The notes under the pieces: model-generated
What the model saw: only the letters and a program-made list of their open reading frames with translations
What the model was told of the DNA's origin: nothing
Databases searched by the model: none
Source of the DNA: a bacterium
Lineage (GTDB): Bacteria; Oederibacteriota; Muellerivitia; Muellerivitales; Muellerivitaceae
NCBI GenBank assembly: GCA_035549195.1
Contig: DASZRK010000012.1
Span: 1-64,000, forward strand
Length of the DNA stretch: 64,000 bases
Reading direction: 5' to 3'
Shown: piece after piece, positions 1 through 64,000 of the stretch
Numbering within the stretch: the stretch's first letter is position 1
Layout: the number at the start of each line of letters is the position of its first letter
Position numbers and translations under genes: made by a program

Positions 1-480
1 GTATTCACCGGCCAAAATCTTGACACGGACGCCGTTCTTTTCAACGATCGGGAGTTTTTCCGAGGCAATGTCCTGGTATTTGGGTTCGGTCATCTTGAAT
101 TGACCGGGAAGGTTCAACCAAAGTTGATATCCCCAGGCGAGCCCATCGGTCTGTTCAGGCATCTCGCTGTGGATGATGCCGCGCCCTGCCGTCATCCATT
201 GGACCGAACCGGCGGTCAGGTGTCCCTCGTGGCCTTTCGAGTCCCGATGCGTGAAGGCCCCGGCCATCATGTAGGTAATGGTCTCGAAACCCCGGTGCGG
301 ATGGTCCGGGAACCCGCCGGCGTAATCGTTCGGATCGTCGTTCTTGAATTCGTCCAAGAGCAGGAAGGGATCCAATTGGTTGAGCTCAGGAGAGCCCAGG
401 ATCCTCTTGAGCTTGACCCCGGCCCCGTCGGATGTATCCATTCCCCGGATGATCTTGGTGATTTCCCTTTGATTTTCCAT
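1..480 (-). CDS. Pirin family protein (partial, 3' end beyond window)
   Basis: The minus strand reads 160 codons from ATG at 480 to the window edge without a stop. The product is the N-terminal cupin domain of a pirin. It shows the family's metal-site residues in DHPHRGFETITYMMAG and HSEMP, plus the GSVQWMTAGRGIIHSE stretch. Pirins are cytoplasmic Fe-binding cupins; some act as quercetinases or as redox-dependent cofactors, but the specific role here cannot be told. A GGAG ribosome site lies 6 bases before the ATG and a TATAAG box further upstream, so the start is secure. It diverges from the sensory island on the other strand. Confidence 0.93.
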   Translation of the reverse strand, partial: MENQREITKIIRGMDTSDGAGVKLKRILGSPELNQLDPFLLLDEFKNDDPNDYAGGFPDHPHRGFETITYMMAGAFTHRDSKGHEGHLTAGSVQWMTAGRGIIHSEMPEQTDGLAWGYQLWLNLPGQFKMTEPKYQDIASEKLPIVEKNGVRVKILAGEY

Positions 481-719
481 GGTTTTCTCCTTATATCTGT
501 CCCTCAATGTAAGGAAAAAAGCGGGAAGGTCCAGGGAAAGGCCTTTCAATCGGGTCACCCATGGGAAACCGGACGTTAAAACTAATTTATTTTTCATGTT
601 TTTCAACCGATTTGGTTTAAATCCCGGCCCAAAAAATAGCACGATTAGTGTCGTATTTTGCAAATGACCGGAAAGAGAAATCCAAATCAAATTCGTTCCT
701 GGTTAGAATAACGCACAGA

Positions 720-737
720 CGATTAATGCCTTAATCG
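720..737. promoter_or_regulatory. Inverted repeat upstream of receptor operon
   Basis: CGATTAA and TTAATCG are perfect 7-base arms around TGCC. The repeat lies just downstream of the possible -10 at 704-709, so it would overlap the transcription start. A second small palindrome (CGGTCAACCG) follows at about 748-757. It could be a repressor site or a 5' stem of the mRNA; there is no direct evidence for either. Confidence 0.35.
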
Positions 738-895
738 ACCAACCCATCGGTCAACCGACCTCAACTTCCGGTTAAGGACAGAACATGCGGATACCCTCGA
801 TTTTCAACTGCGGTCGTTCTTCTTCCCTCGATAAGTTCTTTCGCTCGAATTTTTTTCTTCCTTTTTCACGCCGGAGTGCGGGGTGCCCGCTCTTG

Positions 896-911
896 TACGC
901 ATCATTGCGTA
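896..911. promoter_or_regulatory. Inverted repeat just before the receptor ribosome site
   Basis: TACGCA and TGCGTA are perfect 6-base arms around TCAT. They end 10 bases before the ribosome-binding sequence AGGAGG (920-925) of the receptor gene. As RNA it would form a small hairpin next to the ribosome site; as DNA it could be an operator. Confidence 0.35.
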
Positions 912-934
912 TTAAATCCAGGAGGAGCGAACTT

Positions 935-3052
935 ATGGATCCGACCGGCTTTAAAGCCGTCGAAAATTCCCAGGCCGATTCGCGGGTCGGGGTCTTTTCC
1001 GGTCGGAAGCCGCTTCTTCCGTGGATCTTTGGCGCATTGGCGTTGCTGCTCTTCGTCCAAACCACACCGCTTGGCGCCCAAACCCTGGAGGACGGGTCCT
1101 CGCCTACGGATTATAAGAAGATGAGCCTGGAAGACCTGATGAACATGGATGTCACTTCCGTGGAAAAACAGGCGGTCCCTTATGGGCGGGCGCCGGCCGC
1201 CATCGTGGTCGTCACGGGGGATGAGATCCATCGGTCCGGCGTTTCGAGCATTCCGGAGGCCCTGCGGTTGGCGGATAACTTGGAAGTGGCCCAGCTCTCT
1301 TCCTCGGGTTGGAACATCAGCGCCCGGGGGTTCAATGCATCCGTGGGCAATAAGATCCTAGCCCTCATGGACGGCCGCAGCATTTATACCGCTCTTTTTT
1401 CGGGTGTGATCTGGAGCTCCCAGGATTACTTTCTTCAAGACATTGACCGGATCGAGGTCATCAGCGGTCCCGGGGGGACCCTTTGGGGCGCTAATGCGGT
1501 CAATGGGGTCATCAATATCACCACCAAGAGCGCCAAGGACACCCAAGGGTTCCTTTTGGAAGGAGGGGGAGGGACCCAACCGCGGGATTTCTTCGGGGCA
1601 AGATATGGGGGGGTGTTGGCGGAGGGTTTGTATTACCGGGTTTACGCTAAATATTTCGACAGGGCTTCGGAAAATTATCCGGATGGGACCGACGCCCAAG
1701 ACCATTGGGACCGTGGTCAAGGAGGTTTCCGCATCGATAATGATCCAACCTCAACGGATTATTTCACTCTCCAGGGCGATCTTTTCGGGAGTGATACGAG
1801 TGTCATGCCTGGCGGGGAAGGGATGAACAGGGCCGACGGTTCGTCGGTCGGGGGGAATTTGCTGGGGCGGTGGACCCGCCGTTTCACGCAAGAGGATGAC
1901 CTCACGGTCCAGGTTTATTTCGATCGTAACCACATGGAAGCCCCCTTCCAAGGGGCTGATGCTTTTCCGGCGTTCCCTCCCTTCTACCCCGCTTCTCCCG
2001 CGATCCCACCGGGGACCCTGAAGGATGACCTTTCCACCTATGACCTCGACCTTCACGACCGGTTCCCGCTCGACGATAGGAATCGGGTCGTCTGGGGCCT
2101 GGGATACCGGTTCACCCACGAGGCCATCGAGAATGCACCGGTGGTGGGTTTTGTTCCTGGGACGCGGGACCTGAACCTTTTCAGCGGTTTCGCCCAGGAT
2201 GAGGTCAAAGTTTGGGAGGATTTCTTTCTCACGTTGGGGAGCAAGGTCGAGCACAACGATTATACGGGTTATGAATTTGAACCGAACGGCCGCCTCCAGT
2301 GGAACGTTTCGGACAAACAAATGGTCTGGGGGGCGGTCTCGCGGGCGGTTCGGACGCCTTCGCATTATGACCGGGACCTGGAACAACCGGGACCCGATCA
2401 TCCTTATATCTTCAAGGTCATCCCCAATTCGGATTTCGTCTCGGAGAACGTGGTGGCCTATGAACTGGGCTACCGGGCCCAGTTTGATCCAAAAACAACC
2501 GGTTCACTCTCCCTTTTCTTCAACAATTATGACCACTTGCGCAGCCAGGCCAGCACGATCGTTATGGGCGATCCCAATGCCCTTATCCAGCTTTATTTCC
2601 AAAATGAACTGATGGCTCAGACCTATGGATTGGAGCTCGCCACCGATTATCAAGCCCTGGATGGATGGCGCCTCCATTTCGGCTATGACCTGCTCCAGGA
2701 GAACATTTGGGTGGGGCCCGGGGGCGATCAGAATAACGGACTCAATGAGACGGCCGATCCGATCAATCAAGTTTTCCTGCGGTCGGCGATGGACCTGCCG
2801 GCCGGTTTCGAACTGGATGGGTCCTTCCGTTGGATCGATGCCGTTCATAACAATGACGCCAGTACCCCAGGATTGGTGCCTGACTACGCTGAATTGAATG
2901 TCCGTTTGGGATGGAAGGTCGACAAGGGCGTTGAGATATCGGTGGTGGGACAAAATCTGCTGCATGATCACCATGTGGAAGGTGGATATCCTGGACCGGC
3001 CCAGGAAGAGATCGCTCGCAGCGTCTATGGAAAGGCGGACTTGCGGTTTTGA
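935..3052 (+). CDS. TonB-dependent outer-membrane receptor
   Basis: 705 residues. After a signal peptide ending near GAQ (about residue 49) comes a short SLEDLMNMDVTSVEK segment typical of receptors found with YfiR-like proteins. Then follow the plug domain (about 65-175, with GWNISARGFN, LMDGRSIY, DIDRIEVISGPGGTLWGANAVNGVINI) and a beta-barrel ending in the usual C-terminal Phe. It should take up a chelate or ligand across the outer membrane using TonB energy. ATG 935 is chosen because AGGAGG lies 9 bases before it; an upstream extension to 785 lacks such a site. The 3' end overlaps the next gene. The ligand is unknown. Confidence 0.93.
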   Translation: MDPTGFKAVENSQADSRVGVFSGRKPLLPWIFGALALLLFVQTTPLGAQTLEDGSSPTDYKKMSLEDLMNMDVTSVEKQAVPYGRAPAAIVVVTGDEIHRSGVSSIPEALRLADNLEVAQLSSSGWNISARGFNASVGNKILALMDGRSIYTALFSGVIWSSQDYFLQDIDRIEVISGPGGTLWGANAVNGVINITTKSAKDTQGFLLEGGGGTQPRDFFGARYGGVLAEGLYYRVYAKYFDRASENYPDGTDAQDHWDRGQGGFRIDNDPTSTDYFTLQGDLFGSDTSVMPGGEGMNRADGSSVGGNLLGRWTRRFTQEDDLTVQVYFDRNHMEAPFQGADAFPAFPPFYPASPAIPPGTLKDDLSTYDLDLHDRFPLDDRNRVVWGLGYRFTHEAIENAPVVGFVPGTRDLNLFSGFAQDEVKVWEDFFLTLGSKVEHNDYTGYEFEPNGRLQWNVSDKQMVWGAVSRAVRTPSHYDRDLEQPGPDHPYIFKVIPNSDFVSENVVAYELGYRAQFDPKTTGSLSLFFNNYDHLRSQASTIVMGDPNALIQLYFQNELMAQTYGLELATDYQALDGWRLHFGYDLLQENIWVGPGGDQNNGLNETADPINQVFLRSAMDLPAGFELDGSFRWIDAVHNNDASTPGLVPDYAELNVRLGWKVDKGVEISVVGQNLLHDHHVEGGYPGPAQEEIARSVYGKADLRF

Positions 3053-3618
3053 ACTGGAGCCTTGGAAGGAAAACCTATCTAGTCCCGGCTCTTTTCCTTG
3101 TCTTGAGCCTTCACCCGGTCGTCATGGGTTTTGCGCGAGCCGAGATCTCCAAGGAGTACCAGGTCAAGGCGGTGTTCCTCTTCAATTTCGCCCAATTCGT
3201 CCAATGGCCGAAAACGGCCTTCGAAAAACCGGACGCGCCCTTTTGCATCGGGGTCCTGGGCGACGATCCCTTCGACGGATTCATCGATGAGACCATAAAA
3301 GGGGAGAAGGTGAACGGTCATCCCATGGTCATCCACCGCTTTCATAGTTCCGAGGAGGCCAAGAACTGCCAGATCCTTTTTGTCAGCCATTCGGCGGAAG
3401 GGGAGGTGGGCCGGATCCTGCGGGACCTAAAAGGGCAGGACGTCTTGACCGTGGGCGACGACTCGAGGTTCACCGATAGCGGGGGCGTCATCGGCTTCTT
3501 CCTGGAAAACAACAAGATCCGTTTCAAGATCAATCTGGAAGCCGCCAAAAGGGGACATTTGGTCATCAGTTCCAAGATCCTGAGGCTCGCAGAAGTCTCC
3601 GGACCCGGCAAGGAGTAA
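3049..3618 (+). CDS. YfiR family (DUF4154) periplasmic protein
   Basis: 189 residues with a signal peptide (cleavage near residue 31, after ARA) and a single YfiR/DUF4154 domain: KAVFLFNFAQFVQWP at the front, then CQILFVSHSAEGEV and GGVIGFFLENNKIRFKIN. In Pseudomonas, YfiR is a periplasmic inhibitor that holds back a membrane signalling enzyme; relatives often sit with a TonB-dependent receptor and a histidine kinase, as here. The start is TTG 3049, sharing bases with the receptor stop (TTGA), and it is the only start that preserves the signal peptide. I infer that it relays receptor or periplasmic state to the kinase that follows. Confidence 0.85.
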   Translation: MNWSLGRKTYLVPALFLVLSLHPVVMGFARAEISKEYQVKAVFLFNFAQFVQWPKTAFEKPDAPFCIGVLGDDPFDGFIDETIKGEKVNGHPMVIHRFHSSEEAKNCQILFVSHSAEGEVGRILRDLKGQDVLTVGDDSRFTDSGGVIGFFLENNKIRFKINLEAAKRGHLVISSKILRLAEVSGPGKE

Positions 3619-3621
3619 GGA

Positions 3622-6195
3622 ATGTTCCTGGACAACATGCCCATCCGCCGAAAGCTCATGATGGTCCTTCTATTGACCAGCGGGTCGGTCCTGTTGCTGA
3701 CGTGGGTCTCCTTCATCACCTATGAAGTGGTGACCCTTCACCGGGGCATGGTCGACAGTTTAACGACCCGTTCCCGCATCATCGCCTCCAACGTGACCGC
3801 GGCGTTGGCTTTCCAGAACGAATCGGACGCCACGCAGGTCCTGGCTTCCCTCAAGACGGACCGGCGGATCCTCGCGGCCTGCGTTTATGACCTGAAGGGG
3901 AGGATCTTCGCCCGCTATCCGGGCGACAAGCCTGCCGCCGATTTTCCCGATAGCTCGGGGACCACCGGATACCGGAACGGCTACCTGGAAGTCTTCGCCC
4001 CGGTCACGGAAGGCGACCACCCCTACGGGACCATTTTCCTACGATCCAACCTTTCCGCTTTGACCGACCGCTATTGGGCCTATGCCTGGCTCTCGGCCTC
4101 CGTCATCGCGGGGTCCTTGCTGTTGGGTTACCTGCTCGCCGTTGCCCTGCAAGCACAGATCTCCGGGCCCATCCTGGCCCTTTCGGAAGTGGCCCGGAAG
4201 ATCACCCGGGACCAGGATTTCTCCCTCCGCATCCCGAAGGGCGGTCGTGACGAGATGGGGACCCTCCAGGATTCCTTCAATCGGATGCTGGAGGAGGTCC
4301 AGACCCAACAACGCATCGTGCTCGAAAGAACGAGGCTCCTGGACCTGGTCATGCGCAACATGTCGGAAGGCATCGTGGTGGCGGACCAAGAAGGGCGTAT
4401 GACCTATTTCAACCAGGCGGCCGAAAGGATCGTGGGGAAGGGCATCTCTTCCCAAGGGCCGTCCCAATGGACAAAGGAATATGGGGTCTTTCGGGAAGAC
4501 AAGGTGACCCCTTATCCTGAACAGGAATCGCCCTTGGTCTTGGCCGTGCAGGGGAAGGAAGCGAACGGCGTGATCCAGTTCCTCAGGAACGCGGGCAATC
4601 CGGAAGGGGTGTTCATTAGCGTTAATGCACGGCCTTTGAAGGACGAGGATGGCAAAGTGAACGGTGGGTTGGTGGTGTTGCATGACCTGACCGCGGCCTT
4701 GAAAGCGGAAGCGGATTTGCGGGCCTCGGAAGCCAATTATCGTGAGATATTCGAGAAGATCAGCGATACGCTTTATGTCCACGACCTGAAAACGGGGCGG
4801 ATATTGGACGTGAACAACCGGGTCACCGAATTGATCGGCTATACCCGGAATGAAGTGCTTGGGTCCGATCCCGCCCTGTTCACCACCGGCAACCCCGGCT
4901 ATACCCTGGCGGATGCGGCCGCCTGGATGAAAAGGGCCCAGGACGAAGGGCCCCAGATCTTCGAATGGCAGGCGCGCCATAAGAACGGGGAGGTCCGTTG
5001 GGTTGAGGTCCATTTACGCCGGACCGTCATCGGGGGGCAGGATCGCCTGTTGGCCATGGTGCGGGACATTTCGGAACGCCGCCGGTTACAAGAGACCTTG
5101 AAGGCGCAGGACTTCGTATCCTCGATCCTCGAGAACGTCCCGAACATGATCTTCGTGAAGGAGGCCAAGGACCTCCGTTTCGTCATGTTCAATAAGGCCG
5201 GGGAGGAGCTCCTGGGCCTTTCCCGGGCCGAGCTGATCGGTAAGAACGACCATGACCTTTTCCCCGCCGAACAAGCGGAATTCTTCATTTCCAAGGATCG
5301 GGCCGTCCTGAACGGGGGAAAGCTCCTGGATATCCCGGAAGAATCCATCGATACCAAGGAGAACGGCCGAAGGACCCTCCATACCCGTAAGATCCCTGTC
5401 ATGGGAAAGGACGGGAAACCGCTCTATCTTCTCGGGATCTCCGAGGACGTCACGGATCAGAAAGAACGGGAAAGGCTCAGGGTCTATACGGCGGCCCTGG
5501 AGGTCAGCAACAAAGAGCTCCAGGATTTCGTCTTCGTCGCTTCCCACGACCTGCAGGAACCCTTGCGGAAGGTCCAATCCTTCGGGGAGTTCCTCCGGGA
5601 CGAGTTCCAAGAGGTCCTGGGCGAGACGGGCCGCGGCTACGTGGACCGGATGCAGAATGCCGCGGGGCGGATGCAGAGGCTCATCAACGACCTCCTGGCC
5701 CTGACCCGGGTGACGACCAAGGCCAAGCCTTTCCTTCCCGTGGATATGGGCCCGGTCCTGAAGGACGTCCTTTCGGACCTTGAAGTGAGGATCGGCGAGA
5801 GGAAGGCCAAGGTCGAGGTCGGGGAAATGCCGAGGATCGAGGCCGATGCCACCCAGATGCGTCAATTGTTCCAAAACCTCATCGGGAACGCCTTGAAATT
5901 CCAAAGGCCAGGGGTGGAACCTGAGGTGAAAGTGGGCGCCCAGATCGCGGGGAACGGAAAGACCTGCCGGTTCACGGTCGAGGACAACGGCATCGGTTTC
6001 GACAACAAATACGCCGACCAGATCTTTAAGGTCTTCGAGAGACTTCACGGGAAGGACGAATATGAGGGGACCGGCATCGGGTTGGCGGTCTGCCGTAAGG
6101 TGGTGGAAAGGCACGGAGGGAGCATCCGGGCGGAAGGAAAGCCGGGGCAAGGAGCCTGTTTCATCGTTGAGCTGCCGGTCCATCACAAAGCTTGA
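3622..6195 (+). CDS. Membrane sensor histidine kinase (CHASE-type, HAMP, 3 PAS)
   Basis: 857 residues. The order is TM helix (about 10-32), periplasmic CHASE8-like domain (40-140), TM helix (155-177), HAMP (178-230), PAS near 239-350, 368-485 and 493-620, HisKA with the phospho-accepting His642 in SHDLQEPLRKV, and an ATPase domain (from 739) with DNGIGF and GTGIGLAV boxes. The HDLQEPLRKV H-box is the kind found in phytochrome-like kinases that pair with Rcp1-type regulators, and two such regulators follow directly. It starts 3 bases after the YfiR-like gene. Inference: the periplasmic part senses the YfiR-like protein or its cargo. Confidence 0.93.
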   Translation: MFLDNMPIRRKLMMVLLLTSGSVLLLTWVSFITYEVVTLHRGMVDSLTTRSRIIASNVTAALAFQNESDATQVLASLKTDRRILAACVYDLKGRIFARYPGDKPAADFPDSSGTTGYRNGYLEVFAPVTEGDHPYGTIFLRSNLSALTDRYWAYAWLSASVIAGSLLLGYLLAVALQAQISGPILALSEVARKITRDQDFSLRIPKGGRDEMGTLQDSFNRMLEEVQTQQRIVLERTRLLDLVMRNMSEGIVVADQEGRMTYFNQAAERIVGKGISSQGPSQWTKEYGVFREDKVTPYPEQESPLVLAVQGKEANGVIQFLRNAGNPEGVFISVNARPLKDEDGKVNGGLVVLHDLTAALKAEADLRASEANYREIFEKISDTLYVHDLKTGRILDVNNRVTELIGYTRNEVLGSDPALFTTGNPGYTLADAAAWMKRAQDEGPQIFEWQARHKNGEVRWVEVHLRRTVIGGQDRLLAMVRDISERRRLQETLKAQDFVSSILENVPNMIFVKEAKDLRFVMFNKAGEELLGLSRAELIGKNDHDLFPAEQAEFFISKDRAVLNGGKLLDIPEESIDTKENGRRTLHTRKIPVMGKDGKPLYLLGISEDVTDQKERERLRVYTAALEVSNKELQDFVFVASHDLQEPLRKVQSFGEFLRDEFQEVLGETGRGYVDRMQNAAGRMQRLINDLLALTRVTTKAKPFLPVDMGPVLKDVLSDLEVRIGERKAKVEVGEMPRIEADATQMRQLFQNLIGNALKFQRPGVEPEVKVGAQIAGNGKTCRFTVEDNGIGFDNKYADQIFKVFERLHGKDEYEGTGIGLAVCRKVVERHGGSIRAEGKPGQGACFIVELPVHHKA

Positions 6196-6209
6196 AGCAA
6201 GGGGGGGAT

Positions 6210-6677
6210 ATGTCCGAGGACAAATCGATGCTGCCGATCCTGATGGTGGACGATGACAAGGACGACCGGTTCCTGACGGAAAAGGCACTGCGGGCGAACC
6301 GGGTCATCAATCCGATCCGATTCTTGGAGGATGGGGAGGAAATGCTCGAATATCTCCAGCGGAAGGGGAAGTTCCTGTCGCCGGGGTCCGCTCCGAAGCC
6401 TTGCTTCATCCTTTTGGACCTGAACATGCCCAAAATGGACGGCCGCCAGGCCCTGGAGATCCTCAAGGCCGATCCCGAGCTACGCCGTATCCCGGTGGTG
6501 ATCCTGACCACCTCCCAAGCGGAGGAAGACATCATCCGCAGCTACAACCTGGGGGCCAACTCCTTCATCACGAAACCGATCAATTTCGACCGTTTGGTCG
6601 AATTAATGGCTTCCTTGAAAGAGTATTGGCTGGAGATCGTTGAATTGCCCACCGCGGCAACGGAGCCCGGCCATTGA
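6210..6677 (+). CDS. Rcp1-like single-domain response regulator (first copy)
   Basis: 155 residues, a single receiver domain without an output domain. The acidic pocket is D14-D16, the phospho-acceptor is D70 in LLDLNMPKMDG, the switch Thr lies in ILTTSQAEED and the Lys in ITKPINF. The insertion between beta-2 and beta-3 and the NLGANSFITKP motif are typical of the Rcp1 family. ATG 6210 has a G-rich ribosome site directly before it. It probably takes phosphate from the preceding kinase and passes it by protein contact. The next gene is a clear paralogue. Confidence 0.92.
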   Translation: MSEDKSMLPILMVDDDKDDRFLTEKALRANRVINPIRFLEDGEEMLEYLQRKGKFLSPGSAPKPCFILLDLNMPKMDGRQALEILKADPELRRIPVVILTTSQAEEDIIRSYNLGANSFITKPINFDRLVELMASLKEYWLEIVELPTAATEPGH

Positions 6678-6710
6678 GCCCATCCGGAAAGAAAACGAAG
6701 GAGGAAGGTC

Positions 6711-7178
6711 ATGCAGGGTGATCCAACGAAAGCCCGCCCCATACTGGTGGTGGACGATGATGCCGACGACCGGATGATGATCGAGAAGGCCTTGCGGAAG
6801 GAAGGGGTCGAGAACCCCATCCGGTTCCTGGGGAACGGCGAGGAACTGATGGATTACCTTAAACGGAAAGGTGATTTCTCCAAGATCGAGGACCTGTGGC
6901 CCTGTTTCATCCTTTTGGACCTGAACATGCCCCGTATGGACGGGCGGAAGGCCCTTCTTTTCATCAAGGCCGATCCAGAGGTCAAGAAGATCCCGGTGCT
7001 GGTCCTCAGTACCTCCAACGCGGAGGAAGACATCATGAGGAGTTACAACCTGGGCGCCAACTCCTTCATCCGCAAACCGGTGAATTTCGAGGACCTGCTG
7101 GCCATGGCCCGGTCCCTCAAGAACTATTGGTTGAAGCTCGTCGAGTTGCCGCCCGGCAACAGTTTGGCCCATCCGTGA
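6711..7178 (+). CDS. Rcp1-like single-domain response regulator (second copy)
   Basis: 155 residues, same length and layout as the preceding regulator and clearly a tandem duplicate: both share NPIRFL, PCFILLDLNMP, AEEDI, RSYNLGANSFI and a YWL..VELP tail. Phospho-acceptor D70; acidic residues D15-D17. The ribosome site is AGGAGGAAGG before ATG 6711. The stop overlaps the GTG start of the hybrid kinase (GTGA), so the two should be translationally coupled. Confidence 0.92.
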   Translation: MQGDPTKARPILVVDDDADDRMMIEKALRKEGVENPIRFLGNGEELMDYLKRKGDFSKIEDLWPCFILLDLNMPRMDGRKALLFIKADPEVKKIPVLVLSTSNAEEDIMRSYNLGANSFIRKPVNFEDLLAMARSLKNYWLKLVELPPGNSLAHP

Positions 7179-10100
7179 CGGCGGCTCCGGTCCGGATCCT
7201 GGTCGTCGAGGACGACGCGGATGACTTCCTCATCCTGCGGAAGATCTTCGATGGCTTGAAAAGAGGGACCTACGAATTGGACCGGGTGGAGACCTATGCC
7301 TCGGCCTTGAAAAAACTGGAAAGCGGGGGTCATGACCTCTGCCTGTTGGATTTCCGCCTGGAAGGCCGCAATGGCCTTGAACTTCTCCAAGAATTAAGGC
7401 GAAAAGGCTCGACCCTGCCGGTCATCTTCCTGACGGGCCTCGGCTCCGGGGATATGGACCTGGAGGCCATGCGGCTGGGGGCCTCGGATTTCCTCCACAA
7501 GGACAGGCTCGATCCCGATTCCCTGGAACGGTCGATCCGCTATTCTCTGGAGCGCCGAAAGGCGGAGGAGAACCGCTTCCGTCTCGCCTCGATCGTAGAA
7601 TCCTCCCACGATGCCATCTACCTGGTCGGCTCCGGGGGCGAGATCCTGAGCTGGAACCCCGGCGCCCAGAGGACATATCGTTATACCCCCGATGAGATCA
7701 TCGGACGTCCCGTGCTTTCGTTGGTCCCGAAGGAACGGCAGGAGGAATTCGATCGACATCTGCGGGTGACCCGACAAGGGAAAAGCGCGGTCAACCTGCT
7801 GGAAACCCACCTGACCAAAAATGGGGGCAAGGCACGCCTTTCGATCTGCCTGTCGCCGGTCCAGGATCCCGGGGGAAAGGCGATGAATGTCTCGGTCATC
7901 GCCCGGGACCTGACGGAAAGCGAAAGGTCCCGGCTGACCCAGGAAACGTTGAGGGCCGAACGGGACATCCTGCTGGAGAGGCTCCAGACCTACCTGGAAA
8001 AAATGCCCCTGGCCTTCATCCTGACCGACCCCAATTTCAACTATACCTATTGGAACCCCGCCGCCCAGCTCCTGTTCGGATATACCTTCGATGAAGTGGA
8101 AGGGAAACAGGGTCTCCTGATCGGGCCGGAGGCCATGGCCGCCTTGGGCGCCGAGATCCGGGAGACGGTCCAAAAAGGGGGTGGCTTGCGGGGAAAGGCG
8201 ATCACTTGCCGGCGGAAGGGCGGCAAGGAGCTCCTTTGCGAGTGGTACGTTTCCCCCCTTCGGGACGAAGTGGGGCAATTCTCCGGGATGATGTGCATGG
8301 CCCTGGATATCACCGATCGGGCGGCCTCGGAGAAGGCCTTAGCGGAGAGCGAGGAAGGATTCCGCAAGATCTTCCAGGAAAGTCCGATCGGCCTGGCGCT
8401 CGTGGACCTGGATTCGAAGCTCCTTTTCGCCAACCCGGGCCTTGAACATTTTTTGGGTTATGGAAGCAAGGAACTGGTCGGCCGGCCTTTTGGGGAGTTC
8501 ACCCACCCGGAGGATAGGGACAAGGACCTCGAACGTTACCGGGAGCTTTCCGAAGGCAGGATCCACAGTTACGAGATGGATAAACGCTATATCCGGAAGG
8601 ATGGACGGGTGGTCTGGGGACACTTGACGGTGACCCTCATCCGCAACGCGGACGGGAAGTCCCTTTACGCCTTGGGGATGGTCATCGACATCACCGAACG
8701 GATCCAGGCGGAAGAAGCCCAGCGGCGGCTGGCTTCCATCCTGGAACAGACCCAGGACGGGGTCGTGGTCTCGGACACCCGGGGGACCATCCTGGACTGG
8801 AACCAGGGCGCCGAGAGGATCTATGGCTACAAGGCCCGGGAGATCATCGGCCGTTCCAGCGACATCCTGGAACCTTCGGGAAAAAAAGGCGAGATCGACG
8901 AGATGCGCCGAAAGATCATGACGAGTTTGGAGCCCGTCAGTTACGAGACCAACCGGCTCCGCAAGGACGGGCGCCTGATCCATATCGCGGCGACCTTGAG
9001 CCCCATGCGGGACATGGAAGGACGGGTCACCGGTTATTCGGCCATCATCCGGGACATCACCGAACAGAAAAAGGCCGAGGAGGTCCGCGCCCAATTGGCG
9101 GCCATCCTCCAGCAGACCACGGACGCGGTGGTCGGAACGGACCTGGACGGCAATATCTTCAGTTGGAACCGCGGGGCGGAAAACCTGTTCCAATACAGTT
9201 TCGAGGAGGTCCTGGGCCGTCCGGCCACGATCCTCTCTCCCGAGGACCGTAAGCATGAGGCCCAGGAACTGCGGGCCATCGTCCTGGCGGGGGAGAACAT
9301 CTCCGATTTCGAGACGGTCCGGATGCGCAAGGACGAAAAGACCATGGACGTCTCCATCTCCATGTCCCCCATCCGGGACTCCTCGGGAAAGATGATCGGC
9401 GTTTCGGCCATCCACCGCGACATCAGCGAGCGCAAGAAGTCCGAGGAATCCCTGCGCCAACACGAGGAGCAACTACGCCAGATCGAGAAGATGAACGCCA
9501 TCGGCCGGCTGGCGGGCGGTGTGGCCCACGATTTCAACAACCTGCTTTCGGTCATCGGCGGGAACGCCGAGTTCCTGAAGTCCAGCCTGGACGCCAAGAG
9601 CCCCAATCAGGAGGAGGTCGGCGAGATCCAGAAGGCGGTCCAACGGGGGGCCGACCTGGCCAAACAACTGCTGGTCTTCGGCCAGAAACAGGTCTCCCAG
9701 CCCCAGCCGGTGAACCTCAACGAGGTCTCGGCGGACATGAAGAAGATGCTCAAGCGCTTGATCGACGCCAATGTGGAGCTGGCCATCATCCAGGACCCGG
9801 ACCTCCGTCCCATCCTGGCCGATCCGGGCCAGATCCAGCAGATCATCCTGAACCTGGTCATCAACGCCCGGGACGCCATGCCCCAGGGCGGGAACCTCAT
9901 CCTGGAGACGAAACGGGTGCCGGCGGAAAAACTGGAGGCCGAGGGCCGGCCGACGCTCCCTGTCGGGGATTATGTCCGCTTCGCGGTCACCGACACGGGC
10001 ACGGGCATGAGTCCCGAGGTCCAGCGGCATATCTTCGAGCCCTTCTTCACCACCAAGGCCAACAAGGGGACGGGGCTGGGGCTGGCCACGGTCTATACCC

Positions 10101-10609
10101 TGACCCGCAAATGGAGCGGGCATATCTTCGTCCATTCCTCGCCGGGGATCGGGACCACCTTCACCCTTTATTTCCCCGCCATGGTCTCGGTGGAGGGTTT
10201 CGAGGAAAAGCCCAAGCAGGCCACCTTGATCCCGGTGGGGAGCGAGACCATCCTCCTGGCGGAGGACGAGGACCAGGTCCGCAAGGTCCTGGTCCGTTCC
10301 CTGGAACGCTACGGCTACAAGGTCCTGCCGGCGGCCAACGGGTTGGAGGCCGTGAAGGTGGCCTGGGATCACAAGGGGGACATCGACCTGCTCTTGACCG
10401 ACACCATCATGCCCAAGATGAACGGCCGGGAATTGATGGTGGAACTCAAGAAGAACCGGCCCAAGGCCAAGGTGATCTTCATTTCCGGCTATCCGAAAGA
10501 GGTCCTTTCCCAACAGGGCATATTGGATGCCGGGATCCATCTGATCCAAAAACCATTCGAATTGGAGGACCTGGTCCAGCATATCCGCCGGGTCCTGGAC
10601 GAGAAATAG
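7175..10609 (+). CDS. Hybrid histidine kinase, REC - 5 PAS - HisKA - HATPase - REC
   Basis: 1144 residues, soluble (no TM helix seen). N-terminal receiver (5-125; D59 in LLDFRLEGRNG), five PAS domains starting near 135, 269, 391, 517 and 638 each closing with a DIT/DLT-type end, HisKA with His785 in GGVAHDFNNLL, ATPase domain (about 880-1004) and C-terminal receiver (1020-1142; D1076 in LLTDTIMPKMNG). I use GTG 7175, which overlaps the upstream stop; the frame stays open further upstream but only inside the previous gene. Receivers at both ends suggest a phosphorelay fed by the upstream kinase and regulators. Confidence 0.92.
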   Translation: MTAAPVRILVVEDDADDFLILRKIFDGLKRGTYELDRVETYASALKKLESGGHDLCLLDFRLEGRNGLELLQELRRKGSTLPVIFLTGLGSGDMDLEAMRLGASDFLHKDRLDPDSLERSIRYSLERRKAEENRFRLASIVESSHDAIYLVGSGGEILSWNPGAQRTYRYTPDEIIGRPVLSLVPKERQEEFDRHLRVTRQGKSAVNLLETHLTKNGGKARLSICLSPVQDPGGKAMNVSVIARDLTESERSRLTQETLRAERDILLERLQTYLEKMPLAFILTDPNFNYTYWNPAAQLLFGYTFDEVEGKQGLLIGPEAMAALGAEIRETVQKGGGLRGKAITCRRKGGKELLCEWYVSPLRDEVGQFSGMMCMALDITDRAASEKALAESEEGFRKIFQESPIGLALVDLDSKLLFANPGLEHFLGYGSKELVGRPFGEFTHPEDRDKDLERYRELSEGRIHSYEMDKRYIRKDGRVVWGHLTVTLIRNADGKSLYALGMVIDITERIQAEEAQRRLASILEQTQDGVVVSDTRGTILDWNQGAERIYGYKAREIIGRSSDILEPSGKKGEIDEMRRKIMTSLEPVSYETNRLRKDGRLIHIAATLSPMRDMEGRVTGYSAIIRDITEQKKAEEVRAQLAAILQQTTDAVVGTDLDGNIFSWNRGAENLFQYSFEEVLGRPATILSPEDRKHEAQELRAIVLAGENISDFETVRMRKDEKTMDVSISMSPIRDSSGKMIGVSAIHRDISERKKSEESLRQHEEQLRQIEKMNAIGRLAGGVAHDFNNLLSVIGGNAEFLKSSLDAKSPNQEEVGEIQKAVQRGADLAKQLLVFGQKQVSQPQPVNLNEVSADMKKMLKRLIDANVELAIIQDPDLRPILADPGQIQQIILNLVINARDAMPQGGNLILETKRVPAEKLEAEGRPTLPVGDYVRFAVTDTGTGMSPEVQRHIFEPFFTTKANKGTGLGLATVYTLTRKWSGHIFVHSSPGIGTTFTLYFPAMVSVEGFEEKPKQATLIPVGSETILLAEDEDQVRKVLVRSLERYGYKVLPAANGLEAVKVAWDHKGDIDLLLTDTIMPKMNGRELMVELKKNRPKAKVIFISGYPKEVLSQQGILDAGIHLIQKPFELEDLVQHIRRVLDEK

Positions 10610-10623
10610 GACCGGGGCCGACC

Positions 10624-11112
10624 TTAGAGCCGTTCCCCTTCGTCGATCCAAAGCCGGATCTCCAGGGGAAAACCCTCGATCTCCATGGTCGCCGCGGACC
10701 GGGTGGTCTCTTCGGGCCAATCGGCGGGGATGGATGGGAAGGGATGGATAGGGCCCAGGAAAAAAAGGTGGGGCTTCCAGAAGGAATGGACCAGGTAAAG
10801 GCAGAAGAGGGAAACCAGTTCCTCGAAGATGTCCTCTTCCGGATAACGCCCCAGGACGGTGTTCTCCCGGCGCGACCGAAGCCAAAGGGCGAATTCCCGG
10901 GTGCTGCGGACCACCAATAAGCCCTTCACCGCTCCCGACAGGGTCACCATCCGCTCCATGGGCAGATAGGCCGGTCCTTCCGCCGGGGTCCCCTTATGAA
11001 GGATCCGGCCCACGCCCCAGATCCGCAGGACCCGTTCGAGGAGGTGGGAAAGGTCCAGGAAGAGGAAGGCCCGGGGGTCCAAGGTCCTGGTCCCTTCGGT
11101 CCCGATGGTCAT
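10624..11112 (-). CDS. Small unknown protein, possibly CheX-like (copy B)
   Basis: 162 residues. ATG 11112 is preferred over a longer frame because AGGAGG precedes it and because it overlaps the stop of the upstream gene (ATGA). The protein is a diverged paralogue of its neighbour: both contain a hydrophobic strand pair with G.(V/L)(K/Q)G(L/M)L, a helix of the form F.EL..L...YL..S.WK, and end with G.PLEIR.W(I/L)D. This order of strands and helices resembles the CheX phosphatase fold, but the catalytic ExxN is not present. It ends 14 bases from the end of the hybrid kinase gene on the other strand. Function not established. Confidence 0.72.
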   Translation of the reverse strand: MTIGTEGTRTLDPRAFLFLDLSHLLERVLRIWGVGRILHKGTPAEGPAYLPMERMVTLSGAVKGLLVVRSTREFALWLRSRRENTVLGRYPEEDIFEELVSLFCLYLVHSFWKPHLFFLGPIHPFPSIPADWPEETTRSAATMEIEGFPLEIRLWIDEGERL

Positions 11113-11618
11113 GACGCCCTCCTGGAAGCCGGGTTCGGGTCCAGCCAACAGCGGATCTCCAGGGGTTCCCCTTTCATCCAAAGCCGGCTGTAGGTGTGGC
11201 ATTGGAAGGGAGAAGGTCTTTCAACGGTCCCGACGGGCCGGGCCATGAGCGGGTCCAATCCCAGGAACCGGTCCTTCCAAAGGGATTGGGCCAAATAGGT
11301 GGCATAGAGCGCGGCCAATTCACGGAAGGCTGATTCCGCATCGGGGAAATCCCGCCCCTTGAAGCTCTGGGCCTCCCAAAGGGCGCCGACCAGGCGGCGG
11401 GTGGTCTTGAGGGTCAGCATGCCTTGGAGCGAGCCGTGGAATGAGACCTGCCATTCCTTCCAATCCCGGGAGCCTGCCACGCGGCCTTCCTCGTCCAGGT
11501 GAACGGGCCATCCGGCCCAATAAGAAAGGAAATCCTTGAAAAGGATCGAGAGCTCCAAGCTATGGGGTGCCCGGAAGGGCTTGTGGGTGATGGTCGGGAA
11601 TGCCAGGGATGGGCTCAT
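11109..11618 (-). CDS. Small unknown protein, possibly CheX-like (copy A)
   Basis: 169 residues, no signal peptide or TM helix. The segments WQVSFHGSLQGMLTLK, FRELAALYATYLAQSLW and GEPLEIRCWLD line up with the following gene, showing an old duplication. The arrangement (strand-Gly-strand, helix with ExL, closing strand) is like CheX/CheC phosphatases, without the ExxN catalytic pair. GGAG lies 9 bases before ATG 11618. It is the first gene of a two-gene unit convergent with the hybrid kinase. Alternative: an unrelated adaptor family. Confidence 0.72.
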   Translation of the reverse strand: MSPSLAFPTITHKPFRAPHSLELSILFKDFLSYWAGWPVHLDEEGRVAGSRDWKEWQVSFHGSLQGMLTLKTTRRLVGALWEAQSFKGRDFPDAESAFRELAALYATYLAQSLWKDRFLGLDPLMARPVGTVERPSPFQCHTYSRLWMKGEPLEIRCWLDPNPASRRAS

Positions 11619-11763
11619 GGTCCGCTCCTTCGGATAGGTTCTTGACCTTTCCTAGGGCAAAAGGGATGCCATGGCGGGGAGTGAAAAAACGGCATTTCCT
11701 TCGATCAAGGGGCGGGATAGGGCGTATTTATTCCCAAGGCGGGTAAAAAGGTAACAGATCGGA

Positions 11764-12612
11764 TCAGGCCAGGAACCAGACCAATCCGGAAAAAGCCAGG
11801 CAGTAGACCCCGAACCAGGCCCAGCGGCCTTTTTCGAGCCATGAGGAAAGCAGGTGCAGGGCCAGGAGTCCGGCCCCAAAGCTCAAGATCATCCCCAAAA
11901 GGCTCGGGAGGAAAAGCGAAAGGACGTCCGAGGCGCCCATCCCCCAAAAGGCATGGGTTTTCATCAGGCGATGGGCCTCCCGAAGGACCACCGGCGGGGT
12001 GAGGACCAGGGCCAGGGCAAAACTGAAGTCCTCGGACCTCTTCTTGTCGATGCCAAGGATGAGCCCGGCCGAAATGGTGGCCCCGGACCGCGAGAACCCC
12101 CGGAAGGGCAGGCAGAGCCCCTGGAACATCCCGATCCAATAGGCTTCCGGGATCCCGAAGGTCTTCTTGGTGCTGGTATGTCCTTCCCGGAACGCCGCGA
12201 TGAGGATGACGGCCCCGACCGTCGCCAGGGAAAGGGAGATGAGCTTCAGGTTCCCGAAGATCATCTCGATGCTCGCGTCCGGGATCCCTTGGAGCGAAAT
12301 GTTCTCGATCAGGGATTTGAGGCCGAAGCCCAAAAGGCCGGTGGTCAACGAGGAAAGGAAGACCAGCCTGAGCAGGGACAAGGTGTTTTTCCGGTCGCGG
12401 AAATAGGTTTTTTTCCAATCCTTCCCGAAAAAAACCAGGACGGACCCCATGGTCCCGGTATGAAGCATGACCAAAAGAAGGGTCATCTCAGGGGAGGTGG
12501 GGTCGATCCCCATCATTTTTTCGGCCACGATCACGTGGGCGGAACTGGAGACGGGAAGCAGTTCGGTGAAACCTTGGATCACGGCCAACAGCAGGATCTG
12601 GAAAAAGTGCAT
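11764..12612 (-). CDS. uppP: Undecaprenyl-diphosphatase (UppP/BacA)
   Basis: 282 residues, very hydrophobic, with about eight membrane helices. It carries both UppP signatures: QGFTELLPVSSSAHVIVAE near the N-terminus and RGFSRSGATISAGLILGID in the second half. The enzyme removes a phosphate from undecaprenyl diphosphate so that the carrier can be reused for peptidoglycan and surface polysaccharide; it also underlies bacitracin resistance. ATG 12612 matches the family start (MHFFQILLLAVIQG), so the longer frame to 12675 is rejected. It is divergent from the next gene. Confidence 0.95.
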   Translation of the reverse strand: MHFFQILLLAVIQGFTELLPVSSSAHVIVAEKMMGIDPTSPEMTLLLVMLHTGTMGSVLVFFGKDWKKTYFRDRKNTLSLLRLVFLSSLTTGLLGFGLKSLIENISLQGIPDASIEMIFGNLKLISLSLATVGAVILIAAFREGHTSTKKTFGIPEAYWIGMFQGLCLPFRGFSRSGATISAGLILGIDKKRSEDFSFALALVLTPPVVLREAHRLMKTHAFWGMGASDVLSLFLPSLLGMILSFGAGLLALHLLSSWLEKGRWAWFGVYCLAFSGLVWFLA

Positions 12613-12705
12613 GGCCGACCTTTGGGAAAATCCGGGCGACAAAGGAGGATACCATATTTCCTTTCGCAAATTCATCCGGCGCTCCTTCGCGGGGCGTGAA
12701 CGGCC

Positions 12706-12714
12706 TGTTACAAT
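12706..12714 (+). promoter_or_regulatory. Extended -10 promoter element
   Basis: TGTTACAAT matches an extended -10 (TGnTATAAT) and lies 25 bases before the start of the membrane-protein gene. The same nine bases recur at 45600-45608 before a glycosyltransferase gene. No good -35 is seen, as is common for extended -10 promoters. Confidence 0.5.
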
Positions 12715-12738
12715 AACGCCCTTTCAGAAAGGGTCCCT

Positions 12739-13521
12739 TTGGTCACCAAGATCGCTTTCCTCTATTTCGCCTCCATGGCTTGGGGTTGCCTCGTGCTCCT
12801 TCCCCTGGTGAAGCTCCGGGAGGTGGGCCAGGGCTTCTATCGTTTCTTCGGTTTTACCTGCGTGGCGCTCGATACCTTGGCAGTGGGGCTGGCCCTTTTT
12901 TCCGGGCCCGAGTTCGAGCCCGCCTACCGTCAGGCGGCCTGGGCCTTGGGCGCCTCCCTTTTCTTCACCCTTTGCTTCACCATCGCCTTGAAGGTGCGGG
13001 TCCGCTGGTTCCTTTGGACCTGTTTCATGGGGGCCCTATTGGCCGGACTACCGGCCATCGCCTATTGGCCCTGGGAAGGCCAGGGGGCGCTGGGGTGGCT
13101 GGCGGTCCGAACCCTTTCCTCGGCCCTTCTCCTGGGCTCGGTGACCCTGGCCATGATGCTCGGGCACTGGTACCTGGTGACCCCCAAACTCTCGATCGCT
13201 CCCTTGAAGCGCTATTCCAACAGCTATATCCTCCTCACGGTTTGGATGGCCCTTTTGATCGCCGGGGGTTATTGGAGCAGCAAGGCCGTCCAGGAAAGCC
13301 AGGGCCTTCCCCTTTTCGTCCGGGAAGAGTTCATCTTCATCCTGTTCCGGGTGGCTTGGGGCCTGCTCCCGCCCTTGGGGATGGCCTATTGGATCTGGGA
13401 GACGGTCCGTACCAGGTCCACCCAATCCGCGACCGGGATCCTTTATGCGGCCATGGTCTGTACGCTGATGGGGGAGGCCATGGGCCTTTACCTTACCTTG
13501 AGAACAGGACTGCCCTTTTAA
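12739..13521 (+). CDS. Polytopic membrane protein of unknown function
   Basis: 260 residues with about eight hydrophobic segments: FASMAWGCLVLLPLV, FFTLCFTIALKV, LLLGSVTLAMMLGHWYLV, ILLTVWMALLIAGGYW and others. Conserved-looking polar residues inside helices (GHWYLVTPKLS, RVAWGLLPP) hint at a cofactor or transport role, but I do not recognise the family. The start is TTG 12739 behind AAAGGG; an ATG at 12775 is the alternative. It ends sharing one base with the ATG of the zinc-ribbon gene, so the next two genes are translationally coupled to it. Confidence 0.78.
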   Translation: MVTKIAFLYFASMAWGCLVLLPLVKLREVGQGFYRFFGFTCVALDTLAVGLALFSGPEFEPAYRQAAWALGASLFFTLCFTIALKVRVRWFLWTCFMGALLAGLPAIAYWPWEGQGALGWLAVRTLSSALLLGSVTLAMMLGHWYLVTPKLSIAPLKRYSNSYILLTVWMALLIAGGYWSSKAVQESQGLPLFVREEFIFILFRVAWGLLPPLGMAYWIWETVRTRSTQSATGILYAAMVCTLMGEAMGLYLTLRTGLPF

Positions 13522-13976
13522 TGGAGATCAACACCTATTGCCCTGAGTGCGAGAACGGCATCTTTCTCTCCGAGCTTCCGGGAAGGGGCCTGATCCCCTG
13601 CGCCCGATGCGGAAAGGGCCGGGAAGCGACGGGCGACGGCCGGCTGGACACCAAGGGCTCCGTGGAAAAATGTTACCTTTGCGGTTGTACCGAGTTCTAC
13701 CGGCAGAAGGATTTCAATACCAAGCTGGGCCTCTGGTTGATCGTGCTCATGATCGCCGCCGCCCTCATCTTCAACCGGTGGTTCATGCAGATCCTCATCG
13801 GCTTCGCCTTGTTGGACCTGGCCCTCTATTTCGGCTTGGGCGACATCGTCATCTGCTATAAATGCGGGGCGATCTACCGGGGGTTCCCGATCCCGGACAA
13901 GGTCGGCGGTTTCGACCTGAAGGTCCACGACCAGTATGTTTTCAAAAAGAAAGCCGCTGAAGGAGATGAAAAGTGA
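13521..13976 (+). CDS. Membrane protein with N-terminal zinc ribbons
   Basis: 151 residues. The N-terminus has paired cysteines (CPEC, CARC) and then CYLCGC, consistent with one or two zinc ribbons. Two adjacent membrane helices follow (LGLWLIVLMIAAALIF, FMQILIGFALLDLALYF). A further CYKC pair lies in a stretch that reads like the other half of a ribbon. ATG 13521 overlaps the previous stop and the end overlaps the next start (GTGA). The cysteine arrangement suggests metal binding on the cytoplasmic side; the role is unknown. Confidence 0.78.
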   Translation: MEINTYCPECENGIFLSELPGRGLIPCARCGKGREATGDGRLDTKGSVEKCYLCGCTEFYRQKDFNTKLGLWLIVLMIAAALIFNRWFMQILIGFALLDLALYFGLGDIVICYKCGAIYRGFPIPDKVGGFDLKVHDQYVFKKKAAEGDEK

Positions 13977-14836
13977 CCGAACCCAATCCAGGACCGGGCC
14001 CCCAGGGCCCCGTCTATGCGCCCGAATCGGGGTTGTCCCTCTTCGTGAAGCTTTTCCTTATCCCGGCGGGCATCGTGCTGGTCGCCCTGGGGATCTTCTT
14101 CCTGGGCACCCTGGCCCTCCAGCATCCCAAGAGCGCCGAGCAATACCTGCAGGAGCTCAAGAGCGACAGCACCAGCCGCCGTTGGCAGGCCGCCTATGAG
14201 CTTTCCCGGATGTTGAACCAGGGGGAAAAGGTGCAGTTCGACGAGAACCTGCAGGGCGAATTGGTGAAGACCTTCCAAGGCGCGGCCCAGGACGATCCCC
14301 GCATCCGCGAATACCTGGCCCTGGTGTTGGGGCGCCTCAAGGTGAAGGGGGCCGTGCCCGCCCTTTGTTCCGCCTTGAAGGACGAATCGGTGGACGTGAA
14401 GGTCTATAGCCTCTGGGCCATTGGCAACATCGAGGACCCTTCGGGCGGCGCTTCGGTGCTATCGGCCCTGTCCGACCCCGACCTGGGGGTCCGCCGCATG
14501 GCGGTGGGGGCTTTGAGCGCGTTGCGTTACGCACCGGCCAAGTCCGCGTTGGGATCCTTATTGAAGGATGAGAACGCTGGATTGCGCTACGACTCCGCGG
14601 TGGCCCTCGCCCGTCTGAAGGATGAAAAGGCCCTGCCGGTCCTCAAGCAAATGATGGACCTGAAACCGACCGGCAAACCCGAGGATGACGAAATGGTCCA
14701 ATCCGCCAAACTGGCGGCGATCGAAGGCTTCAAGGCCATGCCGGATGCCTCCTTGCGGGGGAAGGTCGTGGACCTGAGCAAGAACGACCCGGACTTGAAG
14801 GTCCGGGAAGCGGCCCTGGACGCCCTGAAAAAATAA
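13973..14836 (+). CDS. Membrane-anchored HEAT-repeat protein
   Basis: 287 residues: a Pro-rich head, one membrane helix (LFLIPAGIVLVALGIFFLG, about 26-46), then about five HEAT-like helical repeats up to the C-terminus (for example VPALCSALKDESVDVKVYSLWAIGNI, ALPVLKQMMDL). HEAT solenoids act as protein-binding scaffolds. The GTG 13973 start overlaps the zinc-ribbon gene stop. With its two partners it probably forms one membrane complex. The partner bound by the solenoid is unknown. Confidence 0.82.
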   Translation: MTEPNPGPGPQGPVYAPESGLSLFVKLFLIPAGIVLVALGIFFLGTLALQHPKSAEQYLQELKSDSTSRRWQAAYELSRMLNQGEKVQFDENLQGELVKTFQGAAQDDPRIREYLALVLGRLKVKGAVPALCSALKDESVDVKVYSLWAIGNIEDPSGGASVLSALSDPDLGVRRMAVGALSALRYAPAKSALGSLLKDENAGLRYDSAVALARLKDEKALPVLKQMMDLKPTGKPEDDEMVQSAKLAAIEGFKAMPDASLRGKVVDLSKNDPDLKVREAALDALKK

Positions 14837-14840
14837 TTTC

Positions 14841-14876
14841 GAGTTCTGAAATTAAGAATTAAAACTAAGAATTCAA
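14841..14876. repeat. AT-rich TTAAGAATT repeat element
   Basis: The gap contains AATTAAGAATT and CTAAGAATT as short direct repeats in an otherwise GC-rich setting. The same word builds a longer inverted repeat at 63462-63522. It belongs to the set of intergenic word-repeat elements described in the findings. Confidence 0.55.
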
Positions 14877-14877
14877 A

Positions 14878-15579
14878 ATGGGGGTCCCCATGATCCTTTC
14901 CGAAACACAGGTCCAAGGCCATTCCTGCTTGGTGCTGGACCCTCCCATCATCCCGGCGGGCGCCCCGGTCATTGTCATTCTCCATGGGTTGGGCACCAAC
15001 GCGGACGACCTGGCCCCCTTGGCCGATGAATTAAGGCTGGAGGGCTGCCGTTTCGTCCTCCCGGACGCTCCCCTCCATTTGAAGGGTTATCCGGAAGGGG
15101 CCTATGCCTGGTATGACTTCCAGGCCCATGACCGGGAAGAGATCGTGGAAAGCCGGGAATATCTCTTCAAGGTCCTGGACCGTTTTTCTAATGATCCGAA
15201 TTTGAGGCCCGCGCCTGGGGTCGAGAAAAAACCTTCGCCGGTGGTCTTGATGGGGTTCTCGCAGGGTGGGGTCATGTCGCTGGAAGCGGGCTTGAACTAC
15301 AAGGGGAAGGTCGCCGGGATCGTCTCGATGAGCGGTTATATGCCCGATCCCTGGTCCACCTTGACCAAGGCGGAAGCCCCCTTGGACCTGCCGATCCTCT
15401 TGGTGCATGGCACCCTGGACGATGTGGTCCCGGTGGACGGCTCCCGGCACGCGGAAGAGTCCCTGAAACAGACCGGTTATTCGGCGGTGGAACGGAAGGA
15501 ATTCCCCATGGGCCACACCATCAGCCCGGAATCGTTGGACGTCGTGCGGGAGTTCTTGAAGAAGGTCTTGGGACGTTAA
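14878..15579 (+). CDS. Alpha/beta-hydrolase, phospholipase/carboxylesterase family
   Basis: 233 residues, cytoplasmic. Family marks: LHGLGTNADDLAPLA (oxyanion region), nucleophile Ser in GFSQGGVMSLE, catalytic Asp in VHGTLDDVVPV and His in MGHTISPE. This is the usual layout of YpfH/EstB-type esterases that act on short acyl esters; the substrate is not predictable. ATG 14878 is the longest start but lies directly after an AT-rich repeat; ATG 14890, preceded by GGGGG, is an equally plausible start. Confidence 0.92.
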   Translation: MGVPMILSETQVQGHSCLVLDPPIIPAGAPVIVILHGLGTNADDLAPLADELRLEGCRFVLPDAPLHLKGYPEGAYAWYDFQAHDREEIVESREYLFKVLDRFSNDPNLRPAPGVEKKPSPVVLMGFSQGGVMSLEAGLNYKGKVAGIVSMSGYMPDPWSTLTKAEAPLDLPILLVHGTLDDVVPVDGSRHAEESLKQTGYSAVERKEFPMGHTISPESLDVVREFLKKVLGR

Positions 15580-15731
15580 GGTCCTTGTGCCCATCGAACA
15601 AAAATCGTTAAAAGTCCTGCGTTCCGGAAAATCTTGTCAGGTCCAACCGCCTTGAAATGCCCTGGGTGCGTCAGTAACTTGAATCCGGCGTCCCAAGACT
15701 TCAGAATCCTGATCCGTTCCGGAGGAATTCC

Positions 15732-16643
15732 ATGATGTGGTTCCGTCGCATCGGTCTTTTCCTGGCCGTCAACCTGTTGGTGATGGTCACCATTTCCATG
15801 ATCGTCCATTTCCTGGGGTTGGAGAATTTCCTGACCCAGCGGGGCGTCGACTATGGCTCCTTGATGATTTTTTGCCTCGTTTGGGGTATGGGCGGGTCGT
15901 TCCTCACGCTGATGATCTCCCGTTGGTCGGCCAAGACCATGATGGGAGTCCAGGTCTTGGATCCGGAGAACCCGGGTGGGGCCGAAGAGCGCTGGTTGGT
16001 GCAAACCGTCCACAACTTGGCCCAAAGGGCGGGGCTTACCACCATGCCCGAGGTCGGGATCTATGAAAGTCCCGACCCGAACGCTTTTGCCACCGGGCCC
16101 GATAAACATCATGCCCTGGTGGCCGTTTCCACGGGACTTTTCAATGCCATGGAACGTGAGGAGATCGAGGCGGTCCTGGGCCATGAGATGACCCACATCA
16201 CCAACGGCGACATGGTGACCCTGACCCTCATCCAAGGTGTCATCAACGCCTTCGTCATGTTCCTGGCCTACGCGGTTTCCATCGCCTTGACCCGTGGTAG
16301 CGACAACGACCGCCGGGAGGGTAGCCCAATGGCCCAATTCTTCCTGCGGATGGTCCTGGAAATGGTCTTCGGGATCCTGGGGATGATCCCCGTGATGGCC
16401 TTCTCAAGGTGGCGGGAATACCGCGCGGACGCCGGTGGGGCCGGTTTGACCAGCCGCCAGCAGATGGCCAACGGCCTACGGGCCCTGCAACGCTACATCC
16501 ATCAACCCAAACCCTCGGAACCGGCCTCCATCGCCGCCTTCAAGATCTCCGCGCCCGGAGGATCCCTTTTCGCCTCCCATCCGCCGCTGGAAAAGCGGAT
16601 CCAGAGGTTGGAGGCAGGGGGAATGACGGACCCGGGTTTTTGA
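15732..16643 (+). CDS. htpX: Membrane zinc metalloprotease HtpX
   Basis: 303 residues, M48 family. Two N-terminal membrane helices (8-30, 42-62), the zinc site LGHEMTHITNGD (HExxH), a helix pair after it, and the third zinc ligand in the SRWREYRADAGG motif. HtpX removes misfolded or damaged inner-membrane proteins together with FtsH. GGAGG lies 8 bases before ATG 15732 (a second ATG follows directly). The gene closes with a strong terminator, so it ends its own transcript. Confidence 0.96.
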   Translation: MMWFRRIGLFLAVNLLVMVTISMIVHFLGLENFLTQRGVDYGSLMIFCLVWGMGGSFLTLMISRWSAKTMMGVQVLDPENPGGAEERWLVQTVHNLAQRAGLTTMPEVGIYESPDPNAFATGPDKHHALVAVSTGLFNAMEREEIEAVLGHEMTHITNGDMVTLTLIQGVINAFVMFLAYAVSIALTRGSDNDRREGSPMAQFFLRMVLEMVFGILGMIPVMAFSRWREYRADAGGAGLTSRQQMANGLRALQRYIHQPKPSEPASIAAFKISAPGGSLFASHPPLEKRIQRLEAGGMTDPGF

Positions 16644-16660
16644 GGAGTCGATAAAGCGAA

Positions 16661-16687
16661 AGGCGACCTTTTTGGGTCGCCTTTTTT
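16661..16687 (+). terminator. Rho-independent terminator after htpX
   Basis: AGGCGACC (16661-16668) pairs with GGTCGCCT (16675-16682) around a six-base loop and is followed by TTTTT. It lies 17 bases after the htpX stop. The reverse strand has no T run, so it acts in one direction only. Confidence 0.92.
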
Positions 16688-16706
16688 GTTTAAGGTCCGG
16701 GTGGTC

Positions 16707-17786
16707 TCAGGGCCAATTGATGGGGAAATCGATAGGGAAAAAATCCGAACCGGCTCTTCGGTAATGTCCCCTTAAGTCACGGACTTTTCCGCCTGTTAAC
16801 GCCCGGACATGCAGGTTTTCCCAGGTGAAATGACTCTGGTCCGCGATCCTCTTGGCCTGACGCCAGGAATCCATTCCTTTGTTCCGATGCTTTTGGAGGA
16901 ACCGGACCTCGGCGAAACCAAGCAGGGCATAGATGCGTCCCCGGGTGTCCCCGGTCTTCCTGAAAAGATCGTCCGCTTGATGAAAGGCCAGGATGGCTTG
17001 GGGATATTCTCCGAGCATCTTGTGGGTGGTCCCGATGGACCAAAGGGTGTAGGCGTAGCTGACCCGGTCGCCGATGGTCCCATAAAGCTTTTCGGCCTTT
17101 TTGTAGAAGGGAAGGGCCTGGCGGAATCGGTCATTCATCCGTTCGACGTTCCCCAACCCGCAATAGGAGTAGGCGATGCCGAAGGTGTCCTTCCGTTGGC
17201 GCATCCGGCGGTTGGCTTCCCGGTAATATTTCCCGGATTCGTCATAGCGGCCCAACATGCGGAAAATGCCGCCCAGGGCGCAGCAGGTATAGGCGATCCC
17301 TTCGGGATCCCGAAGCTTTTTGAAGGCCCGCAGGGCGATGAGCAATTCCTGCAGGCCCTTTTTCATGTTCCCGGCGATGCGCCAGGTGCCGCCCAAAGCC
17401 CAATGGGAGAAGGCTTCGCCGCCGGGATCCTTCTCTTTTTTATAGAAGGCCTGGGCTTTTTGGAGGATGGCGAGGGCTTCCATCGGCCTTCCACAAGCCC
17501 GGGCGGCCAGGGCCCAACCGACTTGAGCGTCCCAATAGAGGGCGGGATCCTTTGTGCGGAGGGTTCGGGCCCCTTGGGCGTAGTGCCGTAGGGAGTCCTG
17601 GAAATCCCCCTGGATGCGTTCCATATCGGCCAGTCCGAGCAACGCTTGGGCCCGGTCGAGGGCGTCCAATCGGGGATGGGCCGAGAGCTTTTTGTAGATC
17701 CTTGCCGCATGGGCGAAATGGGAGGACGATCGTTCTTCCTCGGCTTGTCGAAGAAGTGTTTCCAAATGGTGGACCGAAGATCCCAA
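16707..17786 (-). CDS. TPR-repeat protein
   Basis: 359 residues without signal peptide. Residues about 20-320 form a chain of roughly eight tetratricopeptide repeats with the usual W/L-G-Y-A-F spacing, for example GIAYTCCALGGIFRMLGRYD and AYTLWSIGTTHKMLGEYPQA. It probably serves as a protein-binding scaffold; the partner is unknown. TTG 17784-17786 is the start, with AGGAAAG before it. The gene diverges from the deacetylase gene and is convergent with htpX. Confidence 0.85.
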   Translation of the reverse strand: MGSSVHHLETLLRQAEEERSSSHFAHAARIYKKLSAHPRLDALDRAQALLGLADMERIQGDFQDSLRHYAQGARTLRTKDPALYWDAQVGWALAARACGRPMEALAILQKAQAFYKKEKDPGGEAFSHWALGGTWRIAGNMKKGLQELLIALRAFKKLRDPEGIAYTCCALGGIFRMLGRYDESGKYYREANRRMRQRKDTFGIAYSYCGLGNVERMNDRFRQALPFYKKAEKLYGTIGDRVSYAYTLWSIGTTHKMLGEYPQAILAFHQADDLFRKTGDTRGRIYALLGFAEVRFLQKHRNKGMDSWRQAKRIADQSHFTWENLHVRALTGGKVRDLRGHYRRAGSDFFPIDFPINWP

Positions 17787-17828
17787 GGTTCTTTCCTGAT
17801 GCCGCGAAGACCCGGATGGGTCCTCCGT

Positions 17829-17856
17829 TTGAAATGCCGGACGCCGGTAGTATACT
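17829..17856 (+). promoter_or_regulatory. Sigma-70-type promoter of the deacetylase gene
   Basis: TTGAAA, a 16-base spacer and TATACT. The predicted transcript start is near 17863, giving a leader of about 34 bases. Confidence 0.55.
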
Positions 17857-17896
17857 CGGCACGCTTGGGACCACCTAGACGACCGAAGGACGGAAT

Positions 17897-18853
17897 TTGA
17901 AGCGTTACGCCTTCCTGTTTTTCTTTCTGACCTGCCTCCCGGCCTGGGCCGGGGATGGGTTTCCAGTGATCGAAGTGGCGCCCTGGAACGGCCACAAGGC
18001 CGCGACCTCCCTGACCTTCGATGACGGCGATCATTCCCACTTGGACGTGGCCATCCCCGAGCTCGACCAAAGGGGGATGAAGGCCACTTTTTTCCTCATC
18101 GCCAACCAGATCGACCGCAAGGATGAATGGCGGCGGATCATCGCCAAGGGCCATGAGATCGGGAATCACAGCTTGGACCACCGGCATCCCGCCGAAATGA
18201 CGCCCCCGCAGCAGGAAGCCCAGGTGGTGGGGGCCAATCACGTGCTCCAAAAGGAGTTCGGCGTCCAGGTCCGGAGTTTCGCCTATCCCTTCACCGAGAT
18301 CACCCCGGAATTGCAAAAAGCCCTGGGAAAGACCGATCTTTTGGCCCGGGGAGGTTATGGGAAGGACTATGTCCTGACGCCGGCCATGGATCCGGATTGG
18401 CTCGACATTCCCGCCCGGATGACCGAGACCAAGCTCCCCCTTTCCACTTACCGCCGATGGATCGTGGAGGACGTCAAGAAGGGCGGGTGGTTGGTCTGGA
18501 TGATCCACGGATTGGAAGGAACGGTCTCAGGGTGGAACCCCATCTTGCGCAAGAACTTCACGGCCATCCTGGACGACATCGCGGCCAAGGACATCTGGGT
18601 CGGGACCTTCACGGAAGTGGGCAGCTATTTTATGGGGGCCAAGATCCTCGGGAAGGCCGGGGCCAGGACCGAAGGGAACCGGAAGACCTACCGGTGGGAC
18701 CTGCCCGAATTTTTCCCGCCCCATGTTTTTTTAAAGGTCCGCTTGAAGGGCGAGGGCGTCCTGTTCCAGGACGGGAAGCGGCTCCGGCCGGACGAAAGCG
18801 GGCTCTATCCGGTCGATCTTGACCAAAAGTCGTTGACTCTCGGGCGGAAATAG
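17897..18853 (+). CDS. Secreted polysaccharide deacetylase (NodB-like)
   Basis: 318 residues with a signal peptide (MKRYAFLFFFLTCLPAWA). The NodB domain shows motif 1 TFDDGDHSHLD, motif 2 GNHSLDHRH with the two metal His, and a FAYPF motif 3, then a C-terminal tail of about 90 residues. It should remove acetyl groups from an extracytoplasmic glycan or similar substrate. The start is TTG 17897, since no ATG gives the signal peptide. It stands alone with its own promoter. Confidence 0.88.
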   Translation: MKRYAFLFFFLTCLPAWAGDGFPVIEVAPWNGHKAATSLTFDDGDHSHLDVAIPELDQRGMKATFFLIANQIDRKDEWRRIIAKGHEIGNHSLDHRHPAEMTPPQQEAQVVGANHVLQKEFGVQVRSFAYPFTEITPELQKALGKTDLLARGGYGKDYVLTPAMDPDWLDIPARMTETKLPLSTYRRWIVEDVKKGGWLVWMIHGLEGTVSGWNPILRKNFTAILDDIAAKDIWVGTFTEVGSYFMGAKILGKAGARTEGNRKTYRWDLPEFFPPHVFLKVRLKGEGVLFQDGKRLRPDESGLYPVDLDQKSLTLGRK

Positions 18854-19020
18854 CCCGCGGCCTCCTGAAAAGTCTTCCTGAAATCAATTCAAGTTCGTTT
18901 GCCCGTAAAATGACATCCATGAAAAATTTTGCCTGAACTTTCCTTCTTTGTGGCCCTTGCCTGTGGTTTTCCCGTCTAAAAAGTGCTAAGAAAAGCTGTC
19001 TAATTTTTCACTTTTTTGTC

Positions 19021-19034
19021 GTTTTCCGGAAAAC
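19021..19034. promoter_or_regulatory. Perfect 14-base palindrome, probable operator of the LacI-family gene
   Basis: GTTTTCCGGAAAAC is identical to its reverse complement. It has an even length with CG at the centre, which is the usual form of LacI-family operators, and it touches the ribosome site (AAGGAG) of the regulator gene at 19048. Autoregulation is the simplest reading. Confidence 0.6.
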
Positions 19035-19047
19035 CAAGGAGTCGAAC

Positions 19048-20064
19048 GTGGCTACCATCAAGGATGTCGCCAAACGAGCCGGGGTCACCATTGGAACCGT
19101 TTCCAGGGTCCTCAACAACAAGAAGTGGGTCAGCGAAGATTGCCGCAAGCGCGTGCTGGTGGCCATCAAGGACCTGCATTACAAGCCCCAGGCCCATGCC
19201 CGCCGCCTGCGCCAGAAACATTCCAAGATCTGCGGGGTCATCGCACCCCACCACACCTCGGTTTTCCGCAGCCCCTTCTTCACCCACATTATGCGGGGAC
19301 TGGAGGAAGTGGCCGCCGAGAAGCAGTACCGCCTCCTGCTGCATCCTTTGAGCGAGACCGCCCGGGCCCAGATCTCCTACCGCGCCCTGCTCGGCGACGG
19401 CAGTGTGGACGGCATGTTCGTGTTGAACGCCTGGTCCACCGACGCCTCCATCCGCGAACTGGCCGAGGCCCAGGTGCCTTTCGTGCTGGTGAACGGCAAG
19501 ATCACCGGCCAGGAGGACCTTCCTTATGTCGGGTTCGACAACCGGGGAGGGGTGAGGATCGCCATCGACCATCTGGTCAAGCTGGGCCACGAGCGCATCG
19601 GCATCATCAATGGGAAGATGACCACCACCAACGCGTTGGAGCGCTTCCAGTCCTTCCAGGAGAACCTGGCCGAACATAAGCTGGAGTTCCAACAGGAATG
19701 GGCGGCCGATGGGGATTTCGAGGAGGAGGGCGGTTATAAGGCGGCCCTGAAGATCCTCGGCGCGGTGCGCCGTCCCAGCGCCATCCTTTGCGCCAGCGAC
19801 CTGATGGCCATCGGGGCCATCCGGGCGCTCCGGGAGAAGGGCCTCAACGTGCCGGGCGACATCTCGGTCATCGGGTTCGACAACATGGACGAGGCGGCCT
19901 ACCATGAGCCGGCCATTACCACGGTCGCCTTCTCCGCCTATGAAATGGGGAAACTGGCCGCCCGGAAGATGTTCCAGATGATCTCCCAGGAGGACCTGGC
20001 CGAAAAAGCCTCCACGCTCCAGCCTGAGTTGCTCGAACGGGAATCCACCCGCAAGGTCCACTAA
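19048..20064 (+). CDS. LacI-family transcriptional regulator
   Basis: 338 residues. N-terminal helix-turn-helix TIKDVAKRAGVTIGTVSRVLNN with the hinge helix region near residue 55, then a periplasmic-binding-protein-like sensor domain (about 60-338; VGFDNRGGVRIAIDHL, ILCASDLMAIGAIRAL, ISVIGFDNMDEA). These proteins bind paired half-sites and release or grip DNA when a small ligand, often a sugar, binds. GTG 19048 follows AAGGAG. No sugar catabolic gene adjoins, so its targets apart from itself are unknown. It ends before a strong terminator. Confidence 0.94.
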   Translation: MATIKDVAKRAGVTIGTVSRVLNNKKWVSEDCRKRVLVAIKDLHYKPQAHARRLRQKHSKICGVIAPHHTSVFRSPFFTHIMRGLEEVAAEKQYRLLLHPLSETARAQISYRALLGDGSVDGMFVLNAWSTDASIRELAEAQVPFVLVNGKITGQEDLPYVGFDNRGGVRIAIDHLVKLGHERIGIINGKMTTTNALERFQSFQENLAEHKLEFQQEWAADGDFEEEGGYKAALKILGAVRRPSAILCASDLMAIGAIRALREKGLNVPGDISVIGFDNMDEAAYHEPAITTVAFSAYEMGKLAARKMFQMISQEDLAEKASTLQPELLERESTRKVH

Positions 20065-20084
20065 GGCCCAAAAGGGATACAATG

Positions 20085-20118
20085 GCCCTGCCGGGTTTCC
20101 CGGCGGGGCTTTTTTATT
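20085..20118 (+). terminator. Rho-independent terminator after the LacI-family gene
   Basis: GCCCTGCCGGG and CCCGGCGGGGC form a stem with a three-base loop, followed by TTTTTTATTTT. It lies 20 bases after the stop and upstream of dsbD, so dsbD needs its own promoter (a weak TACAAT lies at about 20077-20082). Confidence 0.9.
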
Positions 20119-20162
20119 TTGTGGGAGTAACCTTCCGGACGGACCAAGGGGTAGAACCAGGC

Positions 20163-21938
20163 ATGAAAATCCTCAAGACCCTCGCGGTCCTTTTGGCGCT
20201 TTCCGGTCTCCCGGCTTGGGCCCTGCAGGACAGTTCTCGGGTCGTCCAAGTCGAGGCTTATCCTTCCCTGAAGCCGGTCCATCCCGACGCCCTTTTCACC
20301 GTCGCGGTCCGGTTGCGGATCCAAAAGGGCTGGCATGTGAACGCCCACGAAGGATTGCCCGACTATTTCATTCCCCTGGAACTTTCCCTGCCGGCCGGCG
20401 GCGATTTCTCGGCTTCGGGAGAGGTCCGCTATCCGGCAGGGGAAAAAAAGGCCCTGGGTGGATCGGCCAAGGCCTTTCCCGTCTATGAGGGGGACCAGGT
20501 CCTTTACCTGGACATCCGGTCGGCGCCTTCGGCCAAGCCGGGCAGCGCCGTCTTGCCGCTTTCGCTCAAGCTCCAGGCCTGCAACGATAAGGTCTGTCTT
20601 TCCCCCGCCACCGTCCCCGTGACCGTCCAGGTGCAGGTCGGGGACCTGAAGGCCCCGGTCGCGCCCTTCCATCCGGAGCTTTTTCAGGGCGCCCTGGCGA
20701 GCCAACCGGCCTCCGGGCTTTCCGAGAACATCATCGCGAAATATCTCCGCAATAACGGGATCCTGCTGACCTTCGTGCTCATCTTCCTGGGGGGGCTGGC
20801 CCTGAACCTGACCCCCTGTGTCTATCCCATGATCCCCCTCACCATCTCCTACTTCGGGAACCAGAAGGCCGAGAAGCCGGGCGTCATCCTGGGCCGGGCG
20901 GTGGCCTATGTGGTGGGCATTTCCATCACCTATTCCTCGTTGGGCGTGACCGCGGCCCTGACGGGGAAGATCCTGGGTTCCTCCCTGCAGTCGCCGGCGG
21001 TGCTCGTGGGCATCTCCCTGGTGCTGGTGGTCCTTTCCTTTTCCATGTTCGGGCTCTACGAGATCCAGGCGCCGGCCTGGCTCCTGAACAAGATCGCTTC
21101 CTCCAGCACCCAAGGCTGGTTGGGGGCCCTGGGGATGGGGCTGGTCTTCGGGATCGTGGCGGCGCCTTGCGTGGATCCCTTCTCCATCGGCCTGCTCACC
21201 TTCGTCGCCGCCAAGGCGAACCCTTACCTGGGCTTCATCATGTTCTTCACCCTTTCCCTGGGTTTGGGGTTCCCCTATGTGTGGCTCGGGTTCTTCTCCA
21301 CCGAGATCCAACGCCTTCCCCGGTCGGGCATGTGGATGGTCTGGGTGAAGAAGATCTTCGGAATGGTGTTGTTGGGCATGCCCCTTTATTTCTTGAGCCC
21401 GCTCTTGCCAAAGGGCTGGGAACATTTCCTGGTACCGGCCTACCTGGTCCTTGGCGGCCTTTTGTTGGGATGGGTCTTCTCGGGGAAGGGCGTGACGGAA
21501 GGGTTCAAACGTTTCCAATGGGTTTTCGGGGCCGTCCTTTTGGCCCTCGGGATCGTGGTCTTCCAAGCCTGGCCCCAGCCGGTGGAACTCCCCTTCGCCG
21601 CTTACGACCCGGCTACCTTGACCCGGGCCGAAAAGGACGGGAAACCCGTCTTCATCGACTTTTCCGCCAGTTGGTGCGCGCCCTGCAAGGAATTGGAGAT
21701 CAAGACCTTCTCGAACCCAAAGGTCCACGAGGCCTTGAAAGGATGGGTCCTTCTCAAGGCGGACCTGACCCAATTCTCCTCGGGGCCGGTGGAGGAATTG
21801 AAGAGGACCTACGGCATCATGGGGGTCCCCACCTTGGTCTTCGTGGGGAAGGACGGGAAAGAGAAAAAGGACCTACGGGCGGTGGGGTTCATCAACGTGG
21901 AGGAGATGCTCCAAAAGACCGCCCACATCGGCGATTAA
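20163..21938 (+). CDS. dsbD: Thiol:disulfide interchange protein DsbD
   Basis: 591 residues, the full DsbD layout. Signal peptide (ends near AWA), N-terminal periplasmic domain with its cysteine pair (QACNDKVC), a membrane domain of eight helices with the two key Cys in LTPCVYPMIP and AAPCVDPFS, and a C-terminal thioredoxin-like domain with WCAPC (FSASWCAPCKELE). It carries electrons from cytoplasmic thioredoxin to periplasmic thiol proteins, including cytochrome c maturation and disulfide repair. ATG 20163 is chosen because it begins the signal peptide. It ends overlapping the convergent rubredoxin-like gene by four bases. Confidence 0.95.
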   Translation: MKILKTLAVLLALSGLPAWALQDSSRVVQVEAYPSLKPVHPDALFTVAVRLRIQKGWHVNAHEGLPDYFIPLELSLPAGGDFSASGEVRYPAGEKKALGGSAKAFPVYEGDQVLYLDIRSAPSAKPGSAVLPLSLKLQACNDKVCLSPATVPVTVQVQVGDLKAPVAPFHPELFQGALASQPASGLSENIIAKYLRNNGILLTFVLIFLGGLALNLTPCVYPMIPLTISYFGNQKAEKPGVILGRAVAYVVGISITYSSLGVTAALTGKILGSSLQSPAVLVGISLVLVVLSFSMFGLYEIQAPAWLLNKIASSSTQGWLGALGMGLVFGIVAAPCVDPFSIGLLTFVAAKANPYLGFIMFFTLSLGLGFPYVWLGFFSTEIQRLPRSGMWMVWVKKIFGMVLLGMPLYFLSPLLPKGWEHFLVPAYLVLGGLLLGWVFSGKGVTEGFKRFQWVFGAVLLALGIVVFQAWPQPVELPFAAYDPATLTRAEKDGKPVFIDFSASWCAPCKELEIKTFSNPKVHEALKGWVLLKADLTQFSSGPVEELKRTYGIMGVPTLVFVGKDGKEKKDLRAVGFINVEEMLQKTAHIGD

Positions 21939-22132
21939 TCCTCTTCCACCAGCGCGAATTCATTTTGGGGCGCCCCGCAGGAGGGGCAATGCTCCGGAAG
22001 CCCTTCCTTGCGGTGGACCAGCTCCCCGCATTTCAGGCAACGCCACATCAACTCGGTCTCTTCCGTTACCGCGTTATAGCGGTATTGGTCGAGGATCTTG
22101 ATCTTGGGGATAAAACCCGGAATAGGGCCCAT
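21935..22132 (-). CDS. Rubredoxin-like zinc/iron ribbon protein
   Basis: 65 residues. A single rubredoxin-type knuckle pair (WRCLKCGELVHRKEGLPEHC followed by PSCG), as in the C-terminal domain of rubrerythrin, here standing alone. The four Cys could hold Fe or Zn; iron would make it a small electron carrier. GGAGG lies 6 bases before ATG 22132. It overlaps dsbD at the 3' ends and lies just after the iron-permease gene in the same direction. Confidence 0.82.
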   Translation of the reverse strand: MGPIPGFIPKIKILDQYRYNAVTEETELMWRCLKCGELVHRKEGLPEHCPSCGAPQNEFALVEED

Positions 22133-22208
22133 GATCGCCTCCGATCCCTTACGCCTTCAACTTAGGCCGGAAGCGAATGGAAAAGGAAGAGGGGAACCGC
22201 GGAAATCC

Positions 22209-24164
22209 CTAGGCTTTTTGGGGCGGTTTTTTGCCCCGGATCCACAGGAAAACGCTCAGGGCCAGGACGACCCATTGGGCCAGCAGTGTTTCCCGCGTGG
22301 GGTAGAGCCCCAGCCAATCCGAATGCAGGGCCAGGGGTGAAAGGGTCACGGACAGGAGATCCACTTCCTGGAAGGAGTGGGCGGCCTTTCCGGTCAGGAT
22401 GACCGCCAATAGGACCATGATGATCGAGGAGATGTTGAACAGGGTCTTGATGGGGATCCGGGTGCTGAAGTGAACGAGGACCCAACCCAGGACGAGGACC
22501 GCCGCAAAGGCCGCCACGACCCCGGCCCCGAGCGCGGTCTTGGTGTCCATGCCGCCCTCCAGCCAGATGGCCCTCAGGAAAAGGACGGTCTCGATGGCCT
22601 CCCGGAAGGCCGCCAGGAACGAGATGAAGGCCAGTTGGATGAGGTTCCGTTCCTCCACCGCGGCCTTGACCTGGACCTCAATGAATTGTTTCCATCGGGT
22701 GATCTCCGTGCGGCTGTGGAGCCAGAAGCCCAGGTAAAGAAGGATCAGGACGGTCACCACTCCGGTGACGCCTTCCATCAATTCACGCCCCATCCCGCTC
22801 AAGCCCATCAGCCATCCCGAAAAGAACCAGGCCAGGATGCCCAGCCCCACCGCCGCCAGCCAGCCGCCATGCACCCAGCGGGCCGCTTTTTGCGCGCCCG
22901 ACACCCGGATCACGCCCAGCAGGGCCACGATAAGGAGGGCGGCCTCGAAACCTTCGCGAATGAGGATGCCGAAGGCGAGCAGGAAGGTCAGGCCGGGGGA
23001 GGAACCCTGTTGTCCCAGGGTCTTGCGGGCCTGTTGGATGAGGTCCTGGGCCTTGGTCACGGCCAAGGCCACTTCCTTGGGCGGCTTTTGGGAATTCATG
23101 CCGGAACGCACCAAGCCCATCGCTTCCTCCAGGTCGCCGACCGCCCGGGGATCGTCGGCCCTCAAGCGGGATTCGATGGGTTCGATGCCTTCCAGATAGG
23201 ATCGGACCGCCTTTTTGGCCGCGGAATCGAAGTGGAAGGCCTGGTAATCCCGGAAGGCCGCGTCCAGCAGGGAAGAGGCCAGGTCGAGGGAGGCGGCCGG
23301 GGAATTCTGGTTGGAGTGGAGCCGGAGGGCCGCCAGGGTTTTCCCTCCTTGGTCCGCGGAAAGGGAGAACCTCTGGGCAAGGGCTTCATCGGAGGAACTG
23401 GCGACCGATTTCAGGAGATCACCATCCTTCAGCTTGGAGCGGGCCTTCAATTCCTGGAAAAGGGCGGCGGTGTCCTCCGGGTTGTCCTGGTAGCGCAGGG
23501 AGATGATATAGAAGGCCAGGTTCCAGGTGTCCTCATCGGAGAAATTGGGGAATCCCGCCATGGGTGTGTTGGGGACCCCGAGGCGTGCCGTGTTGAAGAC
23601 CTGGAAGGGGGAGAGTTCCCGCATCTTGGTCAGGTCCTGGAAGTTGGCGGGTTTTGTCTCCAAACCCTTGGCGCTGGGGCCGTCGCCGCGGCCCTCGGTT
23701 CCGTGGCACTTGGCGCAATTGTTCTGGAAAAGCATGCGCCCTGTGGTGAGGTTGGGCCATTGAGCGGGGGCGACGGGAAGGTCCACCCATTGGATGACCT
23801 TGGCCTGGGCCTGCCGGGCGGCGGCGGCCACGGTCTGCGGGTCGGCCTTGGCCCGGATCAATCGGTCCACGTGTTCGACGAGCAGGGGGATCTCGGTGGA
23901 GGCCTTTAGTTCCGGAAGGGAGCGGGCTAGGTCCAGGGCGGTCTTGGAGAAGTCGGTCTGTTCCTTGTATTCGCTCAGGCTGATGACCTTGCCGTTCTTG
24001 ACCGCCCCGCCATAATCCACCGCCAGGTAGTCCATGAGATGGACGAGGAACCGGGGGGATTTCTCCGGGCTTTCCTCGGCCTGGGCCGGATGCCGGGTAA
24101 GACTTGGAATGAGAAAGGCACCCAGCAAGAAGAGAAGGGCCAAGGTGCCGGCGAGTTTTTTCAA
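22209..24164 (-). CDS. FTR1-type iron permease fused to a cytochrome c domain
   Basis: 651 residues. Signal peptide, periplasmic region with a class I cytochrome c (heme site CAKCH near residue 150 and a distal Met in TPMAGFP), a helical middle part, then from about 396 an FTR1 permease domain with seven helices and both REXXE-type motifs (IREGFEAALL near 405, FREAIETVLFL near 516). FTR1 proteins move iron coupled to its oxidation; the fused cytochrome c can take the electron. The start is TTG 24164, with AGGAG nine bases before. A Fur box sits on the promoter. Confidence 0.92.
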   Translation of the reverse strand: MKKLAGTLALLFLLGAFLIPSLTRHPAQAEESPEKSPRFLVHLMDYLAVDYGGAVKNGKVISLSEYKEQTDFSKTALDLARSLPELKASTEIPLLVEHVDRLIRAKADPQTVAAAARQAQAKVIQWVDLPVAPAQWPNLTTGRMLFQNNCAKCHGTEGRGDGPSAKGLETKPANFQDLTKMRELSPFQVFNTARLGVPNTPMAGFPNFSDEDTWNLAFYIISLRYQDNPEDTAALFQELKARSKLKDGDLLKSVASSSDEALAQRFSLSADQGGKTLAALRLHSNQNSPAASLDLASSLLDAAFRDYQAFHFDSAAKKAVRSYLEGIEPIESRLRADDPRAVGDLEEAMGLVRSGMNSQKPPKEVALAVTKAQDLIQQARKTLGQQGSSPGLTFLLAFGILIREGFEAALLIVALLGVIRVSGAQKAARWVHGGWLAAVGLGILAWFFSGWLMGLSGMGRELMEGVTGVVTVLILLYLGFWLHSRTEITRWKQFIEVQVKAAVEERNLIQLAFISFLAAFREAIETVLFLRAIWLEGGMDTKTALGAGVVAAFAAVLVLGWVLVHFSTRIPIKTLFNISSIIMVLLAVILTGKAAHSFQEVDLLSVTLSPLALHSDWLGLYPTRETLLAQWVVLALSVFLWIRGKKPPQKA

Positions 24165-24187
24165 AAGGGTTCTCCTGAAGGTCCCTT

Positions 24188-24216
24188 AGAATATTGATAA
24201 TGATTATCAATATCAA
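24188..24216 (-). promoter_or_regulatory. Sigma-70-type promoter with Fur box in the spacer (iron permease)
   Basis: On the minus strand TTGATA (24216-24211), a 17-base spacer and TATTCT (24193-24188) form a promoter. The stretch 24191-24213 is a perfect palindrome of two 11-base arms around one base, built from TTGATAAT and ATTATCAA, and matches the Fur consensus GATAATGATAATCATTATC closely. Fur-Fe(II) bound here would block RNA polymerase directly. Confidence 0.88.
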
Positions 24217-24313
24217 GGATGAAACCTGAAGGGATGGTAAAGGAACGAGGGCTGGGTCTTTTATGACCTAGATGGGTCTGGGGAACCGGAAGACCGTGAA
24301 TTTTGCCGGGATC

Positions 24314-25672
24314 TTATTCCCCGAGTTTGCGCAGGGTCTCGAAGGAATAAAGGCCCGTCCCATGGCCGTCGGACCATTGGAAATGGAGGGCGTAACGTCC
24401 CACGGGGGCGACCCCCACGATGCGTACCGCCGGGTCGATGGAGGCAAGGTTGATCATCCGTTCGCCCGTCACTTCGTTCACGCATTGGGCGCAGGGACAC
24501 ATGCTCCGCAGATAACGGTTGGGGTAGCGCATGAGGCTCCCGTCGTCCCAGGTGATGGTGGTGACCTGGGGATCCTTGGTGTCCACTTCCCGGGGACGGT
24601 TGGAGACCTTGCCGGTCGCCTCGTTGATGATCGAGAGCTGGGAGGCCATTTGACGGGCGATGAGGGCGTAGGCCTTGCCGGAAGGGGAGTCGGGGTGGGC
24701 GGCGACCGTGGGCACGCCGTAGTCCCCGTCAGCGGCGATGGTGGGCTCCAGGGGCAGTTCACCCAGGAAGGGCACCACCACTTCCTCCGCCATCTTCTTG
24801 CCCCCGCCCTTCTTGAAGATGGGGGTCACTTCATGACAATGCTCACAGACAAAGCCGCTCATGTTCTCCACGATACCGATGATGGGCACCTGGACCTGCT
24901 GGAACATCCGGAGACCCTTTTGGGTGATGGTGCGGGCCACGTCCTGGGGGGTGGTCACGATGACGGCCCCGGCCAGGGGAGCGGATTGGGTGAGGGTCAA
25001 TTGGATGTCCCCGGTGCCCGGGGGAAGGTCGATGAGGAGGTAGTCCAACTCGCCCCATTCCACCCCGCCCAGGAACTGCTGGATGAGCTTGCTGGCCATC
25101 GGTCCGCGCCAGATAAGGGCGGTGTCGGAATCGGCCTGGAGCATGCCGACGGACATGAACTTGATGCCGTGCTTCTCGAAGGGGACCATCTTCTTGGTCA
25201 GGGGGTCGGTGGCCGGCTGCTGGCCCATGACGCCCAGCATGCGGGGGATGGAGGGGCCGTAGACGTCGGCGTCCATGAGCCCGACCTTGGCGCCGGTCTT
25301 GGCCAGGGCCAGGGCTAGGTTGGCGGAAACCGTCGACTTGCCCACGCCGCCTTTGCCCGAGGCTACCGCGATGAGGTTCTTCACTGAAGGCATGTTGAGG
25401 TTCTGGATGCCGGTGGAGGCCTGGCGCACGTTGGAGGTCATCTTGACCTCGACGGCGGAAACGCCGGAGAGCTTCTTCACCTCGGCCTCGGCTTGGGTCT
25501 TGAACTGGTCCTTGACCGGGCAGGCGGGAGTGGTGAGCTCGATGTCGAACCGGACCTTGCCGTTTTCGATGGCCAGGTTCTTGATGAAACCGAGCGACAC
25601 GATGTCCTGGTGGAGGTCGGGATCTTTGATGACCCGAAGGGCGTCGAGGATGGCTTGTTCGTTGAGGCTCAT
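24314..25672 (-). CDS. Mrp/ApbC-type Fe-S carrier ATPase with DUF971 tail
   Basis: 452 residues. N-terminal MIP18/DUF59 domain (1-85, DALRVIKDPD), Mrp ATPase (about 95-350) with the deviant Walker A ASGKGGVGKST near residue 105, and a CEHCHE site that may bind a cluster, then a C-terminal DUF971 (GBBH-like) domain from about 360 with CPCAQC. Mrp proteins carry and deliver [4Fe-4S] clusters. DUF971 is usually a separate protein or a fusion partner as here. ATG 25672 is preferred over a longer frame because AAGGAG precedes it. Confidence 0.92.
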   Translation of the reverse strand: MSLNEQAILDALRVIKDPDLHQDIVSLGFIKNLAIENGKVRFDIELTTPACPVKDQFKTQAEAEVKKLSGVSAVEVKMTSNVRQASTGIQNLNMPSVKNLIAVASGKGGVGKSTVSANLALALAKTGAKVGLMDADVYGPSIPRMLGVMGQQPATDPLTKKMVPFEKHGIKFMSVGMLQADSDTALIWRGPMASKLIQQFLGGVEWGELDYLLIDLPPGTGDIQLTLTQSAPLAGAVIVTTPQDVARTITQKGLRMFQQVQVPIIGIVENMSGFVCEHCHEVTPIFKKGGGKKMAEEVVVPFLGELPLEPTIAADGDYGVPTVAAHPDSPSGKAYALIARQMASQLSIINEATGKVSNRPREVDTKDPQVTTITWDDGSLMRYPNRYLRSMCPCAQCVNEVTGERMINLASIDPAVRIVGVAPVGRYALHFQWSDGHGTGLYSFETLRKLGE

Positions 25673-25898
25673 GGATATTTCTCCTTGGTAAACCGGGCCC
25701 TTAAAATCTGCGCTAAGGCCTGAAAAAGCAAGTGGGTTTTGAGATGACGCTATCTTGTCAGCCACCGTCGCATGGCAGGGGCGGGAGCCAGAAAATTCCT
25801 ATTTTCCCGTTTTAAATGCGTTAAAATGCCGCTGTTAAGGCCTCCGCTTCCCATTTTTCATCGTTATCCCGGGTTGTTCGCGCGAAAGGCACCCTAGC

Positions 25899-28400
25899 AT
25901 GAAAGCCGTCATCATGGCCGGCGGGTTCGGAACCCGCATGCGGCCCCTTACCATCAATATTCCCAAGCCCATGCTCCCCATGGTCAACCGGCCCATGATG
26001 GAGATCATCGTGGACCTGCTCAAGAAGCACAAACTCAACGACATGATCAGTGTGGTCTTCTACCAGCCCGAGATCATCACCGAGTATTTCCGCGACGGGG
26101 CCGACTTCGGCATCCAGATGGCCTACAAGGCCGCCGAAAGCGACCTGGGGACCGCCGGATCCGTCAAGAACTGCCAGTCGATGATCGGCAAGGAACGCTT
26201 CGTCGTCATCTCGGGGGACGTTCTGACCGACTTCGACCTGACCGCCGCCCTCAAGTTCCACGAACAGAACAAGGCCAAGGCCACCATGGTCCTGACCCGG
26301 GTGGAGAACCCGCTGGCCTTCGGGGTGGTCATCACGGCCAAGGACGGCAAGATCGAGCGCTTCCTCGAGAAGCCCACCTGGGGCGAGGTCTTCTCGGACA
26401 CCGTCAACACCGGCATCTATATCCTGGAACCCGAGGTGCTGGACCTCTTCCCCGAAAAGACCGAGTACGATTTCTCCAAGAACCTTTTCCCCCTGATGCT
26501 CAAGGAGGGGATGCCCCTTTACGGCTATATCGCCCAAGGCTATTGGGCGGACATCGGCAACCTGGACCAATACCGCATCGCCCACCAGGACATCTTCGCG
26601 GGCAAGGTGGAGGTGGGCATCCCGGGTTCCCGTCAGAACAAGATGGGCAAGGAGATCTGGACGGGGAAGGGGTGCCATATCGACCCCTCGGCCCAGCTCT
26701 CGGGCACGGTGGTGCTGGGGGACAACTGCAACATCGGGAAGAACGCCAGGATCAGCAACTCGGTATTGGGCGACGGTTGCCAGGTGGAAGAGGGCGTGGT
26801 GCTGACCAACGCCACCGTTTGGCGCAATGTCCAGATCGGAGCCGAGGCCCAGGCGAGGGAATGCGTCATCTCCTCGGGCACCGATGTGCACGAGAAGGCC
26901 TCCATCTTCGAGGGTGCCATCATCTCGGACAACTGCTCGATCGGGAAGGAAGCGGTCATCAAGGCCGGCGTCAAGGTCTGGCCCAACAAGGTGGTGGAGG
27001 ACGGGGCCCAGCTTTCCACCTCGCTCATTTGGGGCGACAAGTGGTCCCGGTCCATCTTCGGCCAGCACGGCGTGACCGGCATGGCGGGCATCGACATCAC
27101 GCCCGAGTTCGCGTCCAAGCTGGGCGCGGCCTACGGGGCGTCCCTCCCCAAGGGCTCCACGGTCGTCACCGCCCGGGACATCCACAAGACCAGCCGCATG
27201 ATCAACCGGGCCCTCATCTCGGGCATCCTCTCCTCGGGCGTCAATGTGCACGACCTGCAGGACATGCCCATCTCGGTGGCCCGCTACGCCGTGCCCAAGC
27301 TCTCCAACGCCGGGGGCCTTCACACCCGCAAGAGCCCCTTCGACAAGCAGTACATCGACATCAAGTTCTTCGACAATCGGGGGTTGGCCCTTTCCTCCGG
27401 CAAGGAGAAGGGCATCGAGAACCTCTTTTACCGGGAGGATTTCCGTCGGGCCACCATGGAGGAGACCGGGGAACTGTCCTTCCCGCACCGCCTGCTCGAG
27501 TTCTACCACGAAGGCTTCCTGGAAGCCCTCGACGTGAAGGCCATCGCCGAGGCCAAGCCCAAGGTGGTCATCGATTACGCCTTCTCCGCGGCCGCCCCCA
27601 TCTTCCCCTGGCTGTTGGGCAAGTTGGGCTGCGAGGTGGTGGCCTTGAACGCCTATATGGACGAGACCAAGCTCACCAAGACGCAGGACGAGTTCAACGC
27701 GGCCCTCAAGCAATTGTCCGATATCGTGCCGACCCTCAAGGCCAACTTCGGCGTGCTTTTCGACGCCGGGGCCGAGAAGATCTTCGTAGTGGACGAGAAG
27801 GGGCACCTGCTCCACGGGACCGAACTCCTGGCCCTTTTTTCCCTCTATACCTACAACCGGACCCCCGGGGCCAAGACGGTGGTGCCGGTCAACGGATCCC
27901 AGATCCTGGACGACCTGGCGAAAGCCAAGGGCGGCAAGCTCCAGCGCACCCGCATCAACTATTACTCGCTCATGGAAGCGGCGGCGCAAAAGGACGTGGC
28001 CTTCGCCGGGGAATCGGACGGCGGGCTCATTTTCCCGAAGTTCGCGCCCATCATGGATGCCATGATGTCCACGGCCAAATTGATGGAAGTGATCGCGCTG
28101 GAAAAGAAGCCCATTTCCCATTACCTCGAGCAACTGCCCAAGAAGATCCAGGTCAGCCAGAAGGTGCCCTGTTCCTGGGAAATGAAGGGCACCATCATGC
28201 GCCATCTCATCGAGGACACGGCCAACGAGAAGCGGGAGCTCATCGACGGGGTCAAGCTCACCTTGAACGGGTCCTCGGTCATGATCCTGCCCGACGCCGA
28301 CATGGCCATCTTCCACGTGAGCGCCGAGTCCGAGACCGAGAAGAAGGCCCAGGAATTGGTGGCGTCGTTCTCGGAGAAGATCAAGAAGTGGCAAGGATGA
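25899..28400 (+). CDS. Sugar-phosphate nucleotidyltransferase fused to a degenerate phosphomannomutase domain
   Basis: 833 residues. Residues 1-235 are a nucleotidyltransferase (MAGGFGTRMRPLT signature, ISGDVLTD, GYWADIGNL). Residues 255-370 are a left-handed beta-helix of hexapeptide repeats. Residues 380-833 have the phosphohexomutase fold, but the catalytic Ser loop TASHNP is absent (the matching place reads GLHTRKSP), and the metal loop DGDADR reads DAGAEK. The mutase part is therefore probably inactive or regulatory. It probably makes GDP-mannose or another nucleotide sugar for surface glycans. An intact mutase gene follows, separated by 202 bases that hold a remnant. Confidence 0.9.
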   Translation: MKAVIMAGGFGTRMRPLTINIPKPMLPMVNRPMMEIIVDLLKKHKLNDMISVVFYQPEIITEYFRDGADFGIQMAYKAAESDLGTAGSVKNCQSMIGKERFVVISGDVLTDFDLTAALKFHEQNKAKATMVLTRVENPLAFGVVITAKDGKIERFLEKPTWGEVFSDTVNTGIYILEPEVLDLFPEKTEYDFSKNLFPLMLKEGMPLYGYIAQGYWADIGNLDQYRIAHQDIFAGKVEVGIPGSRQNKMGKEIWTGKGCHIDPSAQLSGTVVLGDNCNIGKNARISNSVLGDGCQVEEGVVLTNATVWRNVQIGAEAQARECVISSGTDVHEKASIFEGAIISDNCSIGKEAVIKAGVKVWPNKVVEDGAQLSTSLIWGDKWSRSIFGQHGVTGMAGIDITPEFASKLGAAYGASLPKGSTVVTARDIHKTSRMINRALISGILSSGVNVHDLQDMPISVARYAVPKLSNAGGLHTRKSPFDKQYIDIKFFDNRGLALSSGKEKGIENLFYREDFRRATMEETGELSFPHRLLEFYHEGFLEALDVKAIAEAKPKVVIDYAFSAAAPIFPWLLGKLGCEVVALNAYMDETKLTKTQDEFNAALKQLSDIVPTLKANFGVLFDAGAEKIFVVDEKGHLLHGTELLALFSLYTYNRTPGAKTVVPVNGSQILDDLAKAKGGKLQRTRINYYSLMEAAAQKDVAFAGESDGGLIFPKFAPIMDAMMSTAKLMEVIALEKKPISHYLEQLPKKIQVSQKVPCSWEMKGTIMRHLIEDTANEKRELIDGVKLTLNGSSVMILPDADMAIFHVSAESETEKKAQELVASFSEKIKKWQG

Positions 28401-28508
28401 GACGACCCTAAGGCCCTTGCCGCCGAACCAAAGGCGTTGTTGCCTTCGACCTTTTTTCGTAAACTTTCCACGATTTCCATGTCCACTCCCTCATTCAAGG
28501 AAACGAAC

Positions 28509-28541
28509 TTGGCCAAGATCACTTTCGGCAACTCCGGCCCC
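28509..28541 (+). pseudogene. Remnant of a second phosphomannomutase 5' end
   Basis: TTG 28509 followed by ten codons reads LAKITFGNSGP, against MAKITFGTSGW at the start of the intact gene 94 bases downstream. Nearly every codon differs at the third base only, so this is not a recent copy but the start of a diverged homologue. It still has its own ribosome site (AAGGA, 28497-28501). After codon 10 the likeness ends. The most likely explanation is replacement of an older gene by a foreign homologue that left the first codons behind. Confidence 0.6.
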
Positions 28542-28602
28542 TCGCGTGCCTCAGGGCAGCCTAATTGCGATCTTTCTTCATTTGAAAGTGTGAGGCCCAA
28601 CC

Positions 28603-30027
28603 GTGGCTAAAATCACCTTTGGAACTTCAGGTTGGCGGGCCATCCTGGCCGATGAATTCACCTTTGCCAACGTCCGCATCGCCGTGGCCGCCATCGCCCA
28701 GCACCTGCAACAGAGCGGGGAAGCGGGCAAGGGCGTGGTGGTGGCCGGGGACTACCGGTTCCTCTCCGAAGAGTTCATGAAGGTGACCGCCCAGGTCCTG
28801 GCCGGCCATGGCATCAAGTCCTTTGTCTGCCCGGTGGGGACGCCGACCCCAACCGTTTCTTATGAGCTCCTGCGTCGTGGCTGTGCCGGCGCCATCAATT
28901 TCACCGCTTCCCACAACCCGGCCCAGTACCAGGGCCTCAAGTTCAACGGCTCCGATGGAGGCCCGGCCCCGGTCCAGGTGACCATGGCGCTGGAGGCCCT
29001 CACCGAGAGCCTTGCGGTGAAGAACGCCAAGGTCCCCGAGATGAACGAGGAGCAGGCCCGGGAAAAGGGATTGATCGTCGATATCGATCCGAAAGAGGAA
29101 TATTTCAAGCGCATCCGCGAGTTCGTCCGGTTCGACGCGCTCAAAAAAGCCCGCATGAAGGTGGTCGTGGACCTGATGCACGGCAACGGGGCCGGTTACC
29201 TGGACGCCCTTCTCCAGGAGTCGGGGGTCACCTTGAAGGTCCTTCATTCGAACCGGGACCCTTTCTTCGGCGGTCATCATCCCGAACCCGGGGGGGAAGA
29301 ACTGAAGGAAGCCGTTCAGATGGTGCGGACCTGGCCCGCCCATATGGGCCTTGCCAATGACGGGGATGCGGACCGGTTCGGCATCATCGATTCGGATGGG
29401 ACCTACATCACCCCCAACGAGGTGCTGGCCATCCTCTTTGACCACCTGTTGGAGACCCGGGATTGGAAGGGTTGCGTGGTGCGGACCGTGGCCACCACCC
29501 ACCTGATCGACGAGATCGCCAAAGCCCACAACGTGCCGCTGAAGGAAACCCCGGTGGGATTCAAGTACATCGCCGAGATCATGGCCAAGGAACCCATCAT
29601 CATCGGAGGCGAGGAATCGGGCGGATTGACCGTCCACGGCCACGTGCCGGAAAAGGACGGGATCCTGGCCTGCCTGCTCATGGCCGAAGTGGTGGCCAGC
29701 GCGGGCAAGAACCTCTCGGCCGTCCTCAAGGGCCTTCACCAGAAATACGGCGCCTTTTATTCGGACCGTTTGAACCTCAAGCTCCGGGACGGCCTGAAAG
29801 AGGTCATGACCGCCAAGCTCAAGGACAACCCGCCCGCCGAGATCGCGGGCCTCAAGGTGGCCCAGATCGTCCGAAAGGACGGGACCAAGTTCCTCCTCGA
29901 GAACGGCGAATGGCTGATGGTGCGTTTTTCCGGGACCGAGCCCCTGATGCGTTGTTATATGGAAGCCAGGACCTTGGAGGGCCTGGAACGCCTCCGCCAG
30001 GCCGGCCAGGAACTGACCCGTGCCTAA
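28603..30027 (+). CDS. Phosphomannomutase/phosphoglucomutase
   Basis: 474 residues, an intact alpha-D-phosphohexomutase. Catalytic Ser103 in TASHNP, metal loop NDGDADRFG, sugar-binding loop GGEESGGL and phosphate-binding loop VRFSGTEPLMR. It interconverts hexose 6-phosphate and 1-phosphate and would supply the nucleotidyltransferase upstream. The start is GTG 28603 with a weak GAGG before it. Specificity (mannose or glucose) cannot be told from sequence alone. Confidence 0.93.
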   Translation: MAKITFGTSGWRAILADEFTFANVRIAVAAIAQHLQQSGEAGKGVVVAGDYRFLSEEFMKVTAQVLAGHGIKSFVCPVGTPTPTVSYELLRRGCAGAINFTASHNPAQYQGLKFNGSDGGPAPVQVTMALEALTESLAVKNAKVPEMNEEQAREKGLIVDIDPKEEYFKRIREFVRFDALKKARMKVVVDLMHGNGAGYLDALLQESGVTLKVLHSNRDPFFGGHHPEPGGEELKEAVQMVRTWPAHMGLANDGDADRFGIIDSDGTYITPNEVLAILFDHLLETRDWKGCVVRTVATTHLIDEIAKAHNVPLKETPVGFKYIAEIMAKEPIIIGGEESGGLTVHGHVPEKDGILACLLMAEVVASAGKNLSAVLKGLHQKYGAFYSDRLNLKLRDGLKEVMTAKLKDNPPAEIAGLKVAQIVRKDGTKFLLENGEWLMVRFSGTEPLMRCYMEARTLEGLERLRQAGQELTRA

Positions 30028-30140
30028 AAGGCCCTATCCGGGGGCTTTCCGAAAACCCCTGCCAAATCCCTTGCCGCGACCGAATTGCGATAAAATTGGG
30101 CTCGGTCGATCCGTTTACCTCTTCCTGGGGGTTCGGTCCC

Positions 30141-31184
30141 ATGCTCAAGCATTTTCCCGTCCTCGAAAAGATCCTGCCCAAGTTGAAGGCTGCGTTCCCT
30201 ATGGCCGTTCTGTGGCTTCTCTTGACCGTGGGCGCGGGCATCCTGGCCGCCCAGTTCATCGATGATCCGGTCATCGTGGAAGTCTTGGCCCTGATGGTCG
30301 GTGCCCTGCTGCTTTTCTGGTGGGCGTTACTGGCCTGGCGGATCCGCAACGCCGTTCTCCTGGAGACCCAGGACCTCTTTTTCACCCACCAAATGGTCTC
30401 CTACAACTTCCCCAAGGTGACGGGGTCCATGCCGTGGAACACGGCTCTTCTGATGGAGAAGCTCGTCGAGGGAAGCGCCCAGGAATACCGGACGCTCCAG
30501 GAAAAAGCCAAGCTCTCGAACCAGACCCTGGAGAAATACGTGGGGACCTCCGTGACGGAAAGGGCCACCAAGAAGGCCCTGGGCTCCGAATTGGGCGGGG
30601 AGCTCCGGAAGGTCTATGTGCTTTTCTCCGACGTGCGTGGTTTCACCAGCATGACCGAGCAACTGAAGCCCGAGGAAACGGTGGAGATACTGAACAAGAT
30701 GTTCCAGGGGATGGAGGAAGTGATCACCCAGGGTGGGGGGGACATCAACAAGTACATCGGGGACGCCATCTTCGCCTATTTCCGCCGCCCCTATGGGAAC
30801 GAGGAGGAGCCCGCTCGGGCGGTGCTACGCACCGCGATCCGTATGCAGGACCGGTTCGAGCTTTTGAACCAATCCTTCAAGGTGGCCTATAGCCGGGAGG
30901 TGAAGATCGGCCTGGGGATCGGCATCACGGCGGGGGAGGCCATCGTGGGCAATCTGGGCTCGACCAACCGGATGGAATTCACCCTCATCGGTGACACGGT
31001 GAACATGGCCTCTCGGCTCTGCGGGGTGGCCAAGCACGGACAGGTGCTGGTGAACGAGGAGATGGCCAAGGCGTGCCGGGATTCCTTCACCCTTTCACCG
31101 CTTTCGCCCATGCAGATCAAAGGTAAAAGCGAGATGCAGACCCCCTATTTGGTGCAGGGAGAGCGATTGGGCATCGGCCGGTAG
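30141..31184 (+). CDS. Membrane-anchored class III adenylate cyclase
   Basis: 347 residues. Two N-terminal membrane helices (about 20-38, 46-66), a helical linker of about 80 residues, and a class III cyclase domain (about 150-335). Metal-binding Asp residues lie in FSDVRGFTSM (near 163) and GDAIFAYF (near 207); NKYIGD gives the substrate-choosing Lys, and GDTVNMASRL the transition-state Asn and Arg. Lys with Thr in IGDTVN points to ATP, so cAMP is the expected product. ATG 30141 fits the helices; TAAAAT at 30091-30096 may be its -10. The signal sensed is unknown. Confidence 0.9.
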   Translation: MLKHFPVLEKILPKLKAAFPMAVLWLLLTVGAGILAAQFIDDPVIVEVLALMVGALLLFWWALLAWRIRNAVLLETQDLFFTHQMVSYNFPKVTGSMPWNTALLMEKLVEGSAQEYRTLQEKAKLSNQTLEKYVGTSVTERATKKALGSELGGELRKVYVLFSDVRGFTSMTEQLKPEETVEILNKMFQGMEEVITQGGGDINKYIGDAIFAYFRRPYGNEEEPARAVLRTAIRMQDRFELLNQSFKVAYSREVKIGLGIGITAGEAIVGNLGSTNRMEFTLIGDTVNMASRLCGVAKHGQVLVNEEMAKACRDSFTLSPLSPMQIKGKSEMQTPYLVQGERLGIGR

Positions 31185-31261
31185 CACAAGGTTTTCGGGC
31201 CGTCCCCTTTCCACCGGTCCTTCCCTGGGGAATAATGGTCCATCCCCCTTGGAAGGCGCCC

Positions 31262-32500
31262 ATGGCTTCCCGCAAACCCAAGAAGAACAAAAAGAGCCTG
31301 CCCAATGGAAAGGTCCTGACCGCCTACCGCCATTTAGGACTGAAGCAGGACCCTTTCACGACCCTTTCGCTCCAAGGCCACAACCTCGATTTTTTCATCG
31401 GTCGGGAAGACCTGTTGGACCGGCTCCTTTCCCTGGCCCTGTCCGTTTCCAACGTGGGAGTGGCCGGCGAGCCGGGGGTGGGGAAGAGCAGCCTGATGCA
31501 GGCCTTGCGGGCGCGGGTCCCCTCGGCCTACCACACGGTCGCCATCGGTGTGCCCCTGGACGACGCTTCCTACTTCCTCAACGAACTGTTGCGTGAGATC
31601 CTGGTGGCCATCCCGAAGGTCCCGGGCATCAAGGCCCAGGACCTGCACCGGAAACTGGAATCGGGCGAGTTGAGCAAGAACGCCGTCTTTTCGGTCATCC
31701 GTTCCCTGGTCTCCAAGCTCCGGAAACCCCTCTTGGTCTTTGTGGATGATCTGGAGAAGATCAAGGGCGACCGGGTCCATCACCTGACCCGGTCCGAGAA
31801 GACCCTCCAGCTTTTGGAGGAATTGAAGGCCCTCCTCGAGCTTCCCAACATCGCTTTCGTCATGGCCCTGCAGGAGGAGTTCTATTCCAAGGTGAACCAG
31901 GTGGTCCGGGAGGGGGCGGAGCCCACGGTGCTCGGTCTTTTCAAGAACGTGGTGCTGGTCGAAAAATTCACCCCGGATCAGTTGAAGGACATCCTGGCCT
32001 TGCGGCTCTCCAAAGCGGGGTGGAAAACCCCCGTGGAGGATTTCCTGGAGCCCGAGGCCCTCACCCTGGCCCTGGCCCTGTCCTCGGGCAATGCCCGGCG
32101 GTTCGTCTTCCTGCTCTCCGAGGCCATGTACCGGGGCTTCAAGCGCGGGGGGAGGCGGGTGGAGTTCCAGGACCTTTTCGAGGCGGTGAACGAGCACCTG
32201 AAACTGGACCTGGTCTGTAAGAAGCTCCTTTACTTCCTGGCCAAGTCGGGGCGGGCGGTGGCTTCCAACCAGGACCTGCAGGCCTTCATGGGGCTGGACA
32301 TGATCTCGATCGCCCGCCGCCTGGAGATCCTCACCAAGAACCGCCTGGCCGAGATGGTGGATGTGGCCGGCGGGGCCAAGGTCTACGCCCTTCCGGGCCA
32401 GGGCCAGGGACCGGCCCCGACCCCTTCCGCCCAGGTCCAGGTCTCCCGGACCGCCGAAGGGGAGAAGGTCTACCGCCTGTTGGACGAGAACTCGAACTGA
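31262..32500 (+). CDS. AAA+ ATPase with C-terminal winged helix, Orc/Cdc6-like
   Basis: 412 residues. A basic N-terminus (KPKKNKK), a P-loop ATPase domain with Walker A GEPGVGKSS and Walker B LLVFVDDLEK, a lid region with SGNARRFVFLLSEA, and a C-terminal helix-turn-helix-like part (LAKSGRAVASNQDLQAFMGL). This order is that of Orc1/Cdc6 and related STAND/ExeA-type ATPases, which bind DNA or act as switches; which of these applies is unknown. ATG 31262 has GGAAGG upstream; an ATG at 31235 is the alternative. Confidence 0.82.
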   Translation: MASRKPKKNKKSLPNGKVLTAYRHLGLKQDPFTTLSLQGHNLDFFIGREDLLDRLLSLALSVSNVGVAGEPGVGKSSLMQALRARVPSAYHTVAIGVPLDDASYFLNELLREILVAIPKVPGIKAQDLHRKLESGELSKNAVFSVIRSLVSKLRKPLLVFVDDLEKIKGDRVHHLTRSEKTLQLLEELKALLELPNIAFVMALQEEFYSKVNQVVREGAEPTVLGLFKNVVLVEKFTPDQLKDILALRLSKAGWKTPVEDFLEPEALTLALALSSGNARRFVFLLSEAMYRGFKRGGRRVEFQDLFEAVNEHLKLDLVCKKLLYFLAKSGRAVASNQDLQAFMGLDMISIARRLEILTKNRLAEMVDVAGGAKVYALPGQGQGPAPTPSAQVQVSRTAEGEKVYRLLDENSN

Positions 32501-32519
32501 ACGGATCCCGAGGTCCCCT

Positions 32520-32834
32520 ATGAAATACCTGGTCGTCCTAGTGACCACTCCCGACCGCAAGACCAGTGAAAAACTTTCCCGGGGCTTGGTGGCCCATCAA
32601 ATGGCCGCTTGCGTGAACATCGTGCCGGGCGTTCGGAGCCGTTACCGCTGGAAGGGAAAGGTCGAGACCGCCCGCGAGGAATTGCTCCTCATCAAGACAG
32701 GCCGATCGAAATTGTCCGCCCTCACCCGGTGGGTGCGTGAGAACCATCCTTACACCGTTTGCGAGGTCGTGGCCCTGCCCATCCGGGGCGGGAGCGAAGC
32801 CTACCTAGATTGGATCGCCGCCAGCCTGGCCTGA
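32520..32834 (+). CDS. cutA: CutA1 divalent-cation tolerance protein
   Basis: 104 residues, full length for CutA1. Typical features are VLVTTPDRKTSEKLSRGLV at the start, ACVNIVPGVRSRYRWKGK with the conserved basic/aromatic stretch, and HPYTVCEVVALPI near the end. It forms a very stable trimer related in fold to PII proteins. It was first linked to copper tolerance but its role is still debated. It lies 19 bases after the ATPase gene. Confidence 0.95.
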   Translation: MKYLVVLVTTPDRKTSEKLSRGLVAHQMAACVNIVPGVRSRYRWKGKVETAREELLLIKTGRSKLSALTRWVRENHPYTVCEVVALPIRGGSEAYLDWIAASLA

Positions 32835-32864
32835 GCCGGACCACCCTGCCATCGAAAGAGATCC

Positions 32865-34277
32865 ATGCCCTCGGTCGAGACCAATGTTCAAACCTTTCGC
32901 ACCCTCCTGCTGACCCGGACCGTTTGCGTGGTGATGATGTTCTTGCTGTTCAGTTTCACGGAGGCGCGCCACGCGGCGGCGGGCGTGGTCCTGGGTTGGG
33001 ATATCCTTTTTTTGGCCCTTTTTTTGAGCCCTCTCTTTTGGGCCGTCGGCCGCATCAAACGGCTTTTGGGCTGGTTGATGCCCCTGATGTTCCTGGTGGA
33101 CAGTCTTCTGGTGGGCGCCTGGGTGACGGCCTCGGGGGGCGCGGTGAGCTTTTATATGCCCTATTTCCTGCTCCTGTTGGTGGCGGCCATCCTGATCCTA
33201 CCCCGCACCCAGGCCATCCTGGTGGTGCTGTTGATCTTCGGCGTCTTTTTCGGGACCCTTTACCTGGACCTCACCCTGGACCTTCCACGGACCTTCGAGG
33301 CGGGCAAGATCAATTTTGTGGACGGGATCCTGGACCAGCTCAGCCCGCCGGTGCAGGCGGGGCTCTACCTCGAACAGGCGGTCCGTTGGTCCTTCTTCTT
33401 CCTGCTGATGAGCGCGGCCTGCGTGCTCCTGATGCGCCAGGTCTGGGCGCGGGAGGAAAGGCTGCGGGCGCGGGAAAAGACCCTGGAGCAGAAGCGGCAT
33501 CTCATCCAGATGGGGGAACTGACCGGGCGCCTGGCCCACGGGGTGAACACACCACTCGGCCTCATCTCGGGGCATCTGGAAATGCTCTTGGCCGCCACCC
33601 GCAAGGGCACCAAGATCCAGAAGGAACTCCAGCAGATCGATCAATACACCCAACGGGCCATCCGCACGGTGCGGGACATCCTGGATTACGGCCGCCAGAC
33701 CACCTCCGAGATCGGGCCCGTGCGCCTCCCCCAGGTGGTGGAATCGGTGGTGGCCTCGGTCCAGGGCAAGCTCCAAAAGACCGGCGGCCGCCTGGTGCTG
33801 GACCTGGCGCCGGATATCCCGCCGGTGCGGGGCTATCCGGAGGGCATCTACCAGGCCCTCCTGAACCTGGTCGAGAACGCCATCGATTCCATCCAACCCA
33901 ACGGCATCGTCACCCTTTCGGTGGGGTTCCAGTTCCGGGCCATGCGCTTGAGCGCTGCGGACCGACGGGGCGAGATCCGTGTGGTGGTCCGGGATACGGG
34001 AAAGGGCATCCCGGAGGAGCGGCTGAAGCGTCTTTTCGAGCCCTTCTACTCGACTAAGGAATTCGGGAAGGGGACGGGCCTGGGGCTCTCCATCGTGAAG
34101 CGGATCGTGGACGAGCACCAGGGGAGCATCGAGGTGGAGAGCCGCGTGGGGGAGGGGACCGTCTTCACGCTCCTGTTCCCGGCGGGGGAGTTCGCGTCCC
34201 GGGGGGACGAAGCGGGCGAGGTTTTTGACTATAATAAGGTCATTGAGAAGCGGAAGGGACCCGATGAAGAAACCTAA
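32865..34277 (+). CDS. Six-helix membrane sensor histidine kinase
   Basis: 470 residues. About six membrane helices up to residue 200 with almost no periplasmic domain, a coiled linker (REERLRAREKTLEQKRHL), HisKA with the phospho-accepting His in GRLAHGVNTPLGLI, and an ATPase domain with NLVENAIDS, DTGKGIPEE and GKGTGLGLSIV. Such kinases sense a stimulus within or at the membrane. The gene overlaps the following response regulator by 14 bases, which makes the pair cognate. Confidence 0.93.
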   Translation: MPSVETNVQTFRTLLLTRTVCVVMMFLLFSFTEARHAAAGVVLGWDILFLALFLSPLFWAVGRIKRLLGWLMPLMFLVDSLLVGAWVTASGGAVSFYMPYFLLLLVAAILILPRTQAILVVLLIFGVFFGTLYLDLTLDLPRTFEAGKINFVDGILDQLSPPVQAGLYLEQAVRWSFFFLLMSAACVLLMRQVWAREERLRAREKTLEQKRHLIQMGELTGRLAHGVNTPLGLISGHLEMLLAATRKGTKIQKELQQIDQYTQRAIRTVRDILDYGRQTTSEIGPVRLPQVVESVVASVQGKLQKTGGRLVLDLAPDIPPVRGYPEGIYQALLNLVENAIDSIQPNGIVTLSVGFQFRAMRLSAADRRGEIRVVVRDTGKGIPEERLKRLFEPFYSTKEFGKGTGLGLSIVKRIVDEHQGSIEVESRVGEGTVFTLLFPAGEFASRGDEAGEVFDYNKVIEKRKGPDEET

Positions 34278-34743
34278 GACCCGAAAGAAGAAGGCCCGCA
34301 CTCCGAGGAAGGGGTCGGTGGGCAAGGCCCGCATCCTGGTGGTGGACGACGAGGTCGATTTCGGGAAGATGGTGGCCAAGACCCTGGTGGACGCCGGATA
34401 CCGGGTGGACCTGGCGGTGAGCGCGACCCAGGCCATCGCCTATCAACGGCGCCAATCCTACGACCTGGCCCTGGTGGATATCCGCATGCCCGAGATGACC
34501 GGCCTGGAACTGCTCCAATACCTGAAGGTCCGGGACAAGGGGATCTTCGTGATCATCATGACCGCCTATGGCTCCTTCTCGGTGGGGATCGAGTCCCTCC
34601 GCCGGGGAGCCTGCGATTATCTTTCCAAACCTTTCTCCCTGAAGTCCATGAAGGAGAAAGTGGCCGAAGCCCTCAAACGACGGGTCCAGTTCCTCGAGGA
34701 ACAACGCATCTTTCCCGAACGAGCGGCCTTGGACGAGTGGTGA
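34264..34743 (+). CDS. Response regulator with basic N-terminal tail
   Basis: 159 residues. A Lys/Arg-rich head of about 18 residues (KKPKTRKKKARTPRKG) precedes one receiver domain with VVDDEVDF, phospho-acceptor Asp in LALVDIRMPEMTG, Thr in IIMTAYGSFS and Lys in LSKPFSLKSM. There is no separate output domain; the basic tail may bind nucleic acid or a partner. ATG 34264 lies inside the kinase gene end behind GGAAGGG. Rex follows 27 bases later, so a redox-linked unit is possible. Confidence 0.9.
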   Translation: MKKPKTRKKKARTPRKGSVGKARILVVDDEVDFGKMVAKTLVDAGYRVDLAVSATQAIAYQRRQSYDLALVDIRMPEMTGLELLQYLKVRDKGIFVIIMTAYGSFSVGIESLRRGACDYLSKPFSLKSMKEKVAEALKRRVQFLEEQRIFPERAALDEW

Positions 34744-34770
34744 TCCACCGAAGGACCTAAGGGACATTCC

Positions 34771-35442
34771 TTGCAAAAAAAAACATCCGGTTCCCCCAAG
34801 CACCGCAACATCCCCGAGCCCACGATCGCCCGGTTGCCGCGTTACCTGCGCGGCTTCACCAGCTTCCTTCACAAGGGCCAGGAGGTCATCTCCTCCAAGG
34901 AGTTGGCGGCCTCCACGGGCATCAACCCTTCGCAAGTGCGCAAGGACCTGGCTTACTTCGGCCAGTTCGGACAGCGGGGCATCGGCTACGACGCCAAGAC
35001 CCTCGACGCCAAGATGCGGGAGATCCTGGGGCTCCACCGGCTTTGGCGCATCGCCCTGGTCGGGGCGGGGAACCTGGGCACGGCCCTCCTTCAATATGGC
35101 GGGTTCTCCAAGGCCGGGTTCAAGATCGAGGCCGCCTTCGACGTGGACCCCTCCAAAGTCGGTTGGGAACTGGAGGGAGTGCGAATTTGGGCCACGCCCG
35201 CCATTCGGCAGATCATCCGGGAAAAGAAGATCGAGATCGGGGTCATCGCGGTGCCCGCCAGCCAAGCCCAGCGGGTGGCCGACGACCTGGTCGATGGAGG
35301 GGTCCGTGCCATCCTGAATTTCGCCCCTTGCGAATTGACGGTCCCCAAGTCGGTCCTGGTGCGGGGCGTGGACCTGGCCTCGGAACTGGAACATCTGACC
35401 TATTTCTTGGAAAAGTCCAGTCGTCAGAAGGGCGAGGGTTGA
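34771..35442 (+). CDS. rex: Redox-sensing transcriptional repressor Rex
   Basis: 223 residues, standard for Rex. N-terminal winged helix (EPTIARLPRYLRGF, SSKELAASTGINPSQVRKDLAYFGQFGQRGIGY) and a Rossmann domain with GAGNLGTALL, AAFDVDPSKVG and NFAPCEL. Rex senses the NADH/NAD+ ratio and represses fermentation and respiration genes when NADH is low. The start is TTG 34771. I found no clear Rex operator in this window. Confidence 0.95.
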   Translation: MQKKTSGSPKHRNIPEPTIARLPRYLRGFTSFLHKGQEVISSKELAASTGINPSQVRKDLAYFGQFGQRGIGYDAKTLDAKMREILGLHRLWRIALVGAGNLGTALLQYGGFSKAGFKIEAAFDVDPSKVGWELEGVRIWATPAIRQIIREKKIEIGVIAVPASQAQRVADDLVDGGVRAILNFAPCELTVPKSVLVRGVDLASELEHLTYFLEKSSRQKGEG

Positions 35443-35545
35443 CCCCTAAAACAAGGGTTTTCAACGATTTAAGGTTCCCAAGGGGTTAACGGCGTGATAC
35501 CGTAACGCGGTCGCGGCGGGCTCCCATATCCATGTCGGGGAAGAA

Positions 35546-36196
35546 ATGGACAAAGCACAAAAAGTCATCGAAACCAAGACCTTCCAGGGCTTTCGGAAGA
35601 TGTACCACGTCCTGGCCTCGTCCCTTTTTCCCTTGGCCTATCTCTACCCCCCCTTTGGGATGGATGCGCCCCTGGTCAAAAAGTGGTTGTTGATCGTTTC
35701 GGGGAGTTGCTTCCTTATTTCCTTCGTTTTTGACTTCATGCGTCTCCGGGACCACCGGTTCAATTCCCAATTCATGAAGTTCTTCTCCGCCTTCATCCGC
35801 CGTACCGAGACCAACCGTTATAACGGCTCCACCTTCCTTTGTTTGGCCTTTTTCATGGTCATCCTGGTCTTCTCCCGGGAAGTGGCCATCATCGCCATGT
35901 TGTTCCTGTCGTTGGGCGACGCCGCCGCCGAATTGGGCGGTAAGAACTTCGGCCGCGTGAAGATCTTCGGCAAGTCGCTGGAAGGGACCACGGCCTTCTT
36001 CATGGTGGCCTTCCTCATCGCCTTCATGATGCTGCTGGATTGGCGCATCGCCCTGGTGGGGGCCTTGGCGGGTGCCCTCGTGGAACTTCTTTCCTTCGAA
36101 TGGGACGATAACCTGACCGTTCCCATTGGTTCGGCCATTGCTTTGGCCTCCGCTTTCTTCATCTTCCATTGGGGTTCCAGCCCTCTTTCCTTCTAA
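35546..36196 (+). CDS. CTP-dependent lipid kinase-like membrane protein (DGK1/SEC59/phytol kinase family)
   Basis: 216 residues with about six membrane helices. Family motifs are the N-terminal HVLASSLFPLAYLY, FDFMRLRDHRFN, and the signature SLGDAAAELGGKNFG...GKSLEGTTAFF found in dolichol kinase, yeast DGK1 and phytol kinases. These use CTP to phosphorylate a lipid alcohol or diacylglycerol. The substrate is unknown. AT-rich non-coding DNA follows. Confidence 0.8.
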   Translation: MDKAQKVIETKTFQGFRKMYHVLASSLFPLAYLYPPFGMDAPLVKKWLLIVSGSCFLISFVFDFMRLRDHRFNSQFMKFFSAFIRRTETNRYNGSTFLCLAFFMVILVFSREVAIIAMLFLSLGDAAAELGGKNFGRVKIFGKSLEGTTAFFMVAFLIAFMMLLDWRIALVGALAGALVELLSFEWDDNLTVPIGSAIALASAFFIFHWGSSPLSF

Positions 36197-36412
36197 AAAG
36201 CCCTATTTTCATGGCGAATTCTAAGCGGGTTCAGTTATCTGCTTGTGTTTTACCGTTAAAAATTGGACTAAAAGTTCAATAATGAACAGGTAAAATTTGA
36301 TCAAAATTGAGGAAAATTTGGGAATCCCAGTTTTTTTCGAAAGAAAATGCCGACCGACCGTCAAGATCAGTGGAAAATGCTTAAAAAGTCGAAGGTTAAG
36401 CCTTTTCCTTTT
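36197..36412. other. AT-rich upstream region of the sigma-54 unit, with two palindromes
   Basis: No gene. The stretch 36220-36400 is far more AT-rich than the window. It has GTTCA-ATAA-TGAAC at 36274-36287 and TGGGAATCCCA at 36319-36329, both inverted repeats lying 85-155 bases before the sigma-54 promoter, a usual position for activator (NtrC-type) binding sites. A GGTAAAA/TTTTACC pair also brackets the first palindrome. Confidence 0.5.
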
Positions 36413-36428
36413 TGGCACAAATGATGCA
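36413..36428 (+). promoter_or_regulatory. Sigma-54 (RpoN) promoter
   Basis: TGGCACAAATGATGCA matches TGGCAC-N5-TTGCA: GG and GC are exactly ten bases apart and only the first T of TTGC is changed. It is the only clear sigma-54 promoter I found in the window. Predicted start of RNA near 36439. Confidence 0.8.
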
Positions 36429-36438
36429 CTTTAATTGA

Positions 36439-36688
36439 AGCGATCACCCTGGGAACGCTCAAAAGGACCCAGGAGAAAATTGAACGTCGAAATGAAAGGG
36501 AATGGCTGAGCCACCCGCTTGCCAGCGATGTCTCGGAACCCAGAAGTCTTAGGTACCCGCCCAATCCTTCGCCAAAAGGACTGGGGCGCCCGGCCACCCG
36601 AAAGGGACCGGGGGGAAGTAGCCCAATGCTTACCCGCCCATCCTTCCAAAGGGGATGGACGAACGGATGCCGGAAAGCGAGGAGAGCC
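36439..36688 (+). ncRNA. Candidate structured leader RNA of the sigma-54 unit
   Basis: About 250 bases without a long gene, GC-rich after 36440. It can fold into several hairpins: CCTTCGCCAAAAGG (36566-36579), CCCGG...CCC-GAAA-GGG...CCGGG with a GAAA tetraloop (about 36590-36612), and CCATCC...GGATGG (about 36638-36658), the last ending 20 bases before the ribosome site. It does not match the cobalamin, TPP, c-di-GMP-I or fluoride riboswitch patterns that I know. A ten-codon frame (TTG 36480 to TGA 36509) behind AGGAG could be a leader peptide. Confidence 0.45.
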
Positions 36689-36844
36689 ATGGATGAAAAT
36701 TGCCATCGGATCGGGAGGTTGCTGGACCTCTACCGCGCGGGAAAGTTGAACGACCGCGAAAAGGCCGACGTGGAATATCACCTGTTGTATTGCCCAGAGT
36801 GCATGTTCCTGTTGACCCTGGTCCCTAGCCTCAGTAACGAGTAA
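36689..36844 (+). CDS. Mini zinc-finger (zf-HC2/anti-sigma-like) protein
   Basis: 51 residues. C5/H6 and H31-x3-C35-x2-C38 match the zinc site of anti-sigma factor N-terminal domains (zf-HC2); the rest of such a protein (membrane helix, sensor) is missing. GAGGAG lies 5 bases before the ATG. It is the only good frame between the sigma-54 promoter and a strong terminator. It may bind a sigma factor or another protein; no ECF sigma gene is near. Confidence 0.7.
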   Translation: MDENCHRIGRLLDLYRAGKLNDREKADVEYHLLYCPECMFLLTLVPSLSNE

Positions 36845-36864
36845 CCGAGGGCGTTGCCGCCCGA

Positions 36865-36896
36865 AGCCCGCCGGGTCCTCCGGCGGGCTTTTTTTG
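36865..36896 (+). terminator. Rho-independent terminator of the sigma-54 unit
   Basis: AGCCCGCCGG and CCGGCGGGCT form a perfect ten-base stem with a five-base loop, followed by seven or more T. It lies 20 bases after the mini zinc-finger gene and closes the unit. Confidence 0.93.
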
Positions 36897-36930
36897 TTCC
36901 CGCCCATTTACCCTTAATTTGTCGGGGCCC

Positions 36931-36939
36931 ATGTTAAGA
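36931..36939 (+). promoter_or_regulatory. Extended -10 element of the membrane-protein/DUF2752 pair
   Basis: TGTTAAGAT has the extended -10 form. The predicted RNA start is near 36946, after an apparent upstream start codon at 36919 and before the chosen one at 36976. Confidence 0.45.
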
Positions 36940-36975
36940 TGGGCCGTCTTTCATCCAGTCGTGAAAGGAATGTTC

Positions 36976-37419
36976 ATGAACGGTTTCGATCCGAACCATT
37001 TCGATCCGTCGGTCTTCATGGCCACCTTCGGGGCCCTCTATGGGGTCATCCTGGTCGTGGCTTTGGCGATCGCGATCTTCATTTGTTACCTCCTCTATAA
37101 ACTTTACGAAGCCGTTCCGGCCCAATTCCGGGCCATGGAGCCGGGCAAGGTCTGGTTGTTGCTCATTCCCTGCTTCAACATCGTCTGGATGTTCTGGGTC
37201 TATCCAGGGCTCGCGAAATCCTTCAAGGCCTATTTCGATTCGGTCAAGGACGACTCGGTGGGGGACTGTGGGGCCAAGCTGGCCCTTTGGTATTGCATTT
37301 GCACTTGTTGTTGCATCATCCCTTGCGTGGGAGCGATCGCGGGGATCGCCGCCCTGGTCCTCATGATCCTCTTCCTGATCAAGGCCCATGAGTTGAAGAA
37401 CAAGATCAAGACCGCCTGA
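36976..37419 (+). CDS. Small membrane protein of unknown function
   Basis: 147 residues. A short N-terminal tail, membrane helices at about 14-36, 55-75 and a long C-terminal hydrophobic part with an unusual Cys cluster (YCICTCCCIIPCVG) before AIAGIAALVLMILFLI. The layout resembles small DUF4234/DUF4190-like membrane proteins but I cannot name the family. ATG 36976 is preferred, with AAAGGA seven bases upstream; 36919 lies before the predicted RNA start. The stop shares a base with the next ATG. Confidence 0.75.
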   Translation: MNGFDPNHFDPSVFMATFGALYGVILVVALAIAIFICYLLYKLYEAVPAQFRAMEPGKVWLLLIPCFNIVWMFWVYPGLAKSFKAYFDSVKDDSVGDCGAKLALWYCICTCCCIIPCVGAIAGIAALVLMILFLIKAHELKNKIKTA

Positions 37420-37808
37420 TGGGCCGTGGATCCCTCCTGGATCCAGACCGGACCCTTTGGGCCTGTTGCGTCCTCGCGGTGGGGGCCAGCCTTTTGCTGG
37501 CCCCTTCCGCCCTCCCTTCCCTGGATCTTTGCTGGTTCAAGTCCCTCACCCACCACCCTTGTCCGGGTTGTGGATTGACCCATTCCTTCCTGGCCATCGG
37601 TCATGGGCGTTGGGCCGAAGCCTGGGCTGATAACCCCTTCGGTTATGTTTGGTACGCCCTCGCCATCTATGGGGCCCTTCGGCCCGTCTTGCGCAGGGCG
37701 GTCCCCGGCCTTGCTCGAAAGGCGGATGGTTGGCTCGGGTCCGGTCCTTTTTTTCCCTTGTTGGTCGGGGTCATGATCCTGGTCTGGCTGGTGCGTTCCT
37801 TCGCCTGA
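37419..37808 (+). CDS. DUF2752 family membrane protein
   Basis: 129 residues. The family core is complete: CWFKSLTHHPCPGCGLTHSF, a short GHGRWAEAWADNPFG, then two membrane helices. DUF2752 proteins are widespread small membrane proteins without known function; the conserved CPxCG suggests metal binding. It is translationally coupled to the preceding gene by a shared base. Confidence 0.88.
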   Translation: MGRGSLLDPDRTLWACCVLAVGASLLLAPSALPSLDLCWFKSLTHHPCPGCGLTHSFLAIGHGRWAEAWADNPFGYVWYALAIYGALRPVLRRAVPGLARKADGWLGSGPFFPLLVGVMILVWLVRSFA

Positions 37809-37821
37809 GCCGTTCCCTTCA

Positions 37822-37850
37822 TTGACATTCGGGGCCCGTTCGTCCAGAAT
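37822..37850 (+). promoter_or_regulatory. Sigma-70-type promoter of mfd
   Basis: TTGACA, a 17-base spacer and CAGAAT. It gives a predicted start near 37857 and a leader of about 50 bases before mfd. Confidence 0.55.
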
Positions 37851-37906
37851 CCAGCGACTTTCATTTTTCCATTCGGGTTTCCTGCCTATCCAGCGGGAAG
37901 CCCTTT

Positions 37907-40900
37907 TTGGCGTTGGGGCTGAACGTGACGAACGACACCAATTCAACCACGGGGCCTTTCCGGTTCGAACGGGCCGCATGGCCGAACGCGGCCGCGGCGG
38001 CCGAAAAGATCAGTGACGCTTCGCGCCGGGTGCTCCTTCACGGCGTGCCGGGTTCCGCCAAGGCTTTCCTTTTGGCGTGGCTCTACCGCCGGTCAAAGGA
38101 AGAGGCCCCTTGGTTCCTTTTGACCCCCACCCGGGAAGAAGCCCTCGTCCTCCAGGACGATCTTTCGACCTGGCTGCCGGACACCCCGATCCATCTCTGC
38201 CCCGCTTGGGAGACCCTGCCCCAGGATTTTGAGACCCCCGATCCCGAACTGGTGGGGGACCGCCAAAGGACCTTTTACCATCTGCTCCAGGGGGGGGCCG
38301 GGATCGTCATCTCGCCTTTGATGGGCGCGCTCCAGCGCACGATGGCGCCCGAAGCATGGCTGGACCAGGTGATGGAGCTCAAGGTCGGCTCCGACGCGCC
38401 GGCCGACCTCCAGGAGAGGCTCCAGGCCCTCGGCTATGAGCGGGTGAACCAGGTCCTGAAGCTCGGGCAGTTCGCCGCCCGGGGCGGCATCCTGGACCTG
38501 GCCTCGCCGGGATCACCCTCGGGGCCCGTGCGCGTGGAATTTTTCGGCGATACGGTGGATTCCATCCGTCCCCTCGACATCCTCAACCAGCGTTCCAGCG
38601 GCCAATTGGGGGAATTGCTGGTCTTCCCGGCCCATGAGGTCGTGATGGGGGACGAGACCCGCTACAACCTCCGTCAGGCCTTGAAGGAAAGGGCCAAGGC
38701 CGATTCCCGTTGGGCCCAGGACGCTCTGGAACTTTTCAACCAGACCCACCAGTTCCCAGGCTGGCAGTGGCAGGCGGTGGCGGCTTTGGAACAAAAGGCC
38801 TGTCTTTTCGATTACCTGCCGGGGAATGCGCACCTGGTCCTGATGGAACCGCTGGCGCTGGAACGAAAAGCGGAGGAACTATTGGAACTGCTGGCGGGTT
38901 GCGACCGCCAGGCGGCTGAGAATGGATCGGACCTTTTCCCTTCGAAGGACCTTTTTTCGGACCTGGCTTTCGCGGAAAAGGCCTTGGAAAAAGGCAGGGC
39001 CTTCGCGGTGGGCCAATTGGACCAGGATCTCTTCGGGGAGGAGCCGGACTTCAAGTTCGCCTTCCAGGGAAGGTCCCTGACCCCTTATTACGGCAAGTTC
39101 GCCACCTTCAGCAACGACCTGAAGCGATGGTTGACCGAGCCTCCCTTGGAGGCCCAGGACGGGAGCCGGCCCCAGGTGCTGGTCTTTTGCCACAACAAGG
39201 GCGAGCGGGAGAGGCTCTCGGAGCTGTTGCGGCAGGAGAAGATCGCCACTAAGGAGAACCCGGCCTTGGGGTTCCCGTTGGGTGAGATCGAACAGGGTTT
39301 CGCCTTGGACGACCTGGGGCTGCACGTCCTTCCGGACCATGATCTTTTCCGCCGCTACCGGGGGAGGCGGCACAAGCGCACCCGGGCGGTCTCGGGGGGG
39401 AAACCCCTGGGGTCCCTTTCCGAGATCGGCATCGGCGATTGGTGCGTGCACGTGGACAGCGGCATCTGCCTTTACCGGGGGCTGACGCCGCTGACCATCG
39501 ACGGCATCACCCGGGAGTACATCCAGCTCGAATTCGCTGATAACGAGAAGATCTACCTGCCCACCGACCAGATCGCCCTCATCCAGCGTTACATCGGGAG
39601 CGAGGGCTCCCCCGTCCTCTCCAAGCTGGGCGGGGAACAATGGAGCCGGGCCAAGAGCAAGGTCAAACGGGAGATCGAGGCGGTGGCCCGGGAACTGATG
39701 GCCCTCTACTCGACCCGGCAGGTCCTGAAGAAGCGGCCCATCGCCGGCGACAGTCCCTGGCAGCATGAGTTCGAGGATTCCTTCCCCTACGAGCTCACCC
39801 CCGGCCAATACAACGCCGTGCGGGACCTGAAGCGCGACATGGAGTCGGAGCGGGTCATGGACCGCTTGGTCTGCGGGGACGTGGGCTACGGCAAAACGGA
39901 GGTCGCCATGCGGGCGGCCTTCAAGGCGGTCCAGGACAAACGCCAGGTGGCGCTCCTGGTCCCCACCACCATCCTGGCCCAACAGCACTACCAGACCTTC
40001 AAGGAACGCATGGCCGAATACCCGGTCGAGGTGGAGGTGCTTTCCCGTTTCCGGAGCCGCTCCGACATCAAGAAGGTGTTGGACCGGGCCAGGGAAGGGA
40101 AGGTGGACATCCTCATCGGCACCCACCGCCTGCTGGGCAAGGACGTGAAGTTCTCGCGGTTGGGCCTGCTCATCATCGACGAGGAGCACCGCTTCGGGGT
40201 CTCCCAGAAGGAAAAGTTGAAGGCCCTCAAGCATGACGTGGACGTGCTGACCCTCACGGCCACCCCCATCCCCCGGACCCTCCACATGTCCCTTTCCGGC
40301 ATCCGGGAGATCTCGGTCATCGACACTCCCCCCAAGAACCGCCGGTCCGTCCTGGCCCAGGTCTCGCCCTTGGACGACCGGCTGGTGGCCGAAGCCGTGC
40401 GGCGCGAGATGAACCGGGAGGGCCAGGTCTTTTATGTTCACAATCATGTGAAGGATATCGAACGCATCGCCGACCGCCTGCATAAGCTCGTTCCCGAGGC
40501 GAAGCTCGCCATCGCCCACGGCCAATTGACCGAGCACGAGCTGGAATCGGTCATGATGGATTTCGTGGACAAGGAATACGACGTGCTGGTCTGTACCTCC
40601 ATCATCGAGTCCGGGCTCGACATGCCCAACGTCAACACGCTCATCGTGGAGAGGGCGGATTCCTTCGGGCTGGCCCAGCTCTACCAACTCAAGGGCCGGG
40701 TGGGCCGGACCGACCGGCAGGCCTATGCCTACTTTTTCTACCCCCGCTACATCACGTTGCGGGAACTGGCCCAGAAACGGCTGGAAGTGCTCCAGGAATT
40801 CTCCACCCTGGGGTCGGGCATGCACGTGGCCATGAAGGACATGGAGATCCGGGGAGCGGGGAATGTGCTGGGTACCCAACAGCATGGCAACATGGATTCC

Positions 40901-41461
40901 ATCGGCTTCGACCTTTACAGCCGCATGCTGAGCTCGGAGATCGCGTCCTTGAAGGGCGAAGCAACCGGGCCGGACTTCACGCCGCTCCTGTCCCTCGGGG
41001 TCACCGCTTATTTCCCCAAGGAATACATCCTGGACGAGGCCCTCAAGATCGAGTTCTACCGCCGGCTCGCCGAGGCCAGCGAGGACGAGGTGCTGGCCCA
41101 ATTGGAGGAGGAACTGAAGGACCGTTTCGGGCCCTTGCCCCTGGAAGCCCAGATGCTCCTCAAGGTGGCCTCCTTCCGGCCCAAGGCGAAAAGACTGGGG
41201 CTCCAGCGGCTCGAACTGCAGAACGGCTGGGCGGCCCTGCAGTGGCATCCGGACCTGACCCCCACGGCCGAGAGGATCCAGAAATGGATGAAGCAATGGC
41301 CGCCAGCCCGCCTGCGGTTCAATCCCCAGGATCCCAACGCCATTTCCTTCCGGGTCATGAAGGGGGATCCGTCCCCCGGGACCCCGGCGAAGGGCGACGA
41401 GGGCCCCGAGAAAAAAATGGAAGCCGTCCAGCGCCTGCTGGAGGACCTGGGCCGGGAATAG
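37907..41461 (+). CDS. mfd: Transcription-repair coupling factor Mfd
   Basis: 1184 residues, normal length. UvrB-like N-terminal domains (LLHGVPGSAKAFLLAWL, GILDLASPG...VRVEFFGDTVDSIR), RNA polymerase interaction domain (IGDWCVHVDSGICLYRGL), RecG-like translocase with Walker A CGDVGYGKTEVAMRAAF (near 658), DEEHRFGV, TATPIPRTLHMSL and GRVGRTDRQAYAYF, and a C-terminal UvrA-binding inhibitory domain. It pushes stalled RNA polymerase off damaged DNA and recruits UvrA. TTG 37907 is used because GGGAAG lies before it; GTG 37925 is a possible shorter start. Confidence 0.96.
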   Translation: MALGLNVTNDTNSTTGPFRFERAAWPNAAAAAEKISDASRRVLLHGVPGSAKAFLLAWLYRRSKEEAPWFLLTPTREEALVLQDDLSTWLPDTPIHLCPAWETLPQDFETPDPELVGDRQRTFYHLLQGGAGIVISPLMGALQRTMAPEAWLDQVMELKVGSDAPADLQERLQALGYERVNQVLKLGQFAARGGILDLASPGSPSGPVRVEFFGDTVDSIRPLDILNQRSSGQLGELLVFPAHEVVMGDETRYNLRQALKERAKADSRWAQDALELFNQTHQFPGWQWQAVAALEQKACLFDYLPGNAHLVLMEPLALERKAEELLELLAGCDRQAAENGSDLFPSKDLFSDLAFAEKALEKGRAFAVGQLDQDLFGEEPDFKFAFQGRSLTPYYGKFATFSNDLKRWLTEPPLEAQDGSRPQVLVFCHNKGERERLSELLRQEKIATKENPALGFPLGEIEQGFALDDLGLHVLPDHDLFRRYRGRRHKRTRAVSGGKPLGSLSEIGIGDWCVHVDSGICLYRGLTPLTIDGITREYIQLEFADNEKIYLPTDQIALIQRYIGSEGSPVLSKLGGEQWSRAKSKVKREIEAVARELMALYSTRQVLKKRPIAGDSPWQHEFEDSFPYELTPGQYNAVRDLKRDMESERVMDRLVCGDVGYGKTEVAMRAAFKAVQDKRQVALLVPTTILAQQHYQTFKERMAEYPVEVEVLSRFRSRSDIKKVLDRAREGKVDILIGTHRLLGKDVKFSRLGLLIIDEEHRFGVSQKEKLKALKHDVDVLTLTATPIPRTLHMSLSGIREISVIDTPPKNRRSVLAQVSPLDDRLVAEAVRREMNREGQVFYVHNHVKDIERIADRLHKLVPEAKLAIAHGQLTEHELESVMMDFVDKEYDVLVCTSIIESGLDMPNVNTLIVERADSFGLAQLYQLKGRVGRTDRQAYAYFFYPRYITLRELAQKRLEVLQEFSTLGSGMHVAMKDMEIRGAGNVLGTQQHGNMDSIGFDLYSRMLSSEIASLKGEATGPDFTPLLSLGVTAYFPKEYILDEALKIEFYRRLAEASEDEVLAQLEEELKDRFGPLPLEAQMLLKVASFRPKAKRLGLQRLELQNGWAALQWHPDLTPTAERIQKWMKQWPPARLRFNPQDPNAISFRVMKGDPSPGTPAKGDEGPEKKMEAVQRLLEDLGRE

Positions 41462-41599
41462 GTCCCCCGGAAAAGGTTTTCAGGCGGCGCGTGGCGTCAC
41501 GATCCCGCCGTTCCCGGTGCGGCTTGCGGCCCCGGAAGGCCCATGCTAAGCTACCGCCTTCTTTTGCCGATCCGACCAAAAACGAATCGAGGGACCGTC

Positions 41600-42370
41600 A
41601 TGTTCTCATCCGTGAAGCGCATCTCCTTTTACCTGGTTGCGGGTATCAGCCTGTTCCTGGCGGGCTGGGCCTGCAGCAGGTTCTCCAACCCCGCGGGCAT
41701 CTCCGACGACACGGTGGTGGCCGTGGTGGGTAGCACCCAGATCACCTTCAAGGACTGGATGCGCCAGATGGACCTGCTGCGCGTCTTCGCCACGCCGATC
41801 GATCCGGACAACAAGGACCAGGTGAAGGCGGTGCTGGACAGCCTCATCGACCAGCAGGTCGTGCTCCTGGCGGCCCAGAAGGACAACTACTCCAGCGGGG
41901 CCTTCGACGAGGCCATGAAGAAGAAGCTCCTGGAGGCCGACCTGAAGATCAAGGAACTCAAGGACAAGCTCCAGAAGGACATGGACACCCTCCATCGCAT
42001 CGAGGGCCACTACCAGGATCCCTATAAGAAGATGTTGCTGGCCCGCCAATACGCCAACAGCAAGGTCGGTGGCGTGGTGGTGACCGACAAGGACCTGCGG
42101 GACTGGTACGACGACTATTCCCAACAGGCCATGGCCGCCGGCCAGAAGATGCCCCCTTACTCGAAGGTGAGCCAGAAGGTGAAGGACGAGAAAATCAAGC
42201 CGGCCCTCCAGGCCGAGAAGTTCATCAAGCAGCTCCAGGACGCCACCAAGATCGAGCGCAAGAACGACGTGATCGACAAGTACCTGGCCAGCCTCTCCAT
42301 GAGCGCCAAGATGCTGGGCTCGGACAACAACCCGATGCCGATGGGCGCGAAGGACGACGGGAAGAAATAA
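41600..42370 (+). CDS. SurA-N-like periplasmic protein without parvulin domain
   Basis: 256 residues. Signal sequence with Cys at residue 21 (SLFLAGWAC; a poor lipobox, so lipid modification is uncertain). The body resembles the SurA N-terminal chaperone domain (VVAVVGSTQITFKDWMRQMDLL, LIDQQVVLLAAQKDNY) but there is no PpiC domain. It ends with a short tail. ATG 41600 is chosen to begin the signal sequence. It is the first of three tandem genes for outer-membrane protein folding factors. Confidence 0.78.
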   Translation: MFSSVKRISFYLVAGISLFLAGWACSRFSNPAGISDDTVVAVVGSTQITFKDWMRQMDLLRVFATPIDPDNKDQVKAVLDSLIDQQVVLLAAQKDNYSSGAFDEAMKKKLLEADLKIKELKDKLQKDMDTLHRIEGHYQDPYKKMLLARQYANSKVGGVVVTDKDLRDWYDDYSQQAMAAGQKMPPYSKVSQKVKDEKIKPALQAEKFIKQLQDATKIERKNDVIDKYLASLSMSAKMLGSDNNPMPMGAKDDGKK

Positions 42371-42390
42371 GCCGTCCCGAAGGGCAGACC

Positions 42391-43368
42391 TTGACCCTTT
42401 TGCCGCGCCCCCTCCGGGGGCCCCTCTTTTGCCTGATGGTCCTGTTCGGGGGCTGCGCCCAGGATGGCTACCTGGACCTGGCCCCGGCCCCCGTTCCCCC
42501 CGAGAAGGTGCTGGTCAAGATCAACGGGGAACCCCTTTCCATCGATGAGTTCGACAGCGAATTCCTCATGATGCGCATCCATTACAGCGCGGTCACCGAA
42601 CGGGACATGCGGGCCATCAAGAAGCGCCTTTTCGAGCAGATCATCAACCGCCGGATCCTGGTCCAGCAGGCCAGGAAGGACGGCATCCGCCTGACCCAGG
42701 CCGAAGCGGACCAGGCCCTCAAGGACCTGCTCAAGGACGGCCCGGAGGCCCCTTGGCAGGTCCTCAAAGCCCGGGGGATCTCGCGGGATTCCTGGAAAAG
42801 GAAGGTCCTGCAGGAACTCCTTGCCAAGAAGGTCGTCGCCCGGGAGGTGGACCCGCAGGTCCGCATCACCGACAAGGAGGTCGAGGACTACTATTGGTCC
42901 CATCTCTCCGACTATTGGACCCCGGAAGCGGTCCACGTGAGGCATTTGGTCGTCCAAAGAAAGGCCGACCTGGAGCGGGTGGAAGCGGGCCTGGCCCAGG
43001 GCGAGGAATTCCCCAAGTTGATCTCGGTCTTTTCGGCGGGGCCGGAGCGGTCCCAGGGCGGCGACTGGGGGATGATGGACGTCGACCGGTTGCCGGCGGC
43101 CTATCTTTCCGCGTTGAAGCCGTTGAAGACCGGGGAGATTTCGAAGCCCCTCAAGGATGTTTTTGGCTATCATCTGTTCCAATTGCTCGGACGTTCCCCG
43201 CGCCGTATGCGGCCCTTCGCCGAGGTCCGTGACCGGATCCGGACGTCGCTGGAGAGGGAAGAGAAGGACCAGCGTTTCGATGAATGGATGGCGGGCCTGA
43301 AAAAGGCCTCGACCATCGAGATCAATAAAGACATGGCCCCGGTGGTCGGGGTCGTTTGGGAGGAATAA
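42391..43368 (+). CDS. Lipoprotein PpiC/SurA-type peptidyl-prolyl isomerase
   Basis: 325 residues. Lipobox LFGGC near residue 22, SurA-N domain (VLVKINGEPLSIDEFDSEFL, EQIINRRILVQQARKDG) and a parvulin-like domain (VRHLVVQRK, GGDWGMMDVDRLP, FGYHLFQLLGR). It should help fold or ferry outer-membrane proteins from an anchored position. The start is TTG 42391. It ends one base before the next gene, so the two are co-translated. Confidence 0.86.
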   Translation: MTLLPRPLRGPLFCLMVLFGGCAQDGYLDLAPAPVPPEKVLVKINGEPLSIDEFDSEFLMMRIHYSAVTERDMRAIKKRLFEQIINRRILVQQARKDGIRLTQAEADQALKDLLKDGPEAPWQVLKARGISRDSWKRKVLQELLAKKVVAREVDPQVRITDKEVEDYYWSHLSDYWTPEAVHVRHLVVQRKADLERVEAGLAQGEEFPKLISVFSAGPERSQGGDWGMMDVDRLPAAYLSALKPLKTGEISKPLKDVFGYHLFQLLGRSPRRMRPFAEVRDRIRTSLEREEKDQRFDEWMAGLKKASTIEINKDMAPVVGVVWEE

Positions 43369-43369
43369 A

Positions 43370-45205
43370 TTGAGGAATCCTTGGTTCAAGTCGGGTTTGG
43401 CGGCCCTTGGCCTGTGGGGCTGCGTGGCCACGGCCCTGGCGGTGACCCCGCGCAAGATCGATCAGATCTACCTGGTCGTGGACCAGGACGCCATGACCAA
43501 GGGCGAGATGGACGAGGAGATCGCGGGTTTCTTCATGGCCCAGGGCATGAAGCCGCCCTCCCCGGGCAGCGCCGATTACGAGAAGGTGAAGGAACAGGTC
43601 CGGGACGCCTTCGTCCGCGAGGTCCTCTTGGCCGAGGCCGCCGACCGGGAGAACGTGGAAGTCCCCGATTCGGAGCTGCAGCAGGCCATCGATTCCCAAT
43701 TCGACGCCATGAAGAAGCGTTACCCCAGCCAGGACGACTTCGAGGCCGCCCTGAAGCAGGAGGGGATCACTTCCGACGACCTCAAGCAGATGCTCCACGA
43801 CCAGCTCCAGCGCCGCCTGAAGGCCAACCGGATGCTCCAGTTCAAGCAGCATCAGGCCCCCGGGGCCAGCTTCGTCTCCGACGAGGAGGTCCAAGCCTAT
43901 TACCGCAAGCACCCCCATGATTTCGACCAGATCAGGTTCTCCTTGATCCTTTTCCGAATCCCTCCCAAGTCGAAGCCCGCCTATGCCAAAGAGGTCGAAA
44001 GGCAGGGACGGGACCTTTTGGACCAATTGCGCAAGGGGGCGGATTTCGCCGCCTTCGCCAAGAAATATTCCGAGGATCCGGTGACCGCCGAGAAGGGCGG
44101 GCGGATGGAGCCCGTCTATCGGGCGGACCTCACCCCCAAAATGGCCGACGGCCTTTTCGCGCTTTCCGCCGGTAGTTACGGCATGGTGCGTTCCGAGGAC
44201 GGGGTTTACCTGGTCCATGTGGAGAGCAAGAAGATCGCGACCCTGGACTCCGTTTCGGCCGCCATCAAGGACCACCTGCGCCGCAAGAAGCAGGCGGGGG
44301 CCTTCGACGAGTGGATGGCCCAACTTCGCAAGAACGCCACCGTGCTGGAGGACGGCAAGGTCGTCGCCTACCAGCCTCCCCCGGAGAAGAAGGACGAGGA
44401 TAGCGGGCCGGCGGGGGGCCGGACCGCGGGATCGAAGGACAATTCGGGCAACGCGCCGGTGACCAGCGACGGAGCCGCCGCCAGCCTGGCTTCGTCCGGG
44501 ACAACGGGGACGGGCAACGAGATCTATCCCACCCTTCCTCCGCCGGGACTGTTGGTCCTGGACCTGGGATTGGAGGGCTTCACGTTCGGCAACAAGGACC
44601 TGTCGGACTTCTATGGGCCCGGCACCGACGTCACCCAGGGCTTCCCCTTCGGGTTCGGGTTCGACGGGGCCTTGGACCTGGCGGTGGACCCCACCCTGGA
44701 GGTCGGGTTGACCCTCAAGGGAATGAACCGCATCGCGCAAACGGTGAACTTTTCGCCCGTCAGCGGCTCCTATACCGAGAGCTGGAGCGCGGCCGCCGCC
44801 GGTCCCGGCTTGGAGGGGAAGATCCTCATCCCCCTGGATGAAAGCACCAACTTCAACCTGACGGCCGGGGGCGGTTATTACTTCCTCCTGGGCGGAGGGG
44901 TGACGGTGACGGGATCGGGCATCACCGAGAACGCCAACTTCACCGGCTCCAATTTCGGGGGGGAAGCCGCCGGGTCGGTGGAATTCTTCCTGGACGGCAA
45001 CATGGATTCGGCCCTGGACCTGACGGTGGGCTACCGGTTGCTGCAGTTCAACCCCGTGACCACGAACCTGACCGTCAACAACGGCGGTCCCTATGTCACC
45101 TTCCCCTCTCCCCTCACCAACCAGGACGGGAGCAAGGGCATGATCGACTTCTCCGGGGCCCGGGTGGGTTTTTCCTTGCGTTTCTACCTCGACAAGAACA
45201 ACTGA
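43370..45205 (+). CDS. SurA/PpiC isomerase fused to a C-terminal outer-membrane beta-barrel
   Basis: 611 residues. Signal peptide (ends near ALA), SurA-N domain (about 30-180), parvulin domain (187-287; FSLILFRIPP, GGRMEPVYRADL, VYLVHVESKK), a low-complexity linker rich in Gly, Ser and Pro (335-392), then about 220 residues of alternating amphipathic beta strands with many Gly and aromatic residues (LLVLDLGLEGFTFGNK, GYRLLQFNPVTT, GARVGFSLRFYL) typical of an 8-10 strand barrel. I know no standard SurA with this tail. The start is TTG 43370 behind GGAGG. Confidence 0.85.
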   Translation: MRNPWFKSGLAALGLWGCVATALAVTPRKIDQIYLVVDQDAMTKGEMDEEIAGFFMAQGMKPPSPGSADYEKVKEQVRDAFVREVLLAEAADRENVEVPDSELQQAIDSQFDAMKKRYPSQDDFEAALKQEGITSDDLKQMLHDQLQRRLKANRMLQFKQHQAPGASFVSDEEVQAYYRKHPHDFDQIRFSLILFRIPPKSKPAYAKEVERQGRDLLDQLRKGADFAAFAKKYSEDPVTAEKGGRMEPVYRADLTPKMADGLFALSAGSYGMVRSEDGVYLVHVESKKIATLDSVSAAIKDHLRRKKQAGAFDEWMAQLRKNATVLEDGKVVAYQPPPEKKDEDSGPAGGRTAGSKDNSGNAPVTSDGAAASLASSGTTGTGNEIYPTLPPPGLLVLDLGLEGFTFGNKDLSDFYGPGTDVTQGFPFGFGFDGALDLAVDPTLEVGLTLKGMNRIAQTVNFSPVSGSYTESWSAAAAGPGLEGKILIPLDESTNFNLTAGGGYYFLLGGGVTVTGSGITENANFTGSNFGGEAAGSVEFFLDGNMDSALDLTVGYRLLQFNPVTTNLTVNNGGPYVTFPSPLTNQDGSKGMIDFSGARVGFSLRFYLDKNN

Positions 45206-45214
45206 CGGTAGGCT

Positions 45215-45475
45215 TTGCGGGTCGACCTTTTCCTCAAGCTCATGGGATTGGTCAAGACCCGCATGGCCGCCAAGCGGCTTTGCGAGGCCGGCAAGGTGGC
45301 CGTCGGCCCCAAGCCCGCGGAACCTTCGACCGATCTTGCCGTGGGGGCCCTGTTGACCGTGGAGCTCCCCTTTAAAAGGATCCAAGGCGAGGTCCTGGCC
45401 CTGCCGGGTTCCCGCTCGGTGGCCAAGAAGGACCGGGCCATTTATTTCCGCGCCGATTCCATCGAGGACATCTAA
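45215..45475 (+). CDS. S4-domain RNA-binding protein (RqcP/Hsp15-like)
   Basis: 86 residues: one S4 RNA-binding domain (MRVDLFLKLMGLVKTRMAAKR, CEAGKVAVG) with a short C-terminal part. Proteins of this size (YabO/RqcP, Hsp15) bind 50S subunits carrying stalled peptidyl-tRNA in ribosome rescue. The start is TTG 45215, ten bases after the preceding stop, so it belongs to the SurA-like cluster transcript. Confidence 0.85.
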   Translation: MRVDLFLKLMGLVKTRMAAKRLCEAGKVAVGPKPAEPSTDLAVGALLTVELPFKRIQGEVLALPGSRSVAKKDRAIYFRADSIEDI

Positions 45476-45599
45476 AGGTTTTGAACCAAGGGCCGCCTTG
45501 TGCGGCGCACCGGGGTCAAAGGGAAAATCCCTGATTTTTAAAAAGAAGGGTCCCTTCTCGGTGCCCTCTGTGGTTGGGCAGGGTTTGTCGTGGGGAGCC

Positions 45600-45608
45600 T
45601 GTTACAAT
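45600..45608 (+). promoter_or_regulatory. Extended -10 element directly before a glycosyltransferase gene
   Basis: TGTTACAAT; its last base is only six bases from ATG 45615, so RNA would begin at or next to the ATG. No ribosome site lies in the gap. Confidence 0.5.
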
Positions 45609-45614
45609 ACGGGC

Positions 45615-47108
45615 ATGCGCCAAAGGCTCCCCTTCCTCGCGTTCTTCGCCTTCTATCTGCTCTTTTCCCTGGCGACCTTCCGGGATTTCGGCCCCACCTG
45701 GGATGAACAGGACACCTATCTGGAAGGGGCCCGGCTCTATGACCTTCTGGTCCAGGGCAAACCCATGCCCTTCATGGACCCGGAGCATAGCTACCCCTAC
45801 GCAGCCTTCCTCCACCTCTTCACCGCGCCGGACCATTACGAAACCCTTCACCTTTTGAACCTGTTTTTTCATGTCCTGGTCTTTTGGGCGCTCTTCGAGT
45901 GCCTGCTTTCCTTTTGTGGCTCGGGCCTTTGGGCCCTGGCGGGGCCCGTTTTCCTGTTCCTGGACCTTCCCTATATGGGGAGCATCCCGGCCAACCCCAA
46001 GGACATGCCCTTTTCCCTTTTTTATTTCCTGAGCCTGGCGGTGCTTTACCTCTTCGAGAGGGTATTTCCCCAATTGCGTTTTCGTTGGGTCTTCCTGGGC
46101 CTGCTTTTCGGGCTGACCATGGGCTCCCGCATCCTGGGCTTCACCCTCCTACCGCTCCTGGTCGCCTATGACACCGCCCTTTTTCTCATGAAAGGAAAGA
46201 AGAAGGGGAAAGGGAGGAAGGGATGGTGGAAGAAAAAGGCCTGGGAATGGGCGGGGGTTTTCCTCCTGTCCCAACTGGTCTGCGCCCTGGCCTGGCCCTT
46301 CATCGGGGCCGATTACTTCCAACATCTTCCGGTGGTGCTTTGGTTGAGCGCCCACTTTCCCCCGAAATTCTCCTTCCTCTTCATGGGCGGCATGTCCGAT
46401 TCCTTGACCTATCCCTGGTATTACCTGCCCCTTTGGATCCTGGTGACCATGCCCCTGTTCCTGGTGGGGTTCCTGGCGGCGGCTTTGGCCGGGCTCCCGA
46501 AGGGCTGGAAGGATCCTTTCATCCTCCTCCTGGCGGGGGCTTTGGGCATGAACTTGGGGCTTTATTTTTTGCTCCACCCGGCGATCTATGACGGCTTGAG
46601 GCATTTTCTGTTCCTGCTCCCGCTCCTGGCGGCGCTCTCGGCGGCGGGCTTCATCTCGTTCTTCCAGGACCGCAAGTTCGACCTGCCCCGCAAGGGGGTC
46701 CTGGTGCTGGGGGCCATCAGTGTCCTCTCGACCACGATGCAGATGGTGCGGTTGCACCCCTATGAATACACCTACTTCAACGAATTGGTCGGGGGGTTCC
46801 CGGGCGCTTATGGCCGCTATGAGACCGACTATTGGGTGGCCAGTATGAAAGAAGCGGCCCTGTGGTTGCGGGAGAACGAGTGCAAGGACCCGGCGAAGAC
46901 CTATCGTGTCTATGCCGACGGCAAGAGATTCCAGTCCGAAACCTATTTCGGCCCCAACATGGTCTTCGAACCCAAGAAGGAGAAGGCCGATTACGCGATC
47001 ATCATGACCCGGGCCGGGTTCAAGCCGGATGTCTCTGAGATGCCCAAGGTTATCCACCGGGTGGAGCGGGAGGGAGCGCCGCTCAGCTTCATCGTCAAGG
47101 AACCTTGA
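45615..47108 (+). CDS. GT39-like (ArnT/PMT type) membrane glycosyltransferase
   Basis: 497 residues with about eleven membrane helices. The first loop has PTWDEQDTYLEGARLY, the acidic pair expected for lipid-linked sugar transferases of the GT-C fold. A long Lys-rich cytoplasmic loop (KGKKKGKGRKGWWKKK) follows helix 6, and a soluble domain of about 110 residues ends the protein. The lipid-linked sugar donor and acceptor are unknown. ATG 45615 fits the first helix; no ribosome site precedes it, so translation may be leaderless. Confidence 0.85.
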   Translation: MRQRLPFLAFFAFYLLFSLATFRDFGPTWDEQDTYLEGARLYDLLVQGKPMPFMDPEHSYPYAAFLHLFTAPDHYETLHLLNLFFHVLVFWALFECLLSFCGSGLWALAGPVFLFLDLPYMGSIPANPKDMPFSLFYFLSLAVLYLFERVFPQLRFRWVFLGLLFGLTMGSRILGFTLLPLLVAYDTALFLMKGKKKGKGRKGWWKKKAWEWAGVFLLSQLVCALAWPFIGADYFQHLPVVLWLSAHFPPKFSFLFMGGMSDSLTYPWYYLPLWILVTMPLFLVGFLAAALAGLPKGWKDPFILLLAGALGMNLGLYFLLHPAIYDGLRHFLFLLPLLAALSAAGFISFFQDRKFDLPRKGVLVLGAISVLSTTMQMVRLHPYEYTYFNELVGGFPGAYGRYETDYWVASMKEAALWLRENECKDPAKTYRVYADGKRFQSETYFGPNMVFEPKKEKADYAIIMTRAGFKPDVSEMPKVIHRVEREGAPLSFIVKEP

Positions 47109-47111
47109 GGA

Positions 47112-47165
47112 TCAGGCGAGTATCTCGATTAATTCTTCGAGGGAATCCACCAGCCCTTCGACTCC
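47112..47165 (-). pseudogene. Remnant of a second gph 3' end
   Basis: On the minus strand, directly after the gph stop, a frame reads GLVDSLEELIEILA and then TGA. The living gene ends WLVNNLEEFIEILT and stop. From the shared LV to the stop the two are the same length, and 9 of the last 13 residues agree, with the codons differing mostly at third bases. It is the end of a diverged homologue left next to the intact gene. Similarity fades upstream of the GLV. Confidence 0.6.
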
Positions 47166-47181
47166 CGTTGGTCGCTCAGGG

Positions 47182-47850
47182 CTACGTTAATATTTCTATG
47201 AATTCTTCAAGGTTATTCACTAGCCAATCCGGGTCGGCGGAAGCCAGATGTTCCCGGGCCACGAATCCATGTTCCACCACCCCCACCAGCATCCCCGCCG
47301 CGCGGGCGGCTTGGATGTCCACCGGCGAATCCCCGATCATGACGGCCTCGGCGGGGCCCACACCCATTTTCTGGAGGGCGACGAGGAGGGGTTCGGGATG
47401 GGGTTTCTTGTTGGGTGTGGCGTCCGCCCCGAGGGCGACCATGAAGTAGGGCATCAGTCCAAGTTTTTCCAGGGTGATCAAGGTGAACTCATGGGGTTTG
47501 TTGGAGACCAGGCCCATCTTCACGCCCTTCGCCTTCAGGAAATCCAATAGCTCCTTCACACCCGGGAAGATCAGGGTCTGGTCCACGCAATGGTCCCGGT
47601 AGTGGGCCTTGAGCACCTCGAGCCCCTCGGCCAGGCGGGCCGGGTCCTCGGTGCCGAGGGTCTTGCGGTTCAAGTGGTCGATGCCCCAGCCGATATAGCC
47701 GGTCACCACTTCCAGGGGCAGGGCAGGCATGCCGAAATGCACCCGCGCGGCATTGGCCGCGGCGGCGATGTCCTTCTTGGAATCGATCAGGGTCCCATCC
47801 AGGTCGAACAGGACCGCCTTCAGCTTCACGTCAACGCCCCGACAGCGCAT
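47182..47850 (-). CDS. gph: Phosphoglycolate phosphatase, HAD superfamily
   Basis: 222 residues. HAD motif I FDLDGTLIDS with the nucleophilic Asp, motif II in GLVSNKP, motif III Lys in PNKKPHPEPL, motif IV MIGDSPVDIQAA. It removes phosphate from 2-phosphoglycolate formed in DNA repair or oxygenation. Closely related enzymes use other small phosphates, so the substrate is a family inference. ATG 47850 has GGAG 6 bases upstream. Directly after its stop lies the remnant of a second copy. Confidence 0.9.
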   Translation of the reverse strand: MRCRGVDVKLKAVLFDLDGTLIDSKKDIAAAANAARVHFGMPALPLEVVTGYIGWGIDHLNRKTLGTEDPARLAEGLEVLKAHYRDHCVDQTLIFPGVKELLDFLKAKGVKMGLVSNKPHEFTLITLEKLGLMPYFMVALGADATPNKKPHPEPLLVALQKMGVGPAEAVMIGDSPVDIQAARAAGMLVGVVEHGFVAREHLASADPDWLVNNLEEFIEILT

Positions 47851-47962
47851 GGCATCTCCGGACCCAGGGATGAATGGGCCCTAGGGTAGGGGAGGCTTTT
47901 CCTTTTGGAAAGCCCCGGTTTTGGCGGTTCCTGGGCCCCGCGGCCCCGGTTAAGATGGGGCC

Positions 47963-49003
47963 ATGGAGATCGTCCTTCTACGCCTCGACCGCATCGGTGA
48001 CTTCGTCCTGGGGATCCCCGCCTACCGGGCCCTCCGGAAGGCCTATCCGAACGACCACCTTACGGTCGTCGTGCCCCCCGCGGTCGCCGAACTGGCCAAA
48101 CCCTGTCCCTATTTCGACGAGATCTATCTTTACGATGCCCAATGGCTCAAGCCCGGGGCCCTGAGGATGGACCGTTGGGGTTCCGCCCTGAAGCTGATCC
48201 GGTTCCTGCGCTCCAAGGAGATCGGGCTCCTGCTCGATTTCCGTTACCAGAACCGGATGGACCCTTTCATCACCGGCTTGTCCGGCGCCAAGGAAAGGGT
48301 CGGCTTCGACGTGGGTTTGCCCAGTTGGTTCCTCACGAAAAAGGCGCCCCAACCCCCGCAGGGGATGCATCAGGTGGACCGGAACCTGTCCCTTCTCGCG
48401 GCCTTGGGGATCATGGCGGTCGATAAGAGGCTGGAGATCTGGTGGGATGAACATGACCTGAAGACCGCCGAGGCCCATCTTCCTTCCCAGGAACTCCTGC
48501 CGGGTATCCCCCGGATCATGGTCCACATCGGTTCGGGAGCCCCCTCCAAACGTTGGGGGGAGGAAAGTTTTGAGGTGCTCCTCCACGAGCTCCACGCCTC
48601 TACCCAGGCGGAGATCCTGGTCATGGGCGGGGAAGAGGACCTTCCTTTCGCCCACGACGTTTTGGACGGCCTGGAATGTCCCGTGGTGAACCTGGTAGGG
48701 AAACTCTCCTTGCGCCAGATGGCCGCCCTGATGAAGGACTGCAAGCTCTTCATCGGCTGTGACTCGGGCCCGGCCCATGTGGCGGCGGCCAGCGGGGTCC
48801 CGGTGATCTCCCTTTTTTCCGCGGCCAATGAGGTGGAGGTCTGGAAACCCTGGGGGGACAAGGTCACGATCATGACCCGCCACCCCGAGTGTTCCCCCTG
48901 CCGGCGGCACGAATGTCCCCGGACGGACGGTTATTTCTGCATGTCGGAGATCGGGGCCGATGAGGTGGTGGAGGAAGCGAAGAGGATCTTGGGGAAGGCC
49001 TGA
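47963..49003 (+). CDS. GT9 glycosyltransferase, heptosyltransferase-like
   Basis: 346 residues, GT-B fold. Start LLRLDRIGDFVLGIPAYRAL, the nucleotide-binding half with MVHIGSGAPSKRW and FIGCDSGPAHVAAASGVPVISLF, which are the GT9 signatures. A Cys-rich stretch (CSPCRRHEC) near the end is common in the family. In diderms these enzymes add heptose to the LPS core, though the sugar here is not proven. TAAGAT ends six bases before ATG 47963 and no good ribosome site is present, so the mRNA may be leaderless. Confidence 0.9.
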   Translation: MEIVLLRLDRIGDFVLGIPAYRALRKAYPNDHLTVVVPPAVAELAKPCPYFDEIYLYDAQWLKPGALRMDRWGSALKLIRFLRSKEIGLLLDFRYQNRMDPFITGLSGAKERVGFDVGLPSWFLTKKAPQPPQGMHQVDRNLSLLAALGIMAVDKRLEIWWDEHDLKTAEAHLPSQELLPGIPRIMVHIGSGAPSKRWGEESFEVLLHELHASTQAEILVMGGEEDLPFAHDVLDGLECPVVNLVGKLSLRQMAALMKDCKLFIGCDSGPAHVAAASGVPVISLFSAANEVEVWKPWGDKVTIMTRHPECSPCRRHECPRTDGYFCMSEIGADEVVEEAKRILGKA

Positions 49004-49018
49004 ATTCGAGGAGGATAT

Positions 49019-49429
49019 ATGAACAAGCCGGTCAAGGTGGTTTGGGGTATCGCGACGGTCATGCCGCTGATGATGACCTTTTTGGGGATCGTTTGTTTCT
49101 TCGCCTTCTTCATCACGAAGTTCCCCGAACTCACCAAGAACGCCACCCCGCCTCCCGATTTTCCCAAGGAAATGTTCGTCGGGATCTTCCTGTTCTATGG
49201 GCTCATCCTGGCCGGGGTGGCCCTGGGGTTCCTGATCGTCATTTCGTATTTCATCCACATGGTGCGCACCGACCGGCTGAACAAGGACCAAAGGACGATG
49301 TGGGCGGTTCTTTTCGTCATCTTTCGCACCCTGGCCATGACGGTCTATTGGTTCATCCATGTCTGGCCGGAAGAAGAGGCCGCAGCAGGGGAGACCGCGC
49401 AACCGGTCCGGCGTAAGAGGAAGGATTAA
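49019..49429 (+). CDS. Small membrane protein of unknown function
   Basis: 136 residues: membrane helices at about 8-30, 52-76 and a third hydrophobic stretch at 92-112, with a Lys/Arg-rich tail (VRRKRKD). GAGGAGGAT lies before ATG 49019. The pattern recalls small proteins with two or more helices, but no family is recognised. It follows the heptosyltransferase-like gene by 15 bases and overlaps the convergent rluE-like gene by four. Confidence 0.72.
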   Translation: MNKPVKVVWGIATVMPLMMTFLGIVCFFAFFITKFPELTKNATPPPDFPKEMFVGIFLFYGLILAGVALGFLIVISYFIHMVRTDRLNKDQRTMWAVLFVIFRTLAMTVYWFIHVWPEEEAAAGETAQPVRRKRKD

Positions 49430-49989
49430 AGAAGTTTTTTCTCGTCGGGACCTTCCAGGAACCGCCACTGGCCCGATTGGACATCCAAAGCCAGGTTTCC
49501 GATCCGGGTCCGCTTCAGGTCCACCACCTTCAAGGGCGTCCCGAACTTGGGGTCCTTCAAGGCCCCGAACATCCGCCGGATATGGCGGTTCTTGCCTTCG
49601 TCCAATTCGACTTCCACCCTTGTCTTGGGTCCAGCCCCGCCTTTTAGGTCGATCCGGATGGCTTTGAGGACCTCATCCTTGTCCCTGATCCCTTTGAGCA
49701 TCTTCATGACATGTTCCGAATTCACGTGGCCCCTGACCCAGACCTCATAGGTCTTGGGACAGGAACCGGGCCGGGTCAGGCGCTCGGAAAGCTTGGCGTC
49801 CTGGGTGAAGAGGAGAAGGCCCTTGGAGTCCAGGTCCAAGCGGCCCACGGGCATCCATAGGTCGTTATAGGCCCAGTCGGGGAGGAGGTCATAAACGGTC
49901 TTTCGACCCTTCTCATCGGATCGGGTGACCACGTAACCCTTGGGCTTGTTCAGCATCAGGAGACGGGGAGGTTCGTTGGCGTGGCCCAT
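49426..49989 (-). CDS. RsuA/RluB-family pseudouridine synthase without S4 domain (RluE type)
   Basis: 187 residues. LNKPKGYVVTRSD at the start, catalytic Asp in GRLDLDSKGLLLFT, KTYEVWVRG, and KNRHIRRMF near the end. The absence of an N-terminal S4 domain and the short length match RluE, which modifies 23S rRNA. Its ATG at 49989 shares bases with the stop of the AT-rich lipoprotein gene upstream (ATGA). Confidence 0.9.
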   Translation of the reverse strand: MGHANEPPRLLMLNKPKGYVVTRSDEKGRKTVYDLLPDWAYNDLWMPVGRLDLDSKGLLLFTQDAKLSERLTRPGSCPKTYEVWVRGHVNSEHVMKMLKGIRDKDEVLKAIRIDLKGGAGPKTRVEVELDEGKNRHIRRMFGALKDPKFGTPLKVVDLKRTRIGNLALDVQSGQWRFLEGPDEKKLL

Positions 49990-50648
49990 CAGTTCTTGAT
50001 CTTGATGGAGGAGATCATGCGGTTTGTAATGTGTTCAAAATCAACTTCTCCTTTATTGCGAAAACTCGTTAACTCCCAAGAAAAGATCCAGTACTGGGAA
50101 GTTTGCGCAACGAATAAATGCTCTTCATGGTTTTTGCATAAAAATTTACCGTCGTGATAAGTTTCATTTTCTATTGTAAGCAAAGCTGCTTTTAATCCCG
50201 AACAAGATGTCCTTTCTATTTTGTACTTTGAATTTTGAAAATATTTATTCCCCAGACTCTTCAAAATTTTTACACGACGTTCGGCCATTTTTTCTGGATC
50301 GTATTTGGACCCGTGCATCGAGACACGTCCTTTATCGATGCCTTTTGTCGAGGAAACGAAGAAAGAAGGGAGGTCTGGCGGGACTGGTCTTTGGTGTTTT
50401 GGTAGTTGCTCGAATGTTTTTAAAAAGCTTAGGAAGTTGGAAGGGGGCTCCGCAGTCGTGGCACTATCAAGCACATTCAGTCTCGAACCATCATCATTGA
50501 AGACTTCTCGTGTCTCGAATTCCAGGGGATAGGGCGAATCGATGGAAAAACCGAATTCTTCCGAGCTGTAAGTCTTCCATTGGCTTTTCGAGCAGCCGGA
50601 GAAAATAAACGCCAAGATCGAAATGGCAAATAAGAAGTGACGATTCAT
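49989..50648 (-). CDS. AT-rich lipoprotein of unknown function
   Basis: 219 residues. Lipobox IFSGC near residue 19, then a compact domain beginning WKTYSSEEFGFSIDSPYPLEFE, a layout seen in many small lipoproteins with a PsbP-like or DUF1795-like fold. Base composition is much more AT-rich than both neighbours and codons such as AAA, TTT and ATA are frequent, which suggests recent transfer. ATG 50648 lies in CATATCC with no strong ribosome site. The gene runs into rluE by ATGA. Confidence 0.8.
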   Translation of the reverse strand: MNRHFLFAISILAFIFSGCSKSQWKTYSSEEFGFSIDSPYPLEFETREVFNDDGSRLNVLDSATTAEPPSNFLSFLKTFEQLPKHQRPVPPDLPSFFVSSTKGIDKGRVSMHGSKYDPEKMAERRVKILKSLGNKYFQNSKYKIERTSCSGLKAALLTIENETYHDGKFLCKNHEEHLFVAQTSQYWIFSWELTSFRNKGEVDFEHITNRMISSIKIKN

Positions 50649-50656
50649 ATCCTTGA

Positions 50657-52063
50657 TTATAGCGCCTCGAAGATCTTCTCCGCGGCGGACCGGCCAGCCG
50701 CGATGGCATCCGGGATACCGACCCCTTTGAGGCCGTTACCCGCCAGGTAAAGGCCCTGGGTCTCGGCGGCCTTCTGTTCCAGCCGCGCAGCCAGGCTCAG
50801 GTGGCCCGGGCGGAAATAGGACATGGAAGCTTGGTAGGTCGCCAGGTGGTGGGCGATGGGCCGGTCCCGCAATTGGAGGATGGGTTTGAGTTCCTCCAGG
50901 ACCTTCTCGACCAGGGCTGCTTCGCCCTCGGCCTGGGCCTTCCCGACCGCGTCAGCGCCCAGGAAAGCGCGCAACAACACATAATTCTCCGGGGCCCGGC
51001 CCTCGAATTTCTGACTGGCGAAGGTACAGCCCACGATGAGCTTTTTCTCCCGGGCGGGGACCACGAACCCGAAGCCGTCGAGGGGATGGGCGATGTCCTG
51101 ACGGCGGAAGCCCAGGTTCAGGGTGGCCGAGTCATGGGCGGGTATGGCCGAGAGGAGCTTGTCCCATTCCTTATCCAAGCCGCCGATCAAGGCGCGCATC
51201 TTGGCGGGTTGGATGGCCAGGACCACCGCGTCGGCCTCCTGGGTGCCCCGGTCGGAGGTGATCTCCCAGGTCCCGTGGCCCGAGGGTTGGAGGGCATGGA
51301 CCGGAGTTCCCAGCCAAAGCGATTCGCCGGGGATGGCGTTGGCCATGGCCTGGCCCAGTGTGGTCATGCCTTTCTTAAGGCTGACGAAGAGGGAATAACG
51401 AGCTCCCGAGACCTGCGCCTGGGCGTTCAAGCGGCGGGCCGCCATGGCTTTCAGGAGCGAACCATATTTCAGTTCCATCTCCCGGAAACGGGGGGTGCAG
51501 GCGTTGAGGCTCAGGTCGTCCGGATCGGCGTTATAGACCCCCCCGACCAGGGGCTGGGCCAAAGCCTCCAGGACCTCATTCCCCAAACGGCGCCGGACGA
51601 AGGCGCCCACGCTCTCGTCCTGTGGGTCCTTGCGGACGGGGATGAGCGGTTCCAGGGCCGCCCGGAGCTTGCCCCAGGGGGAGAGCAAGGGTGTGGTCAT
51701 GAGGGGCATCAGGCGGGAGGGGGCCAGCATGTAGAAGCCCTCGGGGATGGGATGGAGCCGGTCCCCCTTGAGGATGTAGGACTGTTTCAGGTTTGGATTG
51801 GTACGGATGAGCTGGTCCTCGAGGCCGAGCCTCTTGCAGATCTCCAGGCCTGCCGGTTTCTCGGTGATGAAACAATCCGGGCCTTCCTCCATGACAAACC
51901 CGTTCTTTTCCACGGTGGTCAGGGTCCCCCCCGCCTTGGAGGCCCCGTCGAGAACGTTCAATTCCAGGGAAATGTTCTTCTCTTTGGAAATTTCCAAAAG
52001 ACGGTGGGCGCAGGCCAGGCCGCTGACACCTGCCCCGATGATGGTCACTCTTTTTGAATTCAT
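50657..52063 (-). CDS. hemG: Protoporphyrinogen oxidase (HemG/HemY type, FAD)
   Basis: 468 residues. FAD-binding GAGVSGLACAHRLLE at the start, VMEEGPDCFITEKP, QPLVGGVYNADPDDLSL, and the C-terminal FAD motif LYLAGNGLKGVGIPDAIAAG. It oxidises protoporphyrinogen IX to protoporphyrin IX, normally with oxygen. ATG 52063 is the start that precedes the Rossmann fold; a longer frame reaches into a repeat element. It follows hemH in the heme operon. Confidence 0.93.
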   Translation of the reverse strand: MNSKRVTIIGAGVSGLACAHRLLEISKEKNISLELNVLDGASKAGGTLTTVEKNGFVMEEGPDCFITEKPAGLEICKRLGLEDQLIRTNPNLKQSYILKGDRLHPIPEGFYMLAPSRLMPLMTTPLLSPWGKLRAALEPLIPVRKDPQDESVGAFVRRRLGNEVLEALAQPLVGGVYNADPDDLSLNACTPRFREMELKYGSLLKAMAARRLNAQAQVSGARYSLFVSLKKGMTTLGQAMANAIPGESLWLGTPVHALQPSGHGTWEITSDRGTQEADAVVLAIQPAKMRALIGGLDKEWDKLLSAIPAHDSATLNLGFRRQDIAHPLDGFGFVVPAREKKLIVGCTFASQKFEGRAPENYVLLRAFLGADAVGKAQAEGEAALVEKVLEELKPILQLRDRPIAHHLATYQASMSYFRPGHLSLAARLEQKAAETQGLYLAGNGLKGVGIPDAIAAGRSAAEKIFEAL

Positions 52064-52084
52064 ATCCGTCCCAGATGATTTTTG

Positions 52085-52204
52085 AACCACAGAGAACTCA
52101 GAGTTCCCAGAGTAAGGCAAAGGCCCATTTTGTGATGGAACCCCTCAAAAGGCAAAAGATCCGAAGTCTTGGCAGTCTCTGTGTTCTCTGAGCACTCTGT
52201 GGTC
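52085..52204. repeat. Intergenic hairpin element, CACAGAG word
   Basis: The left arm (52085-52112) reads AACCACAGAG followed by two more CAGAG words. The right arm (52176-52204) is its approximate reverse complement, TCTCTGTG...CTCTGTGGTC. The arms are about 28 bases with a loop of about 60. The right arm contains the hemH stop codon. Confidence 0.7.
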
Positions 52205-53147
52205 AAAGAGGGTTTTGCGCTTCTTCCACTAAAGAGGCGAGCATGGCGATGAAGGAAGGATGGGTCCCGACGGTCTTGGCCCGCACCATGTGGAGCCCTT
52301 TCCACTTGGCCTTGTCCTGGGCCAGTACGTCGATGTCGTAAAGCACTTCCACGTGGTCCACCAGGAAGCCGATGGGGGCCACCACGCAGGCGGCCAGTGT
52401 CTCATAGGTGCGCCGGTCGATGAACTCCGTCAGGTCGGGTTCCAGCCAGGGATCCTCGGGGCGGCCCGAGCGGCTGGTGAAGGCCGTCTGGTAATAGGGC
52501 ATGCCCACCTTTTCGGTGACCAACTGGCAGGTCTCCTCGAACTGCCGGGAATAGCCCGAATCGTGGGCCATCTTCCGGGGGATGCTGTGGGCGGTGAGGA
52601 TGAGCTCGGCCCGGTGACGGGCCTTCTCCTCGGCGGACAGTTGGGCATAGCCTTCCTGCACGTGGGCGGCGATGGCATTGATGAAACCGGGCCGCTTGTG
52701 CCATTCGGGCGCGTAGGTGACGCGGGGGACGGGACGGCGCTGGGCCGCGATCTCCGCCAGGGCCTCGTCCACCTTCTTCAGGTATTTTTCGAAGGAGGCG
52801 GGACTGCGGTGGGGGGCCATGACGATGGCGAATACCTCCTTCTTGTCCTGCCGGGAGAGGTCCAGGAGGGCGTCCTGGATGCGGGGCGCGTAATGGGCGA
52901 ACCCGACGGAGACGGGAATGTCGAGGCCCCGGGCCTTGAGGAGCTTTTCGAGGGCCTGGGCCTGGTCCCGGGTGAGGCGATTGTAGGGCGAGACCCCGCC
53001 GATCCTCTCATATTGCTTGGCCACGAGCTTGAGGCGCTCCGGCGGGACGCCGCGACCGGCGGTCACGTCCTCCAGGAAGGGAACGACGTCCTCGGGCCGT
53101 TCCGGGCCGCCGAAGCCGATGAGAAGGACCGCGTCGAAATTTTTCAT
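52203..53147 (-). CDS. hemH: Ferrochelatase
   Basis: 314 residues, full length. LIGFGGPERPEDVVPFLEDV at the start, catalytic His in ELILTAHSIPRKM, and VDHVEVLYDIDVLAQ with the conserved Glu. It inserts Fe(II) into protoporphyrin (or coproporphyrin) IX. ATG 53147 is chosen by family; the frame upstream runs through a repeat element and has no ribosome site. The gene sits between hemDE and hemG, with a hairpin element on each side. Confidence 0.94.
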   Translation of the reverse strand: MKNFDAVLLIGFGGPERPEDVVPFLEDVTAGRGVPPERLKLVAKQYERIGGVSPYNRLTRDQAQALEKLLKARGLDIPVSVGFAHYAPRIQDALLDLSRQDKKEVFAIVMAPHRSPASFEKYLKKVDEALAEIAAQRRPVPRVTYAPEWHKRPGFINAIAAHVQEGYAQLSAEEKARHRAELILTAHSIPRKMAHDSGYSRQFEETCQLVTEKVGMPYYQTAFTSRSGRPEDPWLEPDLTEFIDRRTYETLAACVVAPIGFLVDHVEVLYDIDVLAQDKAKWKGLHMVRAKTVGTHPSFIAMLASLVEEAQNPL

Positions 53148-53160
53148 GCTAAGACCTATT

Positions 53161-53273
53161 GACCGCGAAAGTGCGAAGGCACGAAGAAAGACCCCGAAAG
53201 ATAGTTGAAGCAAAACGAGAAAAATATCCTTTGGATCTTGTCGATTCTCTTCGCGTCTTCGCTCCTTCGCGGT
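53161..53273. repeat. Intergenic hairpin element, CGCGAAGG word
   Basis: The left arm (53161-53189) is ACCGCGAAAGTGCGAAGG-like; the right arm (53248-53273) is TCTTCGCG...CCTTCGCGGT, roughly its reverse complement. It lies between hemDE and hemH. A similar arm recurs at 58335. Confidence 0.7.
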
Positions 53274-53276
53274 GGA

Positions 53277-55214
53277 TCATGGCTTCCAATTTTTCACCGT
53301 TTCGATCATGGCCCAGACGTTCTCCATGGGGGTCTTGGGCAGGATGCCGTGGCCCAAGTTGAAGATATGGCCCGGTTGACCCGCCGCCTGCCGGAGGACC
53401 TTTTCGGTCTCCCGGCGGACCGTGTCCGGGTCGGTCAGGAGGATCTCGGGGTTCAGGTTGCCCTGAACCGCGAAAGGCCCCAGCAGCTTCCAGGCCTTGT
53501 CGAGGTCCATGCGCCAATCCACCCCGAAGACCGAGGCCCCCATCTGCCGGAAATAGGGATAGAAAGGAGCGGTTTGGGTGCCGAAATAGATGAGCGGGAT
53601 GCTGGGCTGGAGCTTCTTCAACTGTCCGAAAAGGAGCTTCAGGTAGGGAAGCACGAGCCGCTGGAATTCCTCGGGGGCCAGGATACCCACCCAGGAATCG
53701 AACAATTGCAGGGCCTGGGCCCCCGCCTCGGCCTGCCCGTTCAAATAGGCGACCGTGGCCGCCACCAGTTTCTTCATCAGCTCGTCCCAGACCTTGATGT
53801 CGGTGAGGACCGCACGGGTCTTCAGGTAGTCCTTCGAGCCGCCCCCCTCGATGAGATAGGAGGCCAGGGTGAAAGGGGCCCCGGCGAAGCCGATGAGGGG
53901 GATATGGGGCTTGAGGCCCGCGCGGATGAGCCGGACCGCCCGCATGACGTATTCCAATTCATAGGTAATGTCCGCGTTCTGGATGCGGGCCAGGTCCTGG
54001 CCGCCCCGGAAGGGATTATGGATGACCGGGCCCTCGCCCTCCCCGAAGGTGAGCTGAAAGCCGAGCGGTTCGGCGATGAGCAGGATGTCGGCGAAGAGGA
54101 TGGCGGCGTCCACATCCAGCACCTGTTGGGCGGTCACGGTGACCTCGGCGGCCAGTTCGGGGGTCTTGCAAAGCTCCAGGAAGGGGACCTTCGAGCGGAT
54201 CTCCCGGTATTCGGGCAGGTAGCGCCCGGCCTGGCGCATGATCCACATGGGGGTGCGGTCCACCGCTTCCCTCCGGCAGGCCTTCAGGAAGGAGCTCTCG
54301 GAAGGGGAGGCCAGGGTCTTGGCCGGGCGCCTGTCCATGGTCTGGATCAACTGGGCGGCCTTCTTTTGGCAGAGCTCGAAGGACCGCTCGGCCGTTTCCT
54401 TCACCAGGAAACCCATCTTGGGATGTCCGGGTTCCAGGTCGGGCTCGAGGCCGAATTCCCTCAGCGCCTCCGAGCAGACGCTCCCGACGGAGCCGATGAC
54501 CAGGCGCTGGAAGGCATCGTTCAGTTCGGCGGACTGGCCCATCTTTTGGGCCACCTCGAAGACATTGCGGACCTGCTGGGCGCTGGTGAAAAGCGCCACC
54601 TGGGCGTCGCCCTCGATGATGCGTTCCAGGAGGGCCTGAAGGGGCCGGGGATCCTCGGGCAGCGCCCACTTATAGACGGGCACGCTCATGGCTTCGCTTA
54701 CGCCCTGCTGCAGGAGCCCTTCCATGAACTCGGTGTTGGTCACGCCGTATTCCTGCACGGCGACCCGCTGGCCCTTCAAGGGCCGGAAGGTGGCCATGGT
54801 CTCCAACACCTCGCGCCAGGTGTTGGGCTCGGGGACGGTCACGGAGGACTTCAGGCCCTTCTCGGTGAGCGCCTTCACCGACTTGGGGCCCCGGGCCACC
54901 AGCGCCGCATGCTTGAAGGCCTGTTTGATGCGGCTGGGCGCGAAGTTGGCTTCCAGCACCTCGAAGAGGGCCCGGGTGCCCACCCCGGTCATGAAGACGA
55001 CGATGTCGATCTGGCCCTGCTGGAGGGTCTCGAAGAAGCGCAGGGCCTTCTTGTTCTCGGAGAGGGGCACTTCCCGCATGGAGGGGGCGACCAGGGCCTG
55101 GCCGCCGTGACGGGTGATGAGGGCTTCCATTTCCCCGGCCATGCGGCTTTCGAAGGCGGCGACGCGGAGGCCGTTGAAGCCGGTCGTTTCGGTATCTGGG
55201 GCGGGGGTGGTCAT
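53277..55214 (-). CDS. Bifunctional uroporphyrinogen-III synthase / decarboxylase (HemD-HemE fusion)
   Basis: 645 residues. Residues 1-270 are a HemD-type synthase (GLRVAAFESRMAGEME, VVFMTGVGTRALFEVLE, ALFTSAQQVRNVFE, IGSVGSVCSEALREFG). Residues 305-645 are HemE (RTPMWIMRQAGRYLPEYREIR, FADILLIAEPLGF, GFAGAPFTLASYLIEGGGSK, NLGHGILPKTPMENV). It would turn hydroxymethylbilane into uroporphyrinogen III and then coproporphyrinogen III. ATG 55214 has no ribosome site; TATACT ends nine bases before it, so the message may have almost no leader. Confidence 0.93.
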   Translation of the reverse strand: MTTPAPDTETTGFNGLRVAAFESRMAGEMEALITRHGGQALVAPSMREVPLSENKKALRFFETLQQGQIDIVVFMTGVGTRALFEVLEANFAPSRIKQAFKHAALVARGPKSVKALTEKGLKSSVTVPEPNTWREVLETMATFRPLKGQRVAVQEYGVTNTEFMEGLLQQGVSEAMSVPVYKWALPEDPRPLQALLERIIEGDAQVALFTSAQQVRNVFEVAQKMGQSAELNDAFQRLVIGSVGSVCSEALREFGLEPDLEPGHPKMGFLVKETAERSFELCQKKAAQLIQTMDRRPAKTLASPSESSFLKACRREAVDRTPMWIMRQAGRYLPEYREIRSKVPFLELCKTPELAAEVTVTAQQVLDVDAAILFADILLIAEPLGFQLTFGEGEGPVIHNPFRGGQDLARIQNADITYELEYVMRAVRLIRAGLKPHIPLIGFAGAPFTLASYLIEGGGSKDYLKTRAVLTDIKVWDELMKKLVAATVAYLNGQAEAGAQALQLFDSWVGILAPEEFQRLVLPYLKLLFGQLKKLQPSIPLIYFGTQTAPFYPYFRQMGASVFGVDWRMDLDKAWKLLGPFAVQGNLNPEILLTDPDTVRRETEKVLRQAAGQPGHIFNLGHGILPKTPMENVWAMIETVKNWKP

Positions 55215-55223
55215 GTGGGGAAA

Positions 55224-55229
55224 AGTATA
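55224..55229 (-). promoter_or_regulatory. -10 element (TATACT) next to the hemDE start
   Basis: TATACT followed by TTTTCC on the minus strand. The same TATACTTTTCC occurs before the gene that starts at 57388. The distance to ATG 55214 is nine bases, leaving zero to three bases of leader. Confidence 0.5.
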
Positions 55230-55255
55230 GAAGTGGGGATGGGCTAAATCCAGTT

Positions 55256-57388
55256 TCAGGGCTTGGGGAGGGTGGCTCCGACGGTTTGGACCGCCTTAAG
55301 GTTCGAAAGGGCCGGCCCGAAATCGGGAGCCATTTGGACGGAACGTTCGAAGGCCTTTTGTGCGCCGGCCCTGTCCTTGGCCAGCCAGAGCAGACAGCCC
55401 AATTCGTTGAAAAGATGGGCGGCCGGGTAGCCTTTTGACAAGGCCTGGCGCAGATCCTCCAGGGCGGCTTCAAAATTCTCCCGCTTACGCTGGTCCCCGA
55501 AAGCACTGTTCTGCAGATGTAAATAGTAGGATTTCTCCCAAAAACAGGATTCCAGGAAAGGGTCCTTCTCGGTCAAGGAGTGAAGGTGTTCCAAGGTTCC
55601 CAAAGGCCCTGAATAGTCCCTGCCGGTCGGCCGGTTCAGGAAGACGTAAGCCACCTCACCGAAGGCGTCGTTGGCCGCCATCCAAGCTTTCAAGACATTT
55701 TGCGGGATGGATCCACGTGGGAAGAGCCCGAGGCCCAGGCCTCCGTCCTCTGCTCCCAGGTCCTTGGACAGGGAGAACCAACGACCGCCGGGGAATCGCT
55801 CTTGAAGGAAGGAGCCGTAATGATCGTTGGCTAGGACGGCGATCCAAGGCGCTTTCAAGGGTCCGCCTCCTTCCTCAACTGCGCGATCCAAAGGATAGTC
55901 GGCCAAGGTCAGGGATTGGTCGAACATGTCGCTCGGGAAATTCTGGAGGACGCATCCCGGCCCCCATTTCTTTTCCATGGCCTCGATGATCCGGAAGGCC
56001 CGGGCGTTCGCCGCCGAACGGTAGCGCTCCCAGGAGGGTCCGGGGGTCTTCCAACGGTCCTGATAGGGGCCCAGGAAGTGATAGAGGTTGAAAGCGGCCA
56101 TCCCTATCAGGACCAGCCCTAAGAACCAGGGTCTCTTTCGGGAAGGGAGTTGGGAGGCAAGGCCGTCACATCCCCAGGCGGCAAAACCCAGGACGAGCGG
56201 AAAGGTCAAAAAAATCCGGTAGAACTCCAGATTGGCGGAAAGGATCCCCGGGAGCAAGGCCAACACGAAAGCCAAACCGACGCATTTCCAGAAGGGGTCC
56301 TTACGAGCCCTGATGGCGAAGAGAACGCCCATAACGAAGAGGCTTGCGGTCAGGGGATCGAACAAACCTCCCCAATAGGGGCCGTAATAATCGCCATCCA
56401 TCTTCCCCCAAAAAAGGCCGGTCAAATAGGAACTCGAAACAAGGACTTGGAACATCGGGTTGAAAGAATCCGAACCCCATCGAATGGTGTTGATGTAGCT
56501 CCCGTAATGGTTTTGGAAAGCGAAAAAAACAAGGGGAGAAAGCAGGGCCGTGAGCGTGCCGAGAAAAAGGACCAGGGCGCCCTTATCCTTCCAAAGGGTG
56601 GGCAAGGCCAAGAGGATGATCCCTAAGGCCATGGGGCCCCAACCGGGAGGATAAGAGTAGAAGCCAAGGCTGAGCGCCAAGCCCAGGGCGAAAGCGAAGG
56701 CCCGCCGCCGTCGGGTCCGGGGCTCTTTTAGGACCTTGCCAAGCATCCAGAGGGAGGAACATTCGGCCCAAGGGAGCAGGATCGGGGCGTTGCCATTACG
56801 CCCCGTAACGAGACCCCACCAGGCCAGTGCCCCGAAAGCGGTCAAGATCCAGGAGACCCCTTTCGTGAAATAGGTGCGCGCTGTGAGGAAAAGGAGGGGG
56901 ACGACCAGTGCGGATATGAGGGCTGTGAGGAGCCAAAGGCTGGATGGGCCGGGGCCTACGAGCTTGAACCAGAAGGCCAACAGCCATGTGAAAAGGAAAG
57001 GGGCTTGATTGCAGGTATAGAAAAAATGGAGATCTCCGAAACGCTCCAAATGAAAGGCGTTGAGGGAATGCATGGATTCGTCGGGATCAGGCCACCCAGG
57101 GATGGAAAACAATCGATAGAAACGCATGAAGAGGCCCAACGTGATGAAGGCCAGGAACAACATGGGCGATGGGTCCAAAAAAGACCGGTCCCTCGTCAAG
57201 AGGTTGGGAAGGTCCTTGGGTCGGTTAGGAACGCGAAGGGCAAGAAGAGCACCGAGCGTCAAGGCGGCCAAAGCGCACCAGGATTTCGTCGCTGGGGAAA
57301 AGGGAGCCAGCGCGAGGACGAGGTTGGCGGACAGGATCAGAGAGAAATAAAGCCAAAGGATGGGGAAGGGGTGGAGTCGGGTTCTCAC
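55256..57388 (-). CDS. GT39-like membrane glycosyltransferase with C-terminal TPR region
   Basis: 710 residues. About eleven membrane helices (to near 460), with the acidic motif PGWPDPDESMHSLNAFHLER in the first loop expected for GT-C enzymes using lipid-linked sugar. Then a soluble domain and, in the last 100 residues, TPR-like repeats (FEAALEDLRQALSKGYPAAH, AGAQKAFERSVQMAPDFGPAL). GTG 57388 is the start with TATACT seven bases before it, so it may be leaderless. Substrate unknown. Confidence 0.85.
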   Translation of the reverse strand: MRTRLHPFPILWLYFSLILSANLVLALAPFSPATKSWCALAALTLGALLALRVPNRPKDLPNLLTRDRSFLDPSPMLFLAFITLGLFMRFYRLFSIPGWPDPDESMHSLNAFHLERFGDLHFFYTCNQAPFLFTWLLAFWFKLVGPGPSSLWLLTALISALVVPLLFLTARTYFTKGVSWILTAFGALAWWGLVTGRNGNAPILLPWAECSSLWMLGKVLKEPRTRRRRAFAFALGLALSLGFYSYPPGWGPMALGIILLALPTLWKDKGALVLFLGTLTALLSPLVFFAFQNHYGSYINTIRWGSDSFNPMFQVLVSSSYLTGLFWGKMDGDYYGPYWGGLFDPLTASLFVMGVLFAIRARKDPFWKCVGLAFVLALLPGILSANLEFYRIFLTFPLVLGFAAWGCDGLASQLPSRKRPWFLGLVLIGMAAFNLYHFLGPYQDRWKTPGPSWERYRSAANARAFRIIEAMEKKWGPGCVLQNFPSDMFDQSLTLADYPLDRAVEEGGGPLKAPWIAVLANDHYGSFLQERFPGGRWFSLSKDLGAEDGGLGLGLFPRGSIPQNVLKAWMAANDAFGEVAYVFLNRPTGRDYSGPLGTLEHLHSLTEKDPFLESCFWEKSYYLHLQNSAFGDQRKRENFEAALEDLRQALSKGYPAAHLFNELGCLLWLAKDRAGAQKAFERSVQMAPDFGPALSNLKAVQTVGATLPKP

Positions 57389-57395
57389 CCGGAAA

Positions 57396-57401
57396 AGTAT
57401 A
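57396..57401 (-). promoter_or_regulatory. -10 element (TATACT) next to the GT39-like/TPR gene start
   Basis: TTGCCG (-35), a 16-base spacer and TATACT on the minus strand. The predicted RNA start coincides with the GTG at 57388. Confidence 0.5.
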
Positions 57402-57427
57402 GATTCATTGCCGAGGACGGCAAAGTT

Positions 57428-58297
57428 CTAAAGGACGGCGTTGCTCTTGGAGGAGGGTTCCAGGTTCCGGATCTCCACCTGGTAGTCCAGTTTGGAAAGC
57501 GCGTCCGAGCCGCGGAAGGTGCCGGAGACCGCGGCGGCCTCCGTGGGCGAGGGGCCGGCGGCGATGGGGATATGAAGGTCGGACACGGCCAGGCCCCAAC
57601 TGGGGTCGTAACCCCGCCAGCCCGCGCCGGGCAGGTAGATCTCGGTCCAGGCGTGCAGGTCGTGGGCGTCCTTGGAGCCGGGATCGAACTTGTAGCCGCT
57701 CACGAAGCGGGCCGCCAGTCCCATGGCCCGGCAGACGTCCACCAGGAGAACGGCCAGGTCCCGGCAGGCCCCTTCCCGCCGTTTGAGGGTCTTGTGGGCG
57801 GGCAGGGCGTCGCCCTGGGGGCGCGCCACGTGCTGGAACTCCCGGTGGATATGGTCGGTGGCGTGGAAGAGGAAGTTCAGGGCGTTGTCGTCGCTTTCCT
57901 TCAACAGGTCCTGGGCCAGGTTGACGACCGAGGGGTCGGGCGCGGGCTTGAGATAGGGGGTGAGCCCCGCCTGATCGGGGCCGTAGCGGGCGGGCAGGTG
58001 GAGCACCAGGGGGTCGGTGATGAGGTAGTGGAAGGGATTGTCCAGGAGGGTGCTGACGCGGCTTCGCACCGTGAGGTTGAAATGGGAGTGCTTGCCGGCG
58101 AACCAGGCCAGCACCTCGTGGTTGTTGTAGAGGTCCAGGGTCTCGGAAAGCCCCTGGGGCCCGGGATCGACCTTGAGCTCGAAGGATTCCAGGCTTTGGC
58201 TGAAATCGGCCCGGGGCTTGAGGCGGATGGAGGTTGGCTCCAGGAACACCTCCCGGCTATAGGTGTAGTTCAACCGATGTTCGATCTCGAAACGCAT
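57428..58297 (-). CDS. Transglutaminase-like cysteine peptidase (Anbu operon)
   Basis: 289 residues. The N-terminal domain (RFEIEHRLNYTYSREVFLEPTSIRL) typical of these proteins is followed by a transglutaminase core: Cys in RREGACRDLAVLLVDVCR, His in DAHDLHAWTEIYLPGAGW, Asp in GYDPSWG. It is the last gene of the four-gene Anbu operon and probably acts on isopeptide or peptide bonds made by the ATP-grasp partner. ATG 58297 follows GGAGG; a longer frame to 58312 is rejected. Confidence 0.92.
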   Translation of the reverse strand: MRFEIEHRLNYTYSREVFLEPTSIRLKPRADFSQSLESFELKVDPGPQGLSETLDLYNNHEVLAWFAGKHSHFNLTVRSRVSTLLDNPFHYLITDPLVLHLPARYGPDQAGLTPYLKPAPDPSVVNLAQDLLKESDDNALNFLFHATDHIHREFQHVARPQGDALPAHKTLKRREGACRDLAVLLVDVCRAMGLAARFVSGYKFDPGSKDAHDLHAWTEIYLPGAGWRGYDPSWGLAVSDLHIPIAAGPSPTEAAAVSGTFRGSDALSKLDYQVEIRNLEPSSKSNAVL

Positions 58298-58334
58298 AAG
58301 CACCTCCAACAAGAACGGCTGGAACCGCCCCCTG

Positions 58335-58394
58335 ACCGCGAAGGAACGAAGGGGCGAAGTTCAAAAATATTTTTTCTTCCGCTTCCTCAGGGTG
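58335..58394. repeat. Intergenic element, CGCGAAGG word
   Basis: ACCGCGAAGGAACGAAGGGG (58335 on) is close to the left arm at 53161; a weak opposite arm (TTCTTCCGCTTCCTCAGGGTG) ends near 58394. It lies between the transglutaminase and Anbu genes. Confidence 0.55.
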
Positions 58395-58400
58395 AAAAAT

Positions 58401-59132
58401 TCATTTTTCAGGCAGTTTCTGAAGGGCCTTTTGGGCCCAATCGGCCGGGCAAAGCTCGACCGTTTCCCGGACCCGTTTCTTCCACCAGGCCGTGACGTTG
58501 GCCAGGTCCTCCCGCTCGTAGCGGGTCTCCAGCATCTTGTAGGTCCCCTTGCGGTAGAGGACCATGTCGATGGGGAAGTCCACGTCGGTGGCGCTGGTGC
58601 GCGTGGCCTCGAAGGCCAGGTAACCGAGTTTCATGGCCAGTTCCATGGAACTTTCGTAATGGAGCGCCCGGTCGATGAGGGGTTTTCCATAGGCCGACTC
58701 CCCGATGGCGTAATAAGGGGTGCTCTCGGTGACCTCCACCCAGTTGCCCTGGGGATAGACCAGGTAGAGCTTGTGCTCGGCGTCGTTGGAAAGCTGGCCC
58801 CCCACGATGGAGTAGAGGTTGAAGTGGTATCCCGCCTCCTCCAGGGCCTTCTTGTCCTCGTGGATGACCCGGCGCACCTGTTCGGAAAAGATGTTCACCG
58901 CCTTGTAGAGCTTGTCGTAGGAATCCCAACTGGCCTCCAGCTTCTCCTCGAAGTAGGTGAGGGCCTTGTCCCGGGCGGAGCGGAGCCCGGAGGTCATCAG
59001 AAAAAAGGAGTGGTTGCCGTTCTGGTGGACGGAAACCTTGCGGGCGGTGATCTGCTCCATGCCGCTGGTGATGCGGGTATCGGCCAGGGCCACCAGGCCC
59101 TCCTTCACCTTCATGGCGATGCAAAAGGTCAT
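58401..59132 (-). CDS. Anbu, proteasome-related Ntn hydrolase
   Basis: 243 residues. Begins MTFCIAMKVKEGLVALADTR, with Thr2 as the expected nucleophile, D18 and K32 completing the Ntn site. The rest follows the Anbu/HslV beta-subunit fold (FSEQVRRVIHEDKKALEE, YYAIGESAYGKPLIDRAL). Anbu is a bacterial relative of proteasome subunits of unclear substrate. The ATG overlaps the stop of the alpha-E gene (ATGA). Confidence 0.92.
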   Translation of the reverse strand: MTFCIAMKVKEGLVALADTRITSGMEQITARKVSVHQNGNHSFFLMTSGLRSARDKALTYFEEKLEASWDSYDKLYKAVNIFSEQVRRVIHEDKKALEEAGYHFNLYSIVGGQLSNDAEHKLYLVYPQGNWVEVTESTPYYAIGESAYGKPLIDRALHYESSMELAMKLGYLAFEATRTSATDVDFPIDMVLYRKGTYKMLETRYEREDLANVTAWWKKRVRETVELCPADWAQKALQKLPEK

Positions 59133-60124
59133 TGTTCCTGCCTTTCCTGATCGGGATCGGGTGCCCCCCAGGCGGGGGACGCGGCGAAATAATAGGCGAA
59201 AAGGGCCTCGCCCACGGAATTCAATTTGGCCTGGAAATTATCCAGGTATTCGTGCAGTCCCGAGGCGATGATCGCGCTGATATCGGCATAGTCGAGCTCG
59301 GATCGCAGGCGGCCCATGCGCTGTTCCACCGGGTTGCAGTAGGTCCCGGCGGGGGACCCGGTGATGGCCCTCAAGGAACGTTCGGATTCGGTGACGCAAT
59401 AGCTCATGGAGCGGGGGAAGTCCCGGTCGAGGATGAGGAACTCGGCCACTTTCGGGGGTTGGATGAGGCTGTGTTTCTTCCGGTACATCTCGCTGGCGCT
59501 GGCCGACCGCAACAGGGCCGTCCAGAGGATGTTGTCGTAGGGGGTCCCCACGTCCTCCACCTTGGGCAGGAGGATGAAGTATTTCACGTCCAGGATGCGG
59601 GCGGTCTTGTCGGCCCGCTCCATCAGGCGGCCCATGTTGAAGAAGTGCCAGGCCTCACCGTGGGAGAGGGTGGCGTCGGTGATGCCGGAGAAAAGGTGGC
59701 TGAGGACCTTCACGTTGCGGCAGAAGGTGTTGAGGGTCTCGATGCCCGCGTCCGGGTGGCCGGCGGCGCCCTGCACCATGAGATAGAAGCTGTTCAACTG
59801 CTCCCACATCTCGCTGGAAATGACCTCCCGCATGGTGCGGGCGTTCTCCCGGGCCTGTCGGATGCTGGAGAAGACCGAATTGGGGTTGTCCGGGTCCCAG
59901 AGGAGGAAGCGGGTGACGTTCTGGGCCGAGGGTTCGTCGTAGCGCAGTTCGAAGTCGTGATAGTCGCCGGTGGTCACCACCAGGGGCTGCCATTGGCGGT
60001 AGCCGTCGAGTTCGGGCGTGTCGAGGATGAGATTGAGGTTCACCCCGATGAAACGGGCAACGTTCTCGGCCCGCTCCACGTAACGGCCCGTCCAGTAAAG
60101 GGAATCGGCGAGGCGGCTTAGCAT
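59129..60124 (-). CDS. Alpha-E domain protein (Anbu operon)
   Basis: 331 residues, almost all alpha-helical. Begins MLSRLADSLYWTGRYVERAENVAR, the conserved start of alpha-E proteins; other marks are AWHFFNMGRLMERADKTARI and LILDRDFPRSMSYC. Alpha-E proteins always go with circularly permuted ATP-grasp enzymes, transglutaminases and Anbu, but their role is not known. It lies between the ATP-grasp and Anbu genes and is translationally coupled to Anbu. Confidence 0.92.
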   Translation of the reverse strand: MLSRLADSLYWTGRYVERAENVARFIGVNLNLILDTPELDGYRQWQPLVVTTGDYHDFELRYDEPSAQNVTRFLLWDPDNPNSVFSSIRQARENARTMREVISSEMWEQLNSFYLMVQGAAGHPDAGIETLNTFCRNVKVLSHLFSGITDATLSHGEAWHFFNMGRLMERADKTARILDVKYFILLPKVEDVGTPYDNILWTALLRSASASEMYRKKHSLIQPPKVAEFLILDRDFPRSMSYCVTESERSLRAITGSPAGTYCNPVEQRMGRLRSELDYADISAIIASGLHEYLDNFQAKLNSVGEALFAYYFAASPAWGAPDPDQERQEQ

Positions 60125-60136
60125 GGGGCCACCCGT

Positions 60137-60208
60137 GAGGAGTTGGAAGTGGAGAGCGAGGAGTTCAAAGCCATATTCGAGCCTTTAACTCCCGACTCAA
60201 AACCCCCG
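60137..60208. repeat. Intergenic hairpin element, GGAGTT word
   Basis: The left arm has GAGGAGTTGGAAGTGG and GAGGAGTTCAAAG; the right arm has TTTAACTCCCGACTC. The arms are an imperfect inverted repeat. It lies between the alpha-E and ATP-grasp genes. Confidence 0.55.
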
Positions 60209-60286
60209 GATCTTGAATTTCTCGAACCTGATCGAGCGTGATCGGTCATGACGTTTCCTTTAAGCGTTGTTACTCGATGCGATCGG

Positions 60287-61765
60287 TCAAACCGCCGGCC
60301 CCTCCACTCCGTATCCAGTCGGCATCTTGGCCGGGTCCTCCAGCACCCAGGTATCCTTGCTGCCGCCCCCCTGGGATGAATTGACCACCAGGGACCCTTT
60401 CTTCAGGGCCACCCGGGTGAGCCCTCCGGGAAGCACATAGACGTTCTTGCCGTAGAGCACGTAAGGCCGCAGGTCCACGTGCCGCCCCTCGAAGTGGTCC
60501 TCCACGATGACGGGGACCCGCGAGAGGGAGAGGGTCGGCTGGGCGATGTAGTTGCGGGGGTTGGCCTGGATGAGCCCGGCGAACTTCTCGCGCTCGGCCT
60601 TGGTCGAGTGCGGCCCCACCAGCATGCCGTAGCCCCCCGCCTGACCGACGGCTTTCACCACGAACTTTTCGAGGTTCTGGAGGACGTGCTTGCGTTGGTC
60701 CTCCTCCCAACAGACGAAGGTGGTCACGTTGGGAAGGACCGGGTCCTCCTTGAGGTAATAGCGGATCATGTCGGGCACGTAGGGATAGATGCCCTTGTCG
60801 TCGGCGATGCCGGTGCCGATGGCATTGGCCAAGGCCACCTTGCCGGCCTTATAGACCTCGAAGAGGCCGGGGACGCCCAAAGTGGAATCGCCGTTGAAGG
60901 TCTGGGGGTCCATGAAGTCGTCGTCCACCCGGCGGTAGATGACGTCCACCCGTTCATAACCCCGGGTGGTGCGAAGCTTCACGTAACCGCCCGAGACCAC
61001 CAGGTCGCGGCCCTCCACCAGTTCGGCGCCCATCTGTTGGGCCAGGAAGGCGTGCTCGAAATAGGCCGAGTTGTAGGGCCCGGGAGTGAGCACCACGATC
61101 CGGGGTTTGGAAACCCCGCTGGGGGAAACATGGCCGAGGGTCTCCAGCAGGCGCAGGGGATAATCCTCCACGGGCTTGACCGCCATGTTCTGGAAGACCT
61201 GGGGCAGGGTGCGCTTGAGGACGTTGCGGTTCTCCAGTACATAGGACACGCCCGAGGGGCAGCGCAGGTTGTCCTCCAGCACGTAATAGCCGCCGTCCTT
61301 ATCGCGCACCAGGTCGGTGCCGGTGATGTGGATCCAGATGCCCTTGGAGGGGTTGAGCCCCTGGCACTGGGTCTTGAGGCCGTGGGAGGAAAGGATCACC
61401 TCGGTGGGGATGGTCTTGTCCTTGACGATCTTGCGGTCGTGATAGATGTCGTCGATGAAGAGGTTCAAGGCGGTGATGCGCTGGATGAGGCCCTTCTCGA
61501 TGGCCTTCCAATCGGGGTTGGGCACGATGCGGGGGATGATGTCGAAGGGAAATATTTTTTCGGTGCCGTCGTTGTTGCCGTAAACGGTGAAGGTGATGCC
61601 CATCTGGAGCAGTTCGGTCTCGGCGGCCTTCTGCCGTCGGACCAGGTCGCCCGGCGCCATGGCCTTGATGCGGTCGATCAGCGGCGCGGCGCTCTTGCGG
61701 GGCCGTCCGGAATTCTCGAAAAGTTCGTCATAGAAGGTCTCGGTCTGGTAGTTCTCGAATTGCAT
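60287..61765 (-). CDS. Circularly permuted ATP-grasp protein (Anbu operon)
   Basis: 492 residues. Typical stretches are MGITFTVYGNNDGTEKIFPFDIIPRIV, YYVLEDNLRCPSGVSYVLENR, VDVIYRRVDDDFMDP, PNVTTFVCWEE, VVKAVGQAGGYGM and SLVVNSSQGGGSKDTWVL. These are the marks of the ATP-grasp enzymes with rearranged order found with alpha-E and Anbu. They are expected to ligate an amino group to a peptide or amino acid; the substrate is not known. ATG 61765 follows GAGG and is the first gene of the operon. Confidence 0.93.
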   Translation of the reverse strand: MQFENYQTETFYDELFENSGRPRKSAAPLIDRIKAMAPGDLVRRQKAAETELLQMGITFTVYGNNDGTEKIFPFDIIPRIVPNPDWKAIEKGLIQRITALNLFIDDIYHDRKIVKDKTIPTEVILSSHGLKTQCQGLNPSKGIWIHITGTDLVRDKDGGYYVLEDNLRCPSGVSYVLENRNVLKRTLPQVFQNMAVKPVEDYPLRLLETLGHVSPSGVSKPRIVVLTPGPYNSAYFEHAFLAQQMGAELVEGRDLVVSGGYVKLRTTRGYERVDVIYRRVDDDFMDPQTFNGDSTLGVPGLFEVYKAGKVALANAIGTGIADDKGIYPYVPDMIRYYLKEDPVLPNVTTFVCWEEDQRKHVLQNLEKFVVKAVGQAGGYGMLVGPHSTKAEREKFAGLIQANPRNYIAQPTLSLSRVPVIVEDHFEGRHVDLRPYVLYGKNVYVLPGGLTRVALKKGSLVVNSSQGGGSKDTWVLEDPAKMPTGYGVEGPAV

Positions 61766-62077
61766 GGGGCACCTCGGATCGGCGATCGGTCATGTTGAGG
61801 TATAAGAAAAGCAATTAAGGGGCCAATTCGGGACCAGGAAACCGAAGGAAATCGCGGGAAAGACAAGCTTGGGAAGGACAATTTTGTTGGACCAGGCAAA
61901 AATGTGAAGTTAGCGAGGTAGGCGGCTTTTGCCGGGATATTATGTCTTTTCTTTTAAGGCGAGGCTAAAACCTGTTCAGCCACCGATGAACGAGATGTAC
62001 ACGGATGGTTAAGTCTTCCGGACTATCCCATTCATCGCCTTCATCGGTGGCCAATCCATTCTTTCGGCGGTGATTTA
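61766..62077. other. Divergent intergenic region with hairpin element
   Basis: 312 bases. Next to the ATP-grasp gene lies GATCGGTCATG (61784-61794), and a TTATAC box on the minus strand near 61800 may be the operon promoter. The stretch 61820-61975 holds nothing I recognise. The hairpin element at 61979-62053 fills the rest. The next gene starts with GTG. Confidence 0.6.
61979..62053. repeat. Intergenic hairpin element, CACCGATGAA word
   Basis: The left arm GCCACCGATGAACGAGATG (61979 on, continuing ACACGGATGG) is matched by the right arm CATTCATCGCCTTCATCGG plus TGGCC, its approximate reverse complement. The loop is about 20 bases. Confidence 0.7.
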
Positions 62078-62641
62078 GTGGGCAAGATCGCAATGATGTT
62101 CCTGAAGGGGATCGGACTGGGGCTTGGCATCGGCCTGTGCCTGGCGGGCGGGGTCGCCCTTTTGTTCCGGGGTCTTTATCCCGCGACTTCAGCCAAACCG
62201 TTGATCTATATCTTCGTGGTGGGGGTCCTGAACGGCGCTTTCGGGGGTTGGGTCTTCTCGCTCCAGATGGTCCTGGAGAGCCTCCTGGGTTCGCTCTTCC
62301 TCAAGGCGGCGGAGTTAGTGCCCCTGCCGGCCCGGGTGGTGGGGCGGGAATGGGCGCAAAAGATGGAGACCTTTTTTCGGGAGGTCGTCCGGCCCTTCCC
62401 GGGGTTCTTCCGCAAGTTCATCGAGTTCTTTCTGGTGGCCCGCTTCGAGAATATCGACCGCATCAACCGCGCCCTGGACAAGGCGGAGCGCAAAGGACAT
62501 TCCCAAGGGGCCACCCATCAGTGGGCCCTGATGGTCATCCTGCATTACCTGCTGGAACCGCTCTGGGTCTTTTTCTACGCGGTCTATGCGATACTATTGC
62601 TCCTGAGCTGTGCCCTTTGGACCTTTCCGTTCTTTCGGTGA
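62078..62641 (+). CDS. Membrane protein of unknown function
   Basis: 187 residues. Helices at about 9-32, 43-65 and 153-183, with a basic amphipathic middle (VVGREWAQKMETFFREVVRPF, IDRINRALDKAERKG). I recognise no family. The start is GTG 62078 with a weak GGCGGTG upstream. It is followed 34 bases later by a methyltransferase gene, so they may share a transcript. Confidence 0.68.
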   Translation: MGKIAMMFLKGIGLGLGIGLCLAGGVALLFRGLYPATSAKPLIYIFVVGVLNGAFGGWVFSLQMVLESLLGSLFLKAAELVPLPARVVGREWAQKMETFFREVVRPFPGFFRKFIEFFLVARFENIDRINRALDKAERKGHSQGATHQWALMVILHYLLEPLWVFFYAVYAILLLLSCALWTFPFFR

Positions 62642-62675
62642 AGTGAGTCCCTGATCATCCTTCGGAAGGTATCCG

Positions 62676-63461
62676 TTGACCGAATCCAATTACCAAAAAT
62701 GGAGATCCCTTCAATCCCATTGGGATGACGACGACTTCCTCAAGTCCCTGACCGCCCTCATGAGGCTCCGCTACCGGCGCTTGGACGAGAAGGTCGAGGC
62801 CATCCTGGACAAGAATTTCCATGAGTCCGGGGCCATGACCGGCCGTCCGCTTTTGGTGGACCTGGGAGCCGGGCGGGGTGAATTCGCCGCATTCCTCCAA
62901 GCTCGTGGGCGTGCCAGGGTCTGGAATTACCTGGGGGTGGAACCCTCCGGGGAGCAGTTGAAACAAAGGGATATCGAGACTTTCGGGATAGGCTTCATCC
63001 GGGGCATGGCCGAACAGGTGCCCCTGCCCGATATGACCGCCCAGGGTGTGCTGGTGAAGGAAGCCATCGATCATTGTTACGACCCGGCCAGGGTCTTTGC
63101 CGAGGCGAGGCGGCTTTTGAAGCCCGGCGGGGTCCTGGTGGTGACGGTGACCAACGACAAGTCCTACTTCAAAAGGCTCCTGCCTTTCGTGAACAAGGCC
63201 CACAAGGCCAAGCAGACCGACCATCTTTTCTTCTTCGGTCCCGCCGAACTGAGGGAGTTGGGCCGGAAGGCGGGGTTCGAAAGCGTGACCGTCGAGACCA
63301 TCCATTTCCTTAAATTGCCCCGGTTTTTGGAGAGGCTATTGGGTCTTTTGGGCGAGCCATTCGGCCGTGCAGTCCTGGATATTACGGATATAATCGGGAA
63401 CGGTCTTTTGCCCGGCATGGGCGGGGGGATCGTCCTGACCGCTAAGACGAGGCAGTTTTGA
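62676..63461 (+). CDS. SAM-dependent methyltransferase
   Basis: 261 residues. Class I Rossmann methyltransferase with motif I LLVDLGAGRGEFAAF, acidic motif II around YLGVEPSG, motif IV VLVKEAIDHCYDPARV and the post-motif LLKPGGVLVVTVTN. The C-terminal part has a hydrophobic stretch. The substrate may be a sugar, lipid or small molecule; it lies beside a Trm112-like gene and a glycosyltransferase, so a surface-glycan role is possible but not proven. The start is TTG 62676. Confidence 0.86.
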   Translation: MTESNYQKWRSLQSHWDDDDFLKSLTALMRLRYRRLDEKVEAILDKNFHESGAMTGRPLLVDLGAGRGEFAAFLQARGRARVWNYLGVEPSGEQLKQRDIETFGIGFIRGMAEQVPLPDMTAQGVLVKEAIDHCYDPARVFAEARRLLKPGGVLVVTVTNDKSYFKRLLPFVNKAHKAKQTDHLFFFGPAELRELGRKAGFESVTVETIHFLKLPRFLERLLGLLGEPFGRAVLDITDIIGNGLLPGMGGGIVLTAKTRQF

Positions 63462-63522
63462 GTTTTTAATTCTTAATTTTTAATGGACGAAATTAAGCAT
63501 TAAAAATTCAAAATTAAGAATT
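63462..63522. repeat. AT-rich intergenic hairpin, TTAAGAATT word
   Basis: GTTTTTAATTCTTAATTTTT and ATTAAAAATTCAAAATTAAG are approximate reverse complements with about 14 bases between. This AT-only stretch stands in GC-rich surroundings and uses the same word as 14841-14876. Confidence 0.7.
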
Positions 63523-63556
63523 AGAAGAATCCAAAACCTCAAAGGAAAGTGAAATT

Positions 63557-63724
63557 ATGATCTCGAGCGAGCTACTCAATATCTTGATCTGCCCGGCCTG
63601 CGGTTCGGCGGTACGGGAGAAGGACAATGCGATCGAATGCACGGCCTGCCACAACCGCTACCCTGTCGAGAACGGCATTCCCGTGATGCTCGTTGACCAT
63701 GCCGAAAAGACAAGAAAGAAATAG
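63557..63724 (+). CDS. Trm112-like zinc-ribbon protein
   Basis: 55 residues: MISSELLNILICPACGSAVR, then CTACHNRYPVENGIPVML. The two CxxC pairs and the IPVML tail are those of bacterial Trm112/YcaR-type proteins, which bind and activate methyltransferases in other organisms. AAGGA lies before ATG 63557. The preceding gene is a methyltransferase, a possible partner. Confidence 0.9.
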   Translation: MISSELLNILICPACGSAVREKDNAIECTACHNRYPVENGIPVMLVDHAEKTRKK

Positions 63725-63758
63725 TCCACCGCCAAGACGCCAAGACGCCAAGAAAGGC
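63725..63758. repeat. Intergenic element, CGCCAAGA word
   Basis: ACCGCCAAGACGCCAAGACG continuing into CCAAGAAAGG: three direct copies of an eight-base word. It is a one-armed form of the elements found at 53161 and 58335. Confidence 0.65.
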
Positions 63759-63768
63759 TATTGAGGTC

Positions 63769-64000
63769 ATGGCAAAACCCCCCGGCAAGAGAACCGTCTC
63801 CCAACGACCTCTCTACATCGGGATCGACGCCCGGTTGGCCTACAAGCGGGGCGTCGGCACCTATACGGCCAATCTGATCCTGGGCCTCTCCCGCGTCGAC
63901 AAGGTCAATCGTTACGCGCTTTTCAACGCGCCCAAGGCCCTCCGGGACCGGCTTTCCAACCCCCGATTCCGTGGGGTCGAAGTGCCCATTTCGAATCCCG
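63769..64000 (+). CDS. Glycosyltransferase family 4-like, N-terminal part (runs out of window)
   Basis: 77 codons seen. After a short basic head comes YIGIDARLAYKRGVGTYTANL, the opening of many GT1/GT4 glycosyltransferases, followed by a strand-helix pattern fitting the acceptor-binding half. The C-terminal donor-binding half lies beyond the edge. TGAGG precedes ATG 63769. Sugar specificity is unknown. Confidence 0.85.
   Translation, partial: MAKPPGKRTVSQRPLYIGIDARLAYKRGVGTYTANLILGLSRVDKVNRYALFNAPKALRDRLSNPRFRGVEVPISNP

Follow-up and report, generated by a model that had tools for sequence, protein, structure and literature searches.

Normally, the gene of an anti-sigma factor lies side by side with that of its sigma factor, and the anti-sigma domain is made of four helices. 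Small regulatory units that depend on sigma-54, such as Qrr/LuxO and GlmY/GlrR, take the form of short stand-alone transcripts that end at an intrinsic terminator. The locus described here lies in a window of 64,000 nucleotides (the whole stretch of DNA that was analysed) on contig C12 of a 3.2-Mb draft genome; among named records that carry the gene, MAGs of candidate division FCPU426 come nearest. Its product shares with the zinc-binding class I anti-sigma factors (ASDI/ZAS proteins, e.g. RsrA, ChrR, RslA and RsiW) the HxxxCxxC motif with an upstream Cys, a match to Pfam zf-HC2 and a three-helix bundle. Unlike these, it is only 51 aa long and has no fourth helix, membrane domain or sensor domain, and its gene has no adjacent ECF sigma gene and is furnished with its own sigma-54 promoter and terminator. 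The likeness to Qrr/LuxO and GlmY/GlrR is confined to the short stand-alone sigma-54 transcript ending at an intrinsic terminator, whereas the unit here codes for a conserved protein and no activator gene could be recognised beside it.

By inspection of the sequence, the unit consists of a sigma-54 promoter, a leader of ~ 250 nt, the 51-aa zf-HC2 gene and a terminator, in that order. Outside the leader, its parts are as follows.

36413 to 36427, forward strand: sigma-54 (RpoN) promoter with -24 GG and -12 GC
36689 to 36844, forward strand: gene for the 51-aa zf-HC2 protein, with zinc ligands C5, H31, C35 and C38 and a predicted three-helix fold
36863 to 36896, forward strand: intrinsic terminator, a 12-bp stem followed by a T run

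The initial annotation had proposed a self-contained sigma-54 unit encoding a small zinc protein, and all of these parts were found in place, including a terminator hairpin (36863-36891) of -25 kcal/mol with its T run; the orthologs also have GC-rich terminators 3' of the gene. The reading frame runs from an ATG at 36689 to a stop codon at 36842-36844. An alternative in-frame start at 36626 would give a product of 72 aa, but the conservation of the protein begins only at the 36689 ATG.

The promoter, TGGCACAAATGATGC, follows the pattern TGGCAC-N5-ATGC with the GG/GC spacing of the sigma-54 type, its -12 element being ATGC rather than the TTGC of TGGCAC-N5-TTGC, and would place the start of the transcript near 36439. 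The genome has a single copy of RpoN. A sigma-54 type element was found 5' of 12 of the 13 homologs, own genome included, namely at seven of the eight loci of the 51-aa subfamily and at all five loci of a paralogous subfamily of ~ 60 aa. The exception is a second copy in genome G004, which has only a degenerate element. With a chance expectation, by our own estimate, of ~ 0.004 per 450 bases for a loose form of the pattern, its occurrence upstream of these homologs is far above chance, and since the element is common to both subfamilies, sigma-54 control is probably ancestral. The promoter claimed at first thus holds in its spacing, its recurrence and the presence of RpoN, and promoter and protein are kept together across the homologs of the family.

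The paralogs of the second subfamily are zf-HC2-like proteins of ~ 60-62 aa, present in the same genome and in G001, G003, G005 and G006 (L021, L022, L023, L024 and L018), likewise under sigma-54 type promoters. In four genomes they lie directly 3' of a gene whose product has a sorting- or FlgD-like-looking C-terminus.

Taken by itself, the sigma-54 pattern is not enriched genome-wide (14 sites versus 13 in a reversed control), although several of the 14 are directly 5' of genes. A phylum-wide scan with the 16-base promoter pattern, allowing three mismatches, was too noisy and was discarded. Sites of the form TGGCAC-N5-WTGC (L028, L030, L032, L035, L037 and L041) directly precede genes whose products are secreted or membrane proteins, a response regulator and what looks like an ammonium transporter; these genes are likely part of a sigma-54 regulon. 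Another sigma-54 type site (L040) precedes a moaA-like gene with a long GC-rich leader.

Elsewhere in the genome, a candidate sRNA (L093, also L029; G000:C2:119798-119917, reverse strand) comprises a sigma-54 promoter, an RNA of ~ 100 nt and a terminator, with no reading frame. Its sequence was matched in all eight genomes of the family and its promoter was seen in all seven in which that stretch was inspected, the set without G001; no Rfam match was above threshold. The sequence upstream of it resembles the end of a Fis-type activator gene. A conserved linker, AAACGAATCAAAACTCACCTCC, holds a stretch resembling an anti-Shine-Dalgarno sequence. For the ribosome-binding sites of the second subfamily, the predicted pairing energies were -12 to -18 kcal/mol; the 51-aa gene gave weaker values of -6 to -11 kcal/mol. 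As a comparison, 34 sites of the window had a median near -8.5 and a range of -3.5 to -16.9 kcal/mol.

The assignment of the 51-residue product to zf-HC2 (PF13490) was borne out by a score of 31.4 bits, above the gathering cut-off of 22.2. The C...HxxxCxxC zinc site is conserved in the protein and its homologs, and Cys5, His31, Cys35, Pro36 and Cys38 are invariant in the 13 sequences. The AlphaFold model (pLDDT 85) has three helices, at residues 3-16, 22-34 and 36-48. Among solved structures it comes closest to the anti-sigma domains of RslA (3hug) and RsiW (5wuq), with probabilities up to 0.97 and a TM score of 0.69, but since the E-values are ~ 0.6 and more, the match supports the type of fold and is not proof of it. 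As modelled, the protein is a three-helix bundle of the class I anti-sigma factor (ASDI) type.

Homologs with zf-HC2 occur in all eight genomes of the family. The direct orthologs in G001, G002, G005, G006 and G007 are 80-84% identical and that in G004 49%, the additional G004 copy also belonging to the 51-aa subfamily. Nearly all pairs among the six closest orthologs have more silent than replacement codon changes (e.g. 27 versus 9). The stand-alone form was found in no other genome among 45 of the phylum, where weak matches lay inside larger open frames, and none of the viral contigs searched gave a match. Of the papers that could be searched, none paired sigma-54 with zf-HC2, or 'orphan anti-sigma factor' with zinc. 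The gene is thus real as a conserved, lineage-restricted sigma-54 gene encoding a variant of the zinc anti-sigma-like domains.

Class I anti-sigma factors contact sigma region 2 through their fourth helix (PMC7406223), and in the AlphaFold model the protein stops after helix 3. We could not find a sigma factor gene beside the 51-aa gene; sigma-70 region 2 had 16 matches elsewhere in the genome, several of them of ECF size. The score against NCBIfam antisigmaE (NF052368) was 28.7, below the curated cut-off of 50. The missing helix, the lack of a neighbouring sigma gene and the low score count against an anti-sigma reading. The protein could instead be a small one, made under sigma-54, that senses zinc or redox state or that stores zinc, for which an intact Cys-His-Cys-Cys site, a missing fourth helix and the absence of any adjoining partner gene would all be suitable. 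However, the fold match is to anti-sigma domains, and a C-terminal hydrophobic stretch, LLTLVPSL, is strongly conserved among the close orthologs, as expected for a binding surface; we regard this alternative as unlikely.

The gene sits between the gene at 35546-36196 and mfd in its own genome and in G001, G002, G004, G005 and G006. The G007 contig ends at this place, so that the mfd side alone is visible there. The 35546-36196 gene encodes a membrane protein, as judged by its sequence, with no Pfam match. Farther upstream, G001 and G005 share the HK, RR and Rex genes too. The unit had been described as unrelated to its neighbours, which is right for transcription but not for position, since the conserved synteny indicates that its place is old. 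Two reading frames between the zf-HC2 gene and mfd, at 36976-37419 and 37419-37808, have no match in the relatives' loci and are probably lineage-specific.

Three elements are relevant 5' of the promoter, none with an assigned strand.

36253 to 36268: conserved element CGTTAAA, a candidate site for an enhancer-binding protein, from an alignment of five orthologous upstream regions
36296 to 36305: palindrome TTTGATCAAA, present, not conserved
36319 to 36329: palindrome TGGGAATCCCA, present, not conserved

The two palindromes had been put forward as activator sites; both exist, yet they are missing from the orthologs in the upstream alignment, which lends the proposal no support. The CGTTAAA element is ~ 150 bases upstream of the -24 GG. 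In relatives, its right half is TAAC/TTAAC-like, and in the own genome this half is decayed. Outside CGTTAAA, alignment among the orthologs is poor in the region 5' of the promoter.

The leader, all on the forward strand, was divided into the following features.

36516 to 36527, forward strand: hairpin P0, CGCUUGCCAGCG, with CGC and AGCG(A) invariant in 8/8 loci
36531 to 36540, forward strand: conserved block UCUCGGAACC, which reads CCUCGGAACC in relatives; it too is complementary to the ribosome-binding site
36552 to 36558, forward strand: 5' strand of helix P2, GGTACCC, kept in the own genome, G005, G006 and G007; GGTTTCC in G001
36559 to 36664, forward strand: variable GC-rich domain, with predicted hairpins at ~ 36560-36586, 36589-36612, 36616-36631 and 36638-36658
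36665 to 36671, forward strand: 3' strand of helix P2, GGATGCC, complementary to GGTACCC
36673 to 36683, forward strand: ribosome-binding site GAAAGCGAGGA, 11 nt, identical in 8/8 loci

Measured from near the predicted start, the leaders are 95 (G002), 117 (G001), 133 (G004), 175 (G005), 179 (G006), 251 (own genome) and 273 nt (G007) long. The GC-rich hairpin domain is conserved in neither length nor sequence and is very short in G001, G002 and G005. The stability of the fold is ordinary for its composition (MFE z -1.24 against shuffled sequence; +0.32 to -2.62 in the relatives), and at the gathering score of Rfam 15 the leader has no match, the hits below threshold being only terminator-like or due to chance. 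In these respects the leader with several hairpins that had been described was not confirmed: the fold is unexceptional and the long hairpin stretch is not kept among the relatives. This range of lengths, the near-shuffled stability and the lack of an Rfam match would all fit an ordinary, loosely constrained 5' UTR with a variable GC-rich insert, in which only the promoter, the ribosome-binding site and the protein matter. Against this stands the block CGCYTGNNAGCGAYRCC, which lies far 5' of the start codon in several genomes and is kept even in the divergent G004 copies, whereas the DNA 5' of the promoter is poorly alignable. We give this simple explanation a substantial chance, while doubting that it is the right one.

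Other conserved parts of the leader include CGCYTGNNAGCGA and the block CCTCGGAACC, which occurs with small changes in six loci, as TCTCGGAACC in the own genome and CTTTGGAACC in G007. The leader is hardly coding sequence. Some frames do run open through the P0 region, yet by eye the changes are not codon-like, and frames and stops vary among the relatives. For the ribosome-binding site, the arrangement AAGCGAGGA-N4-8-ATG has six occurrences in the whole genome and none in the reversed control. Its six occurrences imply that AAGCGAGGA works as an ordinary ribosome-binding site, though a rare one, and its invariance despite this rarity is notable.

These features raise the possibility of a genuine cis-regulatory RNA in the leader, either resembling a riboswitch or responding to a protein. 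Hairpin P0 would leave the ribosome-binding site free and a long-range CYCGCUU/AAGCGAG(G) helix would hide it, the P2 domain serving as sensor or spacer. In keeping with this, the 5' arm of P0 is able to pair with the ribosome-binding site instead, RNAalifold returned P0 together with a CCUCG/CGAGG pairing, and thermodynamic folding predicted pairing of the site with CYCGCUU at 0.69-0.99 in the own genome, G001, G002 and G007, and with CCUCG instead in G006. Known kinds of leader that sequester the ribosome-binding site, among them translational riboswitches, thermosensors and those of ribosomal-protein genes, likewise carry conserved blocks complementary to an invariant site; unlike those leaders, this one matches no Rfam family and its predicted sequestration is not beyond chance, the fractions against shuffled leaders being 0.11-0.61 (0.97 in G004a). 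Moreover, the RNAalifold alignment holds no compensatory double change in P0 or in the ribosome-binding-site pairing.

The GGTACCC/GGATGCC strands of helix P2 (GGUA.CC/GG.UGCC) are present in four to five loci, in five leaders they flank inserts of widely different length, and paired equivalents can be proposed from the sequences of G002, G004a and G004b. Five of its pairs have changes on both sides, but the alignment was built by hand around the helix, with the rows of the divergent leaders hand-placed, and most of the changes stem from the two rows of G004, which biases the count in favour of the structure. Equally good helices arose at the same place in 1-49% of shuffles of single leaders (97% for G002), and a scan missed the helix proposed in G002 and favoured others in G004a and G004b. 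In the three long leaders, hairpins are similarly placed and 4 of 19 pairs have changes on both sides. A covariance model of the leader, run on the 45 genomes of the phylum, found the motif on no other gene, the extra matches inspected being weak or inside coding sequence. Changes on both sides of a pair were thus seen in P2, from few sequences, and none in P0; taken together, structure in the leader is suggested by these alignments rather than proved.

The initial annotation had also argued from the length of the leader that the RNA itself has a role. The conserved short blocks and 11-nt ribosome-binding site lend this weak support, but most of the 250 bases are a lineage-variable insert whose fold does not exceed shuffled sequence. 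An RNA role is therefore possible, given the conserved blocks, yet the covariation comes from few sequences and the predicted sequestration is within the shuffled range, and we judge a true cis-regulatory leader rather improbable. Still less probable, and a long shot in our estimation, is that it represents a new class of cis-regulatory RNA private to this FCPU426 family. Such an RNA would control the translation of a minimal anti-sigma domain induced by sigma-54, and two sigma regulons would be joined through one small protein.

Comparison among the relatives establishes that the promoter and the Cys-His-Cys-Cys protein are conserved, together with the ribosome-binding site of 11 nt, a short block in the 5' part of the leader and the genomic place. 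We lean, by a little, towards reading the locus as an autonomous gene that depends on sigma-54 and encodes a minimal zinc-binding domain of anti-sigma-like type, restricted to one FCPU426 family and working as follows. An enhancer-binding protein would turn the gene on through RpoN, and the start of translation might be tuned by the conserved leader blocks, where CUCGCUU and CCUCG could pair with the ribosome-binding site. The product, equivalent to helices 1 to 3 of a ZAS domain, would be a binding domain stabilised by zinc. Its partner would most likely be sigma-factor region 4 or a helical domain like it, and binding would couple the sigma-54 programme to another regulator.

Stand-alone three-helix ZAS domains under sigma-54, with no cognate sigma gene, depart from the way anti-sigma systems are usually laid out. 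Several testable parts are on offer in the pair of paralogous subfamilies and in the conserved candidate sRNA under sigma-54. Should the product bind a sigma factor or an activator, the sigma-54 programme of an uncultured lineage would be linked through it to another regulon. The locus is thus a modest but real lead on gene regulation in these uncultured bacteria.
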